From: Lachnospiraceae bacterium | Lineage (GTDB): Bacteria > Bacillota > Clostridia > Lachnospirales > Lachnospiraceae | Assembly: GCA_017479285.1 (NCBI GenBank) | Contig: JAFVCL010000002.1 | Span: 1 to 58,513, forward strand | Reading direction: 5' to 3' | Length of the DNA stretch: 58,513 nucleotides | Shown: piece by piece, positions 1-58,513 of the stretch | Layout: every line of letters begins with the position of its first letter | Numbering within the stretch: position 1 is the stretch's first letter | Program-made: the position numbers and the translations under genes | Notes under the pieces: generated by a model | Told to the model about the DNA's origin: nothing | The model's database searches: none | Seen by the model: the letters and a program-made list of their open reading frames with translations, nothing else

Positions 1-13
1 GGAGGGGATGCCT

Positions 14-109
14 ATGACAGTATTCGAAATAATGGCATTGCTGTCCTTTTCGATAGCGGTGTTCCAGTTGGGATATCTGTTCGGAAGCGAACAAAAGAAA
101 AAGAAATAA
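14..109 (+). CDS. Putative holin-like type I toxin peptide (31 aa)
   Basis: A 31-residue peptide with one hydrophobic membrane segment (about residues 5-23) and a lysine tail (EQKKKK). This matches the family usually labelled putative holin-like toxin in Firmicutes, small membrane peptides of TxpA/Fst type that depolarise the cell when an antisense RNA does not repress them (family knowledge). The ATG at 14 is preferred because GGAGG at 1-5 sits 8 nt upstream; the ATG at 8 is too close to it. Two hairpins follow at once. No protein antitoxin is visible, so control would be by RNA. The promoter lies left of the window. It could also be a harmless short membrane peptide. Confidence 0.72.
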   Translation: MTVFEIMALLSFSIAVFQLGYLFGSEQKKKK

Positions 110-139
110 CCGCTCCCGACCAAAGGATAGCGGTTATTT
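104..139 (+). terminator. Hairpin overlapping the toxin stop codon
   Basis: Arms AAATAACCGCT (104-114) and AGCGGTTATTT (129-139) are perfectly complementary over 11 bp with a 14-nt loop. The left arm contains the toxin stop codon. No long T-run follows, so it may be an RNA stability or antisense-pairing element rather than a terminator. Confidence 0.55.
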
Positions 140-156
140 CTAAATAACATCTATCT

Positions 157-192
157 GAGGGTCAACCGTGAACTACGGCAACACCTCTTTTA
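157..192 (+). terminator. Rho-independent terminator after the toxin gene
   Basis: GAGG (157-160) pairs with CCTC (184-187), inner CCGT pairs with ACGG, and TTTTA follows. The sequence resembles a conserved element that I recall lying 3' of many holin-like toxin genes, so it may also be the terminator or part of an antisense RNA (inference). Confidence 0.55.
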
Positions 193-237
193 TGCTTAAA
201 TCTTACTCTATAACCGCTTTACAGTCAATATTTGTTT

Positions 238-683
238 TTAGCTATTTTGTTTCTCTAATACCCTAAAATCAATCTTTCCCGCCGATGTTCTTGAAATCAT
301 TTACAGCCTGCTCTGTTTCGGAAGCCATCATTTCGCCGCCATAGTATATATATTTTAGACAAGATTGCTCCGATTTTGTTTAACGCATAAAATGTAACAA
401 TGCTCGCGACAGTAGAAACAGTTACAACAGGGACAATTTCTTTTTCCTTAACCCCGATGGCTGTAAATGCCCTCGCTGCTTCGTCGATCAAGGAAAACAA
501 TCGTCGATAAGTAATCTTATTCCCGAAGTAGTTCAGTGCAAAATCATTTAAATGCTCTTTATTACATTCCCATAAGTATTCGTATAGACTACAATCAGGA
601 AGTGGGGTATTGATCTGTTCTTCTGTGTAATACTTTAACCACGGCTTATCTACCGATGGATAGCCTGTCTGACGGTCTATCAA
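238..683 (-). pseudogene. Acyl-CoA synthetase (AMP-forming) remnant, internally deleted
   Basis: Reading leftward from 683, about 108 residues match the N-terminus of long-chain acyl-CoA synthetases (GYPSVDKPWLKYY start, later YALNKIGAI). Family members have about 500 residues or more, yet the reading frame ends at 297. Other frames hold short pieces from further along the same family. YGGEMMASETEQAVNDF resembles the mid-protein GGD region, and RTSAGKIDFRVLEK (codons 238-291) is the classic C-terminal lysine motif just before a TAA. The locus is therefore a gene collapsed by internal deletions plus frameshifts, keeping its start and its last residues. It directly follows the acyltransferase gene (7 nt), so the two probably formed a lipid-acylation operon. 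Confidence 0.75.
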
Positions 684-689
684 AGTGTT

Positions 690-1685
690 TTACCTCCACA
701 AATTGATGTCAACTAAAGTTGATTCGCAATTTCTTCTACTGTATCCCTTACTCTCTATAATTTCTTTTGTAAATGTCCACTCATCAAGAATATCGTTTTC
801 AAACCAAGCTCTATAAATCTCAAAATCGCCAATTTCCTTTCTAGAAACATTAATTTGTGAGTAGATTTCCGGATGAAAATATAATTCAAGCTTCAAAGAT
901 GCCATTCTTTGACGGAGATTCTCTAAAGCAGCTTTGAAATTATCCCTTATAACTTCAACCTTCGGATCAAAAACCTCATTTGCTATATTTACTCCGTAAA
1001 GTTTCTTTTGGAACCGTTCAATGCCCACCGGAACTATCACAGTATCTGCCTCAGCTGCAGCGAGCAACATTCCCTTAAATAATGGTGTAACTGGAATATT
1101 AGGCGAAAGATTCCATGCAGCTTCCATGCTACATAGGATATTGTTTCCGCCTTTTAATGCTTCCACCACTCTTGGAATGACAGTTTTTCTATCAGAAGGA
1201 GAATTCATATCAAAAAAAATGACCCCATTGAGCATCGTGAATAATCCCTCTATGTTGTTGTGTAAGCTTTCATAATCTCCCGACAAAACAACAAAATGTC
1301 GATTTACAGCTTGATTAAATACAGATATATCATCTTTACCCGCATGTGTAATAACATATATAGCTGGTTTCTTTTTCGCAATCTCAGGAATCGTCGTATT
1401 TAACGAAATAACCCTTAACCCTGACATCCTATCAGATAATTTCAAAACCCTATGCAAAATGAAGTGAACTATCGGACGTTGTTTATTGTTCGCCCATGCA
1501 ATAAGTCCCTTCTCGTCCTTAATGCGAAGATATCCTAAATACTTTGTATAATCTTCATCTAACAATCTTGCTTCTTGCCTATCTGATAGTCTATGAATTC
1601 TTTTAGATTTTGAATTCGGAGCAGGCATATATTGTAGATTTCTACATTTTTTCATAATAATTTCATAAACAATGAGGTATTGCAT
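690..1685 (-). CDS. PlsC-like lysophospholipid acyltransferase family protein
   Basis: A 331-residue protein with the acyltransferase hallmark HX4D at H114-D119 (THAGKDD), a SMEAAWN segment in the place of the EGT(R) block, and a downstream VPVGIER strand. These features fit the PlsC/1-acyl-glycerol-3-phosphate acyltransferase superfamily, which transfers acyl groups to a lipid or sugar acceptor at the membrane. The acceptor cannot be named. No obvious transmembrane helix is present, so it is probably peripheral. ATG at 1685 has GGGA upstream; M11 is a weaker alternative. The next gene downstream was an acyl-CoA synthetase, now broken, so the acyl supply encoded here may be lost. Confidence 0.68.
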   Translation of the reverse strand: MQYLIVYEIIMKKCRNLQYMPAPNSKSKRIHRLSDRQEARLLDEDYTKYLGYLRIKDEKGLIAWANNKQRPIVHFILHRVLKLSDRMSGLRVISLNTTIPEIAKKKPAIYVITHAGKDDISVFNQAVNRHFVVLSGDYESLHNNIEGLFTMLNGVIFFDMNSPSDRKTVIPRVVEALKGGNNILCSMEAAWNLSPNIPVTPLFKGMLLAAAEADTVIVPVGIERFQKKLYGVNIANEVFDPKVEVIRDNFKAALENLRQRMASLKLELYFHPEIYSQINVSRKEIGDFEIYRAWFENDILDEWTFTKEIIESKGYSRRNCESTLVDINLWR

Positions 1686-1772
1686 TCATTCCCACACGGA
1701 ATTGCCTCATTTCCAATCAAATGCTAGCGTAGAATATTTCTCATTTGGTTTGTAGTTCATTATGCTATACAA

Positions 1773-1802
1773 TAAAACGGAGCAGGATTTCTACCTGCTC
1801 CG
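1773..1802 (-). terminator. Terminator of the first wall-binding protein gene
   Basis: Perfect 9-bp stem CGGAGCAGG (1778-1786)/CCTGCTCCG (1794-1802) with a 7-nt loop; on the minus strand it is followed by TTTTATT. Confidence 0.85.
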
Positions 1803-1821
1803 CTTGATATATCGCTTATAC

Positions 1822-3144
1822 TCAGTGGATGACCGAACCGTTTACATACTCAAGATAACCGTATGTTCCGGCGGGTACATTTGCATTCGTATTTACTCCG
1901 TTAACTCCGCTGTGAATGTAGCCATTGTCTGTGTTTGCAATAAACGGTGTAAATGTAATTCCTGTTTTTTCATTCTTGGATATCGTAGGAGTACCACTTG
2001 TTGTTATCACATCCGAACCATTGACAGGACTCTTGATCTTTACATCCTTAAATGCAGAATTAACACTTCCTCCGCTGAGCATATTACCTTCGGCTCTTAT
2101 AAAGATGTTGTCTCCCTTTACAGAAGAACTGTTTATTCCGCCTATATACTTGTAGTTATGGAAGAACCATATATCTCCGGTGGATGAATCGGCAACCATA
2201 AGCAGATGACATCTTGCTGCCTCCGAAGCGTAGTAAGTGCCATAATCCTGATACTTTGACTGACCGCTTACAACATTATTTGAAACGATTGCACACTTCT
2301 CACCGACAGGTGTGAAATACTTATTCTTCTCATAGCTTATACCGAACTTTACACAGTCCGTGGTGCTCTTACCGATCACGAACATAGCCTGATAGCCATT
2401 TCCGCCTCCGGAAAGCTCCACATTCGCCTCTATCGCATATACCTTTCCTTTATTTCCAAGGTTATAATAGATGGTTGCGGTTTCTACCTTGTCATTGTTC
2501 TTTGAGGTCCAAGTCTTTTCAAGTGCTCCGGTGAGTTCATTGAAATAATAGGTAACTCCGTCTGAAAGAGTAATATAACCTTTTGCCATAAGACCGGTCT
2601 TGGTGTCGTAGTAATAGGTATTACCTTTCTGGTCGGGATAGATGTCAGCAAGTGATCCCTGAATCGTGAGCCATCCCTTGTACATCTTTCCGTTTTCATC
2701 GTAACGAACCCATTTACCGGTCTTCTTCTTGATACAGTCGTACACGTAATCAGCCATACCGGCATCGCTGGAATTCGCAGCATCTTTCATATTTGCGTCA
2801 GTAAAGCCTGCTTCATTCTGGTATATGTAGGGCATAAAAACTTCCTTGGATACAGCCTTTGCTCCATCGGAATCCGCATCAAGCCAATACCAGCCATCCG
2901 TAGCCTTATCATAAATCTCACGACCCCGGATCGTACCGTCATAACTGAAGCACTTTCCGTCACTTACCGTTCCCTGCTTGGTTCCTCCCTCATACCAATA
3001 TGACTTACCGTCTACCGTGTTCCATGACAGATCCTTGCCTGCTATGTAATCCGGGCTTGTGTTTGCAGCAAAAGCCGGAACAATAGCAGTTGACATCAGG
3101 CTTACGCATGTTACCATGCTAATAAGAATCTTTTTAAACTTCAT
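1822..3144 (-). CDS. Secreted protein with cell-wall-binding repeats and a C-terminal beta-sandwich-like domain (paralog A)
   Basis: A 440-residue exported protein. ATG at 3144 is chosen because AAAGGAGATAAG precedes it and a signal peptide follows (MKFKKI, hydrophobic core, AFA-A cleavage). Residues about 95-225 hold YG/W-rich repeats such as GKWVRYDENGKMYKGW and YYYDTKTGLMAKGY, the style of choline- or wall-binding repeats. After that comes a glycine-rich domain that looks like an all-beta, concanavalin-type fold (YAIEANVELSGGGNGY, FKDVKI). It has no recognisable catalytic motif. It is a paralog of the protein at 4543-5994 with the same domain order, and the GH53 galactanase gene lies between them. 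The likely role is surface anchoring or carbohydrate binding; substrate unknown. Confidence 0.72.
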   Translation of the reverse strand: MKFKKILISMVTCVSLMSTAIVPAFAANTSPDYIAGKDLSWNTVDGKSYWYEGGTKQGTVSDGKCFSYDGTIRGREIYDKATDGWYWLDADSDGAKAVSKEVFMPYIYQNEAGFTDANMKDAANSSDAGMADYVYDCIKKKTGKWVRYDENGKMYKGWLTIQGSLADIYPDQKGNTYYYDTKTGLMAKGYITLSDGVTYYFNELTGALEKTWTSKNNDKVETATIYYNLGNKGKVYAIEANVELSGGGNGYQAMFVIGKSTTDCVKFGISYEKNKYFTPVGEKCAIVSNNVVSGQSKYQDYGTYYASEAARCHLLMVADSSTGDIWFFHNYKYIGGINSSSVKGDNIFIRAEGNMLSGGSVNSAFKDVKIKSPVNGSDVITTSGTPTISKNEKTGITFTPFIANTDNGYIHSGVNGVNTNANVPAGTYGYLEYVNGSVIH

Positions 3145-3279
3145 CTTATCTCCTTTCACTCTCAAAAAATTTAAGTCACCTACCTTTGCGCATATTTCTA
3201 TTGTATATTTGATACAAATATAATATACCCTGTGACCATTTTTTTGTAATAAATATATGGTAGCATTATATCTGTTTAC

Positions 3280-3285
3280 TGTCAA
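3280..3285 (-). promoter_or_regulatory. Possible -35 element (TTGACA) for paralog A
   Basis: TTGACAGTAA lies about 136 nt before the start codon and recurs as the first 10 nt of the better promoter in front of paralog B. A matching -10 at normal spacing is poor here (TACCAT), although TATAAT occurs too close, so the call is weak. Confidence 0.35.
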
Positions 3286-3306
3286 AACTTATATGGCTAT
3301 TTATGT

Positions 3307-4413
3307 TTAATTATTCTTAATAATTTCCCATGTCGGGAGGGCGTTTCCGTCATAATCGAAAAGAGCCTGGTTAGCCCATTCGTTACCGCAAGGACCCGGG
3401 TCACCCATATATTCAAGGGAAGCCGGTGTCGCCCAGCCCGAGCCCGGACGGGGTATCCATGCCGGCTCCCACCAGAAAAAGCCACAGCCTCTGTTCTCCG
3501 GTACTGCCTTTAATCGTCTCAGGAAATCCTCGGTGAAATCACTCTGCCCCTGAACCGTCATCGGATAGTCAAGTCCCCCAAGAACCTTCTCCTTTGTCGC
3601 GTACCCCTTTCTCTCTTCGGGTGAAAGCTCCTCATAGGACGCATAATCCTCAAGAGTGTATCCCATTGAAACTTCCGCGATTATTATATCTTTATGGTAG
3701 CGAAGCGCTATATCCCTCATATTTGCGGACAGCGCCTCAAGATTACCATGCCAGAAGGGATAATAGGACATTCCGATATACTCAAAATTCTCCCCGCCGT
3801 TGGCAAAATAATTATCAAACCATCTTCTGTACAGCTCATTATTTCCACCGTTATCAAGGTGTATCATAATGGGAATATCCGCCCTTACCTCTCTGCAGGC
3901 CTTTATTCCGGCGCTTACAAACGCTGCAATATTCGCATACTCCGGAACCTGTCCCTCCGGCCATAAAAGACCGTTGGAGAGCTCATTGCCCACCTGGACC
4001 ATCGTTACATTCACCCCGGCATTAAGTATTTTTATCAAACTGTCCTTTGTAAAATCATATACGGCTTCCTTAAGCTCCTCCACCCCATATTTTTTCCATG
4101 CCTTGGGTTTTATCTGTTTTCCGGGATCCGCCCAGAAATCGCTGTAATGAAAATTAAGAAGAACTCCCAGTCCTGCAGCAGTCACTCTCTTAGCCGTCTC
4201 TATCGTAACATCCAGGTCATTGTTGCCTGCCCCGTAGGCTTCACCGGACTCAGAGCTCGGATCGTTCCAAAGTCTCAGACGTATGGTATCGACACCGTTG
4301 TCCTTACAGATATCAAGGATATCCCTTTCCTTTCCATCTACATAGTACTTTGCTCCGCACCTTTCATTTTCAAGAAGGGTGGAAAGATCCATTCCCTTTA
4401 TAAATTTTTTCAT
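3307..4413 (-). CDS. GH53 arabinogalactan endo-beta-1,4-galactanase, cytoplasmic form
   Basis: A 368-residue glycoside hydrolase family 53 enzyme; this family cuts beta-1,4-galactan side chains of pectin. The start KGMDLS, IRLRLWNDP, the acid/base E144 in QVGNELSNG and the nucleophile E247 in IIAEVSMGY are all in place, and the barrel ends with FFWWEPAWIP. The length fits one catalytic domain. There is no signal peptide, unlike most GH53 enzymes, so it probably acts inside the cell on imported galacto-oligosaccharides. ATG at 4413 follows GGAAAACAAT. It is flanked by two secreted wall-binding paralogs on the same strand, but a terminator at 4486-4517 separates it from the upstream one. Confidence 0.93.
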   Translation of the reverse strand: MKKFIKGMDLSTLLENERCGAKYYVDGKERDILDICKDNGVDTIRLRLWNDPSSESGEAYGAGNNDLDVTIETAKRVTAAGLGVLLNFHYSDFWADPGKQIKPKAWKKYGVEELKEAVYDFTKDSLIKILNAGVNVTMVQVGNELSNGLLWPEGQVPEYANIAAFVSAGIKACREVRADIPIMIHLDNGGNNELYRRWFDNYFANGGENFEYIGMSYYPFWHGNLEALSANMRDIALRYHKDIIIAEVSMGYTLEDYASYEELSPEERKGYATKEKVLGGLDYPMTVQGQSDFTEDFLRRLKAVPENRGCGFFWWEPAWIPRPGSGWATPASLEYMGDPGPCGNEWANQALFDYDGNALPTWEIIKNN

Positions 4414-4485
4414 ATTGTTTTCCTTTTCTGATATAATTCAATGCCTTATACAATAAAGCTCAAAAAGCTTTCATGTATAAGTAAC

Positions 4486-4517
4486 GATAAAAGGATATGC
4501 CGTAGGGCATATCCTTT
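4486..4517 (-). terminator. Terminator of the second wall-binding protein gene
   Basis: Perfect 12-bp stem AAAGGATATGCC (4490-4501)/GGCATATCCTTT (4506-4517) with a 4-nt loop; the minus strand continues with TTTTAT. It makes GH53 transcription independent of the upstream gene. Confidence 0.85.
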
Positions 4518-4542
4518 ACCGGATAAAATGTTCCTGATTAAA

Positions 4543-5994
4543 CTACTTAACTTCTTCTTCCCCGCCTTCAAATGCTCCGCTGACATATCCATTAAGGTAA
4601 AATACATAGGCCTGTACACCATTTGCGACATCCCAGTCACCTGATCCGGGAGAATTGGAACCTTTGTTTACGCCGTTGATGTTAGAATGCAAATAAACTT
4701 CTTTGTTACCCCATTTATCATCAGCTCCTGCGCCGGAACCCTGAATAGCATTACAGGTTACAATGCTGTTGGAGGTACTCACATACTTTCCGGTTCCCCT
4801 GTAGGTAATTCTCGTACCATTATAGTACTGATATTTAACCCTGACATTCCTGAAATCGGCAGTTATTGTACTCTGGTCATCTACAGCGCCCTCTGCCCTG
4901 ATCCCTACATTATTCCTGTCGGCAACCTTAAGATTCTCATTGCTAAACGAGCCAATCAGCTGTCCATCCTTATAGCAATACGCAACTCCGGCATCCGTAT
5001 CAACGCTTAACATAAGATGAGCGGTTCCATTTGTTTCTCCGACATTTATGTCAAACCATTTATAATCCTGCCAGGTGGGCGTAGCGTTCTCGATCATAAG
5101 AGCACATTTTCCTCTTGCATTAGCATTTCCGGAATTAACATCATACTGGATTCCGAATGAGAAGCTCGCTGCTCCACCGTTTGAGAATACAAACTTCGCG
5201 TGATATCCGTTACCGCTTCCGTTAAGTGATATGTCTCCTTCAATAGCATACTGACCGGCTGCGTTCCTGATGGCGGTAAGATCTCCGGTATCGTAAGTCT
5301 CCGAACCTCCGCTTGATCCGTCCAGTACACCAGTGCGCTCATCAAAGTGATAGCTGACTCCATTAATTACAATGTTCCCTTTAGCCATAAGTCCGGTCTG
5401 CTCATCGTAGAAATATACATTTCCTTTCTGATCAGCCTTAATGGAACCGTCCTCTGTGTACCAGCCCTTTATCATCTTGCCCTCAGAGTTATAACGAACC
5501 CATTTCCCGGTTCCGTTATTAACGGCATCAATAACCTGCTGGGTAAGACCCTGCGTACCACTACTTGCATCACTGCCAGCGGCTGCCTTTGCAAGCTCCG
5601 CCTGATCGTTTCTAAGCTCCGCGTCATTCTGGAACACATAAGGCATATACACTTCCTTATTCACAGCCTTTGCGCCGTCATATTCGGGTCTTAAGGCATC
5701 GAGCCAATACCATGCGTCCGATCTTGGATCGTATATCTCCCGTCCTCTTTCAGTTCCGTCATACCAGACATTTCCGGGGCTTCCGTATATCCCCTGTCTT
5801 TTACCCTTTTCATACCAATAAAGCTTCCTCTCGCTCTCCGGAAGCGCCGGGTCTGAAGCCCACATACAGTCAAATGATGGATCATTGAGGTCATAAGGCA
5901 ACGCTGCAAACGAGTTCAATGAAATTCCTGACAATCCGGTAAGAACCAAAGAAACGGTGCAGCAAACACTTACTAATGTCTTTTTTAGCTTCAT
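4543..5994 (-). CDS. Secreted protein with cell-wall-binding repeats and a C-terminal beta-sandwich-like domain (paralog B)
   Basis: A 483-residue exported protein starting at 5994, where AAAGGAGGAGAAT precedes ATG and a clear signal peptide follows (MKLKKT, hydrophobic core, SFA-A). Residues about 40-240 contain wall-binding repeats (LYWYEKGKRQG, GKWVRYNSEGKMIKGWYT, YFYDEQTGLMAKG). The C-terminal half is a glycine-rich, probably all-beta domain (YAIEGDISLNGSGNGYHAKF) ending in an acidic tail. It shares domain order and many phrases with the protein at 1822-3144 (GREIYD, WYWLDA, DGAKAV, KEVYMPY). No catalytic residues are recognised. Probably a wall-attached carbohydrate-binding or surface protein; a laminin-G-like ligand domain is one possibility. 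Confidence 0.72.
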   Translation of the reverse strand: MKLKKTLVSVCCTVSLVLTGLSGISLNSFAALPYDLNDPSFDCMWASDPALPESERKLYWYEKGKRQGIYGSPGNVWYDGTERGREIYDPRSDAWYWLDALRPEYDGAKAVNKEVYMPYVFQNDAELRNDQAELAKAAAGSDASSGTQGLTQQVIDAVNNGTGKWVRYNSEGKMIKGWYTEDGSIKADQKGNVYFYDEQTGLMAKGNIVINGVSYHFDERTGVLDGSSGGSETYDTGDLTAIRNAAGQYAIEGDISLNGSGNGYHAKFVFSNGGAASFSFGIQYDVNSGNANARGKCALMIENATPTWQDYKWFDINVGETNGTAHLMLSVDTDAGVAYCYKDGQLIGSFSNENLKVADRNNVGIRAEGAVDDQSTITADFRNVRVKYQYYNGTRITYRGTGKYVSTSNSIVTCNAIQGSGAGADDKWGNKEVYLHSNINGVNKGSNSPGSGDWDVANGVQAYVFYLNGYVSGAFEGGEEEVK

Positions 5995-6090
5995 ATTCTC
6001 CTCCTTTTTGAGTTTTTTCACAAGAAATCGGCCATTCATTGTATAAATTGCACAATCATACATTGATTACCTCTTTTTTTCTTGTAAAAA

Positions 6091-6121
6091 ACATATTATC
6101 ACAATATGTTATTACTGTCAA
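6091..6121 (-). promoter_or_regulatory. Promoter with overlapping palindromic operator for paralog B
   Basis: TTGACA (6116-6121), a 17-nt spacer and TAATAT (6093-6098) form a good vegetative promoter about 120 nt before the start codon. The -10 is inside a near-palindrome, ACATATT-5 nt-AATATGT (6091-6109), placed where a repressor would block polymerase. Confidence 0.6.
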
Positions 6122-6182
6122 AGAAAGAGTATACCTGATGATATCAGTCTGTTTTGGGAAATATTAAGTTGTTGTCCTGACT

Positions 6183-6401
6183 TCAATCAAAATCAAATTT
6201 GGTAAATCTTTTATGCATTGCCCCGTAACGGATACGCACCAACTCATTAAATTTTAGAACATCCTCCTCAGTACCTCTGTACTGGCAGCGGATACAGCTG
6301 TAAATTCCCGTTTCCTTATTATAAAACATATCTATATCGAGGTCTCTCATAAAACACGAGGGACAACGATAATTTAATTTGCCTTTGCCAAGTTGAGCCA
6401 T
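6183..6401 (-). CDS. Small zinc-ribbon protein (72 aa)
   Basis: A 72-residue protein with two CxxC knuckles (CPSC and CIRC) about 22 residues apart, which should bind one zinc ion, and an acidic/aromatic tail ending FTKFDFD. Its start overlaps the end of the 619-aa gene by 28 nt, so translation of the two is probably coupled. No family function is known to me. The overlap suggests that it works with the upstream protein, or is a general nucleic-acid or protein-binding ribbon carried in the same transcript. Confidence 0.65.
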   Translation of the reverse strand: MAQLGKGKLNYRCPSCFMRDLDIDMFYNKETGIYSCIRCQYRGTEEDVLKFNELVRIRYGAMHKRFTKFDFD

Positions 6402-8233
6402 GTCGAGAATACCTCCTTATCAGAAATCTTTTTCTTGAAACCGAACTTAAACATGGGTGAGAATGCGTAGCCCTCCTCGATATATCCGGTTGCTCCGGCA
6501 TCTGTAGTCATTGAGACAAAGGTCTCTATCGCGGGGATCGTCGCGCTGACCTCCCTGCCGTTTTCCACCTTTGCATCACGGCAGCGATACTCGTAATCGA
6601 TCATCTCCGTGGTATCTCCGACTGCCTTAAGGGTAACGCCCGTCATGTCCTCGGGATACTCGGTCGTTCCGTAGCAGGCGGTCATATACTCATCTATCGT
6701 CACCTCCGCATCGGGATTGCTCATCTCAAGAATATTTCTCTCTATCCTTATGTTTGAGGAGCCTTCTTCAAAATATTCCTTTGTCTGGAGCTTTATCGTA
6801 AGGTCTCTGAACTCGATGGTTACGGGGTCAAGAGTGATTATACGGTTCTTCTTTCCGTCTATCATCTCCTCCGAGAAGTGCGCGTGGGCAGGGGTAAGAC
6901 AGAGGTCAACCTCCTCGCCGTTATAATTAAGCTTTGCGCTGCGCACCGTTCCCGCTCCGGCATAGTGGGTAAAATAACCTGCCCTGTATTTTTCCTGGAT
7001 AAGGAAGGGATAGGAAGCATCCTGAACATGCTTTGTGCCTATACCTACAGGCCACTCAAGCTTAGCGGCGTAGGGACGGAGATCCACGATAGCTCCTCCC
7101 TGGTCCATATTTACGCAGGCGCGCATATAGGGATCGCAATACCAGAAAAGCTGCTTATCGGAGCCGTAGAGGATATCTCTCCAAAGAGCGCACTCGGGTT
7201 CATTGTAATTCCCGCCGTTCACACCCTTCTTCTCCCGGTAATAGTCAGCAAACTCACTCATGGTCATATCCACAAGCTTGCCCTGCTTCTTAAGGTCGCC
7301 GTAGTATTTGCAGCCCTCCGTATAAGACTTCAGAAGAAGCTCATAGGGCTGTTCCCAGCGGCCTGCCTTGTTCATCCAGCCCGGGCCGACGAACATCATA
7401 TTGTAGGCATAGCCGTTATTATATTTCTCAAGAGCGCGGTACTGGTCGATAAGATTATAGAGATAGGGGAACTCCCAGGTCTTTGTGTCATATATCATCC
7501 CGCGGAGCACATTCTGGGGATGGGTTCCGAAATTGGAGCCGTTTCCGTCATAGCACGCGATAAGATCCCTTGAAAGATGGGGTATGGCAACGATTCCCGA
7601 GTCCTCAGCCTCGTTTGCAGCAGGAGCATGGGTATTCTGCTTTGAAGGTATCCATGGAGCCCACGGACCGCCGTCAAAAAGGGTATACCATGAGTTGTTG
7701 CAGGTATGGTAAGCCTTGGGACCCTCCTCCCAGCAGGTTGCCACCGCGCATTTAACCATCGGATATTCAGCCTTTATAAAGTTTATAAGGTCCGCATCCA
7801 TATAGTAGGAGCCGGTGGACTCGGGATAAAAGCCGAAGCGCTCGTAAAACTTTCCGAAAACATCGCGAACGATGGTCTTTTTGTCCTCCATGGAAAACAT
7901 CCAGATACAGAAGTCCTTTGTTTTGTATTTCTCGCGGAATTCCTCGCAGGGAAGCCCGAGAAGGGAAAGGGCTATCTCGTCCCCGTATGTTTCATGATCG
8001 TGTTTTGCCAGTTCAACAGCCTCGTCGTTAAACAGGGATGCATAGGTCATTTGGATCGTGCATTTCAGTCCGTTCTCATGTGCGAGACGCTGCTGGGTCT
8101 TAAAAATATCGAGGGACTCATTTATAAGCACCTTGTCCCCGATATCCTCCTCCTTGCCCTGTCCGGTGACTGTCGCAGAATACTCAGGCACCATCTCGGG
8201 ACGATGGATTACATTAAGAATAAATTTGTCCAT
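6374..8233 (-). CDS. Large protein with a deacetylase/glycosidase-like N-terminal barrel (619 aa), function unknown
   Basis: A 619-residue soluble protein without signal peptide. The N-terminal 350 residues (VIHRPEMVPEYS, HDHETYGDEIALSL, STGSYYMDADLI, WEEGPKAYHT) look like a divergent (beta/alpha) barrel of polysaccharide-deacetylase or GH57 type, and I recall similar sequences under DUF3863 (not certain). The second half (from about residue 400) appears beta-rich, as in carbohydrate enzymes with a C-terminal sandwich domain. Acidic and histidine residues are frequent in the conserved-looking phrases, but catalytic residues cannot be assigned. It is followed by an overlapping 72-aa zinc-ribbon gene. 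An intracellular carbohydrate-active enzyme is the best guess. Confidence 0.6.
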   Translation of the reverse strand: MDKFILNVIHRPEMVPEYSATVTGQGKEEDIGDKVLINESLDIFKTQQRLAHENGLKCTIQMTYASLFNDEAVELAKHDHETYGDEIALSLLGLPCEEFREKYKTKDFCIWMFSMEDKKTIVRDVFGKFYERFGFYPESTGSYYMDADLINFIKAEYPMVKCAVATCWEEGPKAYHTCNNSWYTLFDGGPWAPWIPSKQNTHAPAANEAEDSGIVAIPHLSRDLIACYDGNGSNFGTHPQNVLRGMIYDTKTWEFPYLYNLIDQYRALEKYNNGYAYNMMFVGPGWMNKAGRWEQPYELLLKSYTEGCKYYGDLKKQGKLVDMTMSEFADYYREKKGVNGGNYNEPECALWRDILYGSDKQLFWYCDPYMRACVNMDQGGAIVDLRPYAAKLEWPVGIGTKHVQDASYPFLIQEKYRAGYFTHYAGAGTVRSAKLNYNGEEVDLCLTPAHAHFSEEMIDGKKNRIITLDPVTIEFRDLTIKLQTKEYFEEGSSNIRIERNILEMSNPDAEVTIDEYMTACYGTTEYPEDMTGVTLKAVGDTTEMIDYEYRCRDAKVENGREVSATIPAIETFVSMTTDAGATGYIEEGYAFSPMFKFGFKKKISDKEVFSTWLNLAKAN

Positions 8234-8406
8234 CTAAAGCTCCTTCCGATACATTAGTTTACATAATTCATTTTCCGCCGGCATAAAGAATTTAAAGTAT
8301 ATTGAAATACAGTGTTTTCAGTTGCGCAAGCGGTTGCTCTATTGTGAGTATAGCAATTGCGGAAGCTACTGTCAAGAGTGGATTTGAACTTTCCCATAAG
8401 GCAAAC

Positions 8407-8437
8407 AAAAAGAGCCGCCCGGCCAAAAGGGCGACTC
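8407..8437 (-). terminator. Terminator of the map-fur operon
   Basis: Stem GAGCCGCCC (8412-8420)/GGGCGACTC (8429-8437) with one wobble pair; TTTTT follows on the minus strand. It lies about 80 nt after the stop of the Fur-like gene. Confidence 0.8.
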
Positions 8438-8513
8438 ACTAAATGTGTTATTAAATTCAGTTGAAAAATACTGCTTAAAGTTTTTAGTTGGAGCGACTTA
8501 AAGCTATGTCTTT

Positions 8514-8945
8514 TTATGAGGCGCAGTCGCAGCTTCTCGCATCTACGCTGGCAACCTTCCTGCCCTCAAGATACCCGTACTCCTCAAGTCCCTTCTGGAT
8601 TACCCGGTTCCAGTCAGCCCCCGAGAGCTCCAGCATACTTCCGTCCTCGAAGCTTACGGTGCAGGCTATCTCGTTGCAGGTAAGTGTTCCGCAGGCGATA
8701 CGGTACATATTCTTCCTGCTTATCGCCCCGATGTCCTCAAGGGTATTTATCATCCGGTACACAGTTGCGCTGCCGATGGACTTGTCCTTCTTGGAGGCCT
8801 TGTAAAATATCTCCTTGCAGCTTCCGCAATCCTCCTCGAGGATAATATCGAGAAGCATGAGGCGCTGCTTTGTTATTCTAAAGCCCCTCTCCCGGAGCCT
8901 TTGAACAATAATATCTTTTTGCATATTAGCTACTACTTTTGGCAT
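8514..8945 (-). CDS. Fur-family transcriptional regulator, atypical C-terminus
   Basis: A 143-residue protein whose first 85 residues form the Fur winged helix (RERGFRITKQR, SATVYRMINTLEDIGAISR). Fur, Zur and PerR repress metal or peroxide genes. The C-terminal half is unusual: the histidine-rich metal sites (HHHH or HxH forms) are absent, and only cysteines remain (CGTLTC, EIAC, CDC). Metal sensing may use cysteines or be lost. It lies 12 nt after map, and a 7-1-7 Fur-type palindrome sits before map, so autoregulation of the pair is likely. The specific metal or signal cannot be stated. Confidence 0.82.
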   Translation of the reverse strand: MPKVVANMQKDIIVQRLRERGFRITKQRLMLLDIILEEDCGSCKEIFYKASKKDKSIGSATVYRMINTLEDIGAISRKNMYRIACGTLTCNEIACTVSFEDGSMLELSGADWNRVIQKGLEEYGYLEGRKVASVDARSCDCAS

Positions 8946-8957
8946 ATTTTTCTCCCG

Positions 8958-9830
8958 TTACCAGCTTAAGACCTCGTGACCATCTTCGGTTACCAGCACC
9001 ATGATCTCCCACTGTGCCGAGGGCTGTCCGTCCGCAGTGGAGACCTCCCAGCCGTTTTCCTTGTTGGTCTTTATCTTTTCCTTGCCCATATTAACCATCG
9101 GTTCTATCGTAAAGATCATCCCCGGAACAAGAAGCATATCCGTCCCGGCCTTTGTATGATAGCCCACCCAGGGATCCTCATGGAACTCAAGCCCGACTCC
9201 GTGACCGCCGATCTCTCTTACGACCGTATATCCCCTGTCATAGCAGTAATCATGTACCGCCTGTCCCATATCCCCGAGAAATCCCCAGGGCTGTACCTTC
9301 TCCAGTCCGGCGTATACTGCTTCCCTTGTAGTATCAACGAGCCTTCTTTTTTCCTCGCTCACATTGCCTATACAGTACATTCTCGACGAATCGGAAAAAT
9401 ATCCGTTAAGGATAGTTGAACAGTCTACATTGACTATATCTCCGTCCTTAAGATAGACTCCCTTGTGGGGATAACCGTGGCACACCTGCTCGTTTACGGA
9501 TGTGCAAACACTGTAGGGATAGCCCTCATAGTTAAGCGGCGCGGGAATCGCTCCTGCCCCGTAGGTGATCTCGTTTACGATATCATTGATCTTGGAAAGC
9601 TCCATTCCCTCGCAGATTTCCTTGTCAAGTGTATCGAGGATCTTTACATTTATAACGCAGCTCTCTTTTATCTTCTCTATCTGCTCCGGAGTCTTTATGA
9701 TATCGTGATCCGGCACTCTTGCTCCCTGCAGCTGGTATTTCTTTATCTTTGCATCAAAAGCCTCGTGGCACTGTTTGTATTTCTTTCCGCTCCCGCACCA
9801 GCAGGGATCGTTTCTTCCGATCTTAACCAT
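8958..9830 (-). CDS. map: Type I methionine aminopeptidase with N-terminal SEC-C zinc motif
   Basis: A 290-residue enzyme that removes N-terminal methionine from new proteins. Residues 1-22 form a SEC-C motif (NDPCWCGSGKKYKQCH), a small zinc finger also found at the end of SecA that probably helps ribosome docking. The catalytic domain keeps all five metal ligands: D136, D147, H210 in GGHGVG, E243 in FTIEPM and E275 in AQWEIM, as well as H118. Start at 9830 follows AAGGAATTAAAG. It shares a transcript with the Fur-like gene downstream. This looks like an extra, SEC-C type MetAP; another copy is often present in ribosomal protein operons elsewhere in such genomes (family knowledge). Confidence 0.95.
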   Translation of the reverse strand: MVKIGRNDPCWCGSGKKYKQCHEAFDAKIKKYQLQGARVPDHDIIKTPEQIEKIKESCVINVKILDTLDKEICEGMELSKINDIVNEITYGAGAIPAPLNYEGYPYSVCTSVNEQVCHGYPHKGVYLKDGDIVNVDCSTILNGYFSDSSRMYCIGNVSEEKRRLVDTTREAVYAGLEKVQPWGFLGDMGQAVHDYCYDRGYTVVREIGGHGVGLEFHEDPWVGYHTKAGTDMLLVPGMIFTIEPMVNMGKEKIKTNKENGWEVSTADGQPSAQWEIMVLVTEDGHEVLSW

Positions 9831-9857
9831 CTTTAATTCCTTCTTATCCTTTTTATT

Positions 9858-9872
9858 TGATAATGAATATCA
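9858..9872. promoter_or_regulatory. Fur/PerR-type 7-1-7 operator
   Basis: TGATAATGAATATCA matches the 7-1-7 Fur-box pattern TGATAATnATTATCA with one mismatch. It lies 28 nt before map in the map/nrdG divergent region, and the second gene of the map operon encodes a Fur-family protein. Confidence 0.6.
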
Positions 9873-9884
9873 ATTTCGCCAAAG

Positions 9885-9900
9885 GTTAGTTTATACTAAC
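9885..9900. promoter_or_regulatory. Second palindrome in the map/nrdG divergent region
   Basis: GTTAGT-TTAT-ACTAAC is a perfect 6-bp inverted repeat with a 4-nt centre, about 100 nt before nrdG. It may be an operator for either gene; the regulator is unknown. Confidence 0.4.
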
Positions 9901-9998
9901 ATAGCAAAAAAGTCAATATAATATTGCTTTTTAGATGTCCAGACTTTATTATATACAATAACAAAAAGCCGTAACAAAAACTTGAAGAGAGAGCTTAT

Positions 9999-10604
9999 AT
10001 GTATTTTGGTGTTATAAAGAAAAACGATATAGCGAACGGTCCGGGGGTAAGGGTAAACCTCTTTGTAAGCGGCTGCACACACAAGTGTAAAGACTGTTTT
10101 AACGCGGAGACCTGGAATTTCAATTACGGAAGGGAATTTACAGGGGATGAAGCGCAGGAAATACTCGACGCACTTGCTCCCGATTATGTCGCCGGGATGA
10201 CCTTTTTAGGCGGAGAACCCATGGAGCCGGCAAACAGGAGTACTGTTCTCGAGCTCTCTAAACAGATAAAGACCCTCTATCCGTATAAAACCATCTGGAT
10301 ATACAGCGGTTATCTCGCCGAGGAGCTCCTTGCGAGAGCCGGGATCTGGACTTCCGACAGAGTTCCCACATACCAGCAGGTTCCGAGGAACAGGGTGCTG
10401 CCGGACTATAGCCCTGCTGCCGATGCCGATGACCTCGCAGCACTCCTTAAGCTTACCGATGTCCTTGTGGACGGAGAATATGTAAGAGAAAAAAAGAACC
10501 TCCGGCTCAAGTTCAGAGGTTCCGAAAATCAGCGTATTATCGATATGATAGAAACAATCTCGCAGGGTCGCATCGTCCTCGCCGACTACAAGGACCGAAC
10601 CTGA
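9999..10604 (+). CDS. nrdG: Anaerobic ribonucleotide reductase activating protein
   Basis: A 201-residue radical-SAM enzyme. The cluster motif CTHKCKDC (C26, C30, C33) binds the 4Fe-4S centre that cleaves S-adenosylmethionine to install the glycyl radical on NrdD, and FLGGEP is the usual SAM-binding GGE strand. The N-terminus (YFGVIKKNDIANGPGVRVNLFVSGC) is typical of NrdG. This supports anaerobic growth. Its partner nrdD is not next to it, whereas the two are commonly neighbours. The gene stands alone, divergent from map; what follows is pseudogene debris. Confidence 0.92.
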   Translation: MYFGVIKKNDIANGPGVRVNLFVSGCTHKCKDCFNAETWNFNYGREFTGDEAQEILDALAPDYVAGMTFLGGEPMEPANRSTVLELSKQIKTLYPYKTIWIYSGYLAEELLARAGIWTSDRVPTYQQVPRNRVLPDYSPAADADDLAALLKLTDVLVDGEYVREKKNLRLKFRGSENQRIIDMIETISQGRIVLADYKDRT

Positions 10605-10637
10605 AGTTCCACTTTTCAGCATACCCCTGTTACCGGT

Positions 10638-10800
10638 TTAAACAGCTTTTCCGAATTCAAACCATTTGTGCTCGATGATCCGCGTCCAGGGCATCAAGTT
10701 CCTCCTTGTGACCAAAATAATCCGTGTTTAATCTGACTTCAATCCCATCCAACATTTTTTCAACCATTTTGGTATATCCGCCAATGGGAATTCCCTGGTA
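10638..10800 (-). pseudogene. glf: UDP-galactopyranose mutase (glf) fragment
   Basis: On the minus strand, codons from 10800 encode YQGIPIGGYTKMVEKMLDG followed by a strand ending NTDYFGHKEELDAL. This matches the mid-region of Glf, which makes UDP-galactofuranose for surface glycans. Shortly afterwards another frame reads RIIEHKWFEFG and a stop at 10638; RIIEHK is a separate conserved Glf block lying further along the enzyme. The full protein has about 370 residues, so the N-terminus, the stretch between these blocks and the C-terminus are gone. The 5' edge abuts an inverted-repeat element at 10803, which may have caused the truncation. Confidence 0.62.
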
Positions 10801-10802
10801 CA

Positions 10803-10878
10803 AAAGTGTCCGCTACATAAAAAAAGGACAGCTTTGTACCACTAACTCCCCAAAAAAGGACACCCGTGCGGACACTTT
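10803..10878. mobile_element. Short inverted-repeat element, possible transposon-end relic
   Basis: AAAGTGTCCGC (10803-10813) and GCGGACACTTT (10868-10878) are perfect 11-bp inverted repeats 54 bp apart. The inside is A-rich with two similar AAAAAAGGACA blocks and no coding capacity. It lies exactly between two decayed genes, which fits a MITE or leftover insertion-sequence end; a plain hairpin is the alternative. Confidence 0.4.
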
Positions 10879-11021
10879 ATATGATACGGTTTTCTTGTAA
10901 CCAAGTGTATGAACGAAGGAATCCCATATATAAAAAACGGATTACGATCTAATCATCACTTGCCTTGCAAGATTCCACTTGCAACAGAACCTACAAGATT
11001 TTATAATGAGGAGGAAAAGAT

Positions 11022-11376
11022 ATGTCAGATACCAGGGTCAATAAGGAACACAAGGACAGACTATTTTCGTTTATTTTCGGGAAAGAGAAAAATAAAGGCT
11101 GGACTCTTTCGCTTTACAATGCGGTAAATCATTCAGACTATAAAGACCCCGGAGATATTGAAATAAACACTCTCGATGACTGAGAACAGATCGGAGGTCG
11201 AAATGATGTGTTTAACAGAATATGATGAAGCTGAAACTATGAATATGTTTAAAGAGGAAGCACGACAGGAAGAACACAACTCCTCTGTACGGAAGCTTGC
11301 TGAGCATTATGTCAAAGAAAATCCCTCTCTTTCAATGGAAGAGGCACTCAAAAAGGCTTCGGATATTTTGAAGTAA
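11022..11376 (+). pseudogene. Rpn-family recombination-promoting nuclease (PD-(D/E)XK) remnant
   Basis: After a strong GAGGAGGAAAAGAT site, ATG at 11022 opens 53 codons (MSDTRVNKEHKDRLFSFIFG, then WTLSLYNAVN and SDYKDP) identical in style to the N-terminus of Rpn-family putative transposase/nuclease proteins, ending in TGA at 11181. An overlapping frame, 11176-11376, continues with RSEVEMMCLTEYDE, FKEEARQEE and ALKKASDILK, which is the charged C-terminal tail of the same family. The catalytic middle of roughly 150-200 residues is absent. The gene was shortened by an internal deletion with a frameshift. It cannot be an active nuclease; the 53-aa and 66-aa products could still be made by coupled translation. 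Confidence 0.7.
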
Positions 11377-11410
11377 AAATATCCGCGCCAGTCGCACCCT
11401 CGCGATGCTT

Positions 11411-12133
11411 TTAGCATCCATAGCCTCCCATACAAAGGCCGCTGCCGCCGCAGCAAAGGTTCAGTATAAGATTCGCCAAGCATATCCTTGTACATATCGT
11501 ACTTGCCCGGCTCTGGCCGTAGCCGTATGTTGTCTGGCGCTGTGAATACCAGCTTGCACCGCTCTGGAGCTGTGAAAGGAGCTGTCTGTACTCGAAATTG
11601 TCCGGTTCAAGCGCAACTGCGCGTTTTGCGTGTTCAAGCGCCGCAACAGAGTTTTGAAGTCCCGAATGGGCTATTGCGCTGTAATAATACCATCTTGCAT
11701 TGCGGAGGCTCTCCTCCATACCGTCAAGTGTATTTCTCGCCTCTTTATAATACCCGCTTCGGATATAATTCCCCGCCGCACGAAGTCTGGCATCATCCTC
11801 ATACCCGGTCGTCTGGCCCGAGCCGCCGAATCCGTTTCCATACCCGTACTCAAAGCCCCGGTAGGTACGGCTGTAGCCTCCCGTTTCCCCATATCCGGAA
11901 TTACCGTAGGCAGAATTCCCGTAACCGTAGTTACCGGTATATCCCTCCGTCTTTTCCTTCATGATCTGCTGGTAGGCAGCCTGTATCTGCTTAAACTTCT
12001 CCTCGGCCTGTGCCTTGTTTGGATTGTTTACATTTGCGTCCGGATGGTAACGCCTGCTGAGCTGTCTGTATGCTTTTTTTATCTCCTCCTCGGATGCGCT
12101 TCTTGAAACGCCGAGGACTTCATAAGGATCCAT
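11411..12133 (-). CDS. DnaJ-domain protein with Gly/Tyr-rich linker and TPR-like segment
   Basis: A 240-residue J-domain protein. Residues 1-62 form the J domain ([13 protein letters not shown] at 30-32) that stimulates DnaK ATP hydrolysis. A Gly/Tyr/Asn-rich low-complexity linker covers about 65-110, then one or two TPR-like helices ([33 protein letters not shown]). The tail is hydrophobic and cysteine/glycine-rich ([15 protein letters not shown]), which might bind metal or touch the membrane. It lacks the zinc-finger and substrate domains of true DnaJ, so it is a specialised co-chaperone. It is the last gene of an operon with a DUF5685 protein and a membrane zinc-ribbon protein. Confidence 0.85.
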
Positions 12134-12164
12134 CTGTAATTTCCGTTCTTTCTAAATACTTTCC

Positions 12165-13004
12165 TTAGTTCTGCTGCCGTTTTTTGTTCCTGTCGCTTAA
12201 AGTCTTTTCAAACTTCCCCCACACCCCCGAATAAAGTATATTCCGGAGAATCTCCACATTATCTATGACAGGCAGCATCTCAAACTGTCTGCAGCACTGC
12301 GACATCATCATCGCCAGTATTTCTCTTATCTCATCATCAAATCCGGGTTTTCCGTATCTGTCCTTAAGGGGATTGAATCTGTTTTTTTTGATATCGCTCT
12401 CAATGTCGTCATAAGCATCGAGTATATAAATAAATTTTCCGAGATTATATCCGAGAGCCGACAGAGTATCCTTCCACTCATCGTCCCGCTCAGCCATGAT
12501 CTCACTCATTATATCGCCGAAAAAACCCGATATCAAGTCGATATCCCTGCTGTCTGTCTTTTCAAGTCCGGATATCTTATCCAGCAGATCCCTTATCCTG
12601 TTCTCCTTCTCCCTGTATGCCCTTCTTTTTTTGCAGCTGCTCTTCCTCAGCATACAGCCGAAGCAGGCCCTGAAAAACTTTTTATCATCCTTCCAGTCGT
12701 CCTCACATTTATATAGCGAGAGCAGGACATTCATATCCGCGATGTAATCTATCTCTCCGTTGGAAACATACTCATGCCGTTCAAAGGGATGGGCGATGCA
12801 GACACATTTCCTCGTGGCGGTCTCCGGCTCATACAGAGAGCTCAAAAGGATCGCCGCAAAGGTCATATCATAGCTTAAGGTTATCTGTCCGAGGGCTCCG
12901 TACCGCCCTAGCAGGCTCTGACACAGCCCGCAGTAATACGCGTGGTAGACATCAAACTCCTTAAATTTCATTTCTGCTTTGTTTATGGTAATATATCCGA
13001 ACAT
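12165..13004 (-). CDS. DUF5685 family protein
   Basis: A 279-residue, apparently all-alpha protein with paired cysteines (YCGLC near residue 30, CFGCMLRKSSC near 115-125) and an aspartate-rich helix (YILDAYDDIESDIKKNRFNP near 205-225) that resembles the metal-binding helices of polyprenyl-transferring enzymes. I recognise the DUF5685 pattern; no function is established for it. Start at 13004 follows GGAGCTTTCC. It lies between a membrane zinc-ribbon protein and a J-domain protein on one transcript (gaps 17 and 31 nt), so the three may assist a common membrane or folding task. Confidence 0.75.
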   Translation of the reverse strand: MFGYITINKAEMKFKEFDVYHAYYCGLCQSLLGRYGALGQITLSYDMTFAAILLSSLYEPETATRKCVCIAHPFERHEYVSNGEIDYIADMNVLLSLYKCEDDWKDDKKFFRACFGCMLRKSSCKKRRAYREKENRIRDLLDKISGLEKTDSRDIDLISGFFGDIMSEIMAERDDEWKDTLSALGYNLGKFIYILDAYDDIESDIKKNRFNPLKDRYGKPGFDDEIREILAMMMSQCCRQFEMLPVIDNVEILRNILYSGVWGKFEKTLSDRNKKRQQN

Positions 13005-13021
13005 GGAAAGCTCCGTCTATT

Positions 13022-13420
13022 TCAGCTCTTGCGAATAAACTGTTCATAACACTTACGGCATCTTATCTCTATCCTTCCGCGCCCCCTGGGTACGCGAAGC
13101 TTCTGGCCGCACCTCGGGCATTTAAATACCTTGTATTTTCTTCCCTCCGTAAAAAAATACCTGATCCGCGCAAATCCGTTACGCACCCATGCGGTATGCT
13201 TAAGAAACCACGCATTCTCACGGTATCTTGCGGCTCTGTTTTTTGAGAGCATTCTGAAATACTCGTAAATGATTATCAGTATCGCGGCTATATAAACATA
13301 GGGTACGGTGAAGATCGAGATTGTAAACAGCACCATGGCAAAAGCCATGAGAAATATGCCTAACTGATCCTGGCCGTATCTCCCGTACATAAACCGCTGT
13401 AATCTGTCCCTGAATCCCAT
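13022..13420 (-). CDS. Small membrane protein with C-terminal zinc ribbon
   Basis: A 132-residue protein: a short basic N-terminus (RDRLQRFMYGRYGQDQ), two close hydrophobic segments (about residues 20-55), a basic linker and a zinc ribbon (FKCPRCGQKLRVPRG and IRCRKC). ATG at 13420 is chosen because GGAGG lies 8 nt upstream; an earlier in-frame start lacks a site. The ribbon should face the cytoplasm (positive-inside rule). First gene of the operon with DUF5685 and DnaJ-domain proteins. Function not known. Confidence 0.75.
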   Translation of the reverse strand: MGFRDRLQRFMYGRYGQDQLGIFLMAFAMVLFTISIFTVPYVYIAAILIIIYEYFRMLSKNRAARYRENAWFLKHTAWVRNGFARIRYFFTEGRKYKVFKCPRCGQKLRVPRGRGRIEIRCRKCYEQFIRKS

Positions 13421-13565
13421 AAAAAAACGCCTCCGCTCTAAAATCATAAAGATCTTTGTTTCTTATAACTTTAAAGGAATCGAAGGCAAATCTCAATTAA
13501 ATAAAAATAAATTTTTCTAAATTTGTTATAAAGGAATCCCGTTGTCCGGCGCGGTCCCGATACCT

Positions 13566-14501
13566 CTACTCATGCAGTCTGTGTATCATCCTAAAGGCCG
13601 TCTCATACTGGTTTATCATGGCACTGTTATGGGCAAAAAACACTATTCCGTCCGTGGAAGCCGTTATCTCTTCCCTGAGGGAGCCGTCGAAGGGGTCCAG
13701 GATCTCGGCCATCTTTGTGCCGTATCTTACATCCTCGCCGCAGACAACCTTGCTCCGGAAGAGTCCGCCCCTGCCCGCGTATACATCCGTAAGATCATCC
13801 TCATAGAGCATGTGGCTTATAAACCCGGAATGGCACTCGTACCGTATTATCCCCATTCTCGTAAGAAACCTTAAAACAGCGGAAACAGCGCCTTTGGCAG
13901 CTTTCTCGTCTATATTCTCCGTCTCCTTTGTGAAGATCGTAAAGGCGTTTCCCGACTCGGTCTGGAGATTATAATTCATCGTTGTCGTATCGATAGGCAG
14001 GGGGCGTCTCACAACGACATATGGAAGCCCGAAGAGGTTTGCAAGAGAGGAGTTGGTGTGCTCTGTCTCCATCATCCTTACATGGGGTACGCATTCGGAC
14101 CTCTCGAAAAAGGAAGTAAACTGGATCGTGTAGGTATATTCCTTTATCCTGTCGTATATTCCTCCGGCAAGCCTTGATATAGGCTCTCCGCCGGTCTTTC
14201 CGGGGAAGCATCTGTTAATATCAAGATTCTTTACACCGAAAAAATTGTTCTCGAGATTAAAGGCATAATAGTTGGCACAGGGGATTACAAGTATCTCTTT
14301 GTCGTTTGCGATGGCACCGCTCTTTTCAAGCTCCTCGAGGGTTTTTACAAGTCTGCCGCATATATAAAGCTGCTGGTTTTCTCTCCCTCTTGTGGGGCCG
14401 ACAATGCACGCGGCACGCTGTCCGGACCCGAATCTGAAGCCCTTGACCTTCATATCCTGCCGGTATGTAGATTTAAAGGTATAAATATCTTCTCTTTCCA
14501 T
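13566..14501 (-). CDS. Aspartoacylase/succinylglutamate desuccinylase-like protein lacking catalytic residues
   Basis: A 311-residue paralog of the upstream enzyme with the same fold markers: NLDINRCFPG, and a C-terminal barrel-like domain (AEILDPFDGSLREEI, TDGIVFF). Compared with its neighbour, the zinc histidine of GTHGDE is R38 (PTRGRE), the second zinc histidine of DIHAS is F128 (IQFTS), and the general-base glutamate of VIEMG is R165 (VVRRP). Only E41 and R97 remain. It is unlikely to bind zinc or hydrolyse amides, so it may be a regulatory or structural partner of the active enzyme. Its start is 1 nt after the stop of that gene, which points to coupled translation. Confidence 0.75.
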   Translation of the reverse strand: MEREDIYTFKSTYRQDMKVKGFRFGSGQRAACIVGPTRGRENQQLYICGRLVKTLEELEKSGAIANDKEILVIPCANYYAFNLENNFFGVKNLDINRCFPGKTGGEPISRLAGGIYDRIKEYTYTIQFTSFFERSECVPHVRMMETEHTNSSLANLFGLPYVVVRRPLPIDTTTMNYNLQTESGNAFTIFTKETENIDEKAAKGAVSAVLRFLTRMGIIRYECHSGFISHMLYEDDLTDVYAGRGGLFRSKVVCGEDVRYGTKMAEILDPFDGSLREEITASTDGIVFFAHNSAMINQYETAFRMIHRLHE

Positions 14502-14502
14502 A

Positions 14503-15447
14503 TCAGAACGCCCCCGTTAAGATCCTCGCAAGCAGATCCCCCTCACTCACCACCGGGTATATCCGCTGCGTAAACAATAATCCGGACTGCTGCGTAACTA
14601 TCCTTAAAGGCTCCCCGCCGCTGAAGGGATCAAGAATTTCCCCTATAACATCCCCGGCCTTTACAAAATGATTATGCTCGGTCAGCGGGATAAAGATGCC
14701 CGCCTTTTCGCTTCTTATAAACTCCACGCTTCCGTCACTGGAGATTGCGGGAAGATGTGTCCGGGGTCTCTGACCCATCCACATTCCCAGCTCGCAGAGT
14801 ATATTGAATATCCCGTCCACTATCTGGTCGCCGTAGGGCTTGTTTATCTGGTGTCCCTGCCCCATCTCGATAACAAGAGTCGGCACTCCCATAATATTCA
14901 TCGAATGGGCAAGGGTGGATTCATGCACCGTCGCGGTGGCGTTCATCCAGATCATATCGGCGTTGGTAAGCTTTGCGAAAGGAAGAAGGCCCTCCGCAAA
15001 TTCCTCCGCAAGACGAACCTGGGGAATCTCCCTCACAAATATATCGCTGGCATGGATATCAAGAACAAGATCGGAACCTGCCAGACTCTCCACGATACCG
15101 CTGCTTACCCTGTCCATGAGATTGCCGCCCGCGCTCCCCGGAAAAGTCCGGTTCATATCCGCATTATATAAAGGGTTATTCTTGCTCGCCATATCTATTC
15201 CGAAGGGATTCAGAGCGGGATAAATATCCACTATCCCCATCAGCTTCTCCGGAGCCTCGGAAATCCGCCTTGCGACCTCATAACAGATATACTGACCCTC
15301 CAGCTCGTCTCCGTGGGTTCCGCTCACGATGGAGAGCCTGCCGGGAGAATTTATCTGCGTCTGCGGCTCTATCCGGTTTCTGAATATTTTATATGTCTCC
15401 CCCACGGGAAGCTCAAACTCCAAAACTGTTTCTCTCATATTTATCAC
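14503..15447 (-). CDS. Succinylglutamate desuccinylase/aspartoacylase family zinc deacylase
   Basis: A 314-residue M14-like metallo-hydrolase that removes an acyl group from an N-acyl amino acid or related amide. The zinc site H45/E48 (GTHGDELEG) and H132 (LDIHASD), the substrate arginine R100 (NADMNRTFPG) and the base E194 (VIEMGQG) are all present. A C-terminal hammerhead-like domain follows (AGDVIGEILDPFSGG). No signal peptide, so cytoplasmic. The exact substrate is unknown; no arginine-degradation genes are near. It is translated directly ahead of a catalytically dead paralog, and a perfect terminator at 15458-15487 isolates the pair from the TetR gene upstream. Confidence 0.85.
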   Translation of the reverse strand: MINMRETVLEFELPVGETYKIFRNRIEPQTQINSPGRLSIVSGTHGDELEGQYICYEVARRISEAPEKLMGIVDIYPALNPFGIDMASKNNPLYNADMNRTFPGSAGGNLMDRVSSGIVESLAGSDLVLDIHASDIFVREIPQVRLAEEFAEGLLPFAKLTNADMIWMNATATVHESTLAHSMNIMGVPTLVIEMGQGHQINKPYGDQIVDGIFNILCELGMWMGQRPRTHLPAISSDGSVEFIRSEKAGIFIPLTEHNHFVKAGDVIGEILDPFSGGEPLRIVTQQSGLLFTQRIYPVVSEGDLLARILTGAF

Positions 15448-15457
15448 CCGGGTTACG

Positions 15458-15487
15458 ATAAAAGGCAGGAGAGATGCTCCTGCCTTT
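15458..15487 (-). terminator. Terminator after the TetR gene
   Basis: Perfect 11-bp stem AAAGGCAGGAG (15461-15471)/CTCCTGCCTTT (15477-15487), 5-nt loop, TTTTAT following on the minus strand. Confidence 0.88.
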
Positions 15488-15504
15488 ACATTTTTTGCGG
15501 TAAA

Positions 15505-16101
15505 TCACTGTGCGTCGGAGTCATCCTCAACTCCAAGCGTGCTCAATATATAAATAAACTGTCTGTCTATAAGTTCGGCGGAAACACCCATTGTAAGGGA
15601 CATCACCTTAAGCCCCTCCAGCATCACCATAATATTTACAGCAGCCTCCTCGGGCTTGTCACACACAAGCTCGCCACTGGCTGCGCCAAGCTCTATCACT
15701 CTTTGCAGAACACTTACCGCAGAGTCAAAATCCTTACGGTAGGAGTCTTCCTTTATGTCGGGCTTTTCCTCAAAATAAAACTCGTATATAGCCTTAAGAA
15801 GCGAATTTCTTTTTCTCAGGATCTCCTTTTTCTGCTCTACGAGAAAGAGCACCAGTATCTCCGCAGCGGTGGAATTCTCCGAGATCTTTCCGCTGAAGAT
15901 GTCCTCGCTGTCCTGCTCCGACTCGAGCACCTCAAGAAAAAGCTTCCTTGTGCTGTCAAAATAAAGATATAACCCGCCACGGCTGATACCACAGGCATCA
16001 ACTATGTCCTTCATGGTAACATCCTTATATCCTCTTTTGCAGAATACCTCTCTGGCTTTTTCTATGATCAATTGTTTTTTTCTGGCTGATTTATCACCCA
16101 T
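15505..16101 (-). CDS. TetR/AcrR family transcriptional regulator
   Basis: A 198-residue regulator with the TetR helix-turn-helix at residues 8-55 (IIEKAREVFCKRGYKDVTMK, then ACGISRGGLYLYFDSTRKLF). The ligand domain that follows is all-alpha and family-typical in length. Such proteins repress exporters or metabolic genes until a small molecule binds. It is co-transcribed with the small protein just upstream (23 nt gap). Its terminator separates it from the deacylase genes, so their regulation by it is not implied. Target and ligand unknown. Confidence 0.9.
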   Translation of the reverse strand: MGDKSARKKQLIIEKAREVFCKRGYKDVTMKDIVDACGISRGGLYLYFDSTRKLFLEVLESEQDSEDIFSGKISENSTAAEILVLFLVEQKKEILRKRNSLLKAIYEFYFEEKPDIKEDSYRKDFDSAVSVLQRVIELGAASGELVCDKPEEAAVNIMVMLEGLKVMSLTMGVSAELIDRQFIYILSTLGVEDDSDAQ

Positions 16102-16124
16102 TTATGATAACCCCTTCTCAAACC

Positions 16125-16601
16125 TTATCTCAGATTCCTCTCCGCATTCCACTCCGTGACTATATCAAGCATCTTTGTAAGACAGAGGAAAAATATCCTT
16201 TCGGAAACTCCCTGACTCCAAAGTATACCCTTAGTCCGTCCCCCAAGCACATATTTCGAGAGGATTCCGCAAAGCGTATCCCAGTCGCGGTAATCCGCAG
16301 AGGCTATTATATTTCTCTCGCCGGCGGCATCGCGTATTCCCTTGCGTGTATAGACATACTGGTAATTCCTGTCCATAAGCGGTGAGTTTGTGGCAATCTT
16401 TATAAATGACATAAGTGTCGGGTCATATACCGGGAAAGTAAGCGCCCCGGGACCGTCCAGCCCGTTTCCGCTGTACATCGAGGCAGCGCTCTTTTGCGAA
16501 GCCTGCTCAAACCATGGAAGATATTTTGCCAGAGGTTCAACCTGGATACGACGCTCCGTCATTTTTTCTTTCCTGTATTCGGTATCGTTATCATTCATCA
16601 T
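16125..16601 (-). CDS. Conserved small protein of unknown function (DUF6508-like, tentative)
   Basis: A 158-residue soluble, probably alpha-helical protein with aromatic-rich phrases (YLPWFEQA, PVYDPTLMSFIK, MDRNYQYVYTR, LCGILSKYVLGG). I recall this pattern from Lachnospiraceae proteins of unknown function, possibly labelled DUF6508, but cannot confirm it. The start follows GGTGATTTT; M2 is nearly equivalent. It precedes the TetR gene on the same transcript, so it may be a target or partner of that regulator. Confidence 0.6.
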   Translation of the reverse strand: MMNDNDTEYRKEKMTERRIQVEPLAKYLPWFEQASQKSAASMYSGNGLDGPGALTFPVYDPTLMSFIKIATNSPLMDRNYQYVYTRKGIRDAAGERNIIASADYRDWDTLCGILSKYVLGGRTKGILWSQGVSERIFFLCLTKMLDIVTEWNAERNLR

Positions 16602-16722
16602 AAAATCACCACTTTCTTAAAAGTGACACAAGTGTTGTTATTTTATCACAAAAATATTTAAAAATACATATATATTTTTAAAATTTCCGTAATAATTTTG
16701 ATTTTTGGACAAATTGAACATT

Positions 16723-18096
16723 TCAGCTCTCGGCGGCTATGATGTCGGCCACATACACTCCGCTCGCGGAGGCGTGCGAGAGAGAATGGGTCACTCCGCT
16801 TCCGTCCCCGATAATGAACATACCGGGATAATTGCACTCAAGGCGCTCGTTAAGCGCAACCTCCATATTGTAAAACTTTACCTCCACTCCGTAGAGAAGG
16901 GTATCGTCATTTGCGGTTCCGGGTGCGATCCTGTCAAGCGCATATATCATCTCGATTATTCCGTCCAGAATCCTCTTGGGAAGAACAAGGCTGAGATCTC
17001 CGGGAGTTGCCGCAAGTGTGGGCTGTATGGTTCCCTCGTCTATTCTCTTCTGGTTGCTTCTGCGGCCTCTTTCAAGATCGCCGAAACGCTGTACTATAAC
17101 TCCTCCCCCAAGCATATTCGAAAGTCTTGCTATGGACTCGCCGTATCCGTTGGAATCCTTGAAGGGCTCCGAGAAATGCTTCGCAACAAGAAGGGCGAAA
17201 TTGGTATTGTTTGTCTTTTTCTCCGGATCCTCGAAGCTGTGTCCGTTTACCGTAACGATACCGTTTGTATTCTCGTTAACGACGATTCCGTTGGGATTCA
17301 TACAGAAGGTTCTTACGCTGTCCTCGAACTTTGCGGTCCGGTATACGATCTTGCTCTCGTAAAGCTTGTCCGTAAGATGGGAAAAAATCTCTGCGGGCAG
17401 CTCCACCCTTACACCGATATCCACGCGGTTTGACTTTGTGGGTATGCCCATTTTACGGCACACGCTCTCCATCCATTTGCTACCGCTTCTTCCCACGGAA
17501 ACGATACACTTGTCACACTCCGCAGACTCCCCCGCGCCGTAGATTATCCTGAAGCCCTTATCCGTCTTCTCGATATCCGTAACCGGGGTCTTAAACTTAA
17601 ACTCCACCTTGTCCTTGAGCTCATCATAAAGCTTTCCGAGTACGATATAATTTATATCAGTCCCGAGGTGACGGACGGAAGCGTCCAGAAGGGTAAGCTT
17701 GTTCTGCATACAGAGCTTCTTGAACTCGCTTCCCGCGGTGCTGAACATGTGGGTGTTTTCCCCGCCGTGGGAGACATTTATGGAATCCACATAATTCATA
17801 AGTTCAAGAGCCTTTGCCTTGCCGATATACTCGTGAAGGGTGCCTCCGAAATCATTGGTAATATTATATTTACCGTCGGAAAATGCTCCCGCTCCTCCAA
17901 AACCGTTCATTATCGCACAGGTCTTGCACTTGATGCAGGACTTTACCTTGTCGCCGTCTATGGGGCAATGGCGCTCCTCCAAAGGAAAGCCCGTCTCAAA
18001 GACAGCCACCTTAAGCCGGGGGGCTTTCTTTGTAAGCTCATAGGCGGAAAAAATACCGCCCGGCCCCGCTCCGATTATGATCACATCATACTTCAT
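16723..18096 (-). CDS. FAD-dependent oxidoreductase (COG2509-type dehydrogenase)
   Basis: A 457-residue flavoprotein with the dinucleotide-binding start DVIIIGAGPGGIFSAYEL, a cysteine cluster (CIKCKTC near residue 60) that could hold iron-sulfur or zinc, the second FAD block IVSVGRSGSKW, and a C-terminal GMFIIGDGSG strand. This fits the uncharacterised family of NAD(P)/FAD oxidoreductases widespread in Firmicutes, related to GidA/HI0933-type proteins. ATG at 18096 is preferred because GAGG lies 5 nt upstream; an ATG 15 nt earlier lacks a site. It follows pyrF by about 56 nt on the same strand. The substrate is unknown. Confidence 0.85.
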   Translation of the reverse strand: MKYDVIIIGAGPGGIFSAYELTKKAPRLKVAVFETGFPLEERHCPIDGDKVKSCIKCKTCAIMNGFGGAGAFSDGKYNITNDFGGTLHEYIGKAKALELMNYVDSINVSHGGENTHMFSTAGSEFKKLCMQNKLTLLDASVRHLGTDINYIVLGKLYDELKDKVEFKFKTPVTDIEKTDKGFRIIYGAGESAECDKCIVSVGRSGSKWMESVCRKMGIPTKSNRVDIGVRVELPAEIFSHLTDKLYESKIVYRTAKFEDSVRTFCMNPNGIVVNENTNGIVTVNGHSFEDPEKKTNNTNFALLVAKHFSEPFKDSNGYGESIARLSNMLGGGVIVQRFGDLERGRRSNQKRIDEGTIQPTLAATPGDLSLVLPKRILDGIIEMIYALDRIAPGTANDDTLLYGVEVKFYNMEVALNERLECNYPGMFIIGDGSGVTHSLSHASASGVYVADIIAAES

Positions 18097-18152
18097 AGTG
18101 TCCTCACCCATAAAATGTGTTATCTGCTTTTAACACATATCCCTTTCTATAT

Positions 18153-19079
18153 CTACCTGCCGGCCAGCGCACCCGATATATCTTCCTTCATTGCGAGAAC
18201 CGCCGCCCTTGCTGCATCGGCATATCCGGTCTCGCCGTATGAAGCGTACTGCTCCTGCTTGTATGCGGCTATGATTCCTCTCGAGGAATTGATTATGGCT
18301 CCGAGACCGTCCTCGTTAAAGAAGTGGACAAGGTCCGCTCCCTTTCCGCCCTGGGCCCCGTATCCGGGTACAAGGATGAAGGTCTTTGGCATTATCCTTC
18401 TGAGGGCTTTGCCCTGCTCGGGGTAGGTGGCTCCGACAACGGCTCCCACATAGCTGTACTCATCACCCATGCAGGCGCTTCCCCATTCGGCAACCTTCTC
18501 ACCCACCAGCTCGTACAGAGGCTTTCCCTCCACCATACGGTCCTGGAACTCTCCGCTTGAGGGATTTGAGGTCTTTACGAGCACAAAGATTCCCTTCTTC
18601 TCCTCACCGCATATCTTCACAAAGGGCTCAACTCCGTCCGACCCGAGGTATGGATTGACCGTTACAAAATCCTCGTCAAAGCCGTAGAAGGAACCGGAGC
18701 CGACGGTTACTTTTCCGAGATGTCCCACAGCGTAGGCCTCTGATGTGGAACCGATATCGCCGCGCTTAATATCACCGATGACAACAAGCCCCTTCTCCCT
18801 GCAGTAATCCACCGTCTTTTTAAAGGCGATCATTCCGGGGATTCCGAACTGCTCATACATTGCCACCTGGGGCTTGACCGCAGGGACAAGGTCACAGATC
18901 GCATCCACTATCCCCTTATTGTACTGCCATATTGCCTCTGCAGCGCCCTCAAGGGTTTCGCCGAACTCGTCAAAGGCCTTTTTCTGTATATATCCCGGCA
19001 CAAACTTCATCATGGGATCGAGCCCGACTATGATTGGTGCCTCCAACTTTTTGATTTTTTCTATAAGCTTGTTGATCAT
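18153..19079 (-). CDS. pyrF: Orotidine 5'-phosphate decarboxylase
   Basis: A 308-residue enzyme for the last step of UMP synthesis (OMP to UMP plus CO2). The catalytic DIKRGDIGST motif near residue 103 is intact, preceded by VGLDPMMKFVP and followed by TVNPYLGSDG and the phosphate-binding VPGYGAQGG. The length and insertions are those of the long (type 2) PyrF group rather than the 240-residue form. Start follows AAAGGGAAAATAT. It is transcribed after mscL and the TPR lipoprotein gene; other pyrimidine genes are absent except pyrH at 33 kb. Confidence 0.95.
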   Translation of the reverse strand: MINKLIEKIKKLEAPIIVGLDPMMKFVPGYIQKKAFDEFGETLEGAAEAIWQYNKGIVDAICDLVPAVKPQVAMYEQFGIPGMIAFKKTVDYCREKGLVVIGDIKRGDIGSTSEAYAVGHLGKVTVGSGSFYGFDEDFVTVNPYLGSDGVEPFVKICGEEKKGIFVLVKTSNPSSGEFQDRMVEGKPLYELVGEKVAEWGSACMGDEYSYVGAVVGATYPEQGKALRRIMPKTFILVPGYGAQGGKGADLVHFFNEDGLGAIINSSRGIIAAYKQEQYASYGETGYADAARAAVLAMKEDISGALAGR

Positions 19080-19096
19080 ATATTTTCCCTTTAAAA

Positions 19097-20137
19097 CTAT
19101 CTTGTTTTTAAAAATTCCATTTCCCTTAAAGCCTCCGCATCATCGGGATAGCTTGCAAGATAGGAATTCATAAGAGCCTTTGCCTTCTCAAACTCCCCGA
19201 GATACTCATAGGCGACTATCTCGTTAAAGGACAGGCTTCTCATGGTGTCCGTATCCCCCGTCTGCATTCCGTTATCTATGTTTTCAAGTGCTCCCTCGTA
19301 GTCCCCCATAGCCATCTCGCAGAGCGCAAGCTGGTTGTAGACAGCCGCAGCCTTGGGATTTCTCGCCAGAAAGCTCTCATAGACATTTGATGCGTAATTG
19401 TATTCCCCCACAGCCTCATAAGCTCTTCCGAGATAAAGTGAAGCCTCGGAATCATTTCCGTCGGCGCTTCTCGCCTCCTCAAGGCTGACCGCGGCCGACT
19501 GATAGTCCCCGAGATAATAATATATCTTTCCTTTGTTAAGGGCGCTGAGGTTCCTGTCCTCACCCTCAAGCGCAGCCGTAAGATATTCCTCTCCCGCCTC
19601 CCTGTAATTATTCCCGGCAAGGACACTGTATATCCTTATGACCATGTCTATATCCTTTGGCGCAAGCTCCACCGCTTTGTCAAAGTCCTCCTTCGAAAGG
19701 GTGAATTTGTCCTGCCTGAGTCTTGCACATCCCCTCAGATAGAAGCCTCTCGCTTCCTCCCGGAGGTCAAGTACGGAGGTGTATGTATCCTCAGCCTTCT
19801 CATAATCCCCCATTCCGATATAGGCGTCGGCAAGATAATAGTTTATATCAAAGTCCACATCCTGCACAAAGCCGTTGCTCTCGGAAAGAGCTTTCAGAAA
19901 CTCTCCGGCAGCCGCTTCGTAATCCGTCTGTCCGAGATAGGCGATACCCCGCCCTCTTGCGATCAGCTTGGGATCCTCGCCGCCCTCCTCGGCCTCATCA
20001 AAAAACACCAGCGCATCACTATACTGCAATGCGCTGATCTGCTGCATTCCCTCTTCAGTTTTTTCGCCCGGCCCGCTGCAGCCCGCAAGCATAACGCCCA
20101 CGGCTGCGCAGAGCATGAAGAGAATACTTTTTTTCAT
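19097..20137 (-). CDS. TPR-repeat lipoprotein
   Basis: A 346-residue exported lipoprotein: the signal peptide ends in the lipobox LAGC (cysteine at about residue 20), so it should be anchored on the outer face of the membrane. The rest is a run of about eight tetratricopeptide helix pairs (for example ALQYSDALVFFDEAEEGGED, YYLADAYIGMGDYEKAEDTY, ASLYLGRAYEAVGEYNYASN), a scaffold for protein contacts. It starts 2 nt after the mscL stop codon, so the two are translationally coupled. A role in envelope stress or assembly is possible but unproven. Confidence 0.88.
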   Translation of the reverse strand: MKKSILFMLCAAVGVMLAGCSGPGEKTEEGMQQISALQYSDALVFFDEAEEGGEDPKLIARGRGIAYLGQTDYEAAAGEFLKALSESNGFVQDVDFDINYYLADAYIGMGDYEKAEDTYTSVLDLREEARGFYLRGCARLRQDKFTLSKEDFDKAVELAPKDIDMVIRIYSVLAGNNYREAGEEYLTAALEGEDRNLSALNKGKIYYYLGDYQSAAVSLEEARSADGNDSEASLYLGRAYEAVGEYNYASNVYESFLARNPKAAAVYNQLALCEMAMGDYEGALENIDNGMQTGDTDTMRSLSFNEIVAYEYLGEFEKAKALMNSYLASYPDDAEALREMEFLKTR

Positions 20138-20139
20138 GA

Positions 20140-20622
20140 TTATTTATCTAACTGTGAAGTACAATGAGGGCAACGGGTAGCCTCGATATTGATCTCGGTG
20201 CGGCAGTAAGGGCATATCTTTGTTGTGGGAGCTGCTGTCTCCTCTTCCTTCTTTTTCCTGTCGGCAAGCTTTCTTAAAGCGTTGATTCCCTTTACAAGGA
20301 AGAAAAGCGCAAGTGCGGTGATAAGGAATGTGATGATCGCGCTGATAAAGTTTCCGAATGCGAATACGGGATAATCAATATACAGATCCGTGTAATTATT
20401 GATCGCGGTTATCCAGGGGAATTTTACAACAACATTCATCGAATCAAAGCTGAATCCGCCGAAGATGGTGTTGATAAAGGGATTAAGGATATCGTTTACA
20501 AGCGAATTGACAATGGCCGTAAACGCACCGCCGATGATGATACCAACTGCCATATCGAGGACATTTCCCCTTGTTATAAACTCCTTGAACTCATTAAAAA
20601 TAGCCGGTTTTTTTCCACTCAT
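20140..20622 (-). CDS. mscL: Large-conductance mechanosensitive channel with C-terminal zinc ribbon
   Basis: A 160-residue MscL homolog that opens under membrane tension to release solutes. The N-terminal helix (FNEFKEFITRGNVLDMAVGI), TM1 with IIIGGAFTAIVNS, a periplasmic loop and TM2 (about residues 87-112) are standard. ATG at 20622 is used because GGAGG lies 8 nt before it; an upstream extension has no site. After the usual cytoplasmic helix, an extra tail carries CPYC (C137, C140) and CPHC (C151, C154), a zinc ribbon. Typical MscL ends at about 130-140 residues with a helical bundle. Cotranscribed with the TPR lipoprotein. Confidence 0.93.
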   Translation of the reverse strand: MSGKKPAIFNEFKEFITRGNVLDMAVGIIIGGAFTAIVNSLVNDILNPFINTIFGGFSFDSMNVVVKFPWITAINNYTDLYIDYPVFAFGNFISAIITFLITALALFFLVKGINALRKLADRKKKEEETAAPTTKICPYCRTEINIEATRCPHCTSQLDK

Positions 20623-20660
20623 TTCGTGAACCTCCATATAAAAAAATTGACTGGTATCGC

Positions 20661-23165
20661 ATGCTTTTCGCAAAACTCATAGCCTTTATAATTTTAACAA
20701 TTTTCTGTGGCTTCTTCAAGATGTTTTGGGAAAAATATACAAATTTGGGGAGTCAGTTTCTACTTGACCTGTTTCCTGTTGGAGCGTATCTTATTTCTTA
20801 CATGAAAAGACCACTGTTTACTGTGTGTCTGTGCATAGTTGTTCTGTTCGGAATCCTTTATCTTGCGGGCGTTTTAAAGTCTCCCGCGTCCAAGCTTTCG
20901 CTTATGATCCCCGACAAATCCCCGGTAAATGTGACAGGACGAATCAGGGACCGAAATACCGATTGGGTAACAATTGACAGACTTTGCTTCACAGACTCTG
21001 AAGGAAAATCAAATAAATATCCGGGATGCTCCCTGCTTATAAAAAGGGACGAGCTTGAGGGGCATGTGCCCTTGAGCCTCGGGCTTACTTTGCATGTCCG
21101 CGGCTCCTTCAGGCATTTTAAAGAAGCCTCGAACCCGGGGGAGTTCGATCTTGCGGGATATTATTACGAAAAGGGCATGGCCGGGAATCTTACGGACATT
21201 TCTAAGGTTTACCCATCGGGCAAGCCCGGGGTTATCCGCGAGAATCTCCTTAAGCTTAAGGAGCTCTGGGAGGCAAGACTGCATAAAGTATTCCCCGATA
21301 TCGAGGCATCCGTTCTCTGCGATCTTCTCCTCGGGGACCGGACCGGACTTGACGATGGGATAAAGGATCTTTACACAAGGAACGGTATCGCCCATATCCT
21401 CTCCATTTCCGCGCTCCATGTAAGTATACTCGGAATGGGCTTATACAGGCTCTTAAGGCGGATTGGTCTGCCTCTCCCCGCGGCCTGCGTGATAAGCGGC
21501 ATTTTCCTCATATCCTATGGAGCCATGACAGGAATGAGCATATCGAGCAAAAGAGCCATCGGAATGTTTCTTCTTGTTTTGATCGCCGACCTTATCGGAA
21601 GAACCCCGGATACGCTTACCTCTTTGTCCCTGGTCGCAGTGATCATACTGATTTCCGATCCCTGCAGTATAGGAAGCTGCGGCTTTCTTCTATCCTTCGG
21701 GTCCGTTGCGGGAATAGTCTGTCTTGCTCCCGTTTTGAAAAAAGAGATCGGGAAGATAAAAATCCCCGCATTTTCCGTGCGGCCCGCCCGAAAGGTCATT
21801 ACCTTCCTTTCGGATTCCTTTGCGGTAAGCATCTCCGTCTGCCTTACTACACTCCCCGTGGTCTTATGGTTTTTCTATGAGACCCCTGTATACAGCGCCT
21901 TTTTAAACCTGATCATCCTGCCCTTTATGAGCGTTGTGATGGTAAGCGGAATCCTTGCGATGGTTCTTTACGGCTTCGGAATAGTCGGAACTCCCGCATA
22001 TTTCGTCCTTAAGTTTTATGAGCTCATGTGCCGCGGCTTTGACAGGCTCCCCTTCCACACCTGGAACCCGGGAAGACCGCAGGTGTGGGCGATTGTCATA
22101 TATTATGCAGTCTGGCTTTTAATAGTTTTTATGCCGAAGATTCGCATTATTTCCGGCAGAAAAGCCCTTCCTGTCGTCCTTCCGCTTATTATCCTGCCCC
22201 TTCTTATGGCGTTTCCGAGGATACCGCGAAACACTGTTTTAATGCTGGATGTGGGACAGGGTGACGGGCTCATATATTACACGGATGCAGGGGAAGTATT
22301 TTTGTTTGACGGAGGCTCCTCCTCTAATGAAAGGCTGGGGGAATATGTACTTAAGCCTGCGTTAAAATACTACGGCTTTTCGAGAATAAATGCCGCCTTT
22401 ATCTCCCATCCCGATACGGACCATTTAAGCGGTATTACGGAAATAGTACAAAACAGGGACGAGTGGGGCTTCCGGATAGAGAAGATCCTGCTCCCGGTCT
22501 GCCGTCTTACTCTCTATGAGGAAAATATGCTTACGGATGGAGATTTATCAAAGCTTCTAACCGGCGGTTATCATATGCAGGATGGCAGGAACGATTTGGG
22601 TTTACATAATTTTATGAATCTGGTCACTCTTTCCTCCGACAGCTCTTATAAAGCTTCCGTACCTATAGAATATATAAGCGCCGGGGCGAGCTTTAAAAGC
22701 GGGAGAAATGAATTTTTTTGTCTGCATCCCTCGGAGGACTTTTCACCCTCAGATTCAAACGAAATGTCCGAGTGCTTTTTTGTAAGATTCTTCGGCAGCG
22801 AAAAGGACTCCCCGACCCTTCTTCTTACCGGCGATATACATGGGCAGGGAGAAACTGATATGCGGGCGAGCCTTGCCCGGGCCGCTTCCGAGGGGCTCGC
22901 CCCGTCTCCCGCCATACCCGTCACCATCTTAAAGGTGGCTCATCACGGCTCAAGAAATTCCACTGCGGACGAATTTCTAAGGGGGCTGTTTCCCACAGTC
23001 TCTTTAATCTCCGCCGGCAGATCGAACAGATACGGGCATCCCCATACCGAAACCTTAGAGAGGCTTAAAGACAAGGGAAGCGAGGTGCTTTGTACAAGTG
23101 AGAGCGGTGCCATCATGATAAACATAAAAAAAGACAGACTCGTTATCAAAACTTTTTTCAAATAA
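20661..23165 (+). CDS. comEC: ComEC/Rec2 family DNA internalisation protein
   Basis: An 834-residue membrane protein. N-terminal hydrophobic segments are followed by a soluble domain (about 90-185), the Competence transmembrane domain (about 220-500; GDRTGLDD, NGIAHILSISALHVSI) and a C-terminal metallo-beta-lactamase domain (LDVGQGDG near 528, SHPDTDHLSG near 582, VAHHGSRNS near 759) that keeps the metal ligands. ComEC forms the channel through which single-stranded DNA enters during natural transformation, and the MBL domain is thought to degrade the other strand. The start is uncertain: no good ribosome site precedes 20661, and M21 or M48 are alternatives. No comEA or comFC is adjacent. Confidence 0.9.
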   Translation: MLFAKLIAFIILTIFCGFFKMFWEKYTNLGSQFLLDLFPVGAYLISYMKRPLFTVCLCIVVLFGILYLAGVLKSPASKLSLMIPDKSPVNVTGRIRDRNTDWVTIDRLCFTDSEGKSNKYPGCSLLIKRDELEGHVPLSLGLTLHVRGSFRHFKEASNPGEFDLAGYYYEKGMAGNLTDISKVYPSGKPGVIRENLLKLKELWEARLHKVFPDIEASVLCDLLLGDRTGLDDGIKDLYTRNGIAHILSISALHVSILGMGLYRLLRRIGLPLPAACVISGIFLISYGAMTGMSISSKRAIGMFLLVLIADLIGRTPDTLTSLSLVAVIILISDPCSIGSCGFLLSFGSVAGIVCLAPVLKKEIGKIKIPAFSVRPARKVITFLSDSFAVSISVCLTTLPVVLWFFYETPVYSAFLNLIILPFMSVVMVSGILAMVLYGFGIVGTPAYFVLKFYELMCRGFDRLPFHTWNPGRPQVWAIVIYYAVWLLIVFMPKIRIISGRKALPVVLPLIILPLLMAFPRIPRNTVLMLDVGQGDGLIYYTDAGEVFLFDGGSSSNERLGEYVLKPALKYYGFSRINAAFISHPDTDHLSGITEIVQNRDEWGFRIEKILLPVCRLTLYEENMLTDGDLSKLLTGGYHMQDGRNDLGLHNFMNLVTLSSDSSYKASVPIEYISAGASFKSGRNEFFCLHPSEDFSPSDSNEMSECFFVRFFGSEKDSPTLLLTGDIHGQGETDMRASLARAASEGLAPSPAIPVTILKVAHHGSRNSTADEFLRGLFPTVSLISAGRSNRYGHPHTETLERLKDKGSEVLCTSESGAIMINIKKDRLVIKTFFK

Positions 23166-23210
23166 TCTATACGGAGGATGAAAGCTGTCTTCCCCTCCCG
23201 CAGTAAAAGC

Positions 23211-23235
23211 GCGTAAAAGTTAGCAATTTTTACGC
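23211..23235 (+). terminator. Probable terminator after comEC
   Basis: GCGTAAAA (23211-23218) pairs with TTTTACGC (23228-23235), 9-nt loop, followed by a weak AGTTT tail. Confidence 0.5.
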
Positions 23236-23310
23236 AGTTTATAATCTTTTGCGCATATTATTTCAGATAAAAAGAATGTAATATCAAAATTGGAACACTG
23301 ATTCAGCTTG

Positions 23311-23336
23311 TGCGGACGCAGCTCATGCGGTCCGCG
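23311..23336 (+). promoter_or_regulatory. Hairpin in the 5' leader of the GH120 gene
   Basis: GCGGAC (23312-23317) pairs with GTCCGC (23330-23335), and an inner GCA can pair with TGC. It ends a few bases before the ribosome binding site GGGAGGATAC, so folding could influence translation start. No known riboswitch class is recognised. Confidence 0.35.
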
Positions 23337-23352
23337 TAACCGGGAGGATACA

Positions 23353-25362
23353 ATGGAGAAAGCAAAAACCTACTATGTAAACGCATCCGCGTCCAGAGAC
23401 GGAAACGGAAGCAGCCTGATGCCTTTTAAACACATTAACGACGCGGCAAAGATTGCAAAGCCGGGTGATGAGATCATTGTCGCCCCCGGCATTTACCGTG
23501 AGTATGTAAATCCCGTAAACGCGGGACTCGAAGACGCAAGGATCACCTACCGCTCGGAGAAGCCCCTTGGCGCAGTCATAACCGGCGCGGAGGAGCTTAA
23601 AACATGGAAAAAACACAAGGGCACGGTGTGGACCGCAAGGGTCTCAAACTCGGTCTTCGGCTCCTATAATCCATACAGGACCTTTGTATACGGAGACTGG
23701 TATTTCTCCCCGATGATACGCCACACGGGGTGCGTTTTTTTGAACGACCTTGCGATGTACGAAACCACCTCCATCGGGGAATGCGAAAAGGCGGTGCCGG
23801 ACGAGCACGCCTGGTGGCCGGAGGAGGCCAGGTTCCAGTGGTACACCGAGCAGGATGAAAAGACAGATGAGACGGTATTCTACGCCAATTTCCACGGGCT
23901 GAACCCCAACAAGGAAAATGTCGAGATAACGGTCCGCAGAAACTGCTTCATGCCGGATAAGAATTATGTAAACTATATCACAGTCAGCGGATTTAATATC
24001 AATAAGGCAGCCACCACCTGGGCGCCCCCCGCCGCCTACCAGGACGGAATGGTCGGGCCTCACTGGAGCAAGGGCTGGATAATCGAGGACTGCGAGATCT
24101 ACGGAAGCCGCTGCTGCGGTATTTCACTTGGAAAATACCTGGATCCCGAAAACGATATGTACTTTACTAAAAAACATGTTAAGAGCCCGACACAGATGGA
24201 GCGGGACGCGGTTTGCCGCGGTCAGTTCCACGGCTGGACAAAGGAGCGCATCGGAAGCCACATCGTGCGCCGCTGCAATATCCACCACTGCGAGCAGACA
24301 GGTATCGTAGGTCGCATGGGCGGCGTTTTCTCCACCATCGAGGACTGCCATATCCATCATATATGCAACTCCTCCCAGCTTGGAGGTGCGGAGACCGCGG
24401 GGATCAAGCTCCACGCGGGCATTGATGTAACCATTAGAAGAAACCATATCCACCACTGTATCATGGGTGTCTGGCTCGACTGGGAGGCGCAGGGCGCAAG
24501 AGTTTCCCAGAACCTGATGCACGATAATTTCAGACCCGAGGGCATAAAGACAAGGGACGGCATCATGTTCCATACGGATGTGTTCGTCGAGGTGGGGCAC
24601 GGTCCCACGCTTATCGACAACAATCTCCTTCTCTCAAAGGTATCCGTTACGATTCCCAGCGAAGGAATCGCTGTCGTACACAATTTAATACTTGGTTCCT
24701 TCAGCCTTATCAATTCGGGTGTGGACAGCGTGGTCAACGGTCAGCGTGAGCCCCGCTACACTCCCTACCACATCCGCCACAGGACCGAGGTTGCGGGCTT
24801 TATGACTATCCTCCACGGAGACGACCGCATCTATAACAATATCTTTATCCAGCACTTTAAGATAGAGGACAAAAAGAAGACTCCCCAGGATGCCGATTAT
24901 ATGGCAGTGGGCACCAAGGTCTTTGACATATTCCCCACCTTTGAGGAGTGGAACAAGCCCTTTGCCGGCGACGGGATGCCTGATATGGGTGCTCTCGCAA
25001 ACGCGCACTTCGGACATCTCCCCGTGTGGGTGGCAGGAAATGCCTATTTCAACGGCGCGAATGTATGTAAGCATGAAAAGGAAAAGCTTGTCGATAAAAA
25101 GAATAAAGTAAATGTCGAGCTTACCGAAAAGGACGGAAAATACAGGCTTGTAACAAATGTTTATTCCTTCCTTAAGGAGTTTAAGGACAATATCATTACA
25201 AGCGATGTGCTGGGATGTGCCTTTGAACCCGAGCAGAGATTTGAAAACCCCGACGGAACCGCCATCACCTTTGACAGTGATTTCTTCGGAAACCATCGGG
25301 GACTGAGTACTCTGCCCGGACCCTTCGCGGATGGGGCAGCCGCAAAAAAAGTACTGCTTTAG
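23353..25362 (+). CDS. xylC: GH120 beta-xylosidase, cytoplasmic
   Basis: A 669-residue parallel beta-helix enzyme that closely follows the Thermoanaerobacterium XylC pattern (from memory): YYVNASASRDGNGS start, VYGDW, TWAPPAA, GPHWSKGWIIED, IGSHIVRRCNI, GVWLDWEAQGARVS and DVFVEVGHGP. By analogy the nucleophile is D376 and the acid/base E413. GH120 removes xylose from the ends of xylo-oligosaccharides. Between these two residues lie about 14 extra amino acids compared with XylC. No signal peptide, so it handles imported oligosaccharides. ATG at 23353 follows GGGAGG. It converges with the MATE gene, with only 1 nt between the stop codons. Confidence 0.92.
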   Translation: MEKAKTYYVNASASRDGNGSSLMPFKHINDAAKIAKPGDEIIVAPGIYREYVNPVNAGLEDARITYRSEKPLGAVITGAEELKTWKKHKGTVWTARVSNSVFGSYNPYRTFVYGDWYFSPMIRHTGCVFLNDLAMYETTSIGECEKAVPDEHAWWPEEARFQWYTEQDEKTDETVFYANFHGLNPNKENVEITVRRNCFMPDKNYVNYITVSGFNINKAATTWAPPAAYQDGMVGPHWSKGWIIEDCEIYGSRCCGISLGKYLDPENDMYFTKKHVKSPTQMERDAVCRGQFHGWTKERIGSHIVRRCNIHHCEQTGIVGRMGGVFSTIEDCHIHHICNSSQLGGAETAGIKLHAGIDVTIRRNHIHHCIMGVWLDWEAQGARVSQNLMHDNFRPEGIKTRDGIMFHTDVFVEVGHGPTLIDNNLLLSKVSVTIPSEGIAVVHNLILGSFSLINSGVDSVVNGQREPRYTPYHIRHRTEVAGFMTILHGDDRIYNNIFIQHFKIEDKKKTPQDADYMAVGTKVFDIFPTFEEWNKPFAGDGMPDMGALANAHFGHLPVWVAGNAYFNGANVCKHEKEKLVDKKNKVNVELTEKDGKYRLVTNVYSFLKEFKDNIITSDVLGCAFEPEQRFENPDGTAITFDSDFFGNHRGLSTLPGPFADGAAAKKVLL

Positions 25363-25363
25363 G

Positions 25364-26692
25364 TCATACCTCCTTCTTCGCAAGGAGCCTGTTGAAGGTA
25401 CTTAGATAATAAATCACAAAAACGACTGCGCTGACGGACCAGGTCAGGGGATATGCCCAGAATATAACATTTACTCTGGGTATTATCCTTACGATCAACG
25501 TTATGTATGTAATTCGAAGCAGACACCAGCTCGAGAGCATAACGGCCATCGGTACAGTCGTTTTTCCCGCTCCCCGGAGTACGCCCGCAAGACAGTGGTT
25601 AAAGGCAAGAAGAAAATAAAAAAGGCTTTCCGTCCTCGCCTGTCTTGTCCCGATGGCGATAACATCCGCTTCCTGCGAAAACATACGAAGGAGAAACGGC
25701 GCAAGGGTAAACACGAGGACGCCTATTGCCTCCGCGCATCCCACGCTGATAACGCTTCCTATACGCGCTCCCTTTTTTACTCTTTCATAATTTCCCGCTC
25801 CCAGGTTCTGGCTTACAAAAGTTGTAAGAGCCATTGTCATACAGGTAATTGGGAGAAATACGAAGCCCTCAAGCTTGAAATAACTTCCGCTTCCCGCCAT
25901 CGCCACGGCGCCGAAGGCATTTATATTTGACTGGACAACCACATTTCCGATGGCGATGACACTGTTCTGGATACCCGTCGGAAGTCCGATCCTTAATTCC
26001 TTCTTCAGTGTATCCCCATCCATCTTCAGCTTTCCAAGATATATCCTGTGGGGTCCGTCAACCCTTGTAAGCTTTACGAATGCAAGCCCCGCGCTGACAA
26101 ACTGCGCTATTATCGTAGCCGCGGCAGCTCCGCCGATCCCGAATCCGAGAAACTTTACAAAGACTATATCCAAAACCGTATTTATCGCCGTACTTGCTAT
26201 TAAGTAATAGAGCGGGTGTTTGGAGTCACCGACCGCCTGGAATACTCCGCAGCAGGCATTATACATTACATTTCCGAGACCGCCGAGGAAGTATATCTTG
26301 AAATACAGGGTGGAATTCGGAAGGACATCCTCCGGAGTTCCCATCCACCTTAAAATTACAGGCGTCATAAAAAATCCGAATACCGTAAGAACAAGCCCCA
26401 TTATTATCGCAAAGGTGATTCCGGTATGGGTGGCAACCGAAACCGCCTCATAGTCCTTCGCGCCGTATCTTTTTCCGATTATAACGCCGCATCCCATAAA
26501 CAGTCCGTTTATGAAACCGACCATAAGAAAAATAAGACTCCCTGCCGTGCTTACCGCAGCAAGAGCCTCTTTTCCGAGAACATTCCCGACTACCACCGAG
26601 TCCACCACATTATAAAGCTGCTGAAGCAGTTGACCCATAAAGAGCGGGATTGCAAACAATATTAGCTTTTTTGTAATTGAACCTTCTGTCAT
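25364..26692 (-). CDS. MATE family efflux transporter
   Basis: A 442-residue membrane protein with about twelve hydrophobic helices and the MATE signature phrases (KLILFAIPLFMGQLLQQLYN, DSVVVGNVLGKEALAAV, AVGDSKHPL). MATE proteins expel drugs or metabolites using sodium or proton gradients. Its start codon overlaps the stop of the preceding 187-aa gene by 4 nt (ATGA), so it belongs to an operon with a protein kinase and a PP2C-like protein. That link is unusual and suggests that its activity may be phospho-regulated (inference). No terminator is seen before the convergent GH120 gene. Confidence 0.93.
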   Translation of the reverse strand: MTEGSITKKLILFAIPLFMGQLLQQLYNVVDSVVVGNVLGKEALAAVSTAGSLIFLMVGFINGLFMGCGVIIGKRYGAKDYEAVSVATHTGITFAIIMGLVLTVFGFFMTPVILRWMGTPEDVLPNSTLYFKIYFLGGLGNVMYNACCGVFQAVGDSKHPLYYLIASTAINTVLDIVFVKFLGFGIGGAAAATIIAQFVSAGLAFVKLTRVDGPHRIYLGKLKMDGDTLKKELRIGLPTGIQNSVIAIGNVVVQSNINAFGAVAMAGSGSYFKLEGFVFLPITCMTMALTTFVSQNLGAGNYERVKKGARIGSVISVGCAEAIGVLVFTLAPFLLRMFSQEADVIAIGTRQARTESLFYFLLAFNHCLAGVLRGAGKTTVPMAVMLSSWCLLRITYITLIVRIIPRVNVIFWAYPLTWSVSAVVFVIYYLSTFNRLLAKKEV

Positions 26693-27252
26693 GACTGTGC
26701 CCTGAAGCAGATAAAGCTGTTTTCCTCCTTATCACAGGATACCTCAAGAACGGCTCTTTCCATCCGCTCCCCGCTATCGGCAGATATAAGGCAGTCCAGC
26801 TCATCTTTGTTATAATCTTTGTAACCATCGGTTATCAGCACCGTGACGGTCTTATCGATCTCAAAAAAACCGCCGTCTTCACCACCGGCAGATACAAGGG
26901 CCGGTTTCCCGAACTGTTTTTGTATAAGAAAGACATTTTCTCCGGCCGTAAAAACCTTTTCCCCGGCCGCAAAAACAAATCCAAGCCCATCGGCTCCGCA
27001 CTTTGCTGTAAAGCCCTCCATACCGGGGTCTTCACAAAGCAGGGAAAAATCTCCTTTTCCCGACAGCACAAAGGGAACAGCCTTATTCTGGAACCATTCT
27101 CCCATTTCCCTTAAAAGTCTTTTTTCATCCTCTCCGGCTTTTTCGCAGACTGCCGCCAGAAGCAGCGGCGTGTTATCCCTCTTTATAACCGCCTTCTCAA
27201 GCAAAAGAGCTCCGCCGCCTTTTGCCCTGTATTCCGATGCTGTATACCTCAT
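26689..27252 (-). CDS. Small protein resembling a degenerate PP2C phosphatase
   Basis: A 187-residue soluble protein of unclear family. VTVLITDGYKDYNKDEL near residues 133-150 resembles the late PP2C block (LLCSDGxxDxLxxxEI), and the preceding beta-rich part (GLGFVFAAGEKVF, VFLIQKQFGKPALVSA) could match the GDSR region. However, the metal-binding aspartates of the N-terminal DGMGG block are absent and the protein is shorter than the usual 240 residues. It sits directly after a Ser/Thr kinase gene, a common place for PP2C partners. A pseudo-phosphatase or kinase regulator is my best guess; unrelated origin remains possible. Confidence 0.5.
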   Translation of the reverse strand: MRYTASEYRAKGGGALLLEKAVIKRDNTPLLLAAVCEKAGEDEKRLLREMGEWFQNKAVPFVLSGKGDFSLLCEDPGMEGFTAKCGADGLGFVFAAGEKVFTAGENVFLIQKQFGKPALVSAGGEDGGFFEIDKTVTVLITDGYKDYNKDELDCLISADSGERMERAVLEVSCDKEENSFICFRAQS

Positions 27253-27309
27253 TTTACCCCCTGTTTTTTAATAAGCCCTGTAAATAAAACGGTTTCATGG
27301 TCACGGTGC

Positions 27310-28155
27310 TTATCTTCGTATGTTTTTCTCGTAGGTAACCCCGCGCTGCTCCCGGTTTTTTATCGCAAGAAGCGCTTCCTTTTCCATTTTTTTGTACTCC
27401 CTCGGGCTGCAGCTTGCGATCTTTACCATTCTCTCCGTTACGCAGTACATATCCGGAAGCCTCTCCGCCGCGTCCTCTATCGTACAATCCTCGATAAGAA
27501 GCTCAAGGCTGTAGCTTAGCCCCCCGTCAAACTGCTGCAGCGGAAGAAACTTATCCTCCCCGCCCTTTGATGCGGGATTTATACCTGTTATCATAAAATG
27601 GAAGAGCCTTCCGAAGGCATATACATCGGAACTTAACCCGGCCTTCCCCTCAAACTGCTCGGGAGCGGAGCAACCTCTCGTTCCTGTCACTGCACGGTCC
27701 CCGTCGTAGAGCCCGCAGGCAGAGCCGAAATCCACCAGTCTTACCTCCCCCTCCGGGGTCAACACTATGTTTTCCGCCTTTAAGTCACGGAAGATGACCG
27801 GCTCGTCCTTTGTCTGCAGCCAGCCTATCCCGTCAGCCACCGTAAGCGCCATCCTCATCGCCTCGGCTTGCGCGAAGCCCTTTCTTCTTTCGAGTACATC
27901 AGCGAGGTTTTCACCGAAGATATACTCCATAAGAATATAGTATTTTCCGTCCTCCTCGCCTGCCTCTATAAACTTCGGAAAAAGGGGATGGTCAGCGCAG
28001 GAGAGTATGGTTTTTTCCTTCTCCCAGACCTCCTTTTTATCCATGACCTTAAGCGCGGCAAATCCGCTGCCCTTCTTTTCCTTCAGCCTGTATACCTTTC
28101 CGAAGCTGCCCTCGCCCACAAGCACCGGGGGTTCGTATTTATCCTCAAAGTTCAT
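27310..28155 (-). CDS. Serine/threonine protein kinase (soluble, kinase domain only)
   Basis: A 281-residue Hanks-type kinase: glycine loop GEGSFG (14-19), ATP-binding lysine K36 (AALKVMD), catalytic loop FRDLKAEN with D124, DFG at 142-144 and the APEQFEG end of the activation segment. It lacks the transmembrane helix and PASTA domains of PknB/PrkC, so it is cytoplasmic. The HRD histidine is replaced by phenylalanine (FRD), as in several bacterial kinases. First gene of an operon with a PP2C-like protein and a MATE transporter. A 14-bp tandem repeat lies just upstream of its start. Substrates are unknown. Confidence 0.9.
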   Translation of the reverse strand: MNFEDKYEPPVLVGEGSFGKVYRLKEKKGSGFAALKVMDKKEVWEKEKTILSCADHPLFPKFIEAGEEDGKYYILMEYIFGENLADVLERRKGFAQAEAMRMALTVADGIGWLQTKDEPVIFRDLKAENIVLTPEGEVRLVDFGSACGLYDGDRAVTGTRGCSAPEQFEGKAGLSSDVYAFGRLFHFMITGINPASKGGEDKFLPLQQFDGGLSYSLELLIEDCTIEDAAERLPDMYCVTERMVKIASCSPREYKKMEKEALLAIKNREQRGVTYEKNIRR

Positions 28156-28180
28156 TTAATACCTCTGCGCGGTTCTTTGA

Positions 28181-28250
28181 TACCGTTTCTGCAATACCGG
28201 TTCTTTAATACCGTCTCTGTAATCCCGCTTCTGTAATACCGGTTTTAAAG
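28181..28250. repeat. 14-bp tandem repeat, five imperfect copies
   Basis: Five successive 14-mers: TACCGTTTCTGCAA, TACCGGTTCTTTAA, TACCGTCTCTGTAA, TCCCGCTTCTGTAA and TACCGGTTTTAAAG. They fill most of the 108-bp space between the M50 protease stop and the kinase start. Period and phase are exact although copies differ by 2-5 bases. Confidence 0.8.
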
Positions 28251-28263
28251 CATATATCCGCAT

Positions 28264-29454
28264 TTAAAAGAATATATTTCTTATGTCATTAAAGAAGACC
28301 AGTACCATAAGCACAATAAAGAATATGACGCCGATAAAATTGACTATCGCTTCCTTGTCCCTCGGAACCGGCTTCCCCCGTATTATCTCTATAAGCAGGA
28401 AAATAAGCTTTCCTCCGTCGAGAGCGGGAATCGGCAAAAGGTTCAGTATCCCGAGGTTTACCGTAAGCATAAGCGCTATGTTCATCATATTAACAAGCAC
28501 CGTGGAAAAGCCGTACTGCTTGGTCTCCTCGTAGGTCTTTCCCACAACATTCACGGCGATCCCCACAGGTCCCGAGACATCCTTTGTCTTGACCCTTCCC
28601 CGTATCAGCATAAAGAGGCTGCCGTATGTGGCCTTAAGGTTATAGCGCATTTCATACCAGGCGTATTTAAATGCATCCGCACCGTGAAGCTCCACGAAAT
28701 CGGCGTTTGAGATACCGAGCAGATACCGTCCCTCCTCCTCGTTGTACTGCGGAGTAATAACAACGGAACCCCTTACTCCGTCTCTCTCGTAGACAGTCAG
28801 CACATCCCCGCCGTTAAATAAAGCATTGAACAGCATGATATCCTCGTAGAGACATATCTTCTGTCCGTTTAAGGAGATTATCCTGTCTCCCGGAAGTATC
28901 CCTGCCGCCTGCGCCGCCCCTCCGTCTATGACATCTGTGGCAACGGGGTCCCTTATGGCGATAAGATTTACCAGTATAAAGGAGATAATAAAACCGAGGA
29001 TTATGTTAAACAAGGGGCCCGCCACCGTGACCGCAAGCCTTTTCCAGACGCTTGCCTCTAGGTAGGGCATTCCGTATTTATGATCATCCGCGGCTTCCTT
29101 TGCATCCCGGTTAATATCTTTGCTTTCCGCCCCAGAGATCTCTTCTGCCGTACTGTTTCCGGTCTCACTTACATATCCGGATTTTTCGGAAATCTTCTCT
29201 CCCCGCCTTGTTATCGCATCCTCAAGGTCGTCCTCCACATCAAAAACGCAGGCGCCTCCCAGGGGAAGAAGCTTTATCGAATACTTTGTACCGCCGATGG
29301 TCCAGTGTATCAGCGTAGGTCCAAAGCCCACGAAAAACTCCGCAACATGGATTCCGTTTGCCCGGGCGATTATAAAATGTCCGAACTCGTGCGACACCAC
29401 GACAATAAGGAAAATAAGCAAAAACCAAAGCACACTTATCAAAGTATTCAGCAT
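28264..29454 (-). CDS. rseP: RIP metalloprotease (site-2 protease, RseP/RasP family)
   Basis: A 396-residue intramembrane zinc protease: HEFGH at residues 22-26 in TM1, a central PDZ domain (about 165-240; GILPGDRIISLNG), and the third zinc ligand in NLLPIPALDGG. These enzymes cut anti-sigma factors and leftover signal peptides inside the membrane. Between the first half-domain and TM2 there is an acidic, Ser/Glu-rich insertion (about 75-125). Its start overlaps the end of dxr by 7 nt, the usual dxr-rseP coupling. It is the last gene of the long lipid and ribosome-recycling cluster. Confidence 0.94.
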   Translation of the reverse strand: MLNTLISVLWFLLIFLIVVVSHEFGHFIIARANGIHVAEFFVGFGPTLIHWTIGGTKYSIKLLPLGGACVFDVEDDLEDAITRRGEKISEKSGYVSETGNSTAEEISGAESKDINRDAKEAADDHKYGMPYLEASVWKRLAVTVAGPLFNIILGFIISFILVNLIAIRDPVATDVIDGGAAQAAGILPGDRIISLNGQKICLYEDIMLFNALFNGGDVLTVYERDGVRGSVVITPQYNEEEGRYLLGISNADFVELHGADAFKYAWYEMRYNLKATYGSLFMLIRGRVKTKDVSGPVGIAVNVVGKTYEETKQYGFSTVLVNMMNIALMLTVNLGILNLLPIPALDGGKLIFLLIEIIRGKPVPRDKEAIVNFIGVIFFIVLMVLVFFNDIRNIFF

Positions 29455-30587
29455 CCCTCGTAAACCTCCCTTTCCGCATCAAGGATCTGGTCTACGGTAG
29501 GAGCCTGTATAACCTTATGCTCATTCATCGCCTTTTCTATGATCTCATATATTTCGAGAAATCCTATTTTCCTGTCTAAAAATCTTGCGACCGCCAGCTC
29601 ATTCGCGGCATTAAACACCGTTGGCATACTTCCGCCCTCATCCGCCGCCCGGAGCGCCAGCGAAAGCCCCCTGAACACATCGGGATCCGGCTTTTCAAAG
29701 CTCATATCGGCCACAGAAAAAAGATCAAGCTTTTTTCCGCTCATGGGAAGCCTTTCCGGATAAAACAGCGCATACTGGATGGGAAGCTTCATGTCCGGTG
29801 TCCCCATCTGTCCGATTACCGCTCCGTCCTCGTACTCTACGGCGGAGTGAAGTATGCTCTGGGGATGGACCACCACCTCTATCTTCGAGGTGGGCACTCC
29901 GAAGAGCCAGCTTGCCTCCATAACCTCAAGCCCCTTGTTTACAAGGCTTGCGGAATCGACAGTTATCTTTCTTCCCATGGACCAGTTGGGGTGCTTCAGC
30001 GCATCCTCCACGGTCTTTCCCCGGAGCTGCTCTGTGGTCATCCCCCTGAAGGGTCCTCCGCTTGCGGTAAGAAGGATCTTTGCGATCCGGTTTTCCCTCT
30101 CCCCGTTTAAGGACTGGAATATGGCAGAGTGCTCGCTGTCGACGGGAAGTATTTTAACCCCCTTTTCCCTTGCAAGAGGCATTATAATATGTCCGGCACA
30201 CACAAGGGTCTCTTTATTTGCAAGCGCTATGTCCTTACCGGCTTCTATCGCCGCTATGGTCGGTCTTATCCCTATCATTCCCACCACGGCGGTAAGCACG
30301 ATATCCGCCCCCGCCACGGTTGCTGCCTCTATCAGCCCTTCCATTCCGGATACCACTTTTATCCCTGTTCCGGAGAGCCTTTGCTTTAAATCAAGGGCAG
30401 CCTCTTCGGACCACATGCAAACAACAGTGGGCTTATATTTAAGTGCCTGCTGTTCCATAAGCTTTACATTTGTCCCCGCAGCGAGGGAGACCACGGAAAG
30501 CCTGTCGCTGTAGCTGTCGACCACCTCTAATGTCTGTGTTCCTATCGAGCCCGTAGACCCGAGAAGTGCTATTTTCTTTACTTCCAT
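29448..30587 (-). CDS. dxr: 1-deoxy-D-xylulose 5-phosphate reductoisomerase
   Basis: A 379-residue NADPH-dependent enzyme of the MEP isoprenoid pathway that converts DXP to MEP. The Rossmann start MEVKKIALLGSTGSIG, the substrate loop (LLTASGGPFRG), PVDSEHSAIFQ and the hinge GRKITVDSASLVNKGLE are intact. The start is set at 30587 because the family begins with this strand; an upstream extension adds 21 unlikely residues. It supplies isoprenoid precursors for the UppS product encoded upstream. A hairpin occupies the gap between cdsA and dxr. Confidence 0.95.
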   Translation of the reverse strand: MEVKKIALLGSTGSIGTQTLEVVDSYSDRLSVVSLAAGTNVKLMEQQALKYKPTVVCMWSEEAALDLKQRLSGTGIKVVSGMEGLIEAATVAGADIVLTAVVGMIGIRPTIAAIEAGKDIALANKETLVCAGHIIMPLAREKGVKILPVDSEHSAIFQSLNGERENRIAKILLTASGGPFRGMTTEQLRGKTVEDALKHPNWSMGRKITVDSASLVNKGLEVMEASWLFGVPTSKIEVVVHPQSILHSAVEYEDGAVIGQMGTPDMKLPIQYALFYPERLPMSGKKLDLFSVADMSFEKPDPDVFRGLSLALRAADEGGSMPTVFNAANELAVARFLDRKIGFLEIYEIIEKAMNEHKVIQAPTVDQILDAEREVYEGC

Positions 30588-30624
30588 AGTTTTACCGAAT
30601 AATAATCTTTTGTTTAAAACAATT

Positions 30625-30651
30625 ATTGTCGCCCCGGACAGAGGCGACAAT
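30625..30651 (-). repeat. Intra-operon hairpin between cdsA and dxr
   Basis: ATTGTCGCC (30625-30633) pairs perfectly with GGCGACAAT (30643-30651) over a 9-nt loop. There is no T-run, so it is more likely an RNA-processing, stability or attenuator structure than a terminator. The 12-mer CAGAGGCGACAA from it recurs at 38731-38742. Confidence 0.45.
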
Positions 30652-30678
30652 CAATTATCGTTATATAAAAGCGGCTCC

Positions 30679-31563
30679 TTAGAAATTGTTCAATATCAGA
30701 AGGAGCGAAAGCACATATACCGCGGGTGCCGTCGATATCATCGAGTCAAATCTGTCCATGATCCCGCCATGTCCGGGTATAAGCTTTGCATAATCCTTAA
30801 AGCCCTTATTTCTCTTTATTCCGGAGGCCACGAGATCACCCAGCATTCCGATGAGGCCACTCACAAGGCATATAGCCGCAAGGGTCAGATAGAAATAGGG
30901 CTTGTCATTTCCCATTTTCCGAAGTCCCGGCATTACATAGAAATAAGCATATACTCCGCCTATAACCCCGCTTGATAAAAGTCCTCCGATACAGCCCGCA
31001 AGGGACTTGTTCGGGGAGAGCACGGGGAATATCTTTTTCTTTCCGAAAGCGCTCCCAAAAAGATAAGCGAAGGTATCACACCCCCAGGAGCCGATGAGGA
31101 TAAGCCAGATAAGGTATTTTCCGTACGGCTCGGATGCCCTCGTAAGATAGATGAATGAAAGCATCACGGGACAATATACAAATGAAAAAGCAACTGCCGC
31201 GATCCTGTCAATGGTTACCTTCGGAAAGCTGAATACATATACAAAAAGTATCGCTATCACAAAGCAGACCACCACCATAAAAAGGTATATCGGCTCCTTC
31301 ATGAAGACCATGATCACATAGTATACAACCACCGTCAAAAGTCCGATAACATCGAGATAATCAATCTTTTTCTTTGCGGGAAGAGGTACTCTCTCCGCCC
31401 CCGGAGCGACACCTTTGCAGGCAAAGGCCTTGCTCAGCTCCCAGAAGCCTATGCATGAAATTAAAAGCAGTACTCCCGCAAGCGGGTATCCTCCGAGGAT
31501 AAATAAAAGAAATATAAGTGCAAGCAGTGTTATGGCACTGATCGCTCTTTTAAGAAACGACAT
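30679..31563 (-). CDS. cdsA: Phosphatidate cytidylyltransferase
   Basis: A 294-residue integral membrane enzyme that makes CDP-diacylglycerol from phosphatidate and CTP. The family signature is complete near the C-terminus: ASGIKRNKGFKDYAKLIPGH followed by GGIMDRFDS. About eight hydrophobic helices precede it. It supplies the substrate of PgsA, encoded at 45.6 kb. An interspersed repeat occupies the 107 bp between uppS and this gene, which could give the cdsA-dxr-rseP part its own promoter. Confidence 0.95.
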   Translation of the reverse strand: MSFLKRAISAITLLALIFLLFILGGYPLAGVLLLISCIGFWELSKAFACKGVAPGAERVPLPAKKKIDYLDVIGLLTVVVYYVIMVFMKEPIYLFMVVVCFVIAILFVYVFSFPKVTIDRIAAVAFSFVYCPVMLSFIYLTRASEPYGKYLIWLILIGSWGCDTFAYLFGSAFGKKKIFPVLSPNKSLAGCIGGLLSSGVIGGVYAYFYVMPGLRKMGNDKPYFYLTLAAICLVSGLIGMLGDLVASGIKRNKGFKDYAKLIPGHGGIMDRFDSMISTAPAVYVLSLLLILNNF

Positions 31564-31589
31564 TGGTGCGTCCTCTCAAATCAAATAGT

Positions 31590-31652
31590 TATATCACAGA
31601 CATTGCTTCGCAAAGTCTGTGATCGATTCCGGTTTCGCTTCGCGAATATTAT
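31590..31652 (-). repeat. Interspersed 63-bp repeat, copy 1
   Basis: Nearly identical (one base indel) to the reverse complement of 35921-35982. It contains two nested palindromes: ATCACAGAC/GTCTGTGAT arms and a TTCGCGAAGCGAA block. It lies inside the operon between uppS and cdsA. No open reading frame; REP- or MITE-like. Confidence 0.85.
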
Positions 31653-31670
31653 GTAATAAAAATTCTGTCC

Positions 31671-32387
31671 TTAACCCTTTAGCCCACCGAAGCGCCTCTC
31701 CCGTCCGTTGTACGCGTCGATGGCTTTTTCCAGCTCAGCTCTGTTAAAATCCGGCCAGGCGACATCGGTAAAATAAAACTCCGTATAGGCAAGCTGCCAG
31801 AGAAGAAAATTTGATATTCTCTGCTCTTTGCAGGTTCTTATAAGGAGATCCGGATCCGGAATCCCCGCTGTATCGAGATACCCGGCGATCATCTGCTCTG
31901 TTATCTCATCGGGCAGGAGCTCGCCGGCCGAAGCCTTTGCTGCGATTGCTTTGACCGCACGCCTTATCTCGTCCCTGCCGCCGTAGTTTATGGCAATCTG
32001 GAAATGGAGCCCCGTATTGGCTGCAGTGTCCCTTTCAAGATCCTCGATGCTTTTTATAATATCGGGATCAAGTCTCGTCCTGTCACCTATAACCTGTATA
32101 TGAACATTGTTTTTTGCGGCCTTTCTAAGGCTTCCCACCATATATTTACGGAGAAGCCCCATAAGCGCCGTTACCTCGTCCTGGGGGCGGTTCCAGTTTT
32201 CCGTGGAGAATGCGTATACGGTAAAATATTTGATACCGATCTCATCCACTACGGTAAGCATATCCTCCACAACCTGCGCTCCCCGGACATGCCCGGCATT
32301 TCTCGGAAGGCCCTTTGCTTTTGCCCAGCGTCCGTTCCCGTCGAGGATCACCGCTACATGGCGGGGAATTTTTCTGTTATCCGGCAT
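31671..32387 (-). CDS. uppS: Undecaprenyl (cis-prenyl) diphosphate synthase
   Basis: A 238-residue cis-prenyltransferase that extends farnesyl diphosphate with isopentenyl units to the C55 carrier of wall synthesis. HVAVILDGNGRWAKAKG holds the catalytic aspartate; FSTENWNRP, INYGGRDEI and the C-terminal DLLIRTCKEQRISNFLLWQ are the usual substrate and metal sites (here TCKEQR stands where TSGEQR or TGGEQR is typical). Start at 32387 follows CAGGAAAAGAAT. It lies 58 nt after frr and ahead of cdsA. Confidence 0.95.
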   Translation of the reverse strand: MPDNRKIPRHVAVILDGNGRWAKAKGLPRNAGHVRGAQVVEDMLTVVDEIGIKYFTVYAFSTENWNRPQDEVTALMGLLRKYMVGSLRKAAKNNVHIQVIGDRTRLDPDIIKSIEDLERDTAANTGLHFQIAINYGGRDEIRRAVKAIAAKASAGELLPDEITEQMIAGYLDTAGIPDPDLLIRTCKEQRISNFLLWQLAYTEFYFTDVAWPDFNRAELEKAIDAYNGRERRFGGLKG

Positions 32388-32445
32388 ATTCTTTTCCTGA
32401 TATAACGCTCCGGGATGCCCCGGAGCTCTCCAAAGCCCGTCCGTT

Positions 32446-32997
32446 TTATACGGTCATGAGTTCCTTTGTCTTGGTATCAACGAGTGCGTCGATATCCTTG
32501 ATGTACTTATCGGTAAGCTTCTGAAGCTCATCCTCAAGGGATTTTATCTCGTCCTCCGAAACCTCTCCCTTGCCCAGCTTCTTGAAAGCGTCATTACCGT
32601 CACGGCGCACATTTCTTACCGCTACCTTGGCATCCTCCGCCTTTTTCTTGATCTCCTTAACCAGCTCCTTACGGCGATCCTCGGTAAGCTCGGGGAAAAC
32701 GAGTCTTATCACATTACCGTCGTTTGTCGGGTTGATACCGATGTCTGAGGTAAGGATAGCCTTTTCGATCTCCTTGAGAAGGCTCTTCTCCCAGGGTGCG
32801 ATCTGGATTATGCGCGCCTCTGGGATTGTAACATTTCCTACCTGCTGGATCGGAGTAGGGGTTCCGTAATAATCGACACGAAGCTTATCAAGCACATGGG
32901 GATTGGCTCTTCCGGCGCGGACAGCGGCAAAATCGGCCTCCAAATGCTCTACGGTCTTTGTCATCTTTTCGTCATAGCTCTTTATTCTTTCGTCCAT
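32446..32997 (-). CDS. frr: Ribosome recycling factor
   Basis: A 183-residue tRNA-shaped protein that splits post-termination ribosomes together with EF-G. The length and phrases are those of the family throughout: VRAGRANPHVLDKL, VDYYGTPTPIQQVGN, RIIQIAPWEKS, NDGNVIRLVFPELTEDRRKE, VRNVRRDGND. It starts 11 nt after the pyrH stop, the usual pyrH-frr pair. Confidence 0.97.
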   Translation of the reverse strand: MDERIKSYDEKMTKTVEHLEADFAAVRAGRANPHVLDKLRVDYYGTPTPIQQVGNVTIPEARIIQIAPWEKSLLKEIEKAILTSDIGINPTNDGNVIRLVFPELTEDRRKELVKEIKKKAEDAKVAVRNVRRDGNDAFKKLGKGEVSEDEIKSLEDELQKLTDKYIKDIDALVDTKTKELMTV

Positions 32998-33008
32998 TTT
33001 TCTGCTCC

Positions 33009-33701
33009 TTACACAGTTACCACAGTCCCGGTAAACTTACCCTTCATTGTATTTACGATGCTGTTTTCCTCACCCAGACCAAATACCTTCATAGGCATAT
33101 GATTGTCCCTTGCAAGGATCGAGGCGGTCATGTCCACAACCTGAAGATTCTTCTCGATTACCTCATCGATCGATACCTGGTCATACTTGACGGCGCCCGG
33201 GTTCTTGGCGGGATCCGAGTCGTATACTCCGTCGATGGACTTGGCAAGAAGGATCATATCCGCCTCAACCTCAATGGCACGGAGTACCACTCCGGTATCG
33301 GTTGAAAAATAGGGATGTCCCGTACCGCCGGCAAAGAATACCACCATTCCCTTTGAAAAGTATTTATTTGCACGGTCCTTTGAAAACAGCTTCGTAAAGG
33401 AACCGCACTCAAAGGGGGTGAGAACATTTGTCATCATTCCTACGCTTCTGAATATCTCGGAAACATAGATGCAGTTCATTATGGTCGCGAGCATTCCTAT
33501 CTGGTCCGCCTTTGTACGATCGATATTCTCGCTGGAGCGACCGCGCCAGAAATTACCGCCGCCGGTCACTATTCCGACCTGGATTCCGTCATCTACAAGC
33601 TGCTTTACCTGAAGTGCAACCTTTCTGACGGTTTCCTCGTCAAATCCGGTCTTGTTCGGACCCGCAAGTGCCTCACCGCTCAGCTTTAACAGTATTCTCA
33701 T
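33009..33701 (-). CDS. pyrH: UMP kinase
   Basis: A 230-residue amino-acid-kinase fold enzyme that phosphorylates UMP to UDP. LLKLSGEALAG, the glycine-rich VTGGGNFWRGR, ADQIGMLATIMN and FFAGGTGHPYFSTDT are all typical. Usual feedback is by UTP with activation by GTP (family knowledge). Start follows GGGAGATCACTT. It lies 26 nt after the bactofilin gene and begins the translation/lipid section of the cluster. Confidence 0.96.
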   Translation of the reverse strand: MRILLKLSGEALAGPNKTGFDEETVRKVALQVKQLVDDGIQVGIVTGGGNFWRGRSSENIDRTKADQIGMLATIMNCIYVSEIFRSVGMMTNVLTPFECGSFTKLFSKDRANKYFSKGMVVFFAGGTGHPYFSTDTGVVLRAIEVEADMILLAKSIDGVYDSDPAKNPGAVKYDQVSIDEVIEKNLQVVDMTASILARDNHMPMKVFGLGEENSIVNTMKGKFTGTVVTV

Positions 33702-33727
33702 AAGTGATCTCCCTTGTCGAATCCAAA

Positions 33728-34729
33728 TTACTTGTCGTTTTTACCGCTCTTCTCGCTCTTCTCTTTCTTTCCGATTACCTCGGGCTTGTAATCATCAAAG
33801 AAGGATGTGGGGCTGACATCGGCATAGCACTGGGAGCAGTTGCCCTCGATAGCGGCGCCGTTGTTGATCTGTACGGACTTTGAACGAATATTGCCCATTA
33901 CGATAGCTGATGAATCAAGGATAACGGGACCGTGTACATCGATGTCTCCCTTTACCGCACCGGCGATTGCTGCGGAAAAGCCTGTGATATTTCCGACTAC
34001 AACGGTGCCGGTTCCGATCTTGATCGAAGACTCACTGCATACATCGCCGGTTATCTTAGCATTTTCGGCAAAAATCTCGTGTGCCTTTGAATTACCGTTT
34101 ACATGACCGGTTACATTGAGCTTTCCGGTTACATCGATATTTCCCTTTACGCTTCCGAGGATCTCAAGGGATCCCTCCGCCGAAATATCACCGTTTACAG
34201 TCATACCCAGTGTGATGACTGATGTTTCGTCTGCATAATTAACATTACTGTCCATTTTTCTTTCTGCTCCTTTATTAAAATCTTCTTTTACTTCTTCATA
34301 AACAGGCTCGGGCTCGCTTACCGGCTCCGGGCTCTCCGTCACGGCGGCAGCCTCCATATCCGCGAATACACTGTCAAGCGCATTCTCCGCCTCTGTTAAA
34401 TCTCCGCCTGCTGCTGGCTCTGCCGCGGGTGCAGTCTCATCGAGGGGAATATCGCTGCCGAGAGCTTCGTTTAAAAGCTTCTCGTACTCATCCTCACTCA
34501 TTGTCTCTCCTTCTTCCTTCTCCGCTACCCCGGATGCCTCCGTTTCAGCTTCGGCGGAAATGCTGCTGTCCTCTGCTGCGGGCTCTGCAAGGACGGATGT
34601 GTCCGTGTTCTCTTCCGGAGCAGTAACTTCCTTATCCTCTGCAGCTGCTTCCTGGGCTTTATTGTCATTCGGAAGCAATTCGTTTACGGCCTGTGAAAGG
34701 TCCTGTTTAAGGTCTCCAAAAAAACCCAT
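33728..34729 (-). CDS. Bactofilin-family polymer-forming protein with long acidic N-terminus
   Basis: A 333-residue protein. Residues about 165-310 form a bactofilin beta-helix (TVNGDISAEGSLEILGSVKG, IDVTGKLNVTGHVNG, repeating hydrophobic/glycine pattern), which polymerises into filaments that scaffold envelope enzymes. The first 160 residues are highly acidic and Ala/Glu/Pro-rich low-complexity sequence, far longer than in most bactofilins, and the tail is lysine-rich. It sits 15 nt after a membrane-bound polysaccharide deacetylase gene, so it may position that enzyme at the wall (inference). Confidence 0.85.
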   Translation of the reverse strand: MGFFGDLKQDLSQAVNELLPNDNKAQEAAAEDKEVTAPEENTDTSVLAEPAAEDSSISAEAETEASGVAEKEEGETMSEDEYEKLLNEALGSDIPLDETAPAAEPAAGGDLTEAENALDSVFADMEAAAVTESPEPVSEPEPVYEEVKEDFNKGAERKMDSNVNYADETSVITLGMTVNGDISAEGSLEILGSVKGNIDVTGKLNVTGHVNGNSKAHEIFAENAKITGDVCSESSIKIGTGTVVVGNITGFSAAIAGAVKGDIDVHGPVILDSSAIVMGNIRSKSVQINNGAAIEGNCSQCYADVSPTSFFDDYKPEVIGKKEKSEKSGKNDK

Positions 34730-34744
34730 GTAAAAATCCTCCTT

Positions 34745-35797
34745 TTATTCTACATGCCGTACCTGTTCGGTATCGGATGTGATAGGTAAAATTGCTGTAT
34801 CCTCCATGTTCAGTATCGTCTCGATTATCTGAGGCAGAGCCTGAACCGTGGTGGGTCTTGCCACGGAATCGTGCATAAGGATGACAGATGTTCCGCGCTC
34901 TGTTATCCCCCGGGTTGAGTTGGCAAGGATGGTCTGGGAGCTCAGCAGTTCCCTTGTCGCATCACCGGAAGCAACATTCCAGTCAAAATACGAGATTCCC
35001 CTGTCATCAAGTATCTTGATAAACCGGTGCATATCAAGATTGCTGACGGCATTTGAGCTTCCTCCGGGAAACCTGTAAAATTCCGGCTTTACTCCCGTCG
35101 CCTCCTCAAGAAGCCCCGATATTTTGTCAAGATCAGCGGTAAAGCTCTCCTCGCTGGCGTAAATCCTTGAATATACATGGCTGTAGGAGTGCATTCCGAG
35201 TGTGTGTCCCTCCTCGACTATCCTCCTGTACAGCTCTATATCTGCATCGCTTTCCTTACCTACCACAAAAAATGTGGCTTTTACACCATATCGGGAGAGA
35301 ATATCAAGTATATCGTCCGTATATTCGCTCGGTCCGTCATCAAATGTAAGGTAAACCTTGTGGGCAGGCTCTTCTATCTCTCCCCTCGCAGAAAAAGCCC
35401 AGACAACATCCTCGGTGGAAAAAGCAGTCTCCTCTTTGTCCCCGGCCGCATCACCTGCAGCTGCCGGTCGTTCTTCATCCTCTCCGGCCTCCGCCGGAAG
35501 CTCCGCAATAGCCGTATCCCTTTCCCCGGGCTCACTATCCATAAGCTCCGGAAAGGCCTTTATCACAGCTACTCTGCCCTCATCCGAAAGTCTTCCGATA
35601 TCTCCGTAGGTCCCGAGCCTCATCCTTGCAATCTCATCCGAAAGACGGTTTATCCTGTCCTCCAGCTTTGCCTGTCTCACCAGCATAAAAACGCTTATGA
35701 TATTCGGGAAGATCAAAAGGACGATCAGCACGGCAATGATGATTTTTTTCATTAAGTCTTTACGGTCTCTGCGGTTTTCCGTATTTTTATCATCCAT
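34745..35797 (-). CDS. Membrane-anchored polysaccharide deacetylase (NodB domain)
   Basis: A 350-residue protein with an N-terminal transmembrane helix (about 17-40), a short coiled coil (LEDRINRLSDEIARMRLG), an acidic linker, and a NodB catalytic domain from about residue 150. The metal and catalytic motifs are present: TFDDGPSEYTDD, the HSYSH strand (GHTLGMHSYSH) and RFPGGSSN. Such enzymes remove acetyl groups from wall glycans (peptidoglycan or other polymers) outside the cell. It is the first gene of the cluster running to rseP and neighbours a bactofilin. Confidence 0.93.
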   Translation of the reverse strand: MDDKNTENRRDRKDLMKKIIIAVLIVLLIFPNIISVFMLVRQAKLEDRINRLSDEIARMRLGTYGDIGRLSDEGRVAVIKAFPELMDSEPGERDTAIAELPAEAGEDEERPAAAGDAAGDKEETAFSTEDVVWAFSARGEIEEPAHKVYLTFDDGPSEYTDDILDILSRYGVKATFFVVGKESDADIELYRRIVEEGHTLGMHSYSHVYSRIYASEESFTADLDKISGLLEEATGVKPEFYRFPGGSSNAVSNLDMHRFIKILDDRGISYFDWNVASGDATRELLSSQTILANSTRGITERGTSVILMHDSVARPTTVQALPQIIETILNMEDTAILPITSDTEQVRHVE

Positions 35798-35920
35798 AGA
35801 CCAAATTTCCTTATTTTCTCACCCCACACCTATCCAACAGTATATCATAATTAGTTTGATGCAAAAAGGCTTTTTTTAGAAATTTCATATTTTGTAGCGA
35901 TTTACAATACAAATTGTGAT

Positions 35921-35982
35921 ATAATATTCGCGAAGCGAAACCGGAATCGATCACAGACTTGCGAAGCAATGTCTGTGATATA
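35921..35982 (+). repeat. Interspersed 62-bp repeat, copy 2
   Basis: Inverted relative to copy 1 at 31590-31652. It is bounded by direct repeats TGTGATATAAT at 35915-35925 and 35974-35984, each containing an extended -10 sequence (TGATATAAT). Sits between the divergent deacetylase and DAHP synthase genes. Confidence 0.85.
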
Positions 35983-35984
35983 AT
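35976..35984 (+). promoter_or_regulatory. Extended -10 promoter for DAHP synthase gene
   Basis: TGATATAAT is a consensus extended -10 (TGnTATAAT) 41 nt before the ATG at 36026. It is formed at the right end of the interspersed repeat. No clear -35 is seen, as is acceptable for extended -10 promoters. Confidence 0.5.
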
Positions 35985-36025
35985 GCAAGATCCATAAATT
36001 TTATTACAGAAATGAGGAATAAGAA

Positions 36026-37054
36026 ATGAGTTTCGAGTTTATAAAAAAGCTTCCCACTCCGGATGAGATCCGCGAACAGTACCCCCTGCCCGCAGAGGTG
36101 GTTAAGATCAAGGAGGAAAGGGACGCCCAGATAAAAGATGTTATCACCGGTAAAAGCGATAAGTTTCTGGTGATCATAGGTCCCTGCTCCGCCGACAACG
36201 AGGATTCGGTTTGTGATTATGTAAACCGTCTGGCAAAGGTGAACGACAAGGTTAAGGATAAGCTTATCCTCATCCCGAGAATATACACCAATAAGCCCCG
36301 TACAAACGGCGGCGGATACAAGGGCATGATCCATCAGCCAAACCCGGAGAAGGGAGTGGATTTCCTTGCCGGTCTTATCGCCATAAGACACATGCATATA
36401 CGCGCCGTCTCCGAGACCGGCCTTTCCGCGGCGGACGAGATGCTCTATCCGGAAAACTGGCGTTATCTCTCGGATCTTCTCTCCTATGTGGCAGTCGGAG
36501 CCCGTTCCGTTGAAGACCAGCAGCACCGTCTTACCGTAAGCGGCTTTGATGTACCCGCGGGAATGAAGAACCCCACCAGCGGCGACTTCTCCGTTATGCT
36601 CAACTCCGTTTTTGCGGCGCAGCACCCCCACTCCTTCATCTATCGCGGCTGGGAGGTAAACACAAGCGGAAACGAGCTGGCTCATACCATCCTCCGTGGG
36701 GCTACCAACAAGCACGGGAACAACACCCCCAATTACCACTACGAGGATATGATGCGTCTTCTGGATATGTATGAAAAGATGGAGCTTAAAAATCCCGCGT
36801 GTGTTGTGGATACGAACCACTCAAATTCAAACAAGCAGTTTGAACAGCAGATCCGTATCGCCAAGGAGGTAATGCACAACCGCAAGATAAATCCCGATCT
36901 TCATAAGCTCGTCAAGGGTCTGATGATTGAGAGCTATATCGAGGAAGGCAGCCAGAAGATTGGCGAGCATATCTACGGAAAGTCCATAACGGATCCCTGC
37001 CTCGGCTGGGAGGCTTCCGAGAGGCTTATCTACGATATCGCCGATACGGTCTAA
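36026..37054 (+). CDS. aroF: 3-deoxy-7-phosphoheptulonate (DAHP) synthase, type I
   Basis: A 342-residue enzyme that condenses erythrose 4-phosphate with phosphoenolpyruvate, the entry to aromatic amino acid synthesis. It is of the AroF/AroG/AroH type Ia class: IGPCSADNEDS, RIYTNKPRTNGGGYKG, GARSVEDQQHR, VMLNSVFAAQHPHSF and the metal-site CVVDTNHSNSNKQ. The symbol is generic, since the feedback specificity (Phe, Tyr or Trp) cannot be read. ATG follows GAGGAATAAGAA. It stands alone between a repeat-borne promoter and a bidirectional terminator. Confidence 0.93.
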   Translation: MSFEFIKKLPTPDEIREQYPLPAEVVKIKEERDAQIKDVITGKSDKFLVIIGPCSADNEDSVCDYVNRLAKVNDKVKDKLILIPRIYTNKPRTNGGGYKGMIHQPNPEKGVDFLAGLIAIRHMHIRAVSETGLSAADEMLYPENWRYLSDLLSYVAVGARSVEDQQHRLTVSGFDVPAGMKNPTSGDFSVMLNSVFAAQHPHSFIYRGWEVNTSGNELAHTILRGATNKHGNNTPNYHYEDMMRLLDMYEKMELKNPACVVDTNHSNSNKQFEQQIRIAKEVMHNRKINPDLHKLVKGLMIESYIEEGSQKIGEHIYGKSITDPCLGWEASERLIYDIADTV

Positions 37055-37123
37055 GTTAAACAGTCGGGCGGTATATAAAGCTGCAAAATCCGGTTCCGCG
37101 TTTTCCACCGGGCGGAAATAAAC

Positions 37124-37151
37124 AAAAGCAGGGGTTTCGATCCCTGCTTTT
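37124..37151. terminator. Bidirectional terminator between DAHP synthase and MarR genes
   Basis: Perfect 10-bp stem AAAAGCAGGG (37124-37133)/CCCTGCTTTT (37142-37151), 8-nt loop, T-runs in both directions; it serves two convergent genes. Confidence 0.85.
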
Positions 37152-37176
37152 ATCATGTCTTTTATATGCTGTTTAC

Positions 37177-37665
37177 TCAGTTGTCCGTTTTTTCACCTAT
37201 CATCTTACAGGCTTCCTCATCCATAACCTCCTCGAGGCTCTTGACCGTATCCACCATCTGTATGAATCTCAGGTAGCCTATCCGCTTTACAACATTGTAA
37301 AAATAATCGTTTAATATCTCCTGCTGCTCCGTCATAAGCCTGTGTCCGGTCTCCGAGAGCCTTATATATGTCCCTTTCTCGTCGTGTTCCCAGTAAACAT
37401 AGCCCTTCGTCTGCAGCCGTTTTACCCCTGACGAAGTCTGGCTGATCGTTACCTTGAATTTCTCCGCAAGAGATGAAAGATAAATCGGTTCCGTAATGTG
37501 TTCTTCGCTGACCTCTCCGTACACCTTTTTCAAGATCGTAAAATCCGATAAGGAGATCTTTGAAAAGATCTTTTTCAGATGATCCGAGTCTATCGCGGAG
37601 CGCATCTTGATCATCTGATTCGCAAGTTTAACGAGGTCGTCCTTGGTAATGTCATTGTTTGCCAT
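37177..37665 (-). CDS. MarR-family transcriptional regulator
   Basis: A 162-residue winged-helix protein. The DNA-binding part lies at about residues 55-110 (YLSSLAEKFKVTISQTSSGVKRLQTKGYVYWEHDEKGTYIRLSETG), with flanking dimerisation helices, as in MarR/SlyA regulators of stress, drug or aromatic compound responses. Start follows AGGAGGAAATGC. It is monocistronic, between the DAHP synthase gene and a recombinase gene, and its targets are unknown. Confidence 0.85.
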   Translation of the reverse strand: MANNDITKDDLVKLANQMIKMRSAIDSDHLKKIFSKISLSDFTILKKVYGEVSEEHITEPIYLSSLAEKFKVTISQTSSGVKRLQTKGYVYWEHDEKGTYIRLSETGHRLMTEQQEILNDYFYNVVKRIGYLRFIQMVDTVKSLEEVMDEEACKMIGEKTDN

Positions 37666-37763
37666 GCATTTCCTCCTATAAGCTTGTTTTATTCAATATC
37701 AGTTTGTATTATAACACAAGTTTACATAATATGTAATTGTCTTTTATCCGCCGTCTTTGTCTT

Positions 37764-38636
37764 TTATCCTCTCGGGTGTGCCCCGCTGTAAACCTTTCTG
37801 AGATCACTCTCCCCGAGTTTTGCGTATACCTGTGTCGTGTATACATCAGAATGTCCCAGCATTTCGGAAACGCTGTGTACATCCGCTCCTCCGGCCATCA
37901 TGTGTGCGGCGAAGGAATGGCGCAGGGTATGGGGAGTTATCTCCATCTCTATCCCGGCTTTTTTGCCGTACGCCTTTATAAGCTTCCAGAATCCCTGCCT
38001 GCTCATGGGGTCGCCGAGGCAGCTCGGAAAGAGAATATCACTCTCATTTCCCTTTAACAGAGAATCTCTGCTCTCTCTTAAATATTCAACAAGGGCATCC
38101 CTTGCGTTAACCCCGAAGGGAATAACTCTGTTCTTGCAGGTCAGAAGGCTCCTTGAGAGATCCACATCGGAGACCTTAAGCCCGATAAGTTCGGAGACGC
38201 GGATACCTGTAGCATAGAGGAGCTCGAGCATAGCCTTGTCCCTGACCCCCTTGGGATCGGTATTCTTGGGCTGTGCAAGCAGACGCTTTACCTCCTCCTC
38301 AGTCATGATCTCCGGAACATGCTTCTCGATCTTCGGAGCCTGAAGGCACTCCGACACATCAGTCTCCACTATATGCTCATTGTAAAGATAATGGAAGAAA
38401 GCGTGGATGGATGCAACATTTCTGGATATGGTTGCAGCCTTGAAGCTTCCGGCCTCGAGATATACAATGTAGGATTTAAGATTTGCTGCCGATACCTGAC
38501 GGGCATCATGTATAGCAAGTCCGTTGCAGTACTGCTGCAGTTTGACAAGATCACGCTTATAGGACAAACGGGTATTCTCGGACATTTTCTTTTCATCTTC
38601 CAGATATGTCAAAAATGAGTCCAATTCTTCGTTCAT
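37764..38636 (-). CDS. xerD: Tyrosine recombinase XerD (site-specific)
   Basis: A 290-residue integrase-family enzyme with the SAM-like core-binding domain (1-100) and catalytic domain. All active-site residues are present: R146 (TGIRVSE), K168, H236 and R239 (HTLRHS), H262 (LGHSD) and nucleophile Y271 (TTQVYAK). The length and YLEDEKKMSENTRLSY start fit XerD, which resolves chromosome dimers at dif; a phage integrase is less likely because no phage genes are near. XerC versus XerD cannot be separated with certainty by eye. The upstream 386 bp is AT-rich and non-coding. Confidence 0.9.
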   Translation of the reverse strand: MNEELDSFLTYLEDEKKMSENTRLSYKRDLVKLQQYCNGLAIHDARQVSAANLKSYIVYLEAGSFKAATISRNVASIHAFFHYLYNEHIVETDVSECLQAPKIEKHVPEIMTEEEVKRLLAQPKNTDPKGVRDKAMLELLYATGIRVSELIGLKVSDVDLSRSLLTCKNRVIPFGVNARDALVEYLRESRDSLLKGNESDILFPSCLGDPMSRQGFWKLIKAYGKKAGIEMEITPHTLRHSFAAHMMAGGADVHSVSEMLGHSDVYTTQVYAKLGESDLRKVYSGAHPRG

Positions 38637-39022
38637 CTGCTCTACTCCTTTGCCGCCCGAATATTCTGTAATAATTTACCGGAACAGAGAGTCGCCTGCG
38701 ACTCTTTGCGTACCGAAGACCGGGAATCCTCAGAGGCGACAAAGCCTATTATATATATGACCTTTTATAAAAGCAAGGTGGCAAAATTTACTATAAAATC
38801 TCCGAAATTTCTACTAATTTTCTACCTCCACAAGATAAGGGTTTTTAATATTTTTAAAAACCCAATATATTGTCGAAACAAATGTTTGTGGGAACATTTT
38901 TGCCCTCAAAGTTTTTTTAATTTGTTACAGATATGTTGCAAAATTATTTTTTTTCGTTCTATCCCCATAATAAGCCCTTCTCAGGGATCAGCATGGAAAT
39001 ATCTATAGGTTACAACTATAAC
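38637..39022. other. Non-coding AT-rich gap between NUDIX and xerD genes
   Basis: No credible gene on either strand. The only structure is a hairpin at 38685-38708 (AGAGTCGC/GCGACTCT core, extended by a wobble and two pairs) about 50 nt before xerD, and a GTCGCC-type 12-mer also found in the cdsA-dxr gap. The rest is poly-A/T rich and probably holds the xerD promoter. Confidence 0.6.
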
Positions 39023-39574
39023 TCACTCTATTTTTCTCATATAAGCGTACATCATGATCCCACAGATCGTTTTGGAGTCCTGTATCCTGCCTGAATATAT
39101 CATTTCAACCAGTTCATCCGGATCGTACACCTCAACCCCCACATACTCGTCCTCATCAAGCTGCTGCTTGCCGTGTTTTTTAAGGTTCTCCGCAAGATAA
39201 ATGTCGATCTTTTCGTTGCAAAAGGCAACTGTTGTATATATGGATGTCAGCAGCCGAACCTTATCCGCTATATACCCGGTTTCCTCTTTGAGTTCCCTGA
39301 TAGCTGCCACATCCGTCGGCTCATCACGGCCGTTAAGCCCTCCCGCGGGAAGCTCTAAGGTTTCTCTCTCAAGGGCATTTCTGTACTGCCTTACAAGGAT
39401 CAGCTTTCCGTCCTCGCGGACAGCCACCATCGCCGCAGCCCCCTTGTGGTCGATCAGGTCCCACTTTGCTATATTGCCGTTCGGTATCTGCATAGTATCC
39501 CGGTAATAGTCTATTATCGCTCCCTTTGCGACAAGGTCCCGGCTCAGTCTCTTTATTTCTTCCATATTATGCAT
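39023..39574 (-). CDS. NUDIX hydrolase, ADP-ribose pyrophosphatase type
   Basis: A 183-residue enzyme with a full Nudix box (GGLNGRDEPTDVAAIRELKE followed by ETGY), preceded by LVRQYRNALERETLELPAG, the pattern of ADP-ribose/nucleoside-diphosphate-sugar pyrophosphatases. It would hydrolyse ADP-ribose to AMP and ribose 5-phosphate. Its start overlaps the end of the aminotransferase gene by 8 nt, so the two are co-translated. Confidence 0.92.
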   Translation of the reverse strand: MHNMEEIKRLSRDLVAKGAIIDYYRDTMQIPNGNIAKWDLIDHKGAAAMVAVREDGKLILVRQYRNALERETLELPAGGLNGRDEPTDVAAIRELKEETGYIADKVRLLTSIYTTVAFCNEKIDIYLAENLKKHGKQQLDEDEYVGVEVYDPDELVEMIYSGRIQDSKTICGIMMYAYMRKIE

Positions 39575-40862
39575 TCTCCAAAAGCTTATCCACGCTCACA
39601 AGTTTTACACAGAGGACAAACAGGTCGGTTGCCTGCGCCATCTCCTCAGGCGAGGGGAATGAAGGTGCGATGCGGATATTCTTATCCTCGGGATCCTTTC
39701 CGTAAGGGAAGGTCGCTCCCGCACCCGTAAGGGTAACACCCGCCTCCTTGCACTTTGCCACGATTGCTTTCGCACATCCCGGAAGCGAATCAAAGGAGAT
39801 AAAATATCCTCCGTTGGGCTTTGTCCAGCTTCCGATGCCAAGTCCGCCGAGCTCCTCCTCGAGGACCCGCTCCACTGCCTCAAATTTCGGGCGCATTGAA
39901 TCGGCATGCTTTTTCATATGAGCCTTCACACCCTCAATATCCTTGAAAAATCTCACGTGTCTTAGCTGGTTGACCTTGTCGTAGCCGATAGTCTGGACCG
40001 TCATCGACTTCTTTATCCAGTCAAGGTTTGCGGGTGAGGAGGCAACAGCCGATATTCCGCCGCCGGCGTAGGTTACCTTTGATGTGGAAGCAAATACATA
40101 GGCAAGATCCGGGTTTCCGGCTGCCCTGCACTCTTCAAGTATATCAAGGATATTATCCTGCTTCTCGGGCTCATCATAAAGGTGGTGTATCGCATAGGCA
40201 TTATCCCAGAAAATCCTGAAATCCTCAGCGGCGGGCTTAAGGGCGGCAAATCTCTTTACCGTCTCGTCGGAATAGCTGTATCCCTGGGGATTTGAATACT
40301 TGGGAACACACCAGATGCCCTTCACCGACGCATCATTATTTACATAATTCTCAACCACATCCATATCGGGGCCGTTGGGAGTCATGGGAACAGTTATAAG
40401 CTCTGCACCAAAATACTCCGTAACCCGGAAGTGTCTGTCGTAGCCGGGTGCGGGGCAGAGGAATTTTACCTTATCAAGCCTGCACCAGGGGGTATGACCG
40501 TTTACACCGTGTGTATAGGAACGGGAGACGGTATCAAACATAATATTAAGACTCGCGTTTCCACATACAATAACAGATTCCGGATCCTTTACACCCATAA
40601 TATCCGCCATAAGCTTCTTAGCCTCGGGAATACCGTCCATCACGCCGTAGTTTCTCGTATCGGTGCCGTTTTCCGCAAGAAGACTGTCACCCTCGGATAT
40701 TGCGTTGAGAAATCCGGCTGAAAAGTCAAGCTGTGCAGGGCTGGGCTTTCCTCTTGACATATCAAGCTTAAGGCCTTTCCCTTTTGCGTCCTCGTACGCT
40801 TTTTCAAGCTCGCTTTTAAGTGCTGTAAGTTCTTCATGCGTCATTTCGCTGTAGGCTTTCAT
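39567..40862 (-). CDS. PLP-dependent aminotransferase, aspartate aminotransferase type (Asp_aminotransf family)
   Basis: A 431-residue fold-type I enzyme. The long N-terminal helix (MTHEELTALKSELEKAYEDA), LDMSRGKPSPAQLD, the PLP lysine in STSKVTYAGGG, and NPQGYSYSDETV match the MocR-unrelated aspartate aminotransferase subgroup Ic. It moves the amino group between aspartate and 2-oxoglutarate. Start follows GGAGTGACCACATTCT. It is first in a two-gene operon with the NUDIX hydrolase. Confidence 0.9.
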   Translation of the reverse strand: MKAYSEMTHEELTALKSELEKAYEDAKGKGLKLDMSRGKPSPAQLDFSAGFLNAISEGDSLLAENGTDTRNYGVMDGIPEAKKLMADIMGVKDPESVIVCGNASLNIMFDTVSRSYTHGVNGHTPWCRLDKVKFLCPAPGYDRHFRVTEYFGAELITVPMTPNGPDMDVVENYVNNDASVKGIWCVPKYSNPQGYSYSDETVKRFAALKPAAEDFRIFWDNAYAIHHLYDEPEKQDNILDILEECRAAGNPDLAYVFASTSKVTYAGGGISAVASSPANLDWIKKSMTVQTIGYDKVNQLRHVRFFKDIEGVKAHMKKHADSMRPKFEAVERVLEEELGGLGIGSWTKPNGGYFISFDSLPGCAKAIVAKCKEAGVTLTGAGATFPYGKDPEDKNIRIAPSFPSPEEMAQATDLFVLCVKLVSVDKLLENA

Positions 40863-41009
40863 AGAATGTGGTCACTCCTCTTGTTTATTATTGTATACAA
40901 TCATACAAATATACACTGTGCCTATTCTACAACAGAAGTACATATTCATTCAATAGGTAATTTTGATTTATTTTAATGAGTATATATACAGATTTATGTA
41001 TAATTTGGC

Positions 41010-41042
41010 AAAAAAATGCCACTACCTTGCGGTAATGGCATT
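41010..41042 (-). terminator. Terminator after rny
   Basis: AATGCCACTACC (41015-41026) pairs with GGTAATGGCATT (41031-41042), one mismatch, 4-nt loop; the minus strand continues with a run of seven Ts. Confidence 0.85.
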
Positions 41043-41082
41043 ATTTGCTTTAAGTAATGTTTGACAAAAACTGTAGCTATGA

Positions 41083-42126
41083 TTACTTTGCATAGTCAGT
41101 CACACGGCTTTCGCGAATGACATTGACCTTGATCTGTCCGGGATATTTCATCTCAGCCTCAATCTGCTTTGAAATATCACGCGCAAGCAGAACCATATCG
41201 GTATCCGATATCTGCTCTGGGATAACCATAACTCGAACTTCTCGTCCCGCCTGAATAGCAAAAGACTTTTCTACACCTTTGAAATTGTTGGAAATATCTT
41301 CCAGCTGTTTTAAACGGCTGGTATAAATCTCGAGAGTCTCTCTGCGGGCTCCCGGTCTTGCCGCGGAAATTGTATCAGCGGCCTGTACGATACATGCGAT
41401 AAGTGAAGTTGCTTCCACATCTCCGTGATGAGACTCAACGGCATTGATAACCACCGCGTTCTCCTTGTACTTGCGGCACAGCTCAGCGCCAAGCTGAACA
41501 TGGGAGCCTTCCATCTCGTGGTCCACAGCCTTACCGATATCGTGCAGAAGTCCTGCACGCTTGGCAAGTCTTACATCAAGACCAAGCTCGGAAGCAAGCA
41601 GTCCGGAGAGATGTGCAACCTCGATAGAATGTTTAAGAGCATTCTGCCCGTAGCTTGTACGATACTTCATGCGGCCGAGGAGCTTAACCAGCTCGGGATG
41701 AAGACCATGTACACCGACCTCGAGTACGGCAGCCTCGCCTTCCTCTTTGATCGTCTGGTCCACCTCTTTCTGTGCCTTCTCGACCATCTCCTCGATTCTC
41801 GCAGGATGGATGCGTCCATCAACAATGAGCTTTTCGAGGGCGATCCTTGCAACCTCGCGGCGCACGGGATCAAATGCAGAAAGAACGACTGCTTCGGGAG
41901 TATCGTCTATGATAAGCTCTACGCCTGTCATAGTCTCGAGAGTACGGATATTTCTTCCCTCTCTTCCTATTATTCGTCCCTTCATCTCGTCGTTAGGAAG
42001 CTGTACAACGGAGATCGTTGTCTCGGAGACATGGTCTGCAGCACATCTCTGGATAGCAGTTACGACATATTCCTTCGCCTTCTTATCCGCTTCCTCTTTT
42101 GCCCTGTTCTCCATTTCCTTGATCAT
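41083..42126 (-). CDS. rny: Ribonuclease Y, C-terminal part (KH and HD domains)
   Basis: This 347-residue reading frame holds the RNA-binding KH domain ([15 protein letters not shown]) and the metal-dependent HD phosphodiesterase domain ([21 protein letters not shown]) of RNase Y, the membrane endonuclease that starts mRNA decay in Firmicutes. It is in frame with the N-terminal part at 42211-42657, but 28 codons and one TAA lie between. The methionine at 42126 has no convincing ribosome site, so separate initiation would be weak. If expressed alone, it would lack the membrane anchor. If TAA is read through, or is a sequence error, the full protein has the normal length of 524 residues. Confidence 0.85.
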
Positions 42127-42210
42127 CAGGGCTTCGTCATGTCTGACTTCATCTTCAACAATTTTCAGTAAGTACTCTTTTGCCAGTTCAGAGGTTAATC
42201 CGGAAATTCT

Positions 42211-42213
42211 TTA
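42211..42213 (-). other. In-frame TAA stop codon inside rny
   Basis: The minus strand reads CTG TAA AGA ATT TCC, where RNase Y proteins have Leu-Glu-Arg-Ile-Ser. A single G-to-T change in GAA explains it. The frame stays open on both sides and the flanking residues ([21 protein letters not shown]) are family-typical, so it is a point nonsense change and not a frameshift. Confidence 0.9.
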
Positions 42214-42657
42214 CAGTTCCTGCAATCTTTGCTCATTCAGCTTGGAAAACTCTTCCTTCATCTTGTTGAGATTTTCTTCCCTTGCTGAAAGGCTTTGCTC
42301 ACGACGCTCTATTGCGTCCGTCTTCTTATCGATCGCTTCTTCCTTCTGCTGAATCCTGTGTTCGCTCTTGGATACCTCCGCGCGGCGTTCCTTGACCTCC
42401 CGGTCAGTCTCGTTCTTTATGCGGATAGCTTCCTCCTTCGCCTTGAGAGCGGATTCACGCTTCTCAGCTTCAGCAGTTTTCAATGCTTCATCTATTATCT
42501 CTCTGGCCTTATCCTCGGCTGTTCCGATTGTTCTGGAAGCCGATTTCTTGAGGTAGTTGCTTGTTATAAGTACTGCCAAAACAGCAGTAATTATTATCAC
42601 GCCAGCGAGAATGCCGATGAATGCGACCAAAGGAATTGACATTGGTGGCATACGCAT
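42211..42657 (-). CDS. rny: Ribonuclease Y, N-terminal part (membrane anchor and coiled coil)
   Basis: 148 residues: one transmembrane helix (about 9-30, LVAFIGILAGVIIITAVLAV) and a long charged coiled coil (AEKRESALKAKEEAIRIKNE, RRAEVSKSEHRIQQKEEAID) that normally dimerises RNase Y at the membrane. The frame ends at a premature TAA within the coiled coil. Alone it has no nuclease activity and could act only as an anchor. It lies 94 nt after recX on the same strand, as in many Firmicutes where recA, recX and rny are neighbours. Confidence 0.8.
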   Translation of the reverse strand: MRMPPMSIPLVAFIGILAGVIIITAVLAVLITSNYLKKSASRTIGTAEDKAREIIDEALKTAEAEKRESALKAKEEAIRIKNETDREVKERRAEVSKSEHRIQQKEEAIDKKTDAIERREQSLSAREENLNKMKEEFSKLNEQRLQEL

Positions 42658-42751
42658 TACAGGAGCACCTCCTTATTTAATTTTCATAGTACAACATTGT
42701 TATTTTAATCGTTTGAGATAGTTATGTCAAGTATTTAAGCCGATGCTCATC

Positions 42752-43363
42752 TCATAAATCGCCGAGGGCGCTCCGTATCAAATCCGGTGAAAATCCCCGT
42801 CTCACAAGAAAACCGTATTGCCTGGCCCACTCTGCGGCCGTAGCGTTTCCGGAGTCAAATCCTCTTTTCCTGAGAAGTTCTTTTATCTGCCCGGACTCGT
42901 CCTGTCTAAAGCCCTCCTCCTCGCAATTATCAAAAGCGCTTTCAATGATTTCCGTGGAAATACCCCTTCTTATAAGATCCTGTTTAATCCTCATCCGGCT
43001 CTTATCCTGAAGGTGGATTCTTATATATTCCTCTGAAAGCCTTTGGTCGTCAACATATCCGTATGAGTCCACATAATCTACGGCTTCCTCCACAAGCTCC
43101 TCGGGATAATAGCTTTCCCTAAGCTTATTCTTAAGCTGCGCGACCGAGTAGGCATGGTTTTTCAGGAGATTCATCGCTCTAAGCTTTGCCCTTTTCGGCA
43201 GAAGTTCTTTCATTATTTCATTGTAGATTTCCGGAGCCAGCTCCTTACCCTCCGAGATATTAAATCGACGAAGTTCGCCCCTGTACAAAACAAAGGCGAA
43301 CTCCTCGTCGAGCCATACACGGCTTCTTTTTTTATCCAGAGGAAGTATCTGCGTAACAAGCAT
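42752..43363 (-). CDS. recX: RecX, regulator of RecA
   Basis: A 203-residue helical protein that binds RecA filaments and limits their growth. The tandem three-helix RecX repeats are visible (AKLRAMNLLKNHAYSVAQLK, KNKLRESYYPEELVEEAVDY, SRMRIKQDLIRRGISTEIIE). The start MLVTQILPLDKKRSRVWLD at 43363 is chosen because GAGGTTATC precedes it and the family begins there; a longer frame running back into recA codes for unlikely basic sequence. It is 19 nt after recA and shares its SOS-controlled promoter. Confidence 0.9.
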   Translation of the reverse strand: MLVTQILPLDKKRSRVWLDEEFAFVLYRGELRRFNISEGKELAPEIYNEIMKELLPKRAKLRAMNLLKNHAYSVAQLKNKLRESYYPEELVEEAVDYVDSYGYVDDQRLSEEYIRIHLQDKSRMRIKQDLIRRGISTEIIESAFDNCEEEGFRQDESGQIKELLRKRGFDSGNATAAEWARQYGFLVRRGFSPDLIRSALGDL

Positions 43364-43382
43364 GATAACCTCTACCACCCTA

Positions 43383-44492
43383 TTATTCTTCTGCGGACTT
43401 TGAGCCCCTTGTTCCTCTGCCGGATGTCTTTGCGGCAGAAGCCGTCTCCTCACCCGCTGCCTCACCGTTTGCGCCCGCCCCGGCTCCGGCCTTTTCTCCG
43501 TTAAGTCCGTAATGATCACGAACCTTGGCCTCGACCTCAGACATAAGGGCAGGGTTGTCCTTAAGATACTGCTTTGCGTTCTCCCGTCCCTGTCCGATCT
43601 TCTCGCCGTTATATGCATACCACGCACCGGACTTCACAATAATATCCGCATCGGCTGCCTTGTCAAGAATATCTCCGGCTGTGGAGATTCCCTCGCCAAA
43701 CATTATATCGAATTCCGCTTCCTTAAACGGAGGTGCCACCTTGTTTTTAACTACCTTTACCCTTGTGCGGTTACCGATGACTTCACCGCCCTGCTTTATG
43801 GACTCGATGCGGCGCACATCAAGTCTGACGGATGAATAAAATTTAAGCGCGCGGCCTCCGGTGGTGGTCTCGGGATTGCCGAACATTATACCGACCTTCT
43901 CACGAAGCTGGTTGATGAATACGACTACACAGTTGGATCTGCTTATAACCGCGGTAAGCTTTCTGAGGGCCTGGCTCATAAGTCTCGCCTGGAGTCCGAC
44001 ATGGGAATCTCCCATATCTCCGTCAATCTCCGCCTTTGGAACGAGAGCAGCTACGGAATCGACTACAACAATATCAACCGCTCCGGAACGGACCATGGTC
44101 TCAGCGATCTCAAGAGCCTGCTCACCGTTGTCAGGCTGGGAGATGTAGAGATTATCTAGATCCACACCGATATTCTTTGCATATACGGGATCGAGCGCGT
44201 GCTCCGCATCGATAAAGCCGGCGATACCGCCTCTCTTCTGGACTTCCGCTATCATGTGCAGAGTAACGGTGGTTTTACCGCTGGACTCAGGTCCGTATAT
44301 CTCCACGATTCTTCCCTTCGGAATTCCCCCAAGTCCGAGAGCGATATCAAGACTTATTGATCCGGTAGGGATAGTTTCAACATTCATCTGGGCATTGGGG
44401 TCGCCCAGTCTCATTACCGTACCCTTGCCATACTGCTTCTCAATCTGGCTAAGGGCTGCCTCAAGAGCTTTTCTCTTCTCTTCGTTTTCCAT
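43383..44492 (-). CDS. recA: RecA recombinase
   Basis: A 369-residue ATPase that forms filaments on single-stranded DNA, drives strand exchange and triggers LexA self-cleavage. Walker A GPESSGKT at 67-74, [10 protein letters not shown], the L1/L2 region ([36 protein letters not shown]) and the conserved C-terminal domain are complete. The last 30 residues are Ala/Gly/Glu-rich and less conserved ([14 protein letters not shown], then [11 protein letters not shown]). Start follows AAAGGAGATTCTATA. Two LexA boxes lie upstream. Confidence 0.98.
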
Positions 44493-44509
44493 TATAGAAT
44501 CTCCTTTTG

Positions 44510-44523
44510 GGAACGAATGTTCG
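44510..44523 (-). promoter_or_regulatory. LexA (SOS) box, proximal, upstream of recA
   Basis: CGAACATTCGTTCC on the minus strand matches the Gram-positive SOS box CGAACNNNNGTTYC; it lies in the leader, 18 nt before the ATG. Confidence 0.75.
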
Positions 44524-44535
44524 CTTTCTTATACG

Positions 44536-44564
44536 AGAATAAAACATTCGTTCGATTTTGTCAA
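44536..44564 (-). promoter_or_regulatory. recA promoter with embedded LexA box
   Basis: TTGACA (44559-44564), 17-nt spacer, TATTCT (44536-44541). A second SOS box, CGAACGAATGTTTT (44541-44554), fills the spacer, so LexA binding would block polymerase directly. Confidence 0.8.
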
Positions 44565-44815
44565 TCGTATTTTTGAAAAAAATCAAAAATCCTTTTTATT
44601 TTACAATCCTAAAATACACCTTTTTGAGAGTAATATATTCCTCTCTATCATGTTTTTCCCAAAAATACCGGCAAAATTCACCTTATAAACAGGGTAATGC
44701 TCCCGCGGTTTAGGGATAATAACACGAAAGGACCTGCCCCCGCAAGTCCTCCCGGATAAAATTTATATTCTTTTTATACACGCCGGACAAAGTCTGTCCC
44801 GGAAAGGACACCCTG

Positions 44816-45589
44816 TCAATCCTCATCCTCGTTTCCGAAGGTAACACGGCTGTAATACTCGAGCATATTGTGTCTTAAGAAGGAGAGAGCCGCCGCAGTC
44901 GCAGCTTCGCGTATCTCATTTCTCTCACCGATAAATCTGGCCTCGGTAACCTTGACCTTCCCCTTTATGCAGCACCCGATAAAGACAAGTCCCACAGGCT
45001 TTCCCTCCGCCGCATCGGGCCCCGCATTTCCGGTAACGCTTAGACAGATATCAGCCTTTGTTATCCCTGCCAGACCCTTTGCCATATCCATTGCGGTCTC
45101 GGCGCTGATAACGCCGTATTTATCGATGGTGCTTCTCCTTACGCCGAGGATCTTTCTCTTGGATTTATTCGAATATGTGATGTATCCGGATTTGTAAACC
45201 TCCGACACCCCCGGAACATTGATAAGCCTTGCGCTGACCATTCCTCCGGTACAGGACTCCGCGCACGAAACCGTAAGGTTGTTGGCAAGCAGAAGGTCAA
45301 CCACGGATTTTTCAAGCGTGATCTCCTCATCGGTCGTATATATATAGGAACCGAAAAGCTCCTTAAGCCGGGAAATAACCGGCTTGATAAGCTTTCTCGC
45401 GGACTTTTTGTCCTCTGAAGCCGCCGATACCTTTATATGAACCTCTCCCACGAGACTCGTAACGGAAACTTCCGTATCCCCACTATCCGCAAGAATGTCT
45501 CCGATCATTGCAAGAACCTTATCCTCGCTTATGCCACAAATTTTTACGGTTCTGGAGTAGGTATCCCCTCCGGATTTATCCAGTTTCAT
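44816..45589 (-). CDS. cinA: CinA-family protein, short form (nicotinamide-nucleotide amidohydrolase domain)
   Basis: A 257-residue protein. Residues about 90-250 form the CinA C-terminal domain, which deamidates NMN (PncC activity): AESCTGGMVSARL near 110, YSNKSKRKILGV, SVTGNAGPDAAEGKPVGLVF. Residues about 12-85 match the small alpha/beta domain that precedes it in full-length CinA (RTVKICGISEDKVLAMIGDI, GSYIYT). The N-terminal MoaB-like ADP-ribose/FAD pyrophosphatase domain of the usual 410-residue protein is missing. It belongs with the recA region, as in many Firmicutes (pgsA, cinA, recA order). Confidence 0.88.
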   Translation of the reverse strand: MKLDKSGGDTYSRTVKICGISEDKVLAMIGDILADSGDTEVSVTSLVGEVHIKVSAASEDKKSARKLIKPVISRLKELFGSYIYTTDEEITLEKSVVDLLLANNLTVSCAESCTGGMVSARLINVPGVSEVYKSGYITYSNKSKRKILGVRRSTIDKYGVISAETAMDMAKGLAGITKADICLSVTGNAGPDAAEGKPVGLVFIGCCIKGKVKVTEARFIGERNEIREAATAAALSFLRHNMLEYYSRVTFGNEDED

Positions 45590-45610
45590 AGTAATCTCCT
45601 TGTACTGCGT

Positions 45611-46216
45611 TTACTGCATGAGAACCTTATGATTCTTTATAACATAATCCACAAGTGATATGATGGTCAACGCCACCGCGACATACATAACTATCGTTGT
45701 TAATACTCCATAGAAGGGAATATAAGGGCTGAGGTCAAGGATTGCCATAATAACAAGTGTCATTTGCATTGTGGTCTTCCATTTGCCCCAGTAGCTTGCA
45801 GCTATGACGATTCCGGCATCCGAAGCCACAAGTCTGAATCCGCTAATGATAAACTCCCTTGCGATGATAACGATAACCACCCACGCGGGAACCCGTCCCA
45901 TTTCGACCAGGCAGATAAGCCCGGAGCACACCAGCACCTTGTCCGCCAGCGGATCCATAAACTTTCCGAAATTCGTAACAAGGTTGTAGTGTCTTGCTAT
46001 CTTGCCGTCAAAAAGATCCGTCAAGCTGGCGAACAAAAAGATAACATCTGCTACTATACATGCGGTAAAGAAATGCTTTTCCCCATACCAGCCTGCGTTT
46101 GCTCCCAAAAGGGCAAGCACGAAGGGGATTATCAGCACCATCCTGAAGCTTGTAAGAATATTCGGAACATTCCAGATTTTAGTCCCTTTATTTTCCTTGT
46201 TCCCGGTATTATCCAT
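45611..46216 (-). CDS. pgsA: CDP-diacylglycerol-glycerol-3-phosphate 3-phosphatidyltransferase
   Basis: A 201-residue membrane enzyme that makes phosphatidylglycerol phosphate from CDP-diacylglycerol. The CDP-alcohol phosphotransferase signature is complete (DLFDGKIARHY then GKFMDPLADK), with about five hydrophobic helices. ATG at 46216 is preferred: GGAG lies 9 nt upstream, while an in-frame TTG at 46231 has none. It overlaps the end of rimO by 8 nt and so is translationally coupled to it. Confidence 0.95.
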   Translation of the reverse strand: MDNTGNKENKGTKIWNVPNILTSFRMVLIIPFVLALLGANAGWYGEKHFFTACIVADVIFLFASLTDLFDGKIARHYNLVTNFGKFMDPLADKVLVCSGLICLVEMGRVPAWVVIVIIAREFIISGFRLVASDAGIVIAASYWGKWKTTMQMTLVIMAILDLSPYIPFYGVLTTIVMYVAVALTIISLVDYVIKNHKVLMQ

Positions 46217-47537
46217 TATATATTTCTCCAATCAGATCATACTCATTCGAATCGGTGATAAGCACCTTCACAAGATCCCCGGACACAAGATTTGCCGTGG
46301 TATTAAGGAAAAGATATCCGTCCACATCCGGTGCGTCGCGATACGTTCTGGCTACATAAGTATCCTCATCCGCGACCTTTCCCTCTATCATAACAGTTGT
46401 TACTGTACCTATCAGCGATTCATTTTTTTCAAAGGATATCGCCTGTTGAAGCTCCATGAGCTCGCCCCGTCTGAACTCCTTTGTCTCCTCCGGTATCTGA
46501 TCCGGCATGCCGGCAGCCACCGTGTCCTCCTCACGGGAGTATGGGAACACTCCCAGTCTGTCAAACTCAATATCATTTACAAAGCGGTACAGTTCCTCGA
46601 AATCCTCCTGGGTTTCCCCCGGAAATCCGGCGATAAGGGTAGTCCTCAGCGCAATATCGGGAATCCTCGTCCTGAGTTTTTCCACAACCTCCCGCAGCTG
46701 CTTTTGGTTTGTCCACCTTCCCATCCGCCTTAAAACATCATCCGAAGCGTGCTGGACGGGAATATCAAGGTAATGGCATATCTTGCTTTCCGTCGCTATC
46801 GTCTCAATAAGTTCATCTGTTATTTCTTCGGGATAGCAGTAAAGTATCCTTATCCAGTAGATTCCCGGTATCCCGCAAAGCCTGTGGAGTAATTCCGGCA
46901 ATGCCTTTCTGCCGTAGATATCCTTTCCGTAAAGGGTCGTCTCCTGTGCCACAAGGAGAAGCTCCCTTACCCCGTCATCCGCAAGCCGGGCTGCCTCTTC
47001 AAGCAGTTCCTCCATCGGTACGGAGCGGTATCCTCCACGAACCTTCGGTATTATACAATATGTGCAATTCTTATCACATCCCTCGGCTATCTTCAGATAA
47101 GCGAAGTGTCCGCCGGTCGTCAGTATCCTTTTCGCCTTGACAACCGGTGAAGAATCAAGGGGCATAAAGGTGTTGCAGGCCTTCCCCTCCAGTATTTTGT
47201 CAAGAGTATCCGCTATAGACTGCACCGACATCGTTCCCACAAGAGCGTCCACCTCGGGGATTTCTTTCTGGATTTCTTCCTTAAAGCGCTGGGACAGGCA
47301 TCCGGCTGCGATAAGCGCTTTAACCTGTCCGCTCTTTTTAAGCTCAGCCATCTCAAGGAGCGTGTTAATGCTTTCCTCCTTGGCATCACCGATAAAACAG
47401 CAGGTATTTACTATAACAGCCTCTGCCTCAGACTCTTCGTAGGTAAACTCATATCCTCTCCCGGAAAGTATTCCGAGCATTTTTTCGGTATCAACGAGAT
47501 TCTTGTCGCAGCCGAGCGAAACCATCAATATCTTCAT
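46209..47537 (-). CDS. rimO: Ribosomal protein S12 methylthiotransferase
   Basis: A 442-residue radical-SAM methylthiotransferase that modifies an aspartate of ribosomal protein S12. The N-terminal UPF0004 domain carries cluster cysteines C10, C46 and C80, the radical-SAM motif is C154-C158-C161 (CDKNCTYC), and a TRAM domain ends the protein. SLGCDKNLVDTE is the RimO form and distinguishes it from MiaB. It starts after the rpoZ terminator and is coupled to pgsA. Confidence 0.95.
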   Translation of the reverse strand: MKILMVSLGCDKNLVDTEKMLGILSGRGYEFTYEESEAEAVIVNTCCFIGDAKEESINTLLEMAELKKSGQVKALIAAGCLSQRFKEEIQKEIPEVDALVGTMSVQSIADTLDKILEGKACNTFMPLDSSPVVKAKRILTTGGHFAYLKIAEGCDKNCTYCIIPKVRGGYRSVPMEELLEEAARLADDGVRELLLVAQETTLYGKDIYGRKALPELLHRLCGIPGIYWIRILYCYPEEITDELIETIATESKICHYLDIPVQHASDDVLRRMGRWTNQKQLREVVEKLRTRIPDIALRTTLIAGFPGETQEDFEELYRFVNDIEFDRLGVFPYSREEDTVAAGMPDQIPEETKEFRRGELMELQQAISFEKNESLIGTVTTVMIEGKVADEDTYVARTYRDAPDVDGYLFLNTTANLVSGDLVKVLITDSNEYDLIGEIYNG

Positions 47538-47555
47538 TATATAATCCTAATCCGT

Positions 47556-47600
47556 AAAAAATGCCGAAACAGGAAATCCACTCCTTTCCCCATTCCGGCA
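47556..47600 (-). terminator. Terminator between rpoZ and rimO
   Basis: TGCCGAAA (47562-47569) pairs with TTCCGGCA (47593-47600), one G-T pair, 23-nt loop; TTTTTT follows on the minus strand. Confidence 0.7.
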
Positions 47601-47606
47601 AATTCA

Positions 47607-47843
47607 TCAGTCCTCTATACTCGGAAGTATTGAAACCTTACCGTCGTTGATCTCCTTAACCGCGATGGAAAGAGGTTTGTCATCCTCCTGTCCAGCAAGC
47701 TGAGGGTCACCGCTTACAAGCTGTCTCGCTCTCTTCGCGGACGCCATTACGATTGAATAACGGCTGCTTACAACAGGTTTTTCATCCTCTCCGACATCCT
47801 TATTGACCACATTCATAAGATCCACATAAGAAGGGTGTAACAT
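47607..47843 (-). CDS. rpoZ: RNA polymerase omega subunit
   Basis: A 78-residue protein of the omega family, which helps RNA polymerase assembly by holding the beta' subunit. YSIVMASAKRARQLV is the conserved helix (the usual form has RY.LV..aakRAr.l), and KPLSIAVKEINDGKV is the C-terminal strand. It follows gmk by 18 nt, the standard gmk-rpoZ order. Confidence 0.93.
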   Translation of the reverse strand: MLHPSYVDLMNVVNKDVGEDEKPVVSSRYSIVMASAKRARQLVSGDPQLAGQEDDKPLSIAVKEINDGKVSILPSIED

Positions 47844-47861
47844 TTTTTTATTCTCCTTTGA

Positions 47862-48485
47862 CTATTTATAAACTTTAAGCTGATCCTGCAATTCCGAGAT
47901 AAAGGTCTTCATCCGGACAGGCTCCCTGTGGGCGATGTCTATTATCGAATGAATCTCATCCACACATTTCTCAACTTCATCGTTGACAACTATATAATCG
48001 TAAGTGTCCATGCCGGCACTCTCCTCGGCTGCTCTTCCGAGTCTTTTTCCGATCTGCTCCTCGGTTTCGGTGCCTCTTCCTCTCAAACGCTTCTCAAGCT
48101 CGGCAGCGCTGGGCGGGGTAATAAATATAAGAAGACTTTCGGGAAATGCCTTTTTAATATTTGTGGCTCCCTGAATCTCTATCTCAAGGATAACATTGTT
48201 TCCCTTTTCAAGCTGCTCCTCAACATAGGCCTTCGGGGTGCCGTAATAATTGCCACAATATTCAGCATACTCAAGAAGTCCGTTTTCCGCAATAGTTTTT
48301 TCAAATTTTTCACGGGTTACGAAAAAATAATTCTTCCCCTCCACATCTCCGGGACGCGGATTTCTCGAAGTCATTGAAATCGATAACGCGTATCCTTCAT
48401 ATTTCTCGCGCAGTCTGTTGACCACCGTTCCCTTGCCCGCGCCGGCAAAACCGGATATAACGATCAGAATACCCTTTTTTTCCAT
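47862..48485 (-). CDS. gmk: Guanylate kinase
   Basis: A 207-residue enzyme converting GMP to GDP with ATP. The P-loop is GFAGAGKGTV (the usual form is GPSGAGKGT), followed by SMTSRNPRPGDVEGKNYFFV for GMP binding and the lid (RLRGRGTETEEQIGKRL). It lies between yicC and rpoZ; remA (DUF370), which often sits between yicC and gmk in Firmicutes, is absent here. Confidence 0.96.
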   Translation of the reverse strand: MEKKGILIVISGFAGAGKGTVVNRLREKYEGYALSISMTSRNPRPGDVEGKNYFFVTREKFEKTIAENGLLEYAEYCGNYYGTPKAYVEEQLEKGNNVILEIEIQGATNIKKAFPESLLIFITPPSAAELEKRLRGRGTETEEQIGKRLGRAAEESAGMDTYDYIVVNDEVEKCVDEIHSIIDIAHREPVRMKTFISELQDQLKVYK

Positions 48486-48510
48486 AACTAAACCTCCGAT
48501 GCCCTGCAGA

Positions 48511-49389
48511 TCACTCTATATTCTGAATCTGCTCGCGAACCTTTTCAATCTCGGTTTTTAACTCAATTCCGCAATTTGCGATTTCAAGATCTGTCGACTT
48601 CGAAAGAATCGTATTTGCCTCACGGTTGAGCTCCTGTGCAAGGAAATCCAGCTTTCTTCCGATGTTTTCCCCCTTGTCAAGCTCATCAAGCACGGTTGCC
48701 ATGTGGCTCTTAAGCCTTACTATCTCCTCATCAACGCAGATACGATCGGCAAATACCGTAACCTCCGTGAGAAGCCTTCCCTCGTCCACCTTGACATCCC
48801 CAAGGATCTCCCGAACTCTGGCATCGATCCTTCCTCTGTACTCTTCGATAATTCCGGGCGAGCGCTTCTCTATAAAAGCAACCAGCTCCTGCATATGACG
48901 GATCTTTTCCGTGAGATCACTGCGGAGGTTCTCTCCTTCCGTGATCCTTGTCTTTACAAAGACCTCGCAGGCCTGATCGATGGCACACTGAAGATCCTTC
49001 CAGAGCTCCTCCTCGTCCGTCTCTCCCTCTTCCATCTCAAAAACCTCGGGATATTTGGATAGTGTCGATACCCGTATGTCATTCTCAAGGCCGAATTCCT
49101 CGGCCATCTGCCCAAGATACTTCAGATACTCTGCCGCAAGGTCCTTGTTGTATTTGACCGAAGCAGTAGTCTCTCCCATATTCTCGTATGTAATATAGAG
49201 ATCCACCTTGCCCCGCGACATATATTTCTTAAGTTCCTGTCTTATTGCCGCGTCGAAAAAATTAAGAGCCTTCGGCATCTTGATGTTGACATCAAGATAG
49301 CGATGGTTGACGCTCTTTATCTCGACCGTAAATTTTCTGTCATGAACGGTTATCTCGCTTCTGCCGAAGCCTGTCATACTCTTGATCAT
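48511..49389 (-). CDS. yicC: YicC family endoribonuclease
   Basis: A 292-residue protein starting MIKSMTGFGRSE with the conserved KSVNHRYLDVNIKMP strand and the C-terminal GRKLDFLAQELNREANTILSKS block. YicC proteins are endoribonucleases linked to RNA turnover and stationary-phase survival (family knowledge). It starts 3 nt after the glgA stop and leads into gmk-rpoZ. Confidence 0.93.
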   Translation of the reverse strand: MIKSMTGFGRSEITVHDRKFTVEIKSVNHRYLDVNIKMPKALNFFDAAIRQELKKYMSRGKVDLYITYENMGETTASVKYNKDLAAEYLKYLGQMAEEFGLENDIRVSTLSKYPEVFEMEEGETDEEELWKDLQCAIDQACEVFVKTRITEGENLRSDLTEKIRHMQELVAFIEKRSPGIIEEYRGRIDARVREILGDVKVDEGRLLTEVTVFADRICVDEEIVRLKSHMATVLDELDKGENIGRKLDFLAQELNREANTILSKSTDLEIANCGIELKTEIEKVREQIQNIE

Positions 49390-49392
49390 TTT

Positions 49393-50859
49393 CTATTCCT
49401 TGTCGGCATCATAATCCGGGCAGAGCCACATATACATCTCCTGGTACTTCTTAGCCGAAACCTCCCATGAAAAGTCAACTGCCATTGCCCTGTCGATCAT
49501 CTTGTTCCACTCGCGCTTGCGATCGTAATATATCCTCTCTGCATAACGGATGGTTGCGAGCATCTCGTGAGCATTGTAATTAACAAAGCCAAAGCCTGTC
49601 CCCGTGCTCTCGTACTCATTGTACGGCTCCACGGTATCCTTAAGTCCTCCGGTCTGTCTTACGATAGGAATGGTTCCGTAGTGAAGCGCCATAAGCTGGC
49701 TCAGTCCGCAGGGCTCAAAGAGCGAAGGCATAAGGAATGCATCGCACGCAGCGTAGATCTTGTGGGAAAGCGCATCCGAATAGTAAATATTGGCGGATAC
49801 CTTATTATTGTACTTCCAGTCAAAGTGGCGGAACATATTCTCATAGCGTTCCTCACCTGTTCCGAGAACAACAAGCTGGATGTCGTCCTGACAGAGCTCG
49901 TCCATAATGTAAGCGATAAGGTCCAGACCCTTCTGGTCGGTAAGCCGGGAGACAATACCGATCATCATCTTCTTGTCATCCACGGTAAGCCCCAGTTCCT
50001 CCTGGAGGGCGTGCTTGTTCTTAACCTTCTCCTTGCGGAAATTGACTGCGTTGTACTTCTTTACTATATGGGGATCCGTAGCGGGATCGAAATCGCTGTA
50101 ATCAATTCCGTTTACGATACCGCGAAGCGAATTTGACCTTGCCCGGAGAAGCGGATCAAGTCCTTCTCCGAAGAAAGGAGTCTTTATCTCCTCCGCGTAT
50201 GTATCAGAAACAGTTGTTATTGCATCCGCAAATACGATACCTCCCTTTAAAAGGTTCGCATCCTTATAGGATTCAAGCTTGTCCGGTGTGAAATAGTAAT
50301 CCGGAAGCCCGGTTATGCTCTGTACCGTTTTTACATCCCACTTTCCCTGGAACTTGAGGTTATGGATCGTAATAACGCTCTTTATTCCACGGTAAAAATC
50401 GCTTCCGGCAAAACGCTCCTTGAGATAAACCGGAATAATACCGGTCTGCCAGTCATGGCAATGGATGAGGTCCGGTCTGAAATCAATAACGGGGAGTGCC
50501 GAGAGGACTGCCTTGCAGAAATATGTGTACCTCTCTATCTCATACCTCGGGTCATCGTTATAGACCTTCGCGCCGCTCCAGTAAAACTCATTATCTATAA
50601 AGTAATAATGGACTCCGTCTACCTCTGCCTCAAAAATACCTACATATATATTCTGCCAGTTAAAGTCCATATAAAAATTCGTAACATAACGAAGCTTGTC
50701 CTTCATCTCCTGCTTCATGCAGGCATACTTTGGAAGGAACACCCTTACATCAAAATACTTCTTATCAATATACTTTGGAAGTGAGCCGACGACGTCCGCC
50801 AGACCGCCTGTTTTGATGAAAGGTACACCCTCAGAAGCAACAAACAGAATTTTCTTCAT
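49393..50859 (-). CDS. glgA: Glycogen synthase (ADP-glucose type, GT5)
   Basis: A 488-residue glycosyltransferase of family GT5 that extends alpha-1,4-glucan from ADP-glucose. The ADP-glucose motif KTGGLADV is at residues 16-23, HCHDWQTGIIP, TIHNLKFQG, VNGIDYSDFDP and the C-terminal PSLFEPCGLSQL complete the pattern. ATG at 50859 has GGAGGTTTTCTA before it; longer in-frame extensions have no site. No other glycogen gene is adjacent. Transcription continues into yicC-gmk-rpoZ (3 nt gap), which ties storage to that core cluster. Confidence 0.95.
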   Translation of the reverse strand: MKKILFVASEGVPFIKTGGLADVVGSLPKYIDKKYFDVRVFLPKYACMKQEMKDKLRYVTNFYMDFNWQNIYVGIFEAEVDGVHYYFIDNEFYWSGAKVYNDDPRYEIERYTYFCKAVLSALPVIDFRPDLIHCHDWQTGIIPVYLKERFAGSDFYRGIKSVITIHNLKFQGKWDVKTVQSITGLPDYYFTPDKLESYKDANLLKGGIVFADAITTVSDTYAEEIKTPFFGEGLDPLLRARSNSLRGIVNGIDYSDFDPATDPHIVKKYNAVNFRKEKVKNKHALQEELGLTVDDKKMMIGIVSRLTDQKGLDLIAYIMDELCQDDIQLVVLGTGEERYENMFRHFDWKYNNKVSANIYYSDALSHKIYAACDAFLMPSLFEPCGLSQLMALHYGTIPIVRQTGGLKDTVEPYNEYESTGTGFGFVNYNAHEMLATIRYAERIYYDRKREWNKMIDRAMAVDFSWEVSAKKYQEMYMWLCPDYDADKE

Positions 50860-51040
50860 TAGAAAACCTCCAATATTATAATACCCAACGGTGCGAAGAT
50901 ACATATCGTCTCCGCACATAAATATACAGATATTATGATAGCACAAAATAAAGCGAATTGGTAGAAAAAAATCACTCTCCGTGTTAGACTATATGGGTGT
51001 GGAATTATGTTAACAATTTTAATAAGGAAGAATCACCAAA

Positions 51041-52744
51041 ATGAGCTCAAAACTCCCAGGCAATCAGAAAAATGCTGTTTTAAACAATTTTATTACCCAG
51101 GCGGGAATCCTCGCGGCCGCCGGCTTCATAAGCCGCATAATCGGACTTCTGTACACAAGCCCCTTGTCCGCGATAATAGGAGATCTCGGTCTCGGCTATT
51201 ATTCCTCGGCCTATAATTACTATACAATAATACTTCTTGTGTCCTCCTACAGCATTCCCTCCGCAATATCAAAGGTTATGGCAGGGAAACTCGCCCTTGG
51301 GGAATACAAAAACGCGCACAGGCTCTTTATCGGGGCGCTTCTCTATGTCCTTGTCATCGGAGCTGCCGCTTCGGTCTTCCTTTTCTTCGGAGCCGGACTT
51401 TTCGTGGAAGAGGCAGCGATACCCGTGCTTAGGACCTTTGCCCCGACTGTCTTTATCTATGGTATCCTCGGAGTCCTGCGAGGTTATTTCCAGGCCCATA
51501 AAAATATGGTTCCCACATCGGTCTCCCAGATCTTCGAGCAGATTGCCAACGCGCTTGTAAGCGTCGGAGCCGCATATTTTCTGATAAGCTTTACTACCGG
51601 ACACTCACTCTTCGGCATGGAGCCCCTTAATGCGATATCTGCCGGGACCGGATTTACGATAAGCCGAGCTGTCCGTGGCGCCATCGGAAGCGCCCTTGGA
51701 ACAGGAACGGGTGTTGTTATTGCTCTTCTGTTCATGTTTATAGCCTATATGAGAGTGCGCCCGGGCTTTAAACGGGATATCGCTTCGGACAGACATGAGA
51801 ATGTGGACAGCGCCGGCACGATCATAAAGCTTATCACACTTATCGTAACACCTTTTATTTTAAGTACGGCTATTAATAATCTCTCATCTGCGGTAAACAA
51901 TAAGCTCTTTACCTCCCTTTATCCCTATATGAGATCCCTCGATATGGTGGAGGTTACAAGCCACTGGGGAATATTCGCCGGAAAATCCATGAAGATTTCA
52001 AATATTCCCATTGCTTTCGCTTCTGCCATGGCATCGGCAATGATCCCCCAGATTGCGCAGCTTATCGCCGCAAAGAACACGGAGGAGGCAAAGGCAAAGA
52101 TAGGTCTTGCGGTAAAGGCAACAATGCTTATATCCATACCCTGCGCAGTCGGACTGTTCGTGCTTGCGGGGCCGGTCACGCTTCTTCTCTATCCGAATAC
52201 ACTTCCAAACATCGCTCTTGCAAGCCGTTCACTCATGGCTCTTTCGGTATCGGTAATCTTCTTCGCGCTGAGCACACTCAACAGCTCCATACTTCAGGGG
52301 CTTGGTAAGGTAAACACTCCGATAATAAACGCGGGTCTGGCACTCGTTATCCAGACTGCCTTGGGCGTAGGTCTTCTTTACTTTACGGATCTCGATGTTT
52401 TCAGCATCGCTGTTACAAGCACCGTTTATTCGGCTATCATAGCCCTGCTCAACCAGCTTGCCGTAAGAAGGCACATAGGATACAAACAGGAAATGCTTAA
52501 AACCTTTGTACTCCCATTTGCGGCTTCTCTCATTATGGGAGCCGCCTCCTACGGTGTTTACAGACTTGTTTTATCCTTTACCGGTTCCATGCGCCTGTCG
52601 GTGATTCCTGCCGTAATAGCCGCCGTTCCGGTTTACTTTATAGCTCTTTTCCTTGTAAGAGCCGTGACCGAAGAGGAATTAAAAGCCTTTCCCAAGGGAG
52701 CTTCCATTATACGCATAGCCCGGAAGCTTAAATTGATGAAATAG
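51041..52744 (+). CDS. Polysaccharide/lipid-linked precursor flippase (SpoVB/MurJ-like MVF family)
   Basis: A 567-residue membrane protein with about fourteen hydrophobic helices. It begins LNNFITQAGILAAAGFISRIIGLLYTSPLSAIIG, the MOP-superfamily pattern of SpoVB, MurJ and Wzx proteins, which move lipid-linked oligosaccharides across the membrane. GVLRGYFQAHKNMVPTSVSQIFEQ is the typical TM5 region of SpoVB-like members. It could carry lipid II or another glycan. It is divergent from glgA and monocistronic. Confidence 0.88.
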   Translation: MSSKLPGNQKNAVLNNFITQAGILAAAGFISRIIGLLYTSPLSAIIGDLGLGYYSSAYNYYTIILLVSSYSIPSAISKVMAGKLALGEYKNAHRLFIGALLYVLVIGAAASVFLFFGAGLFVEEAAIPVLRTFAPTVFIYGILGVLRGYFQAHKNMVPTSVSQIFEQIANALVSVGAAYFLISFTTGHSLFGMEPLNAISAGTGFTISRAVRGAIGSALGTGTGVVIALLFMFIAYMRVRPGFKRDIASDRHENVDSAGTIIKLITLIVTPFILSTAINNLSSAVNNKLFTSLYPYMRSLDMVEVTSHWGIFAGKSMKISNIPIAFASAMASAMIPQIAQLIAAKNTEEAKAKIGLAVKATMLISIPCAVGLFVLAGPVTLLLYPNTLPNIALASRSLMALSVSVIFFALSTLNSSILQGLGKVNTPIINAGLALVIQTALGVGLLYFTDLDVFSIAVTSTVYSAIIALLNQLAVRRHIGYKQEMLKTFVLPFAASLIMGAASYGVYRLVLSFTGSMRLSVIPAVIAAVPVYFIALFLVRAVTEEELKAFPKGASIIRIARKLKLMK

Positions 52745-53201
52745 TGAACTGAAAAATAATGAAATGAAGAAATGATGAAACGATAAATTGATCAGTTAAT
52801 AAATTGATGGATGGTCGACTTTGGAAAATGTTTTTCTGACACATCAGTCGCAAAAATTCCGATTTTTAATCTTTTATCCTGTTGATGTATATGTCATAAA
52901 AAGCGTAACGCTCGCACCTCAATAAAATTAAGGTACGAGCGTTATTACATTTCTTGGATTTCAGACCAAAAACATTCAAAACATCTGCAATCATTGACAT
53001 AAAACCTGATTATAGATTTATGTAACCGTTCCAAAAAAGCCGGAATAAATTTATGTGAACCAAGATAACGACGTCATCGTCATTTTTATAAGTCTGTTTC
53101 TGACTCGTAAAATAATAAAATACCTAATTTTAATCTCTGTCTCCGGGTACTATGTATGAAAAATGACGCTTCTGTAACTTTCAGATTTCACATTTCTTAC
53201 A
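52745..53201. other. Non-coding gap between flippase and rqcH genes
   Basis: No credible gene. It starts with AT-rich, repetitive sequence (several GATGAAA/AATTGAT-like words). It contains one strong inverted repeat at 52906-52944 (TAACGCTCG/CGAGCGTTA plus ACCT/AGGT, one mismatch), which could terminate the flippase transcript although no T-run follows. The rest (52950-53201) looks like decayed sequence. Confidence 0.5.
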
Positions 53202-54959
53202 TCAGCTCTTATCCGCAAGCTTTAATCCGCTTATATCACTGTCGGTCGCCATGGAGTAGTTGGTATAGTAAACCACAAAGCCGGGCTTTGCTCCGCTCGG
53301 TTTTTTTACTTCCTTCCGGCGGACATAATCCACCTCTGTCTTTTCCTGCTCCCTGCCCTGGGAATAATAAGCCGCCAGCTTGGCCGCCTCCTCGAAAGCC
53401 CTGTCGGGGACCTCCTCATTCTGCTTTACCTTGAGGATGACATGGGAGCCGGCTATTTTCTTGGCATGGAACCACCAGTCTCCTCCGTTTGCGAATTTAA
53501 AGGTCAGCTCATCATTCTGGTAATTGTTCTTTCCCACATAAATATCATACCCGTCGGAGGAAATATAATGAAAGGGCTTGCTCGTAACCTTCTCCTTGGC
53601 ACCCTTTGAGGTATTTTTCCTTATATAACCGCTCTCCGCAAGTTCTCTGCGGATCTGCAGAAGATCCTCCTCCGCCACGGCTATGTCAAGTGAAGCCTGA
53701 ATGGATTTAAGATGCTCTATCTCGGCCTCCACTTCCTTTATCAGCTCCGACAATGCCTCGTATGTCCTCTTTTGCTTTCCGTAACGCTCAAAATACCTTT
53801 TGGCGTTCTCGGCGGCTGTCATGGATTCATCAAGCGGAATGGATACCATCTCACCGTTATAATAATTCTCGACCTCCGCTTTCCTGCTTCCGGCCGGTAT
53901 CTGGTACGCGTAAGCGGTAAGAAGCTCCCCGTAGAGCCTGTACTTATCCCTTCCCTCGGTGTCCTTTATCTGTCCCCTCTGGAGCTCATACTTCTTTACA
54001 TTTCTCTCTAATGCCACCGCAACGATATGTCTGAGATCTGCCGAGCGCTGCCTTATCCTTGTGCCGAGATTCTTCTCCCTGTAAAAGCTCTCCAAAAGGG
54101 CGGAGACAGAAGCAAAATCCTTTAACTCATACCCGCTTCCGAGATACATCCCAAGCTTTATCGCCGCAAATTCCACAGGAAGTCCCTTTTTATAGACAAT
54201 GCAGGGTTCAAAACGCCCGTTATTTATGTCTTCCGCCAAAGCCTTCAGCTCACCTGTTACCTCCTTCAGCTTTGTACTTTCAATATTCTCTGCCGGCAGA
54301 TCCCCGTCGACTCCGGCTCTATGGCAGATTTCCGAAGCAAGTACGGGGGATATTCCCTTAAATCCGCCATATATTGCTTTGTATAACGGCTGGCTTTTAT
54401 TTAATGCAGCTTCTGTTTTCTCCTCATTAAAAGCCGTTTCAAGCAATTCCGCCTTGTCCTGTGTGGGCGGAAATACATACTCTCTTCCCGGCAATACCTC
54501 CCTTACGCTGCTTACCGCAAACGACACCCTCTTGATACTGTCTATTATCCTGTCGGAGCTATCAACAAAAATAATATTGCTGTGCTTCCCCATAAGTTCA
54601 AAGATCAGCCTCTTCCGGCAAAGATCCCCCATCTCATCAAGGTGCTCTATCTCTATTATGATAATCCTTTCAAGCCCCGGCTGGGTAATCCCGACTATCC
54701 GGCCTCCCTGTATATGCTTTCTGAGAAGCATACAAAAATTAGGGGCCTGCAAAGGTCCCTGCTTGTTATTCTCCGTTAGATAGATAAGCGGAAGTGACGC
54801 GTCCGCGCTTATGAGAAGCTTTCGGTTTTCTCCCCCCGCATGGATCGTCAATATTATCTCATCCGCCTCCGGCTGCGCTATCTTGCTTATCCTGCCATCT
54901 GTTATTATATTTTTCAGCTCCCTTGCGACAGCTGCCATTGTTACTCCGTCAAATGCCAA
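53202..54959 (-). CDS. rqcH: RqcH / NFACT family ribosome quality-control protein
   Basis: A 585-residue protein: NFACT-N domain (1-about 200), helix-hairpin-helix and coiled-coil middle (about 280-430) and NFACT-R domain (YDIYVGKNNYQNDELTFK, GDWWFHAKKIAGSHVIL). Bacterial RqcH binds obstructed 50S subunits and recruits tRNA-Ala to add C-terminal alanine tails that mark stalled peptides for degradation. Older annotations call it a fibronectin-binding protein. The key D97-R98 pair of B. subtilis is E97-R98 here (GLERII). It is translated with a YkgJ-like protein, whose end overlaps its start by 11 nt. Confidence 0.92.
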   Translation of the reverse strand: MAFDGVTMAAVARELKNIITDGRISKIAQPEADEIILTIHAGGENRKLLISADASLPLIYLTENNKQGPLQAPNFCMLLRKHIQGGRIVGITQPGLERIIIIEIEHLDEMGDLCRKRLIFELMGKHSNIIFVDSSDRIIDSIKRVSFAVSSVREVLPGREYVFPPTQDKAELLETAFNEEKTEAALNKSQPLYKAIYGGFKGISPVLASEICHRAGVDGDLPAENIESTKLKEVTGELKALAEDINNGRFEPCIVYKKGLPVEFAAIKLGMYLGSGYELKDFASVSALLESFYREKNLGTRIRQRSADLRHIVAVALERNVKKYELQRGQIKDTEGRDKYRLYGELLTAYAYQIPAGSRKAEVENYYNGEMVSIPLDESMTAAENAKRYFERYGKQKRTYEALSELIKEVEAEIEHLKSIQASLDIAVAEEDLLQIRRELAESGYIRKNTSKGAKEKVTSKPFHYISSDGYDIYVGKNNYQNDELTFKFANGGDWWFHAKKIAGSHVILKVKQNEEVPDRAFEEAAKLAAYYSQGREQEKTEVDYVRRKEVKKPSGAKPGFVVYYTNYSMATDSDISGLKLADKS

Positions 54960-55659
54960 TTTTTTCTAAATACTCCTTTTTTCTTTTCTCGAATTCTTCA
55001 TAAAAATCATCAGTTATGTAAGGTCTTGCGTAAAAGATTTCCAGCAGCAGTGTCATTAATAACTTCTGTTTTTCTTTTCCGCATACCCTTTCGCTGTCCA
55101 TTTTACCTGCATTTTTGCCCTCTCCTTCACCCTCCTGTCTTACCCCGAGGACGATTTCACCGATCCTTCTTACAAGGCTGTGCCATGAGAGGATAAAAGC
55201 CCTGTTTTTCTCGTAATCCGGCGTATCTATCCACTTTTTGACCTTGACCTTTGTACAGTTTTTCCTGCACTGGCCTGTCTGCAGGATATAAGAGAAGGAA
55301 TCCTCTTCGTACAATCTGCCAAGCGGAAAAAGCCTGCAAAAATCGGGCCTGCTTCCGTGGATAGTGCATCTTTTTTCTTCTGATAAGAATACACATCCCT
55401 CGCCGCCCGATCTTATATTCGGAAGGATAACTCCATCCCGCATATTCAATTCAATATATCCGTCAAGCAGCTCTCCGAAGCTTTTGCCCACGGCCCTTCC
55501 CATCCGGAATACATCAAGCGGGCTTAAAGCGATCGTATCCGTCATGGTCTCACAGCAATAAGAACAACCGTTACAGCCGCCCGCGTCCGCCTTTACCATA
55601 TCGTTCAGACCGTACCTTCGCCCGTCTGATATTTCGGAAAGCTTCTCCTGTCTTAACAT
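54949..55659 (-). CDS. YkgJ family cysteine cluster protein
   Basis: A 236-residue protein with the zinc or iron-sulfur binding pattern of the YkgJ/UPF0153 family: CNGCSYCC near residue 30, then EGCVFLSEEKRCTIHGSRPDFCRLFP around 85-110, and CRKNC near 130. A basic C-terminal half follows. Function in the family is unknown. It overlaps the start of rqcH by 11 nt, suggesting a link to ribosome rescue, and follows the EAL-domain gene by 15 nt. Confidence 0.83.
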   Translation of the reverse strand: MLRQEKLSEISDGRRYGLNDMVKADAGGCNGCSYCCETMTDTIALSPLDVFRMGRAVGKSFGELLDGYIELNMRDGVILPNIRSGGEGCVFLSEEKRCTIHGSRPDFCRLFPLGRLYEEDSFSYILQTGQCRKNCTKVKVKKWIDTPDYEKNRAFILSWHSLVRRIGEIVLGVRQEGEGEGKNAGKMDSERVCGKEKQKLLMTLLLEIFYARPYITDDFYEEFEKRKKEYLEKIGI

Positions 55660-55674
55660 TTTACTTAAACCGCC

Positions 55675-58362
55675 TTATAATTCAGAAGTCTTTTCTCTGT
55701 TATACCTCAATATCTCCTCGCGTATCTCATCCGTAAGCGCCTGAATCACCTCAAAGGCAGGCCTTGCCGTATAATAGCCCTGGATAAGATCCACGCCGAA
55801 GTTGATAACCGTCCTTAATTCCTCAGAGGTTTCAACACCCTCGGCCAAAACCTTGATATGGGCATCCGACGCAAATTCTATAAGATTCTTTACGAAAAGC
55901 TGTTTGTTCTTGTCGTTCTGAATATTACTTATAAGATATCTGTCTACCTTGACGACCTCCGGCTTATACTCGAGCAGATTAACGATATTGGAGTGTCCCA
56001 TTCCGTAATCATCCACCGCAATATCATTTTTAAACTCATCGCTCGCAAGATGATTGATCGCATCAACCTCTTTGGGCGATATAGTCTGGGATTCCGTGAT
56101 CTCAATGGTTATATTGTTGAGCAGCTCCCCGAATTCCTGTCTGAGATTGCGCACCTCAATGTCGGTAAGAAAATGACCGGGAATAGTATTTACAAAAACC
56201 TTTTTCCCTTCAAATTCAGCCTTCTGGGACTTTATACGCCTGAATATATGTTGGAAGGTGGTTCTCTCAAGATCCGCAAATTTATCAAACATCTCCGCCG
56301 CGTCAAGGACCTCAAGAGGGTTCATCCCCACCTCGGCCTGTGTTCTCATCAGAGCCTCATAAGCCACGATCTCTCCCGTGACCGCACTGACAATAGGCTG
56401 GAAATGATAAACAAATCTGTCCTTTTGGATAAGGTCCACCAGCTTGCTTCTGTACTCAAGAATCTTCTCCCCGTCCCCGGAATCCATCTTGCTCGGAGCC
56501 TTTTTATGAAGAGCCGCGCGATTCCTGTAAAGTGTGGCTACGGCGGCGTTAAGGTATCCGTCAAGACTGTCGTTGTCCTGAAGCTCATCGGATACATATC
56601 CGCAGCTGACCTCCATCATCCCCCACTTTTCACTTTCCTTTTTCTTGCTCTCTATGACAGTAAAGAAGGTATTTATCGTAACATCGATCTCGTTGGAGGA
56701 ATTATGCTCGTTCTCGAATATGTATGCCACCGCAAAGCTGTCGGAGGATATCCTCGCTATCATTACATTATACGGGTTCATATCAAGAAGCGTGCTTGCT
56801 ATAAACTTCAAACAGGTTTCAAGGAAGTCCGCCCCGTATATGTTGAGGATCTCCTGGTAGGTGACAAGCGCGTACACACCTATAAGCATATAGGACTTTT
56901 CAGAGATATCGTCGCTCACATAATTCTTGTACCAGCGGCTTGCTCCGTCAATATTGAGCATTCCCGTAAGAGGATCGATATATCTGCTCCTGTTTATCTT
57001 CTCGGCAAGATAAAGCTGCCTTTCTCCGCTTATAGCCAGCGAAAAGCCTCTGTCCAGCGTAACCGCAAACCTGTTAAGGCTGCCTCCCTCGTTGAAAGGA
57101 TCCGAGGAGTGATCCACCGAAAGTCCAAACACCACCTTGTGCATGGAAATCGCGGAAAAGATTGTAATACTGTCATCGGTCGAAGCAAGGACTGCGTCCC
57201 TTACGCAGGCGCCCAGCTCCTTCTCCTCCTTGACCGCAACACCCTCACCATCTATACTGTGCTGCGTAAGTCTTTCAGGAAGCCTGCGGCTCTCCTCCCC
57301 GTCGCTGAACTTCCAGTATGCCTCGGGTCTTATATATATCTCTCTTTTTTTGTTAAGCAGCTTCGGCAGAATATACTTGAAGCCCTCAAGATCCTGCTGG
57401 TTCATCATGAGATCCAGCCATGCATTGCTGGCTTCCTCATCCGCCTCATCAGACCTGAACCGCCTGAATATCTCAAGGGAGGTATCGGTCATCTCGTCCT
57501 GCCTGCTCTCAAATCCCGCGGACTCGGCAAATACAGGGGCATATTTATACTTAAACACACCGGGAGCAATTCCCTCATTTATTGCCTTTCCTATAACCTC
57601 AAGGGCAAGCTCCGTCAGATTATCCATGCTCTCCGAGCATGTAGTAAGGCGCGGCTTGGAGTACTTGGCGCTTTCAAGGCCGTCAAAGCCGACAACGACC
57701 GTATCCTCCGGCACCTTATAGCCGTAGCTTTCAATCTTCTCTATTACGGCAAGTGCCATGATATCGTTCGCGCAAAAAATAGCTCTCGGGGGCTTTTTTC
57801 CGCCCTCAAGAAGCGCGTCGATTATCTTGTATGTCGGCAGCTCATAATACTCACCGTATCCGAGCCTTGTGTCATCAAAATAGATACACTTCTCCTCACA
57901 TACATTCCTGAACAGCTCTATTCTTTTCCGGGAATCAACACCTGAATTACGGCGACCACCGATATAATAAACATCGGAAACGGAATTTTTCTCTATTACC
58001 TTGGTTAAAAGCTCGTAGTAGGATTCTTCAAAATCACCAATAAGCGAGTAACATCTCGGATCGATGTCCCTCGCCATTATAACGGGCAGACCTTTTTCGG
58101 TCGCCCTCTCGATAATCCTGTTTTTTATCTCAATATCGTATATGGTATCGTGAAGTATGATCACAGCGCAAAGCTCATCAAACGGGATCATGTCAAAGAC
58201 ATAGCCTGCCCCCGACTCGTCCATCTCGTCGAAATCATAAACGCTCTGAAACACGCAAACCCTGTAGCCGGCCGCCTCAGCCCCCTTCAAAAGGCACCCG
58301 AGAAAGGTTCTGCACATCTCACCCTGTACTCTTGTCACACATACCCCAATAATGTTGCTCAT
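55675..58362 (-). CDS. LacI-type sugar-sensor domain fused to degenerate GGDEF and EAL domains
   Basis: An 895-residue cytoplasmic protein without HTH, signal peptide or transmembrane helix. Residues about 1-285 form a periplasmic-binding-protein fold as in LacI/GalR regulators (IGVCVTRVQG, GLPVIMARD, IFCANDIMALAVIEKI, VVGFDG). After a linker region (about 290-455) comes a GGDEF-like domain (YIDPLTGMLNIDGA) whose active motif is altered to SSDSF, so it should not make c-di-GMP. The EAL phosphodiesterase domain (about 640-885) is intact: EAL at 669-671, DD at 784-785, K805, AEGVE at 840-844. It probably breaks down c-di-GMP in response to an intracellular sugar or similar ligand. Confidence 0.9.
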   Translation of the reverse strand: MSNIIGVCVTRVQGEMCRTFLGCLLKGAEAAGYRVCVFQSVYDFDEMDESGAGYVFDMIPFDELCAVIILHDTIYDIEIKNRIIERATEKGLPVIMARDIDPRCYSLIGDFEESYYELLTKVIEKNSVSDVYYIGGRRNSGVDSRKRIELFRNVCEEKCIYFDDTRLGYGEYYELPTYKIIDALLEGGKKPPRAIFCANDIMALAVIEKIESYGYKVPEDTVVVGFDGLESAKYSKPRLTTCSESMDNLTELALEVIGKAINEGIAPGVFKYKYAPVFAESAGFESRQDEMTDTSLEIFRRFRSDEADEEASNAWLDLMMNQQDLEGFKYILPKLLNKKREIYIRPEAYWKFSDGEESRRLPERLTQHSIDGEGVAVKEEKELGACVRDAVLASTDDSITIFSAISMHKVVFGLSVDHSSDPFNEGGSLNRFAVTLDRGFSLAISGERQLYLAEKINRSRYIDPLTGMLNIDGASRWYKNYVSDDISEKSYMLIGVYALVTYQEILNIYGADFLETCLKFIASTLLDMNPYNVMIARISSDSFAVAYIFENEHNSSNEIDVTINTFFTVIESKKKESEKWGMMEVSCGYVSDELQDNDSLDGYLNAAVATLYRNRAALHKKAPSKMDSGDGEKILEYRSKLVDLIQKDRFVYHFQPIVSAVTGEIVAYEALMRTQAEVGMNPLEVLDAAEMFDKFADLERTTFQHIFRRIKSQKAEFEGKKVFVNTIPGHFLTDIEVRNLRQEFGELLNNITIEITESQTISPKEVDAINHLASDEFKNDIAVDDYGMGHSNIVNLLEYKPEVVKVDRYLISNIQNDKNKQLFVKNLIEFASDAHIKVLAEGVETSEELRTVINFGVDLIQGYYTARPAFEVIQALTDEIREEILRYNREKTSEL

Positions 58363-58470
58363 ATCTCAATTATTGTTGTTAACTCCCTATGCTGTCGTTA
58401 CTTTACTCTTGCTCACTGTCATTAACCTGTTCATTTTCCTGTCACTCATAAGTTCAGGAAGGGCGCGGCT

Positions 58471-58513
58471 TCAGCCGCACTCCTCCGTATGATATCTTTC
58501 AATCCATTCATCC
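58471..58513 (-). CDS. Possible C-terminal end of an unseen gene
   Basis: The minus strand entering the window reads DEWIERYHTEECG and a TGA at 58471-58473, directly followed by a GCGGCT/AGCCGC hairpin (58465-58478). Too short to identify; it may be chance. Confidence 0.2.
   Translation of the reverse strand, partial: DEWIERYHTEECG

Follow-up and report, generated by a model that had tools for sequence, protein, structure and literature searches.

A predicted zinc hydrolase and its predicted catalytically dead paralogue form a conserved gene pair in the AstE/aspartoacylase family

Introduction

Which role can a protein play that descends from a zinc-dependent hydrolase, is encoded directly behind such a hydrolase and has itself lost both zinc-binding histidines and the catalytic base? 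This question is raised by two adjacent genes, here called A and B, in the window, i.e., the whole stretch of 58,513 nucleotides that was analysed. An earlier note on this DNA had described the pair as an intact enzyme coupled to a catalytically dead paralogue, and this description is well supported by the residues and by the conservation of the pair reported below.

Human ASPA, a dimer of 37-kDa monomers, holds its zinc through His21, Glu24 and His116, with Asn70, Arg71 and Glu178 among the residues of its catalytic site (PMC5412892, in excerpt). In our reading, these zinc and catalytic residues would correspond to residues of A. In the literature searched, at the level of abstracts, neither a catalytically dead partner of ASPA or AstE nor any enzyme/pseudoenzyme pair of the AstE/aspartoacylase family was found; Iyer 2009 may mention AstE-like genes next to CP-ATP-grasp. 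Among the literature matches listed, none joins succinylglutamate desuccinylase, transglutaminase and ATP-grasp.

We regard it as fairly probable that A and B form a hetero-oligomeric zinc-dependent amide hydrolase, in which B would be a non-catalytic, ligand-binding subunit. Near-obligate pairing, similar constraint on both proteins and a loss restricted to specific residues make a complex of a catalytic A and a non-catalytic B the simplest account.

Gene A retains and gene B has lost the zinc site

Both genes lie on the minus strand, and their open reading frames (14503-15447 and 13566-14501) are spaced by a single base (TGA T ATG). The features of the locus are:

14503..15438, minus strand: gene A, predicted AstE/aspartoacylase-family zinc hydrolase, 311 aa from ATG, PF24827 73.1 bits
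13566..14501, minus strand: gene B, predicted catalytically dead paralogue (pseudoenzyme), 311 aa, PF24827 27.8 bits
15505..16101, minus strand: TetR-family regulator upstream of A, PF00440 57.1 bits
16125..16601, minus strand: DUF6508-like protein, 20.8 bits, below the Pfam cut-off of 23.6
15461..15487, no strand assigned: inverted repeat with 11-bp stem between the TetR gene and A, terminator-like on the plus strand

Gene A probably starts at the ATG at 15438 and the GTG at 15447 is probably unused, since the former is the first start codon there in 8/10 aligned homologues and the latter is part of a Shine-Dalgarno-like GGGTGAT. Residues of A are numbered here from the GTG (314 aa) and those of B from its ATG. 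Both proteins score above the cut-off of 25 bits for PF24827 (AstE_AspA_cat), the Pfam catalytic domain that they have in common with human ASPA and bacterial AstE, and they are 22% identical to each other (E 2e-15). A combines this domain score with the HxxE...H zinc site and the Glu base of the family; B reaches the score but has neither the zinc site nor the base. Judged by these features, B is related to the PF24827 family by descent and would be no member enzyme.

By sequence, the best solved relative of both proteins is DoeB (N-acetyl-L-2,4-diaminobutyrate deacetylase; PDB 6twm/6twl; TIGR02994), the match covering residues 30-309 of 314 in A and residues 68-296 of 311 in B. The His-Glu, the His and the Glu of A face residues of the same kind in DoeB, which is one catalytic polypeptide. 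Identity with DoeB was rejected for both proteins, since the TIGR02994 scores of 63 bits (A) and 33.2 bits (B) stand against an equivalog cut-off of 402.7.

The positions on which the assignment of the active site depends are the following, all read on the minus strand:

15313..15315, minus strand: A H45, first zinc His, H in 121/129 A
15304..15306, minus strand: A E48, zinc Glu, E in 128/129 A
15052..15054, minus strand: A H132, second zinc His, H in 129/129 A
14866..14868, minus strand: A E194, predicted catalytic base, E in 129/129 A
14388..14390, minus strand: B R38, replacing the first zinc His, R in 129/129 B
14379..14381, minus strand: B E41, zinc-Glu position retained, E in 128/129 B
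14115..14117, minus strand: B T129, replacing the second zinc His in the best alignment (three MAFFT modes)
13932..13934, minus strand: B F190, replacing the base Glu, Y in 122/129 B and otherwise F (7/129)

Residues were aligned in three MAFFT modes, using a random 26 of the 129 pairs together with 6 bridging sequences, and the 129-row counts omit the loci L185 and L186, in which B retains its zinc ligands. The three modes agree in pairing H45 of A with R38 of B, E48 with E41, D97 with D94, N99 with N96, R100 with R97, H132 with T129, R145 with R142 and E194 with F190. The window copy of A retains H45, E48, R100 (114/129 A), H132 and E194, so that the two zinc histidines, the glutamate ligand, the arginine and the base which the earlier note ascribed to the upstream gene are indeed present. 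For the downstream paralogue, R38, F128 and R165 had been named as the replacements. R38 stands, but the three modes place T129 instead of F128 opposite H132 and F190 instead of R165 (R in 96/129 B) opposite E194, and the two latter assignments were therefore rejected.

Position 129 of B is occupied by A in 65, T in 47, P in 8, S in 5, V in 2, R in 1 and G in 1 of the 129 sequences and never by His. The register around H132 varies and is the weakest point of the residue assignment: BLAST and a 4-sequence MAFFT alignment place Q127 opposite H132, hhalign places a gap, and position 127, Q in the window protein, is His in 10/129 B. When FPG and PHVR are joined without a gap, a register backed by the bridging sequences, T129 is the equivalent. 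The check for shifted ligands, proposed along with the original description, came out in its favour, as in none of the alignments tried does a His of the window B fall on a ligand column; a displaced zinc ligand, for example H140, is conceivable but improbable.

Moreover, B conserves D94 and N96 (both 129/129), R97 (122/129), R142 (125/129), D171 (127/129), T174 (128/129) and N176 (127/129). The polar conservation of R38, E41, D94, N96, D171, T174 and N176 exceeds the need of a pure scaffold and lends some weight to the idea, which we nevertheless consider unlikely, that B is catalytically active through a remodelled site free of zinc (R38, E41, Y/F190, H140, R142, D171, T174, N176), A and B then being consecutive enzymes that act on one substrate or on successive ones. 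Against this, position 190 switches between Y and F, position 129 is variable, a conserved pocket fits a binding-only subunit equally well, and the fixed gene order together with the near-obligate pairing favours one machine.

For the hydrolase with a non-catalytic subunit B, the proteins in which A itself is altered count against the reading. Eight of the 131 A proteins have lost H45 (7 Tyr, 1 Gln; L090, L097, L087, L135, L137, L138, L140, L142), and five of these are altered at R100 as well. Both subunits may be dead in these eight pairs, and as far as the residues tell, the zinc site is not maintained in every pair.

Conservation of the pair across genomes

The earlier note would have given up its reading if homologous pairs did not exist in other genomes; they turned out to be widespread. 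The survey yielded 134 distinct B loci with flanks, i.e., 132 B and 2 zinc-retaining forms, and 131 of them have A immediately 5' of B in the same orientation. The exceptions are two contig ends (L067/L188 and L156) and one solo B in genome G091 (L141/L187), which is intact and has no A within 20 kb (7.8 kb on A's side) or by genome search. In the family sample, an A-profile search found A in 84/397 genomes, and B is present in 84/84 of these; G091, G153 and G237 carry B but gave no match for A. Rows dropped from the survey are L146 (fragmented A and B), L147/G312 (an AstE relative), L190 (duplicate of L112), L187 and L188 (duplicates of L141 and L067) and a partial B in G153 (L224), and three B matches, G305:C56 and two fragments in G072, lie outside the flanked set.

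B is found in 11/31 genomes of the genus. In the family, 88/397 genomes match, which leaves 87 with B after removal of the AstE relative in G312. In the order sample 29/295 genomes match B, of which 18 fall in families other than that of the window, and in the phylum sample 6/398 match, including the window genome and the two zinc-retaining forms. A scan of genome contigs gave one locus, from an uncultured Lachnospiraceae bacterium. No relatives were found in two tblastn scans of viral contigs, and the plasmid matches listed (15 of 486 records in one search and 15 of 15 in another) are all AstE-type relatives at 21-27% identity with no pair recognised.

The single-base gap, from which equal synthesis of the two proteins had been derived, holds for the window; as a conserved trait it fails, being found in 0/131 other pairs. 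With the first start codon of each open reading frame taken as its start, 91/131 A/B junctions overlap, most commonly by 4 nt (35/131). These overlaps suggest translational coupling. As the earlier note proposed, A and B might be synthesized in equal amounts and B might have a regulatory role. At one locus (L184:5389-6924) the C-terminus of B is fused to a methyltransferase domain, with an ordinary A upstream.

Association with the CP-ATP-grasp/Alpha-E/transglutaminase operon

The neighbourhood of the pair was analysed for 127 loci and the window, 128 in total, omitting L004/L005/L011/L014 with their short flanks. Same-strand gene clusters upstream of the pair, identified by Pfam matches of representatives, comprise CP-ATP-grasp (62 of 128), Alpha-E (59) and transglutaminase-like proteins (59); at least one of the three is present in 68/128 loci and all three in 53. 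In these operon-type loci the pair forms the last two genes, 3' of the transglutaminase gene, and their A proteins have the five residues intact in 68/68, the eight A proteins without H45 all lying outside this group. That A and B stay adjacent in numerous relatives, and frequently close this predicted peptide-modification operon, suggests one two-part enzyme.

The Anbu operon is described as consisting of CP-ATP-grasp, Alpha-E, transglutaminase and Anbu, in this listed order, and a role in peptide synthesis or tagging was proposed for it, credited to Iyer 2009 (PMC6376114; also PMC5666114; both in excerpt). According to the excerpt of PMC6376114, these roles were without experimental confirmation as of 2017, and no peptidase activity was seen for the Anbu of Yersinia. 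The three upstream gene families found here are identical to those of the Anbu operon and follow the order listed in that excerpt, but A and B, not Anbu, sit 3' of the transglutaminase gene. The proteasome fold (PF00227) was found in 0/45 genomes of the window's order, including the window genome. Over all 52 genomes checked, 7 match PF00227, 6 of them over the cut-off and none from the same order. Five of the six proteins above the cut-off are open frames of 184-206 aa, which we take to be the size of HslV, and Anbu may be present in the more distant genomes that bear a proteasome fold.

Alpha-E is present in 49/397 genomes of the family, and B in 47 of these 49 vs 40/348 genomes without Alpha-E (p 3e-34, a value that is not corrected for relatedness). 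The two Alpha-E genomes without B count against a uniform mechanism, as do the solo B and the A proteins without H45. An operon role is further opposed by 60/128 loci, the window among them, in which none of the three operon genes lies in the flank read, 4 of these having under 1.5 kb of upstream sequence. No Alpha-E was found in the window genome (87.5% complete), and the window locus has no adjacent operon genes. The window copy shares its upstream TetR gene with other members of a group (14/128 loci) and its DUF6508-like gene likewise (13/128), the window counted. It is a paralogue outside the CP-ATP-grasp operon.

Several variants of the operon were observed. L222 and L223 (G298 and G404) carry ATP-grasp and Alpha-E, L222 also transglutaminase, with no A or B nearby. 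In G153 an ATP-grasp frame lies directly beside a partial B with the middle genes absent (L224:9888-11518), an arrangement that is possibly a deletion or misassembly. The Alpha-E protein of L076:9000-9668 and its relatives is ~222 aa long and covers approximately the N-terminal half of the Pfam profile, and the Alpha-E of the distant L185 matches the full profile.

The solo B in G091 and the ATP-grasp frame adjoining the partial B in G153 could also be taken to mean that A and B are co-transcribed without contact, B being an independent binder or regulator, e.g., of the upstream ligase. We give this little credence, given that A never occurs without B in the 84 A-bearing genomes and that the pair is kept in the 60/128 loci where the adjacent ligase operon was not found.

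A zinc-retaining form of B

A form of the second gene of the pair that retains the zinc ligands (INTERMEDIATE) was found in one small order, which we guess to be the Heliobacteria, in 6/9 genomes searched. It keeps the H, E and H of the zinc site, and in 6/6 sequences the base Glu is replaced by Met. The zinc-retaining B of L185 has a DINRMFPGY.LGETTQRIA-like motif in common with B, and that of L186 is close to it. In both loci, which have full flanks, the zinc-retaining pair follows the CP-ATP-grasp operon genes. A FastTree phylogeny separates B and the zinc-retaining form (two loci) from A and its partner with a support of 99, a split of moderate weight because the tree is a quick one with long branches.

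This form bears on the possibility that B still binds metal through displaced ligands, namely E41 together with H140, or H127 in some members. E41 (128/129) and H140 (121/129) are indeed well conserved and His occurs at position 127 in 10/129 B. We consider such metal binding improbable: R38 occupies the site of the first His ligand in 129/129 B, H140 lies 11 residues beyond the ligand column and is Gln in 8/129, and the same position is His in L185 and L186, whose zinc ligands are kept.

Selection and divergence

Over the 129 pairs, A and B show mean pairwise identities of 52% and 51%, respectively, and 47 positions in A and 39 in B are conserved at 95% or more. The distance matrices of A and B correlate with r 0.63, with 0/999 permutations as high, a value to which common descent contributes alongside any interaction. 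In eight same-genus comparisons to the window copy, dN ranges from 0.12 to 0.19 for A and from 0.19 to 0.29 for B; within the genus, B thus departs from the window copy faster than A, which counts against the favoured reading. dS is defined in 5/12 comparisons for B and in 6/12 for A, giving dN/dS of 0.013, 0.043, 0.024, 0.087 and 0.12 for B and of 0.013-0.073 for A, ratios that are rough because dS is high (0.7-3.2). By these ratios B is under purifying selection.

That B is merely a decaying duplicate, as its lost catalytic residues and its faster divergence within the genus might suggest, is barely credible in view of its dN/dS of 0.013-0.12 (in the 5/12 comparisons with dS defined), its 39 positions conserved at 95% or more and an R38 that is present in 129/129 B across several families.

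A putative two-subunit amide hydrolase

The hetero-oligomeric hydrolase with B as its non-catalytic subunit builds on the pairing, the residue loss, the purifying selection, the operon context and the zinc-ligand-retaining relative of B, all of which are read from sequence. A would perform the chemistry by its His-Glu-His zinc site and Glu base on what would be an amide substrate. B would have arisen by an old tandem duplication, in which the base may have been lost first and the zinc histidines later, while the fold, the D-x-N-R motif and R142 would have been retained. In a physical complex with A, B would most likely bind A's own acyl or peptidyl ligand, or one related to it, and thereby stabilise A, position it or regulate it. 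Where the operon accompanies the pair, as in about half of the relatives, A and B would provide the hydrolysis that is elsewhere proposed for Anbu.

A further-reaching proposal, which we put forward tentatively and consider somewhat doubtful, is that in the CP-ATP-grasp/Alpha-E/transglutaminase peptide-modification system of Clostridia a heteromeric zinc amidohydrolase replaced Anbu. B would serve as receptor of the peptide or acyl group that is ligated, A would be its eraser or trimmer, and living lineages would preserve one step of a path on which the base was lost before the zinc ligands. A well-understood chemistry following the same three genes would offer a handle on the bond that is made or broken by the operon system. 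The pair might furthermore exemplify the evolution of a bacterial enzyme into a pseudoenzyme, of which a living intermediate is retained.

A likeness in principle is offered by the AdoMetDC/prozyme pair of trypanosomes, in which an active enzyme is combined with a catalytically dead paralogue as in A and B (PMC5201418, in excerpt). It differs in belonging to an unrelated, eukaryotic family, and its complex and activation are experimental, whereas those of A and B are proposed from sequence. The carboxypeptidase D family is linked to AstE. The third domain of carboxypeptidase D is a metallocarboxypeptidase domain predicted to be inactive (PMC5683605, in excerpt). In contrast to B, which is a separate subunit encoded in an operon, this inactive domain is covalently linked and eukaryotic.

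Further features of the loci

A role in anti-phage defence was rejected, as 0/5 proteins matched PADLOC. A gene of ~1250 aa follows B downstream, in the same orientation, in 32/128 loci (e.g., L103 and L129), in 2 of them together with ATP-grasp; in our reading it would be FGAM-synthase-like (PurL). On the gene strand, no strong T-run follows the inverted repeat of the window or the comparable one 5' of A in L150. In L152, L153, L154 and L155, which belong to the same genus, stem-loops 5' of A are followed by T-runs on that strand, so that the A/B pair may be transcribed separately or be subject to an attenuator.
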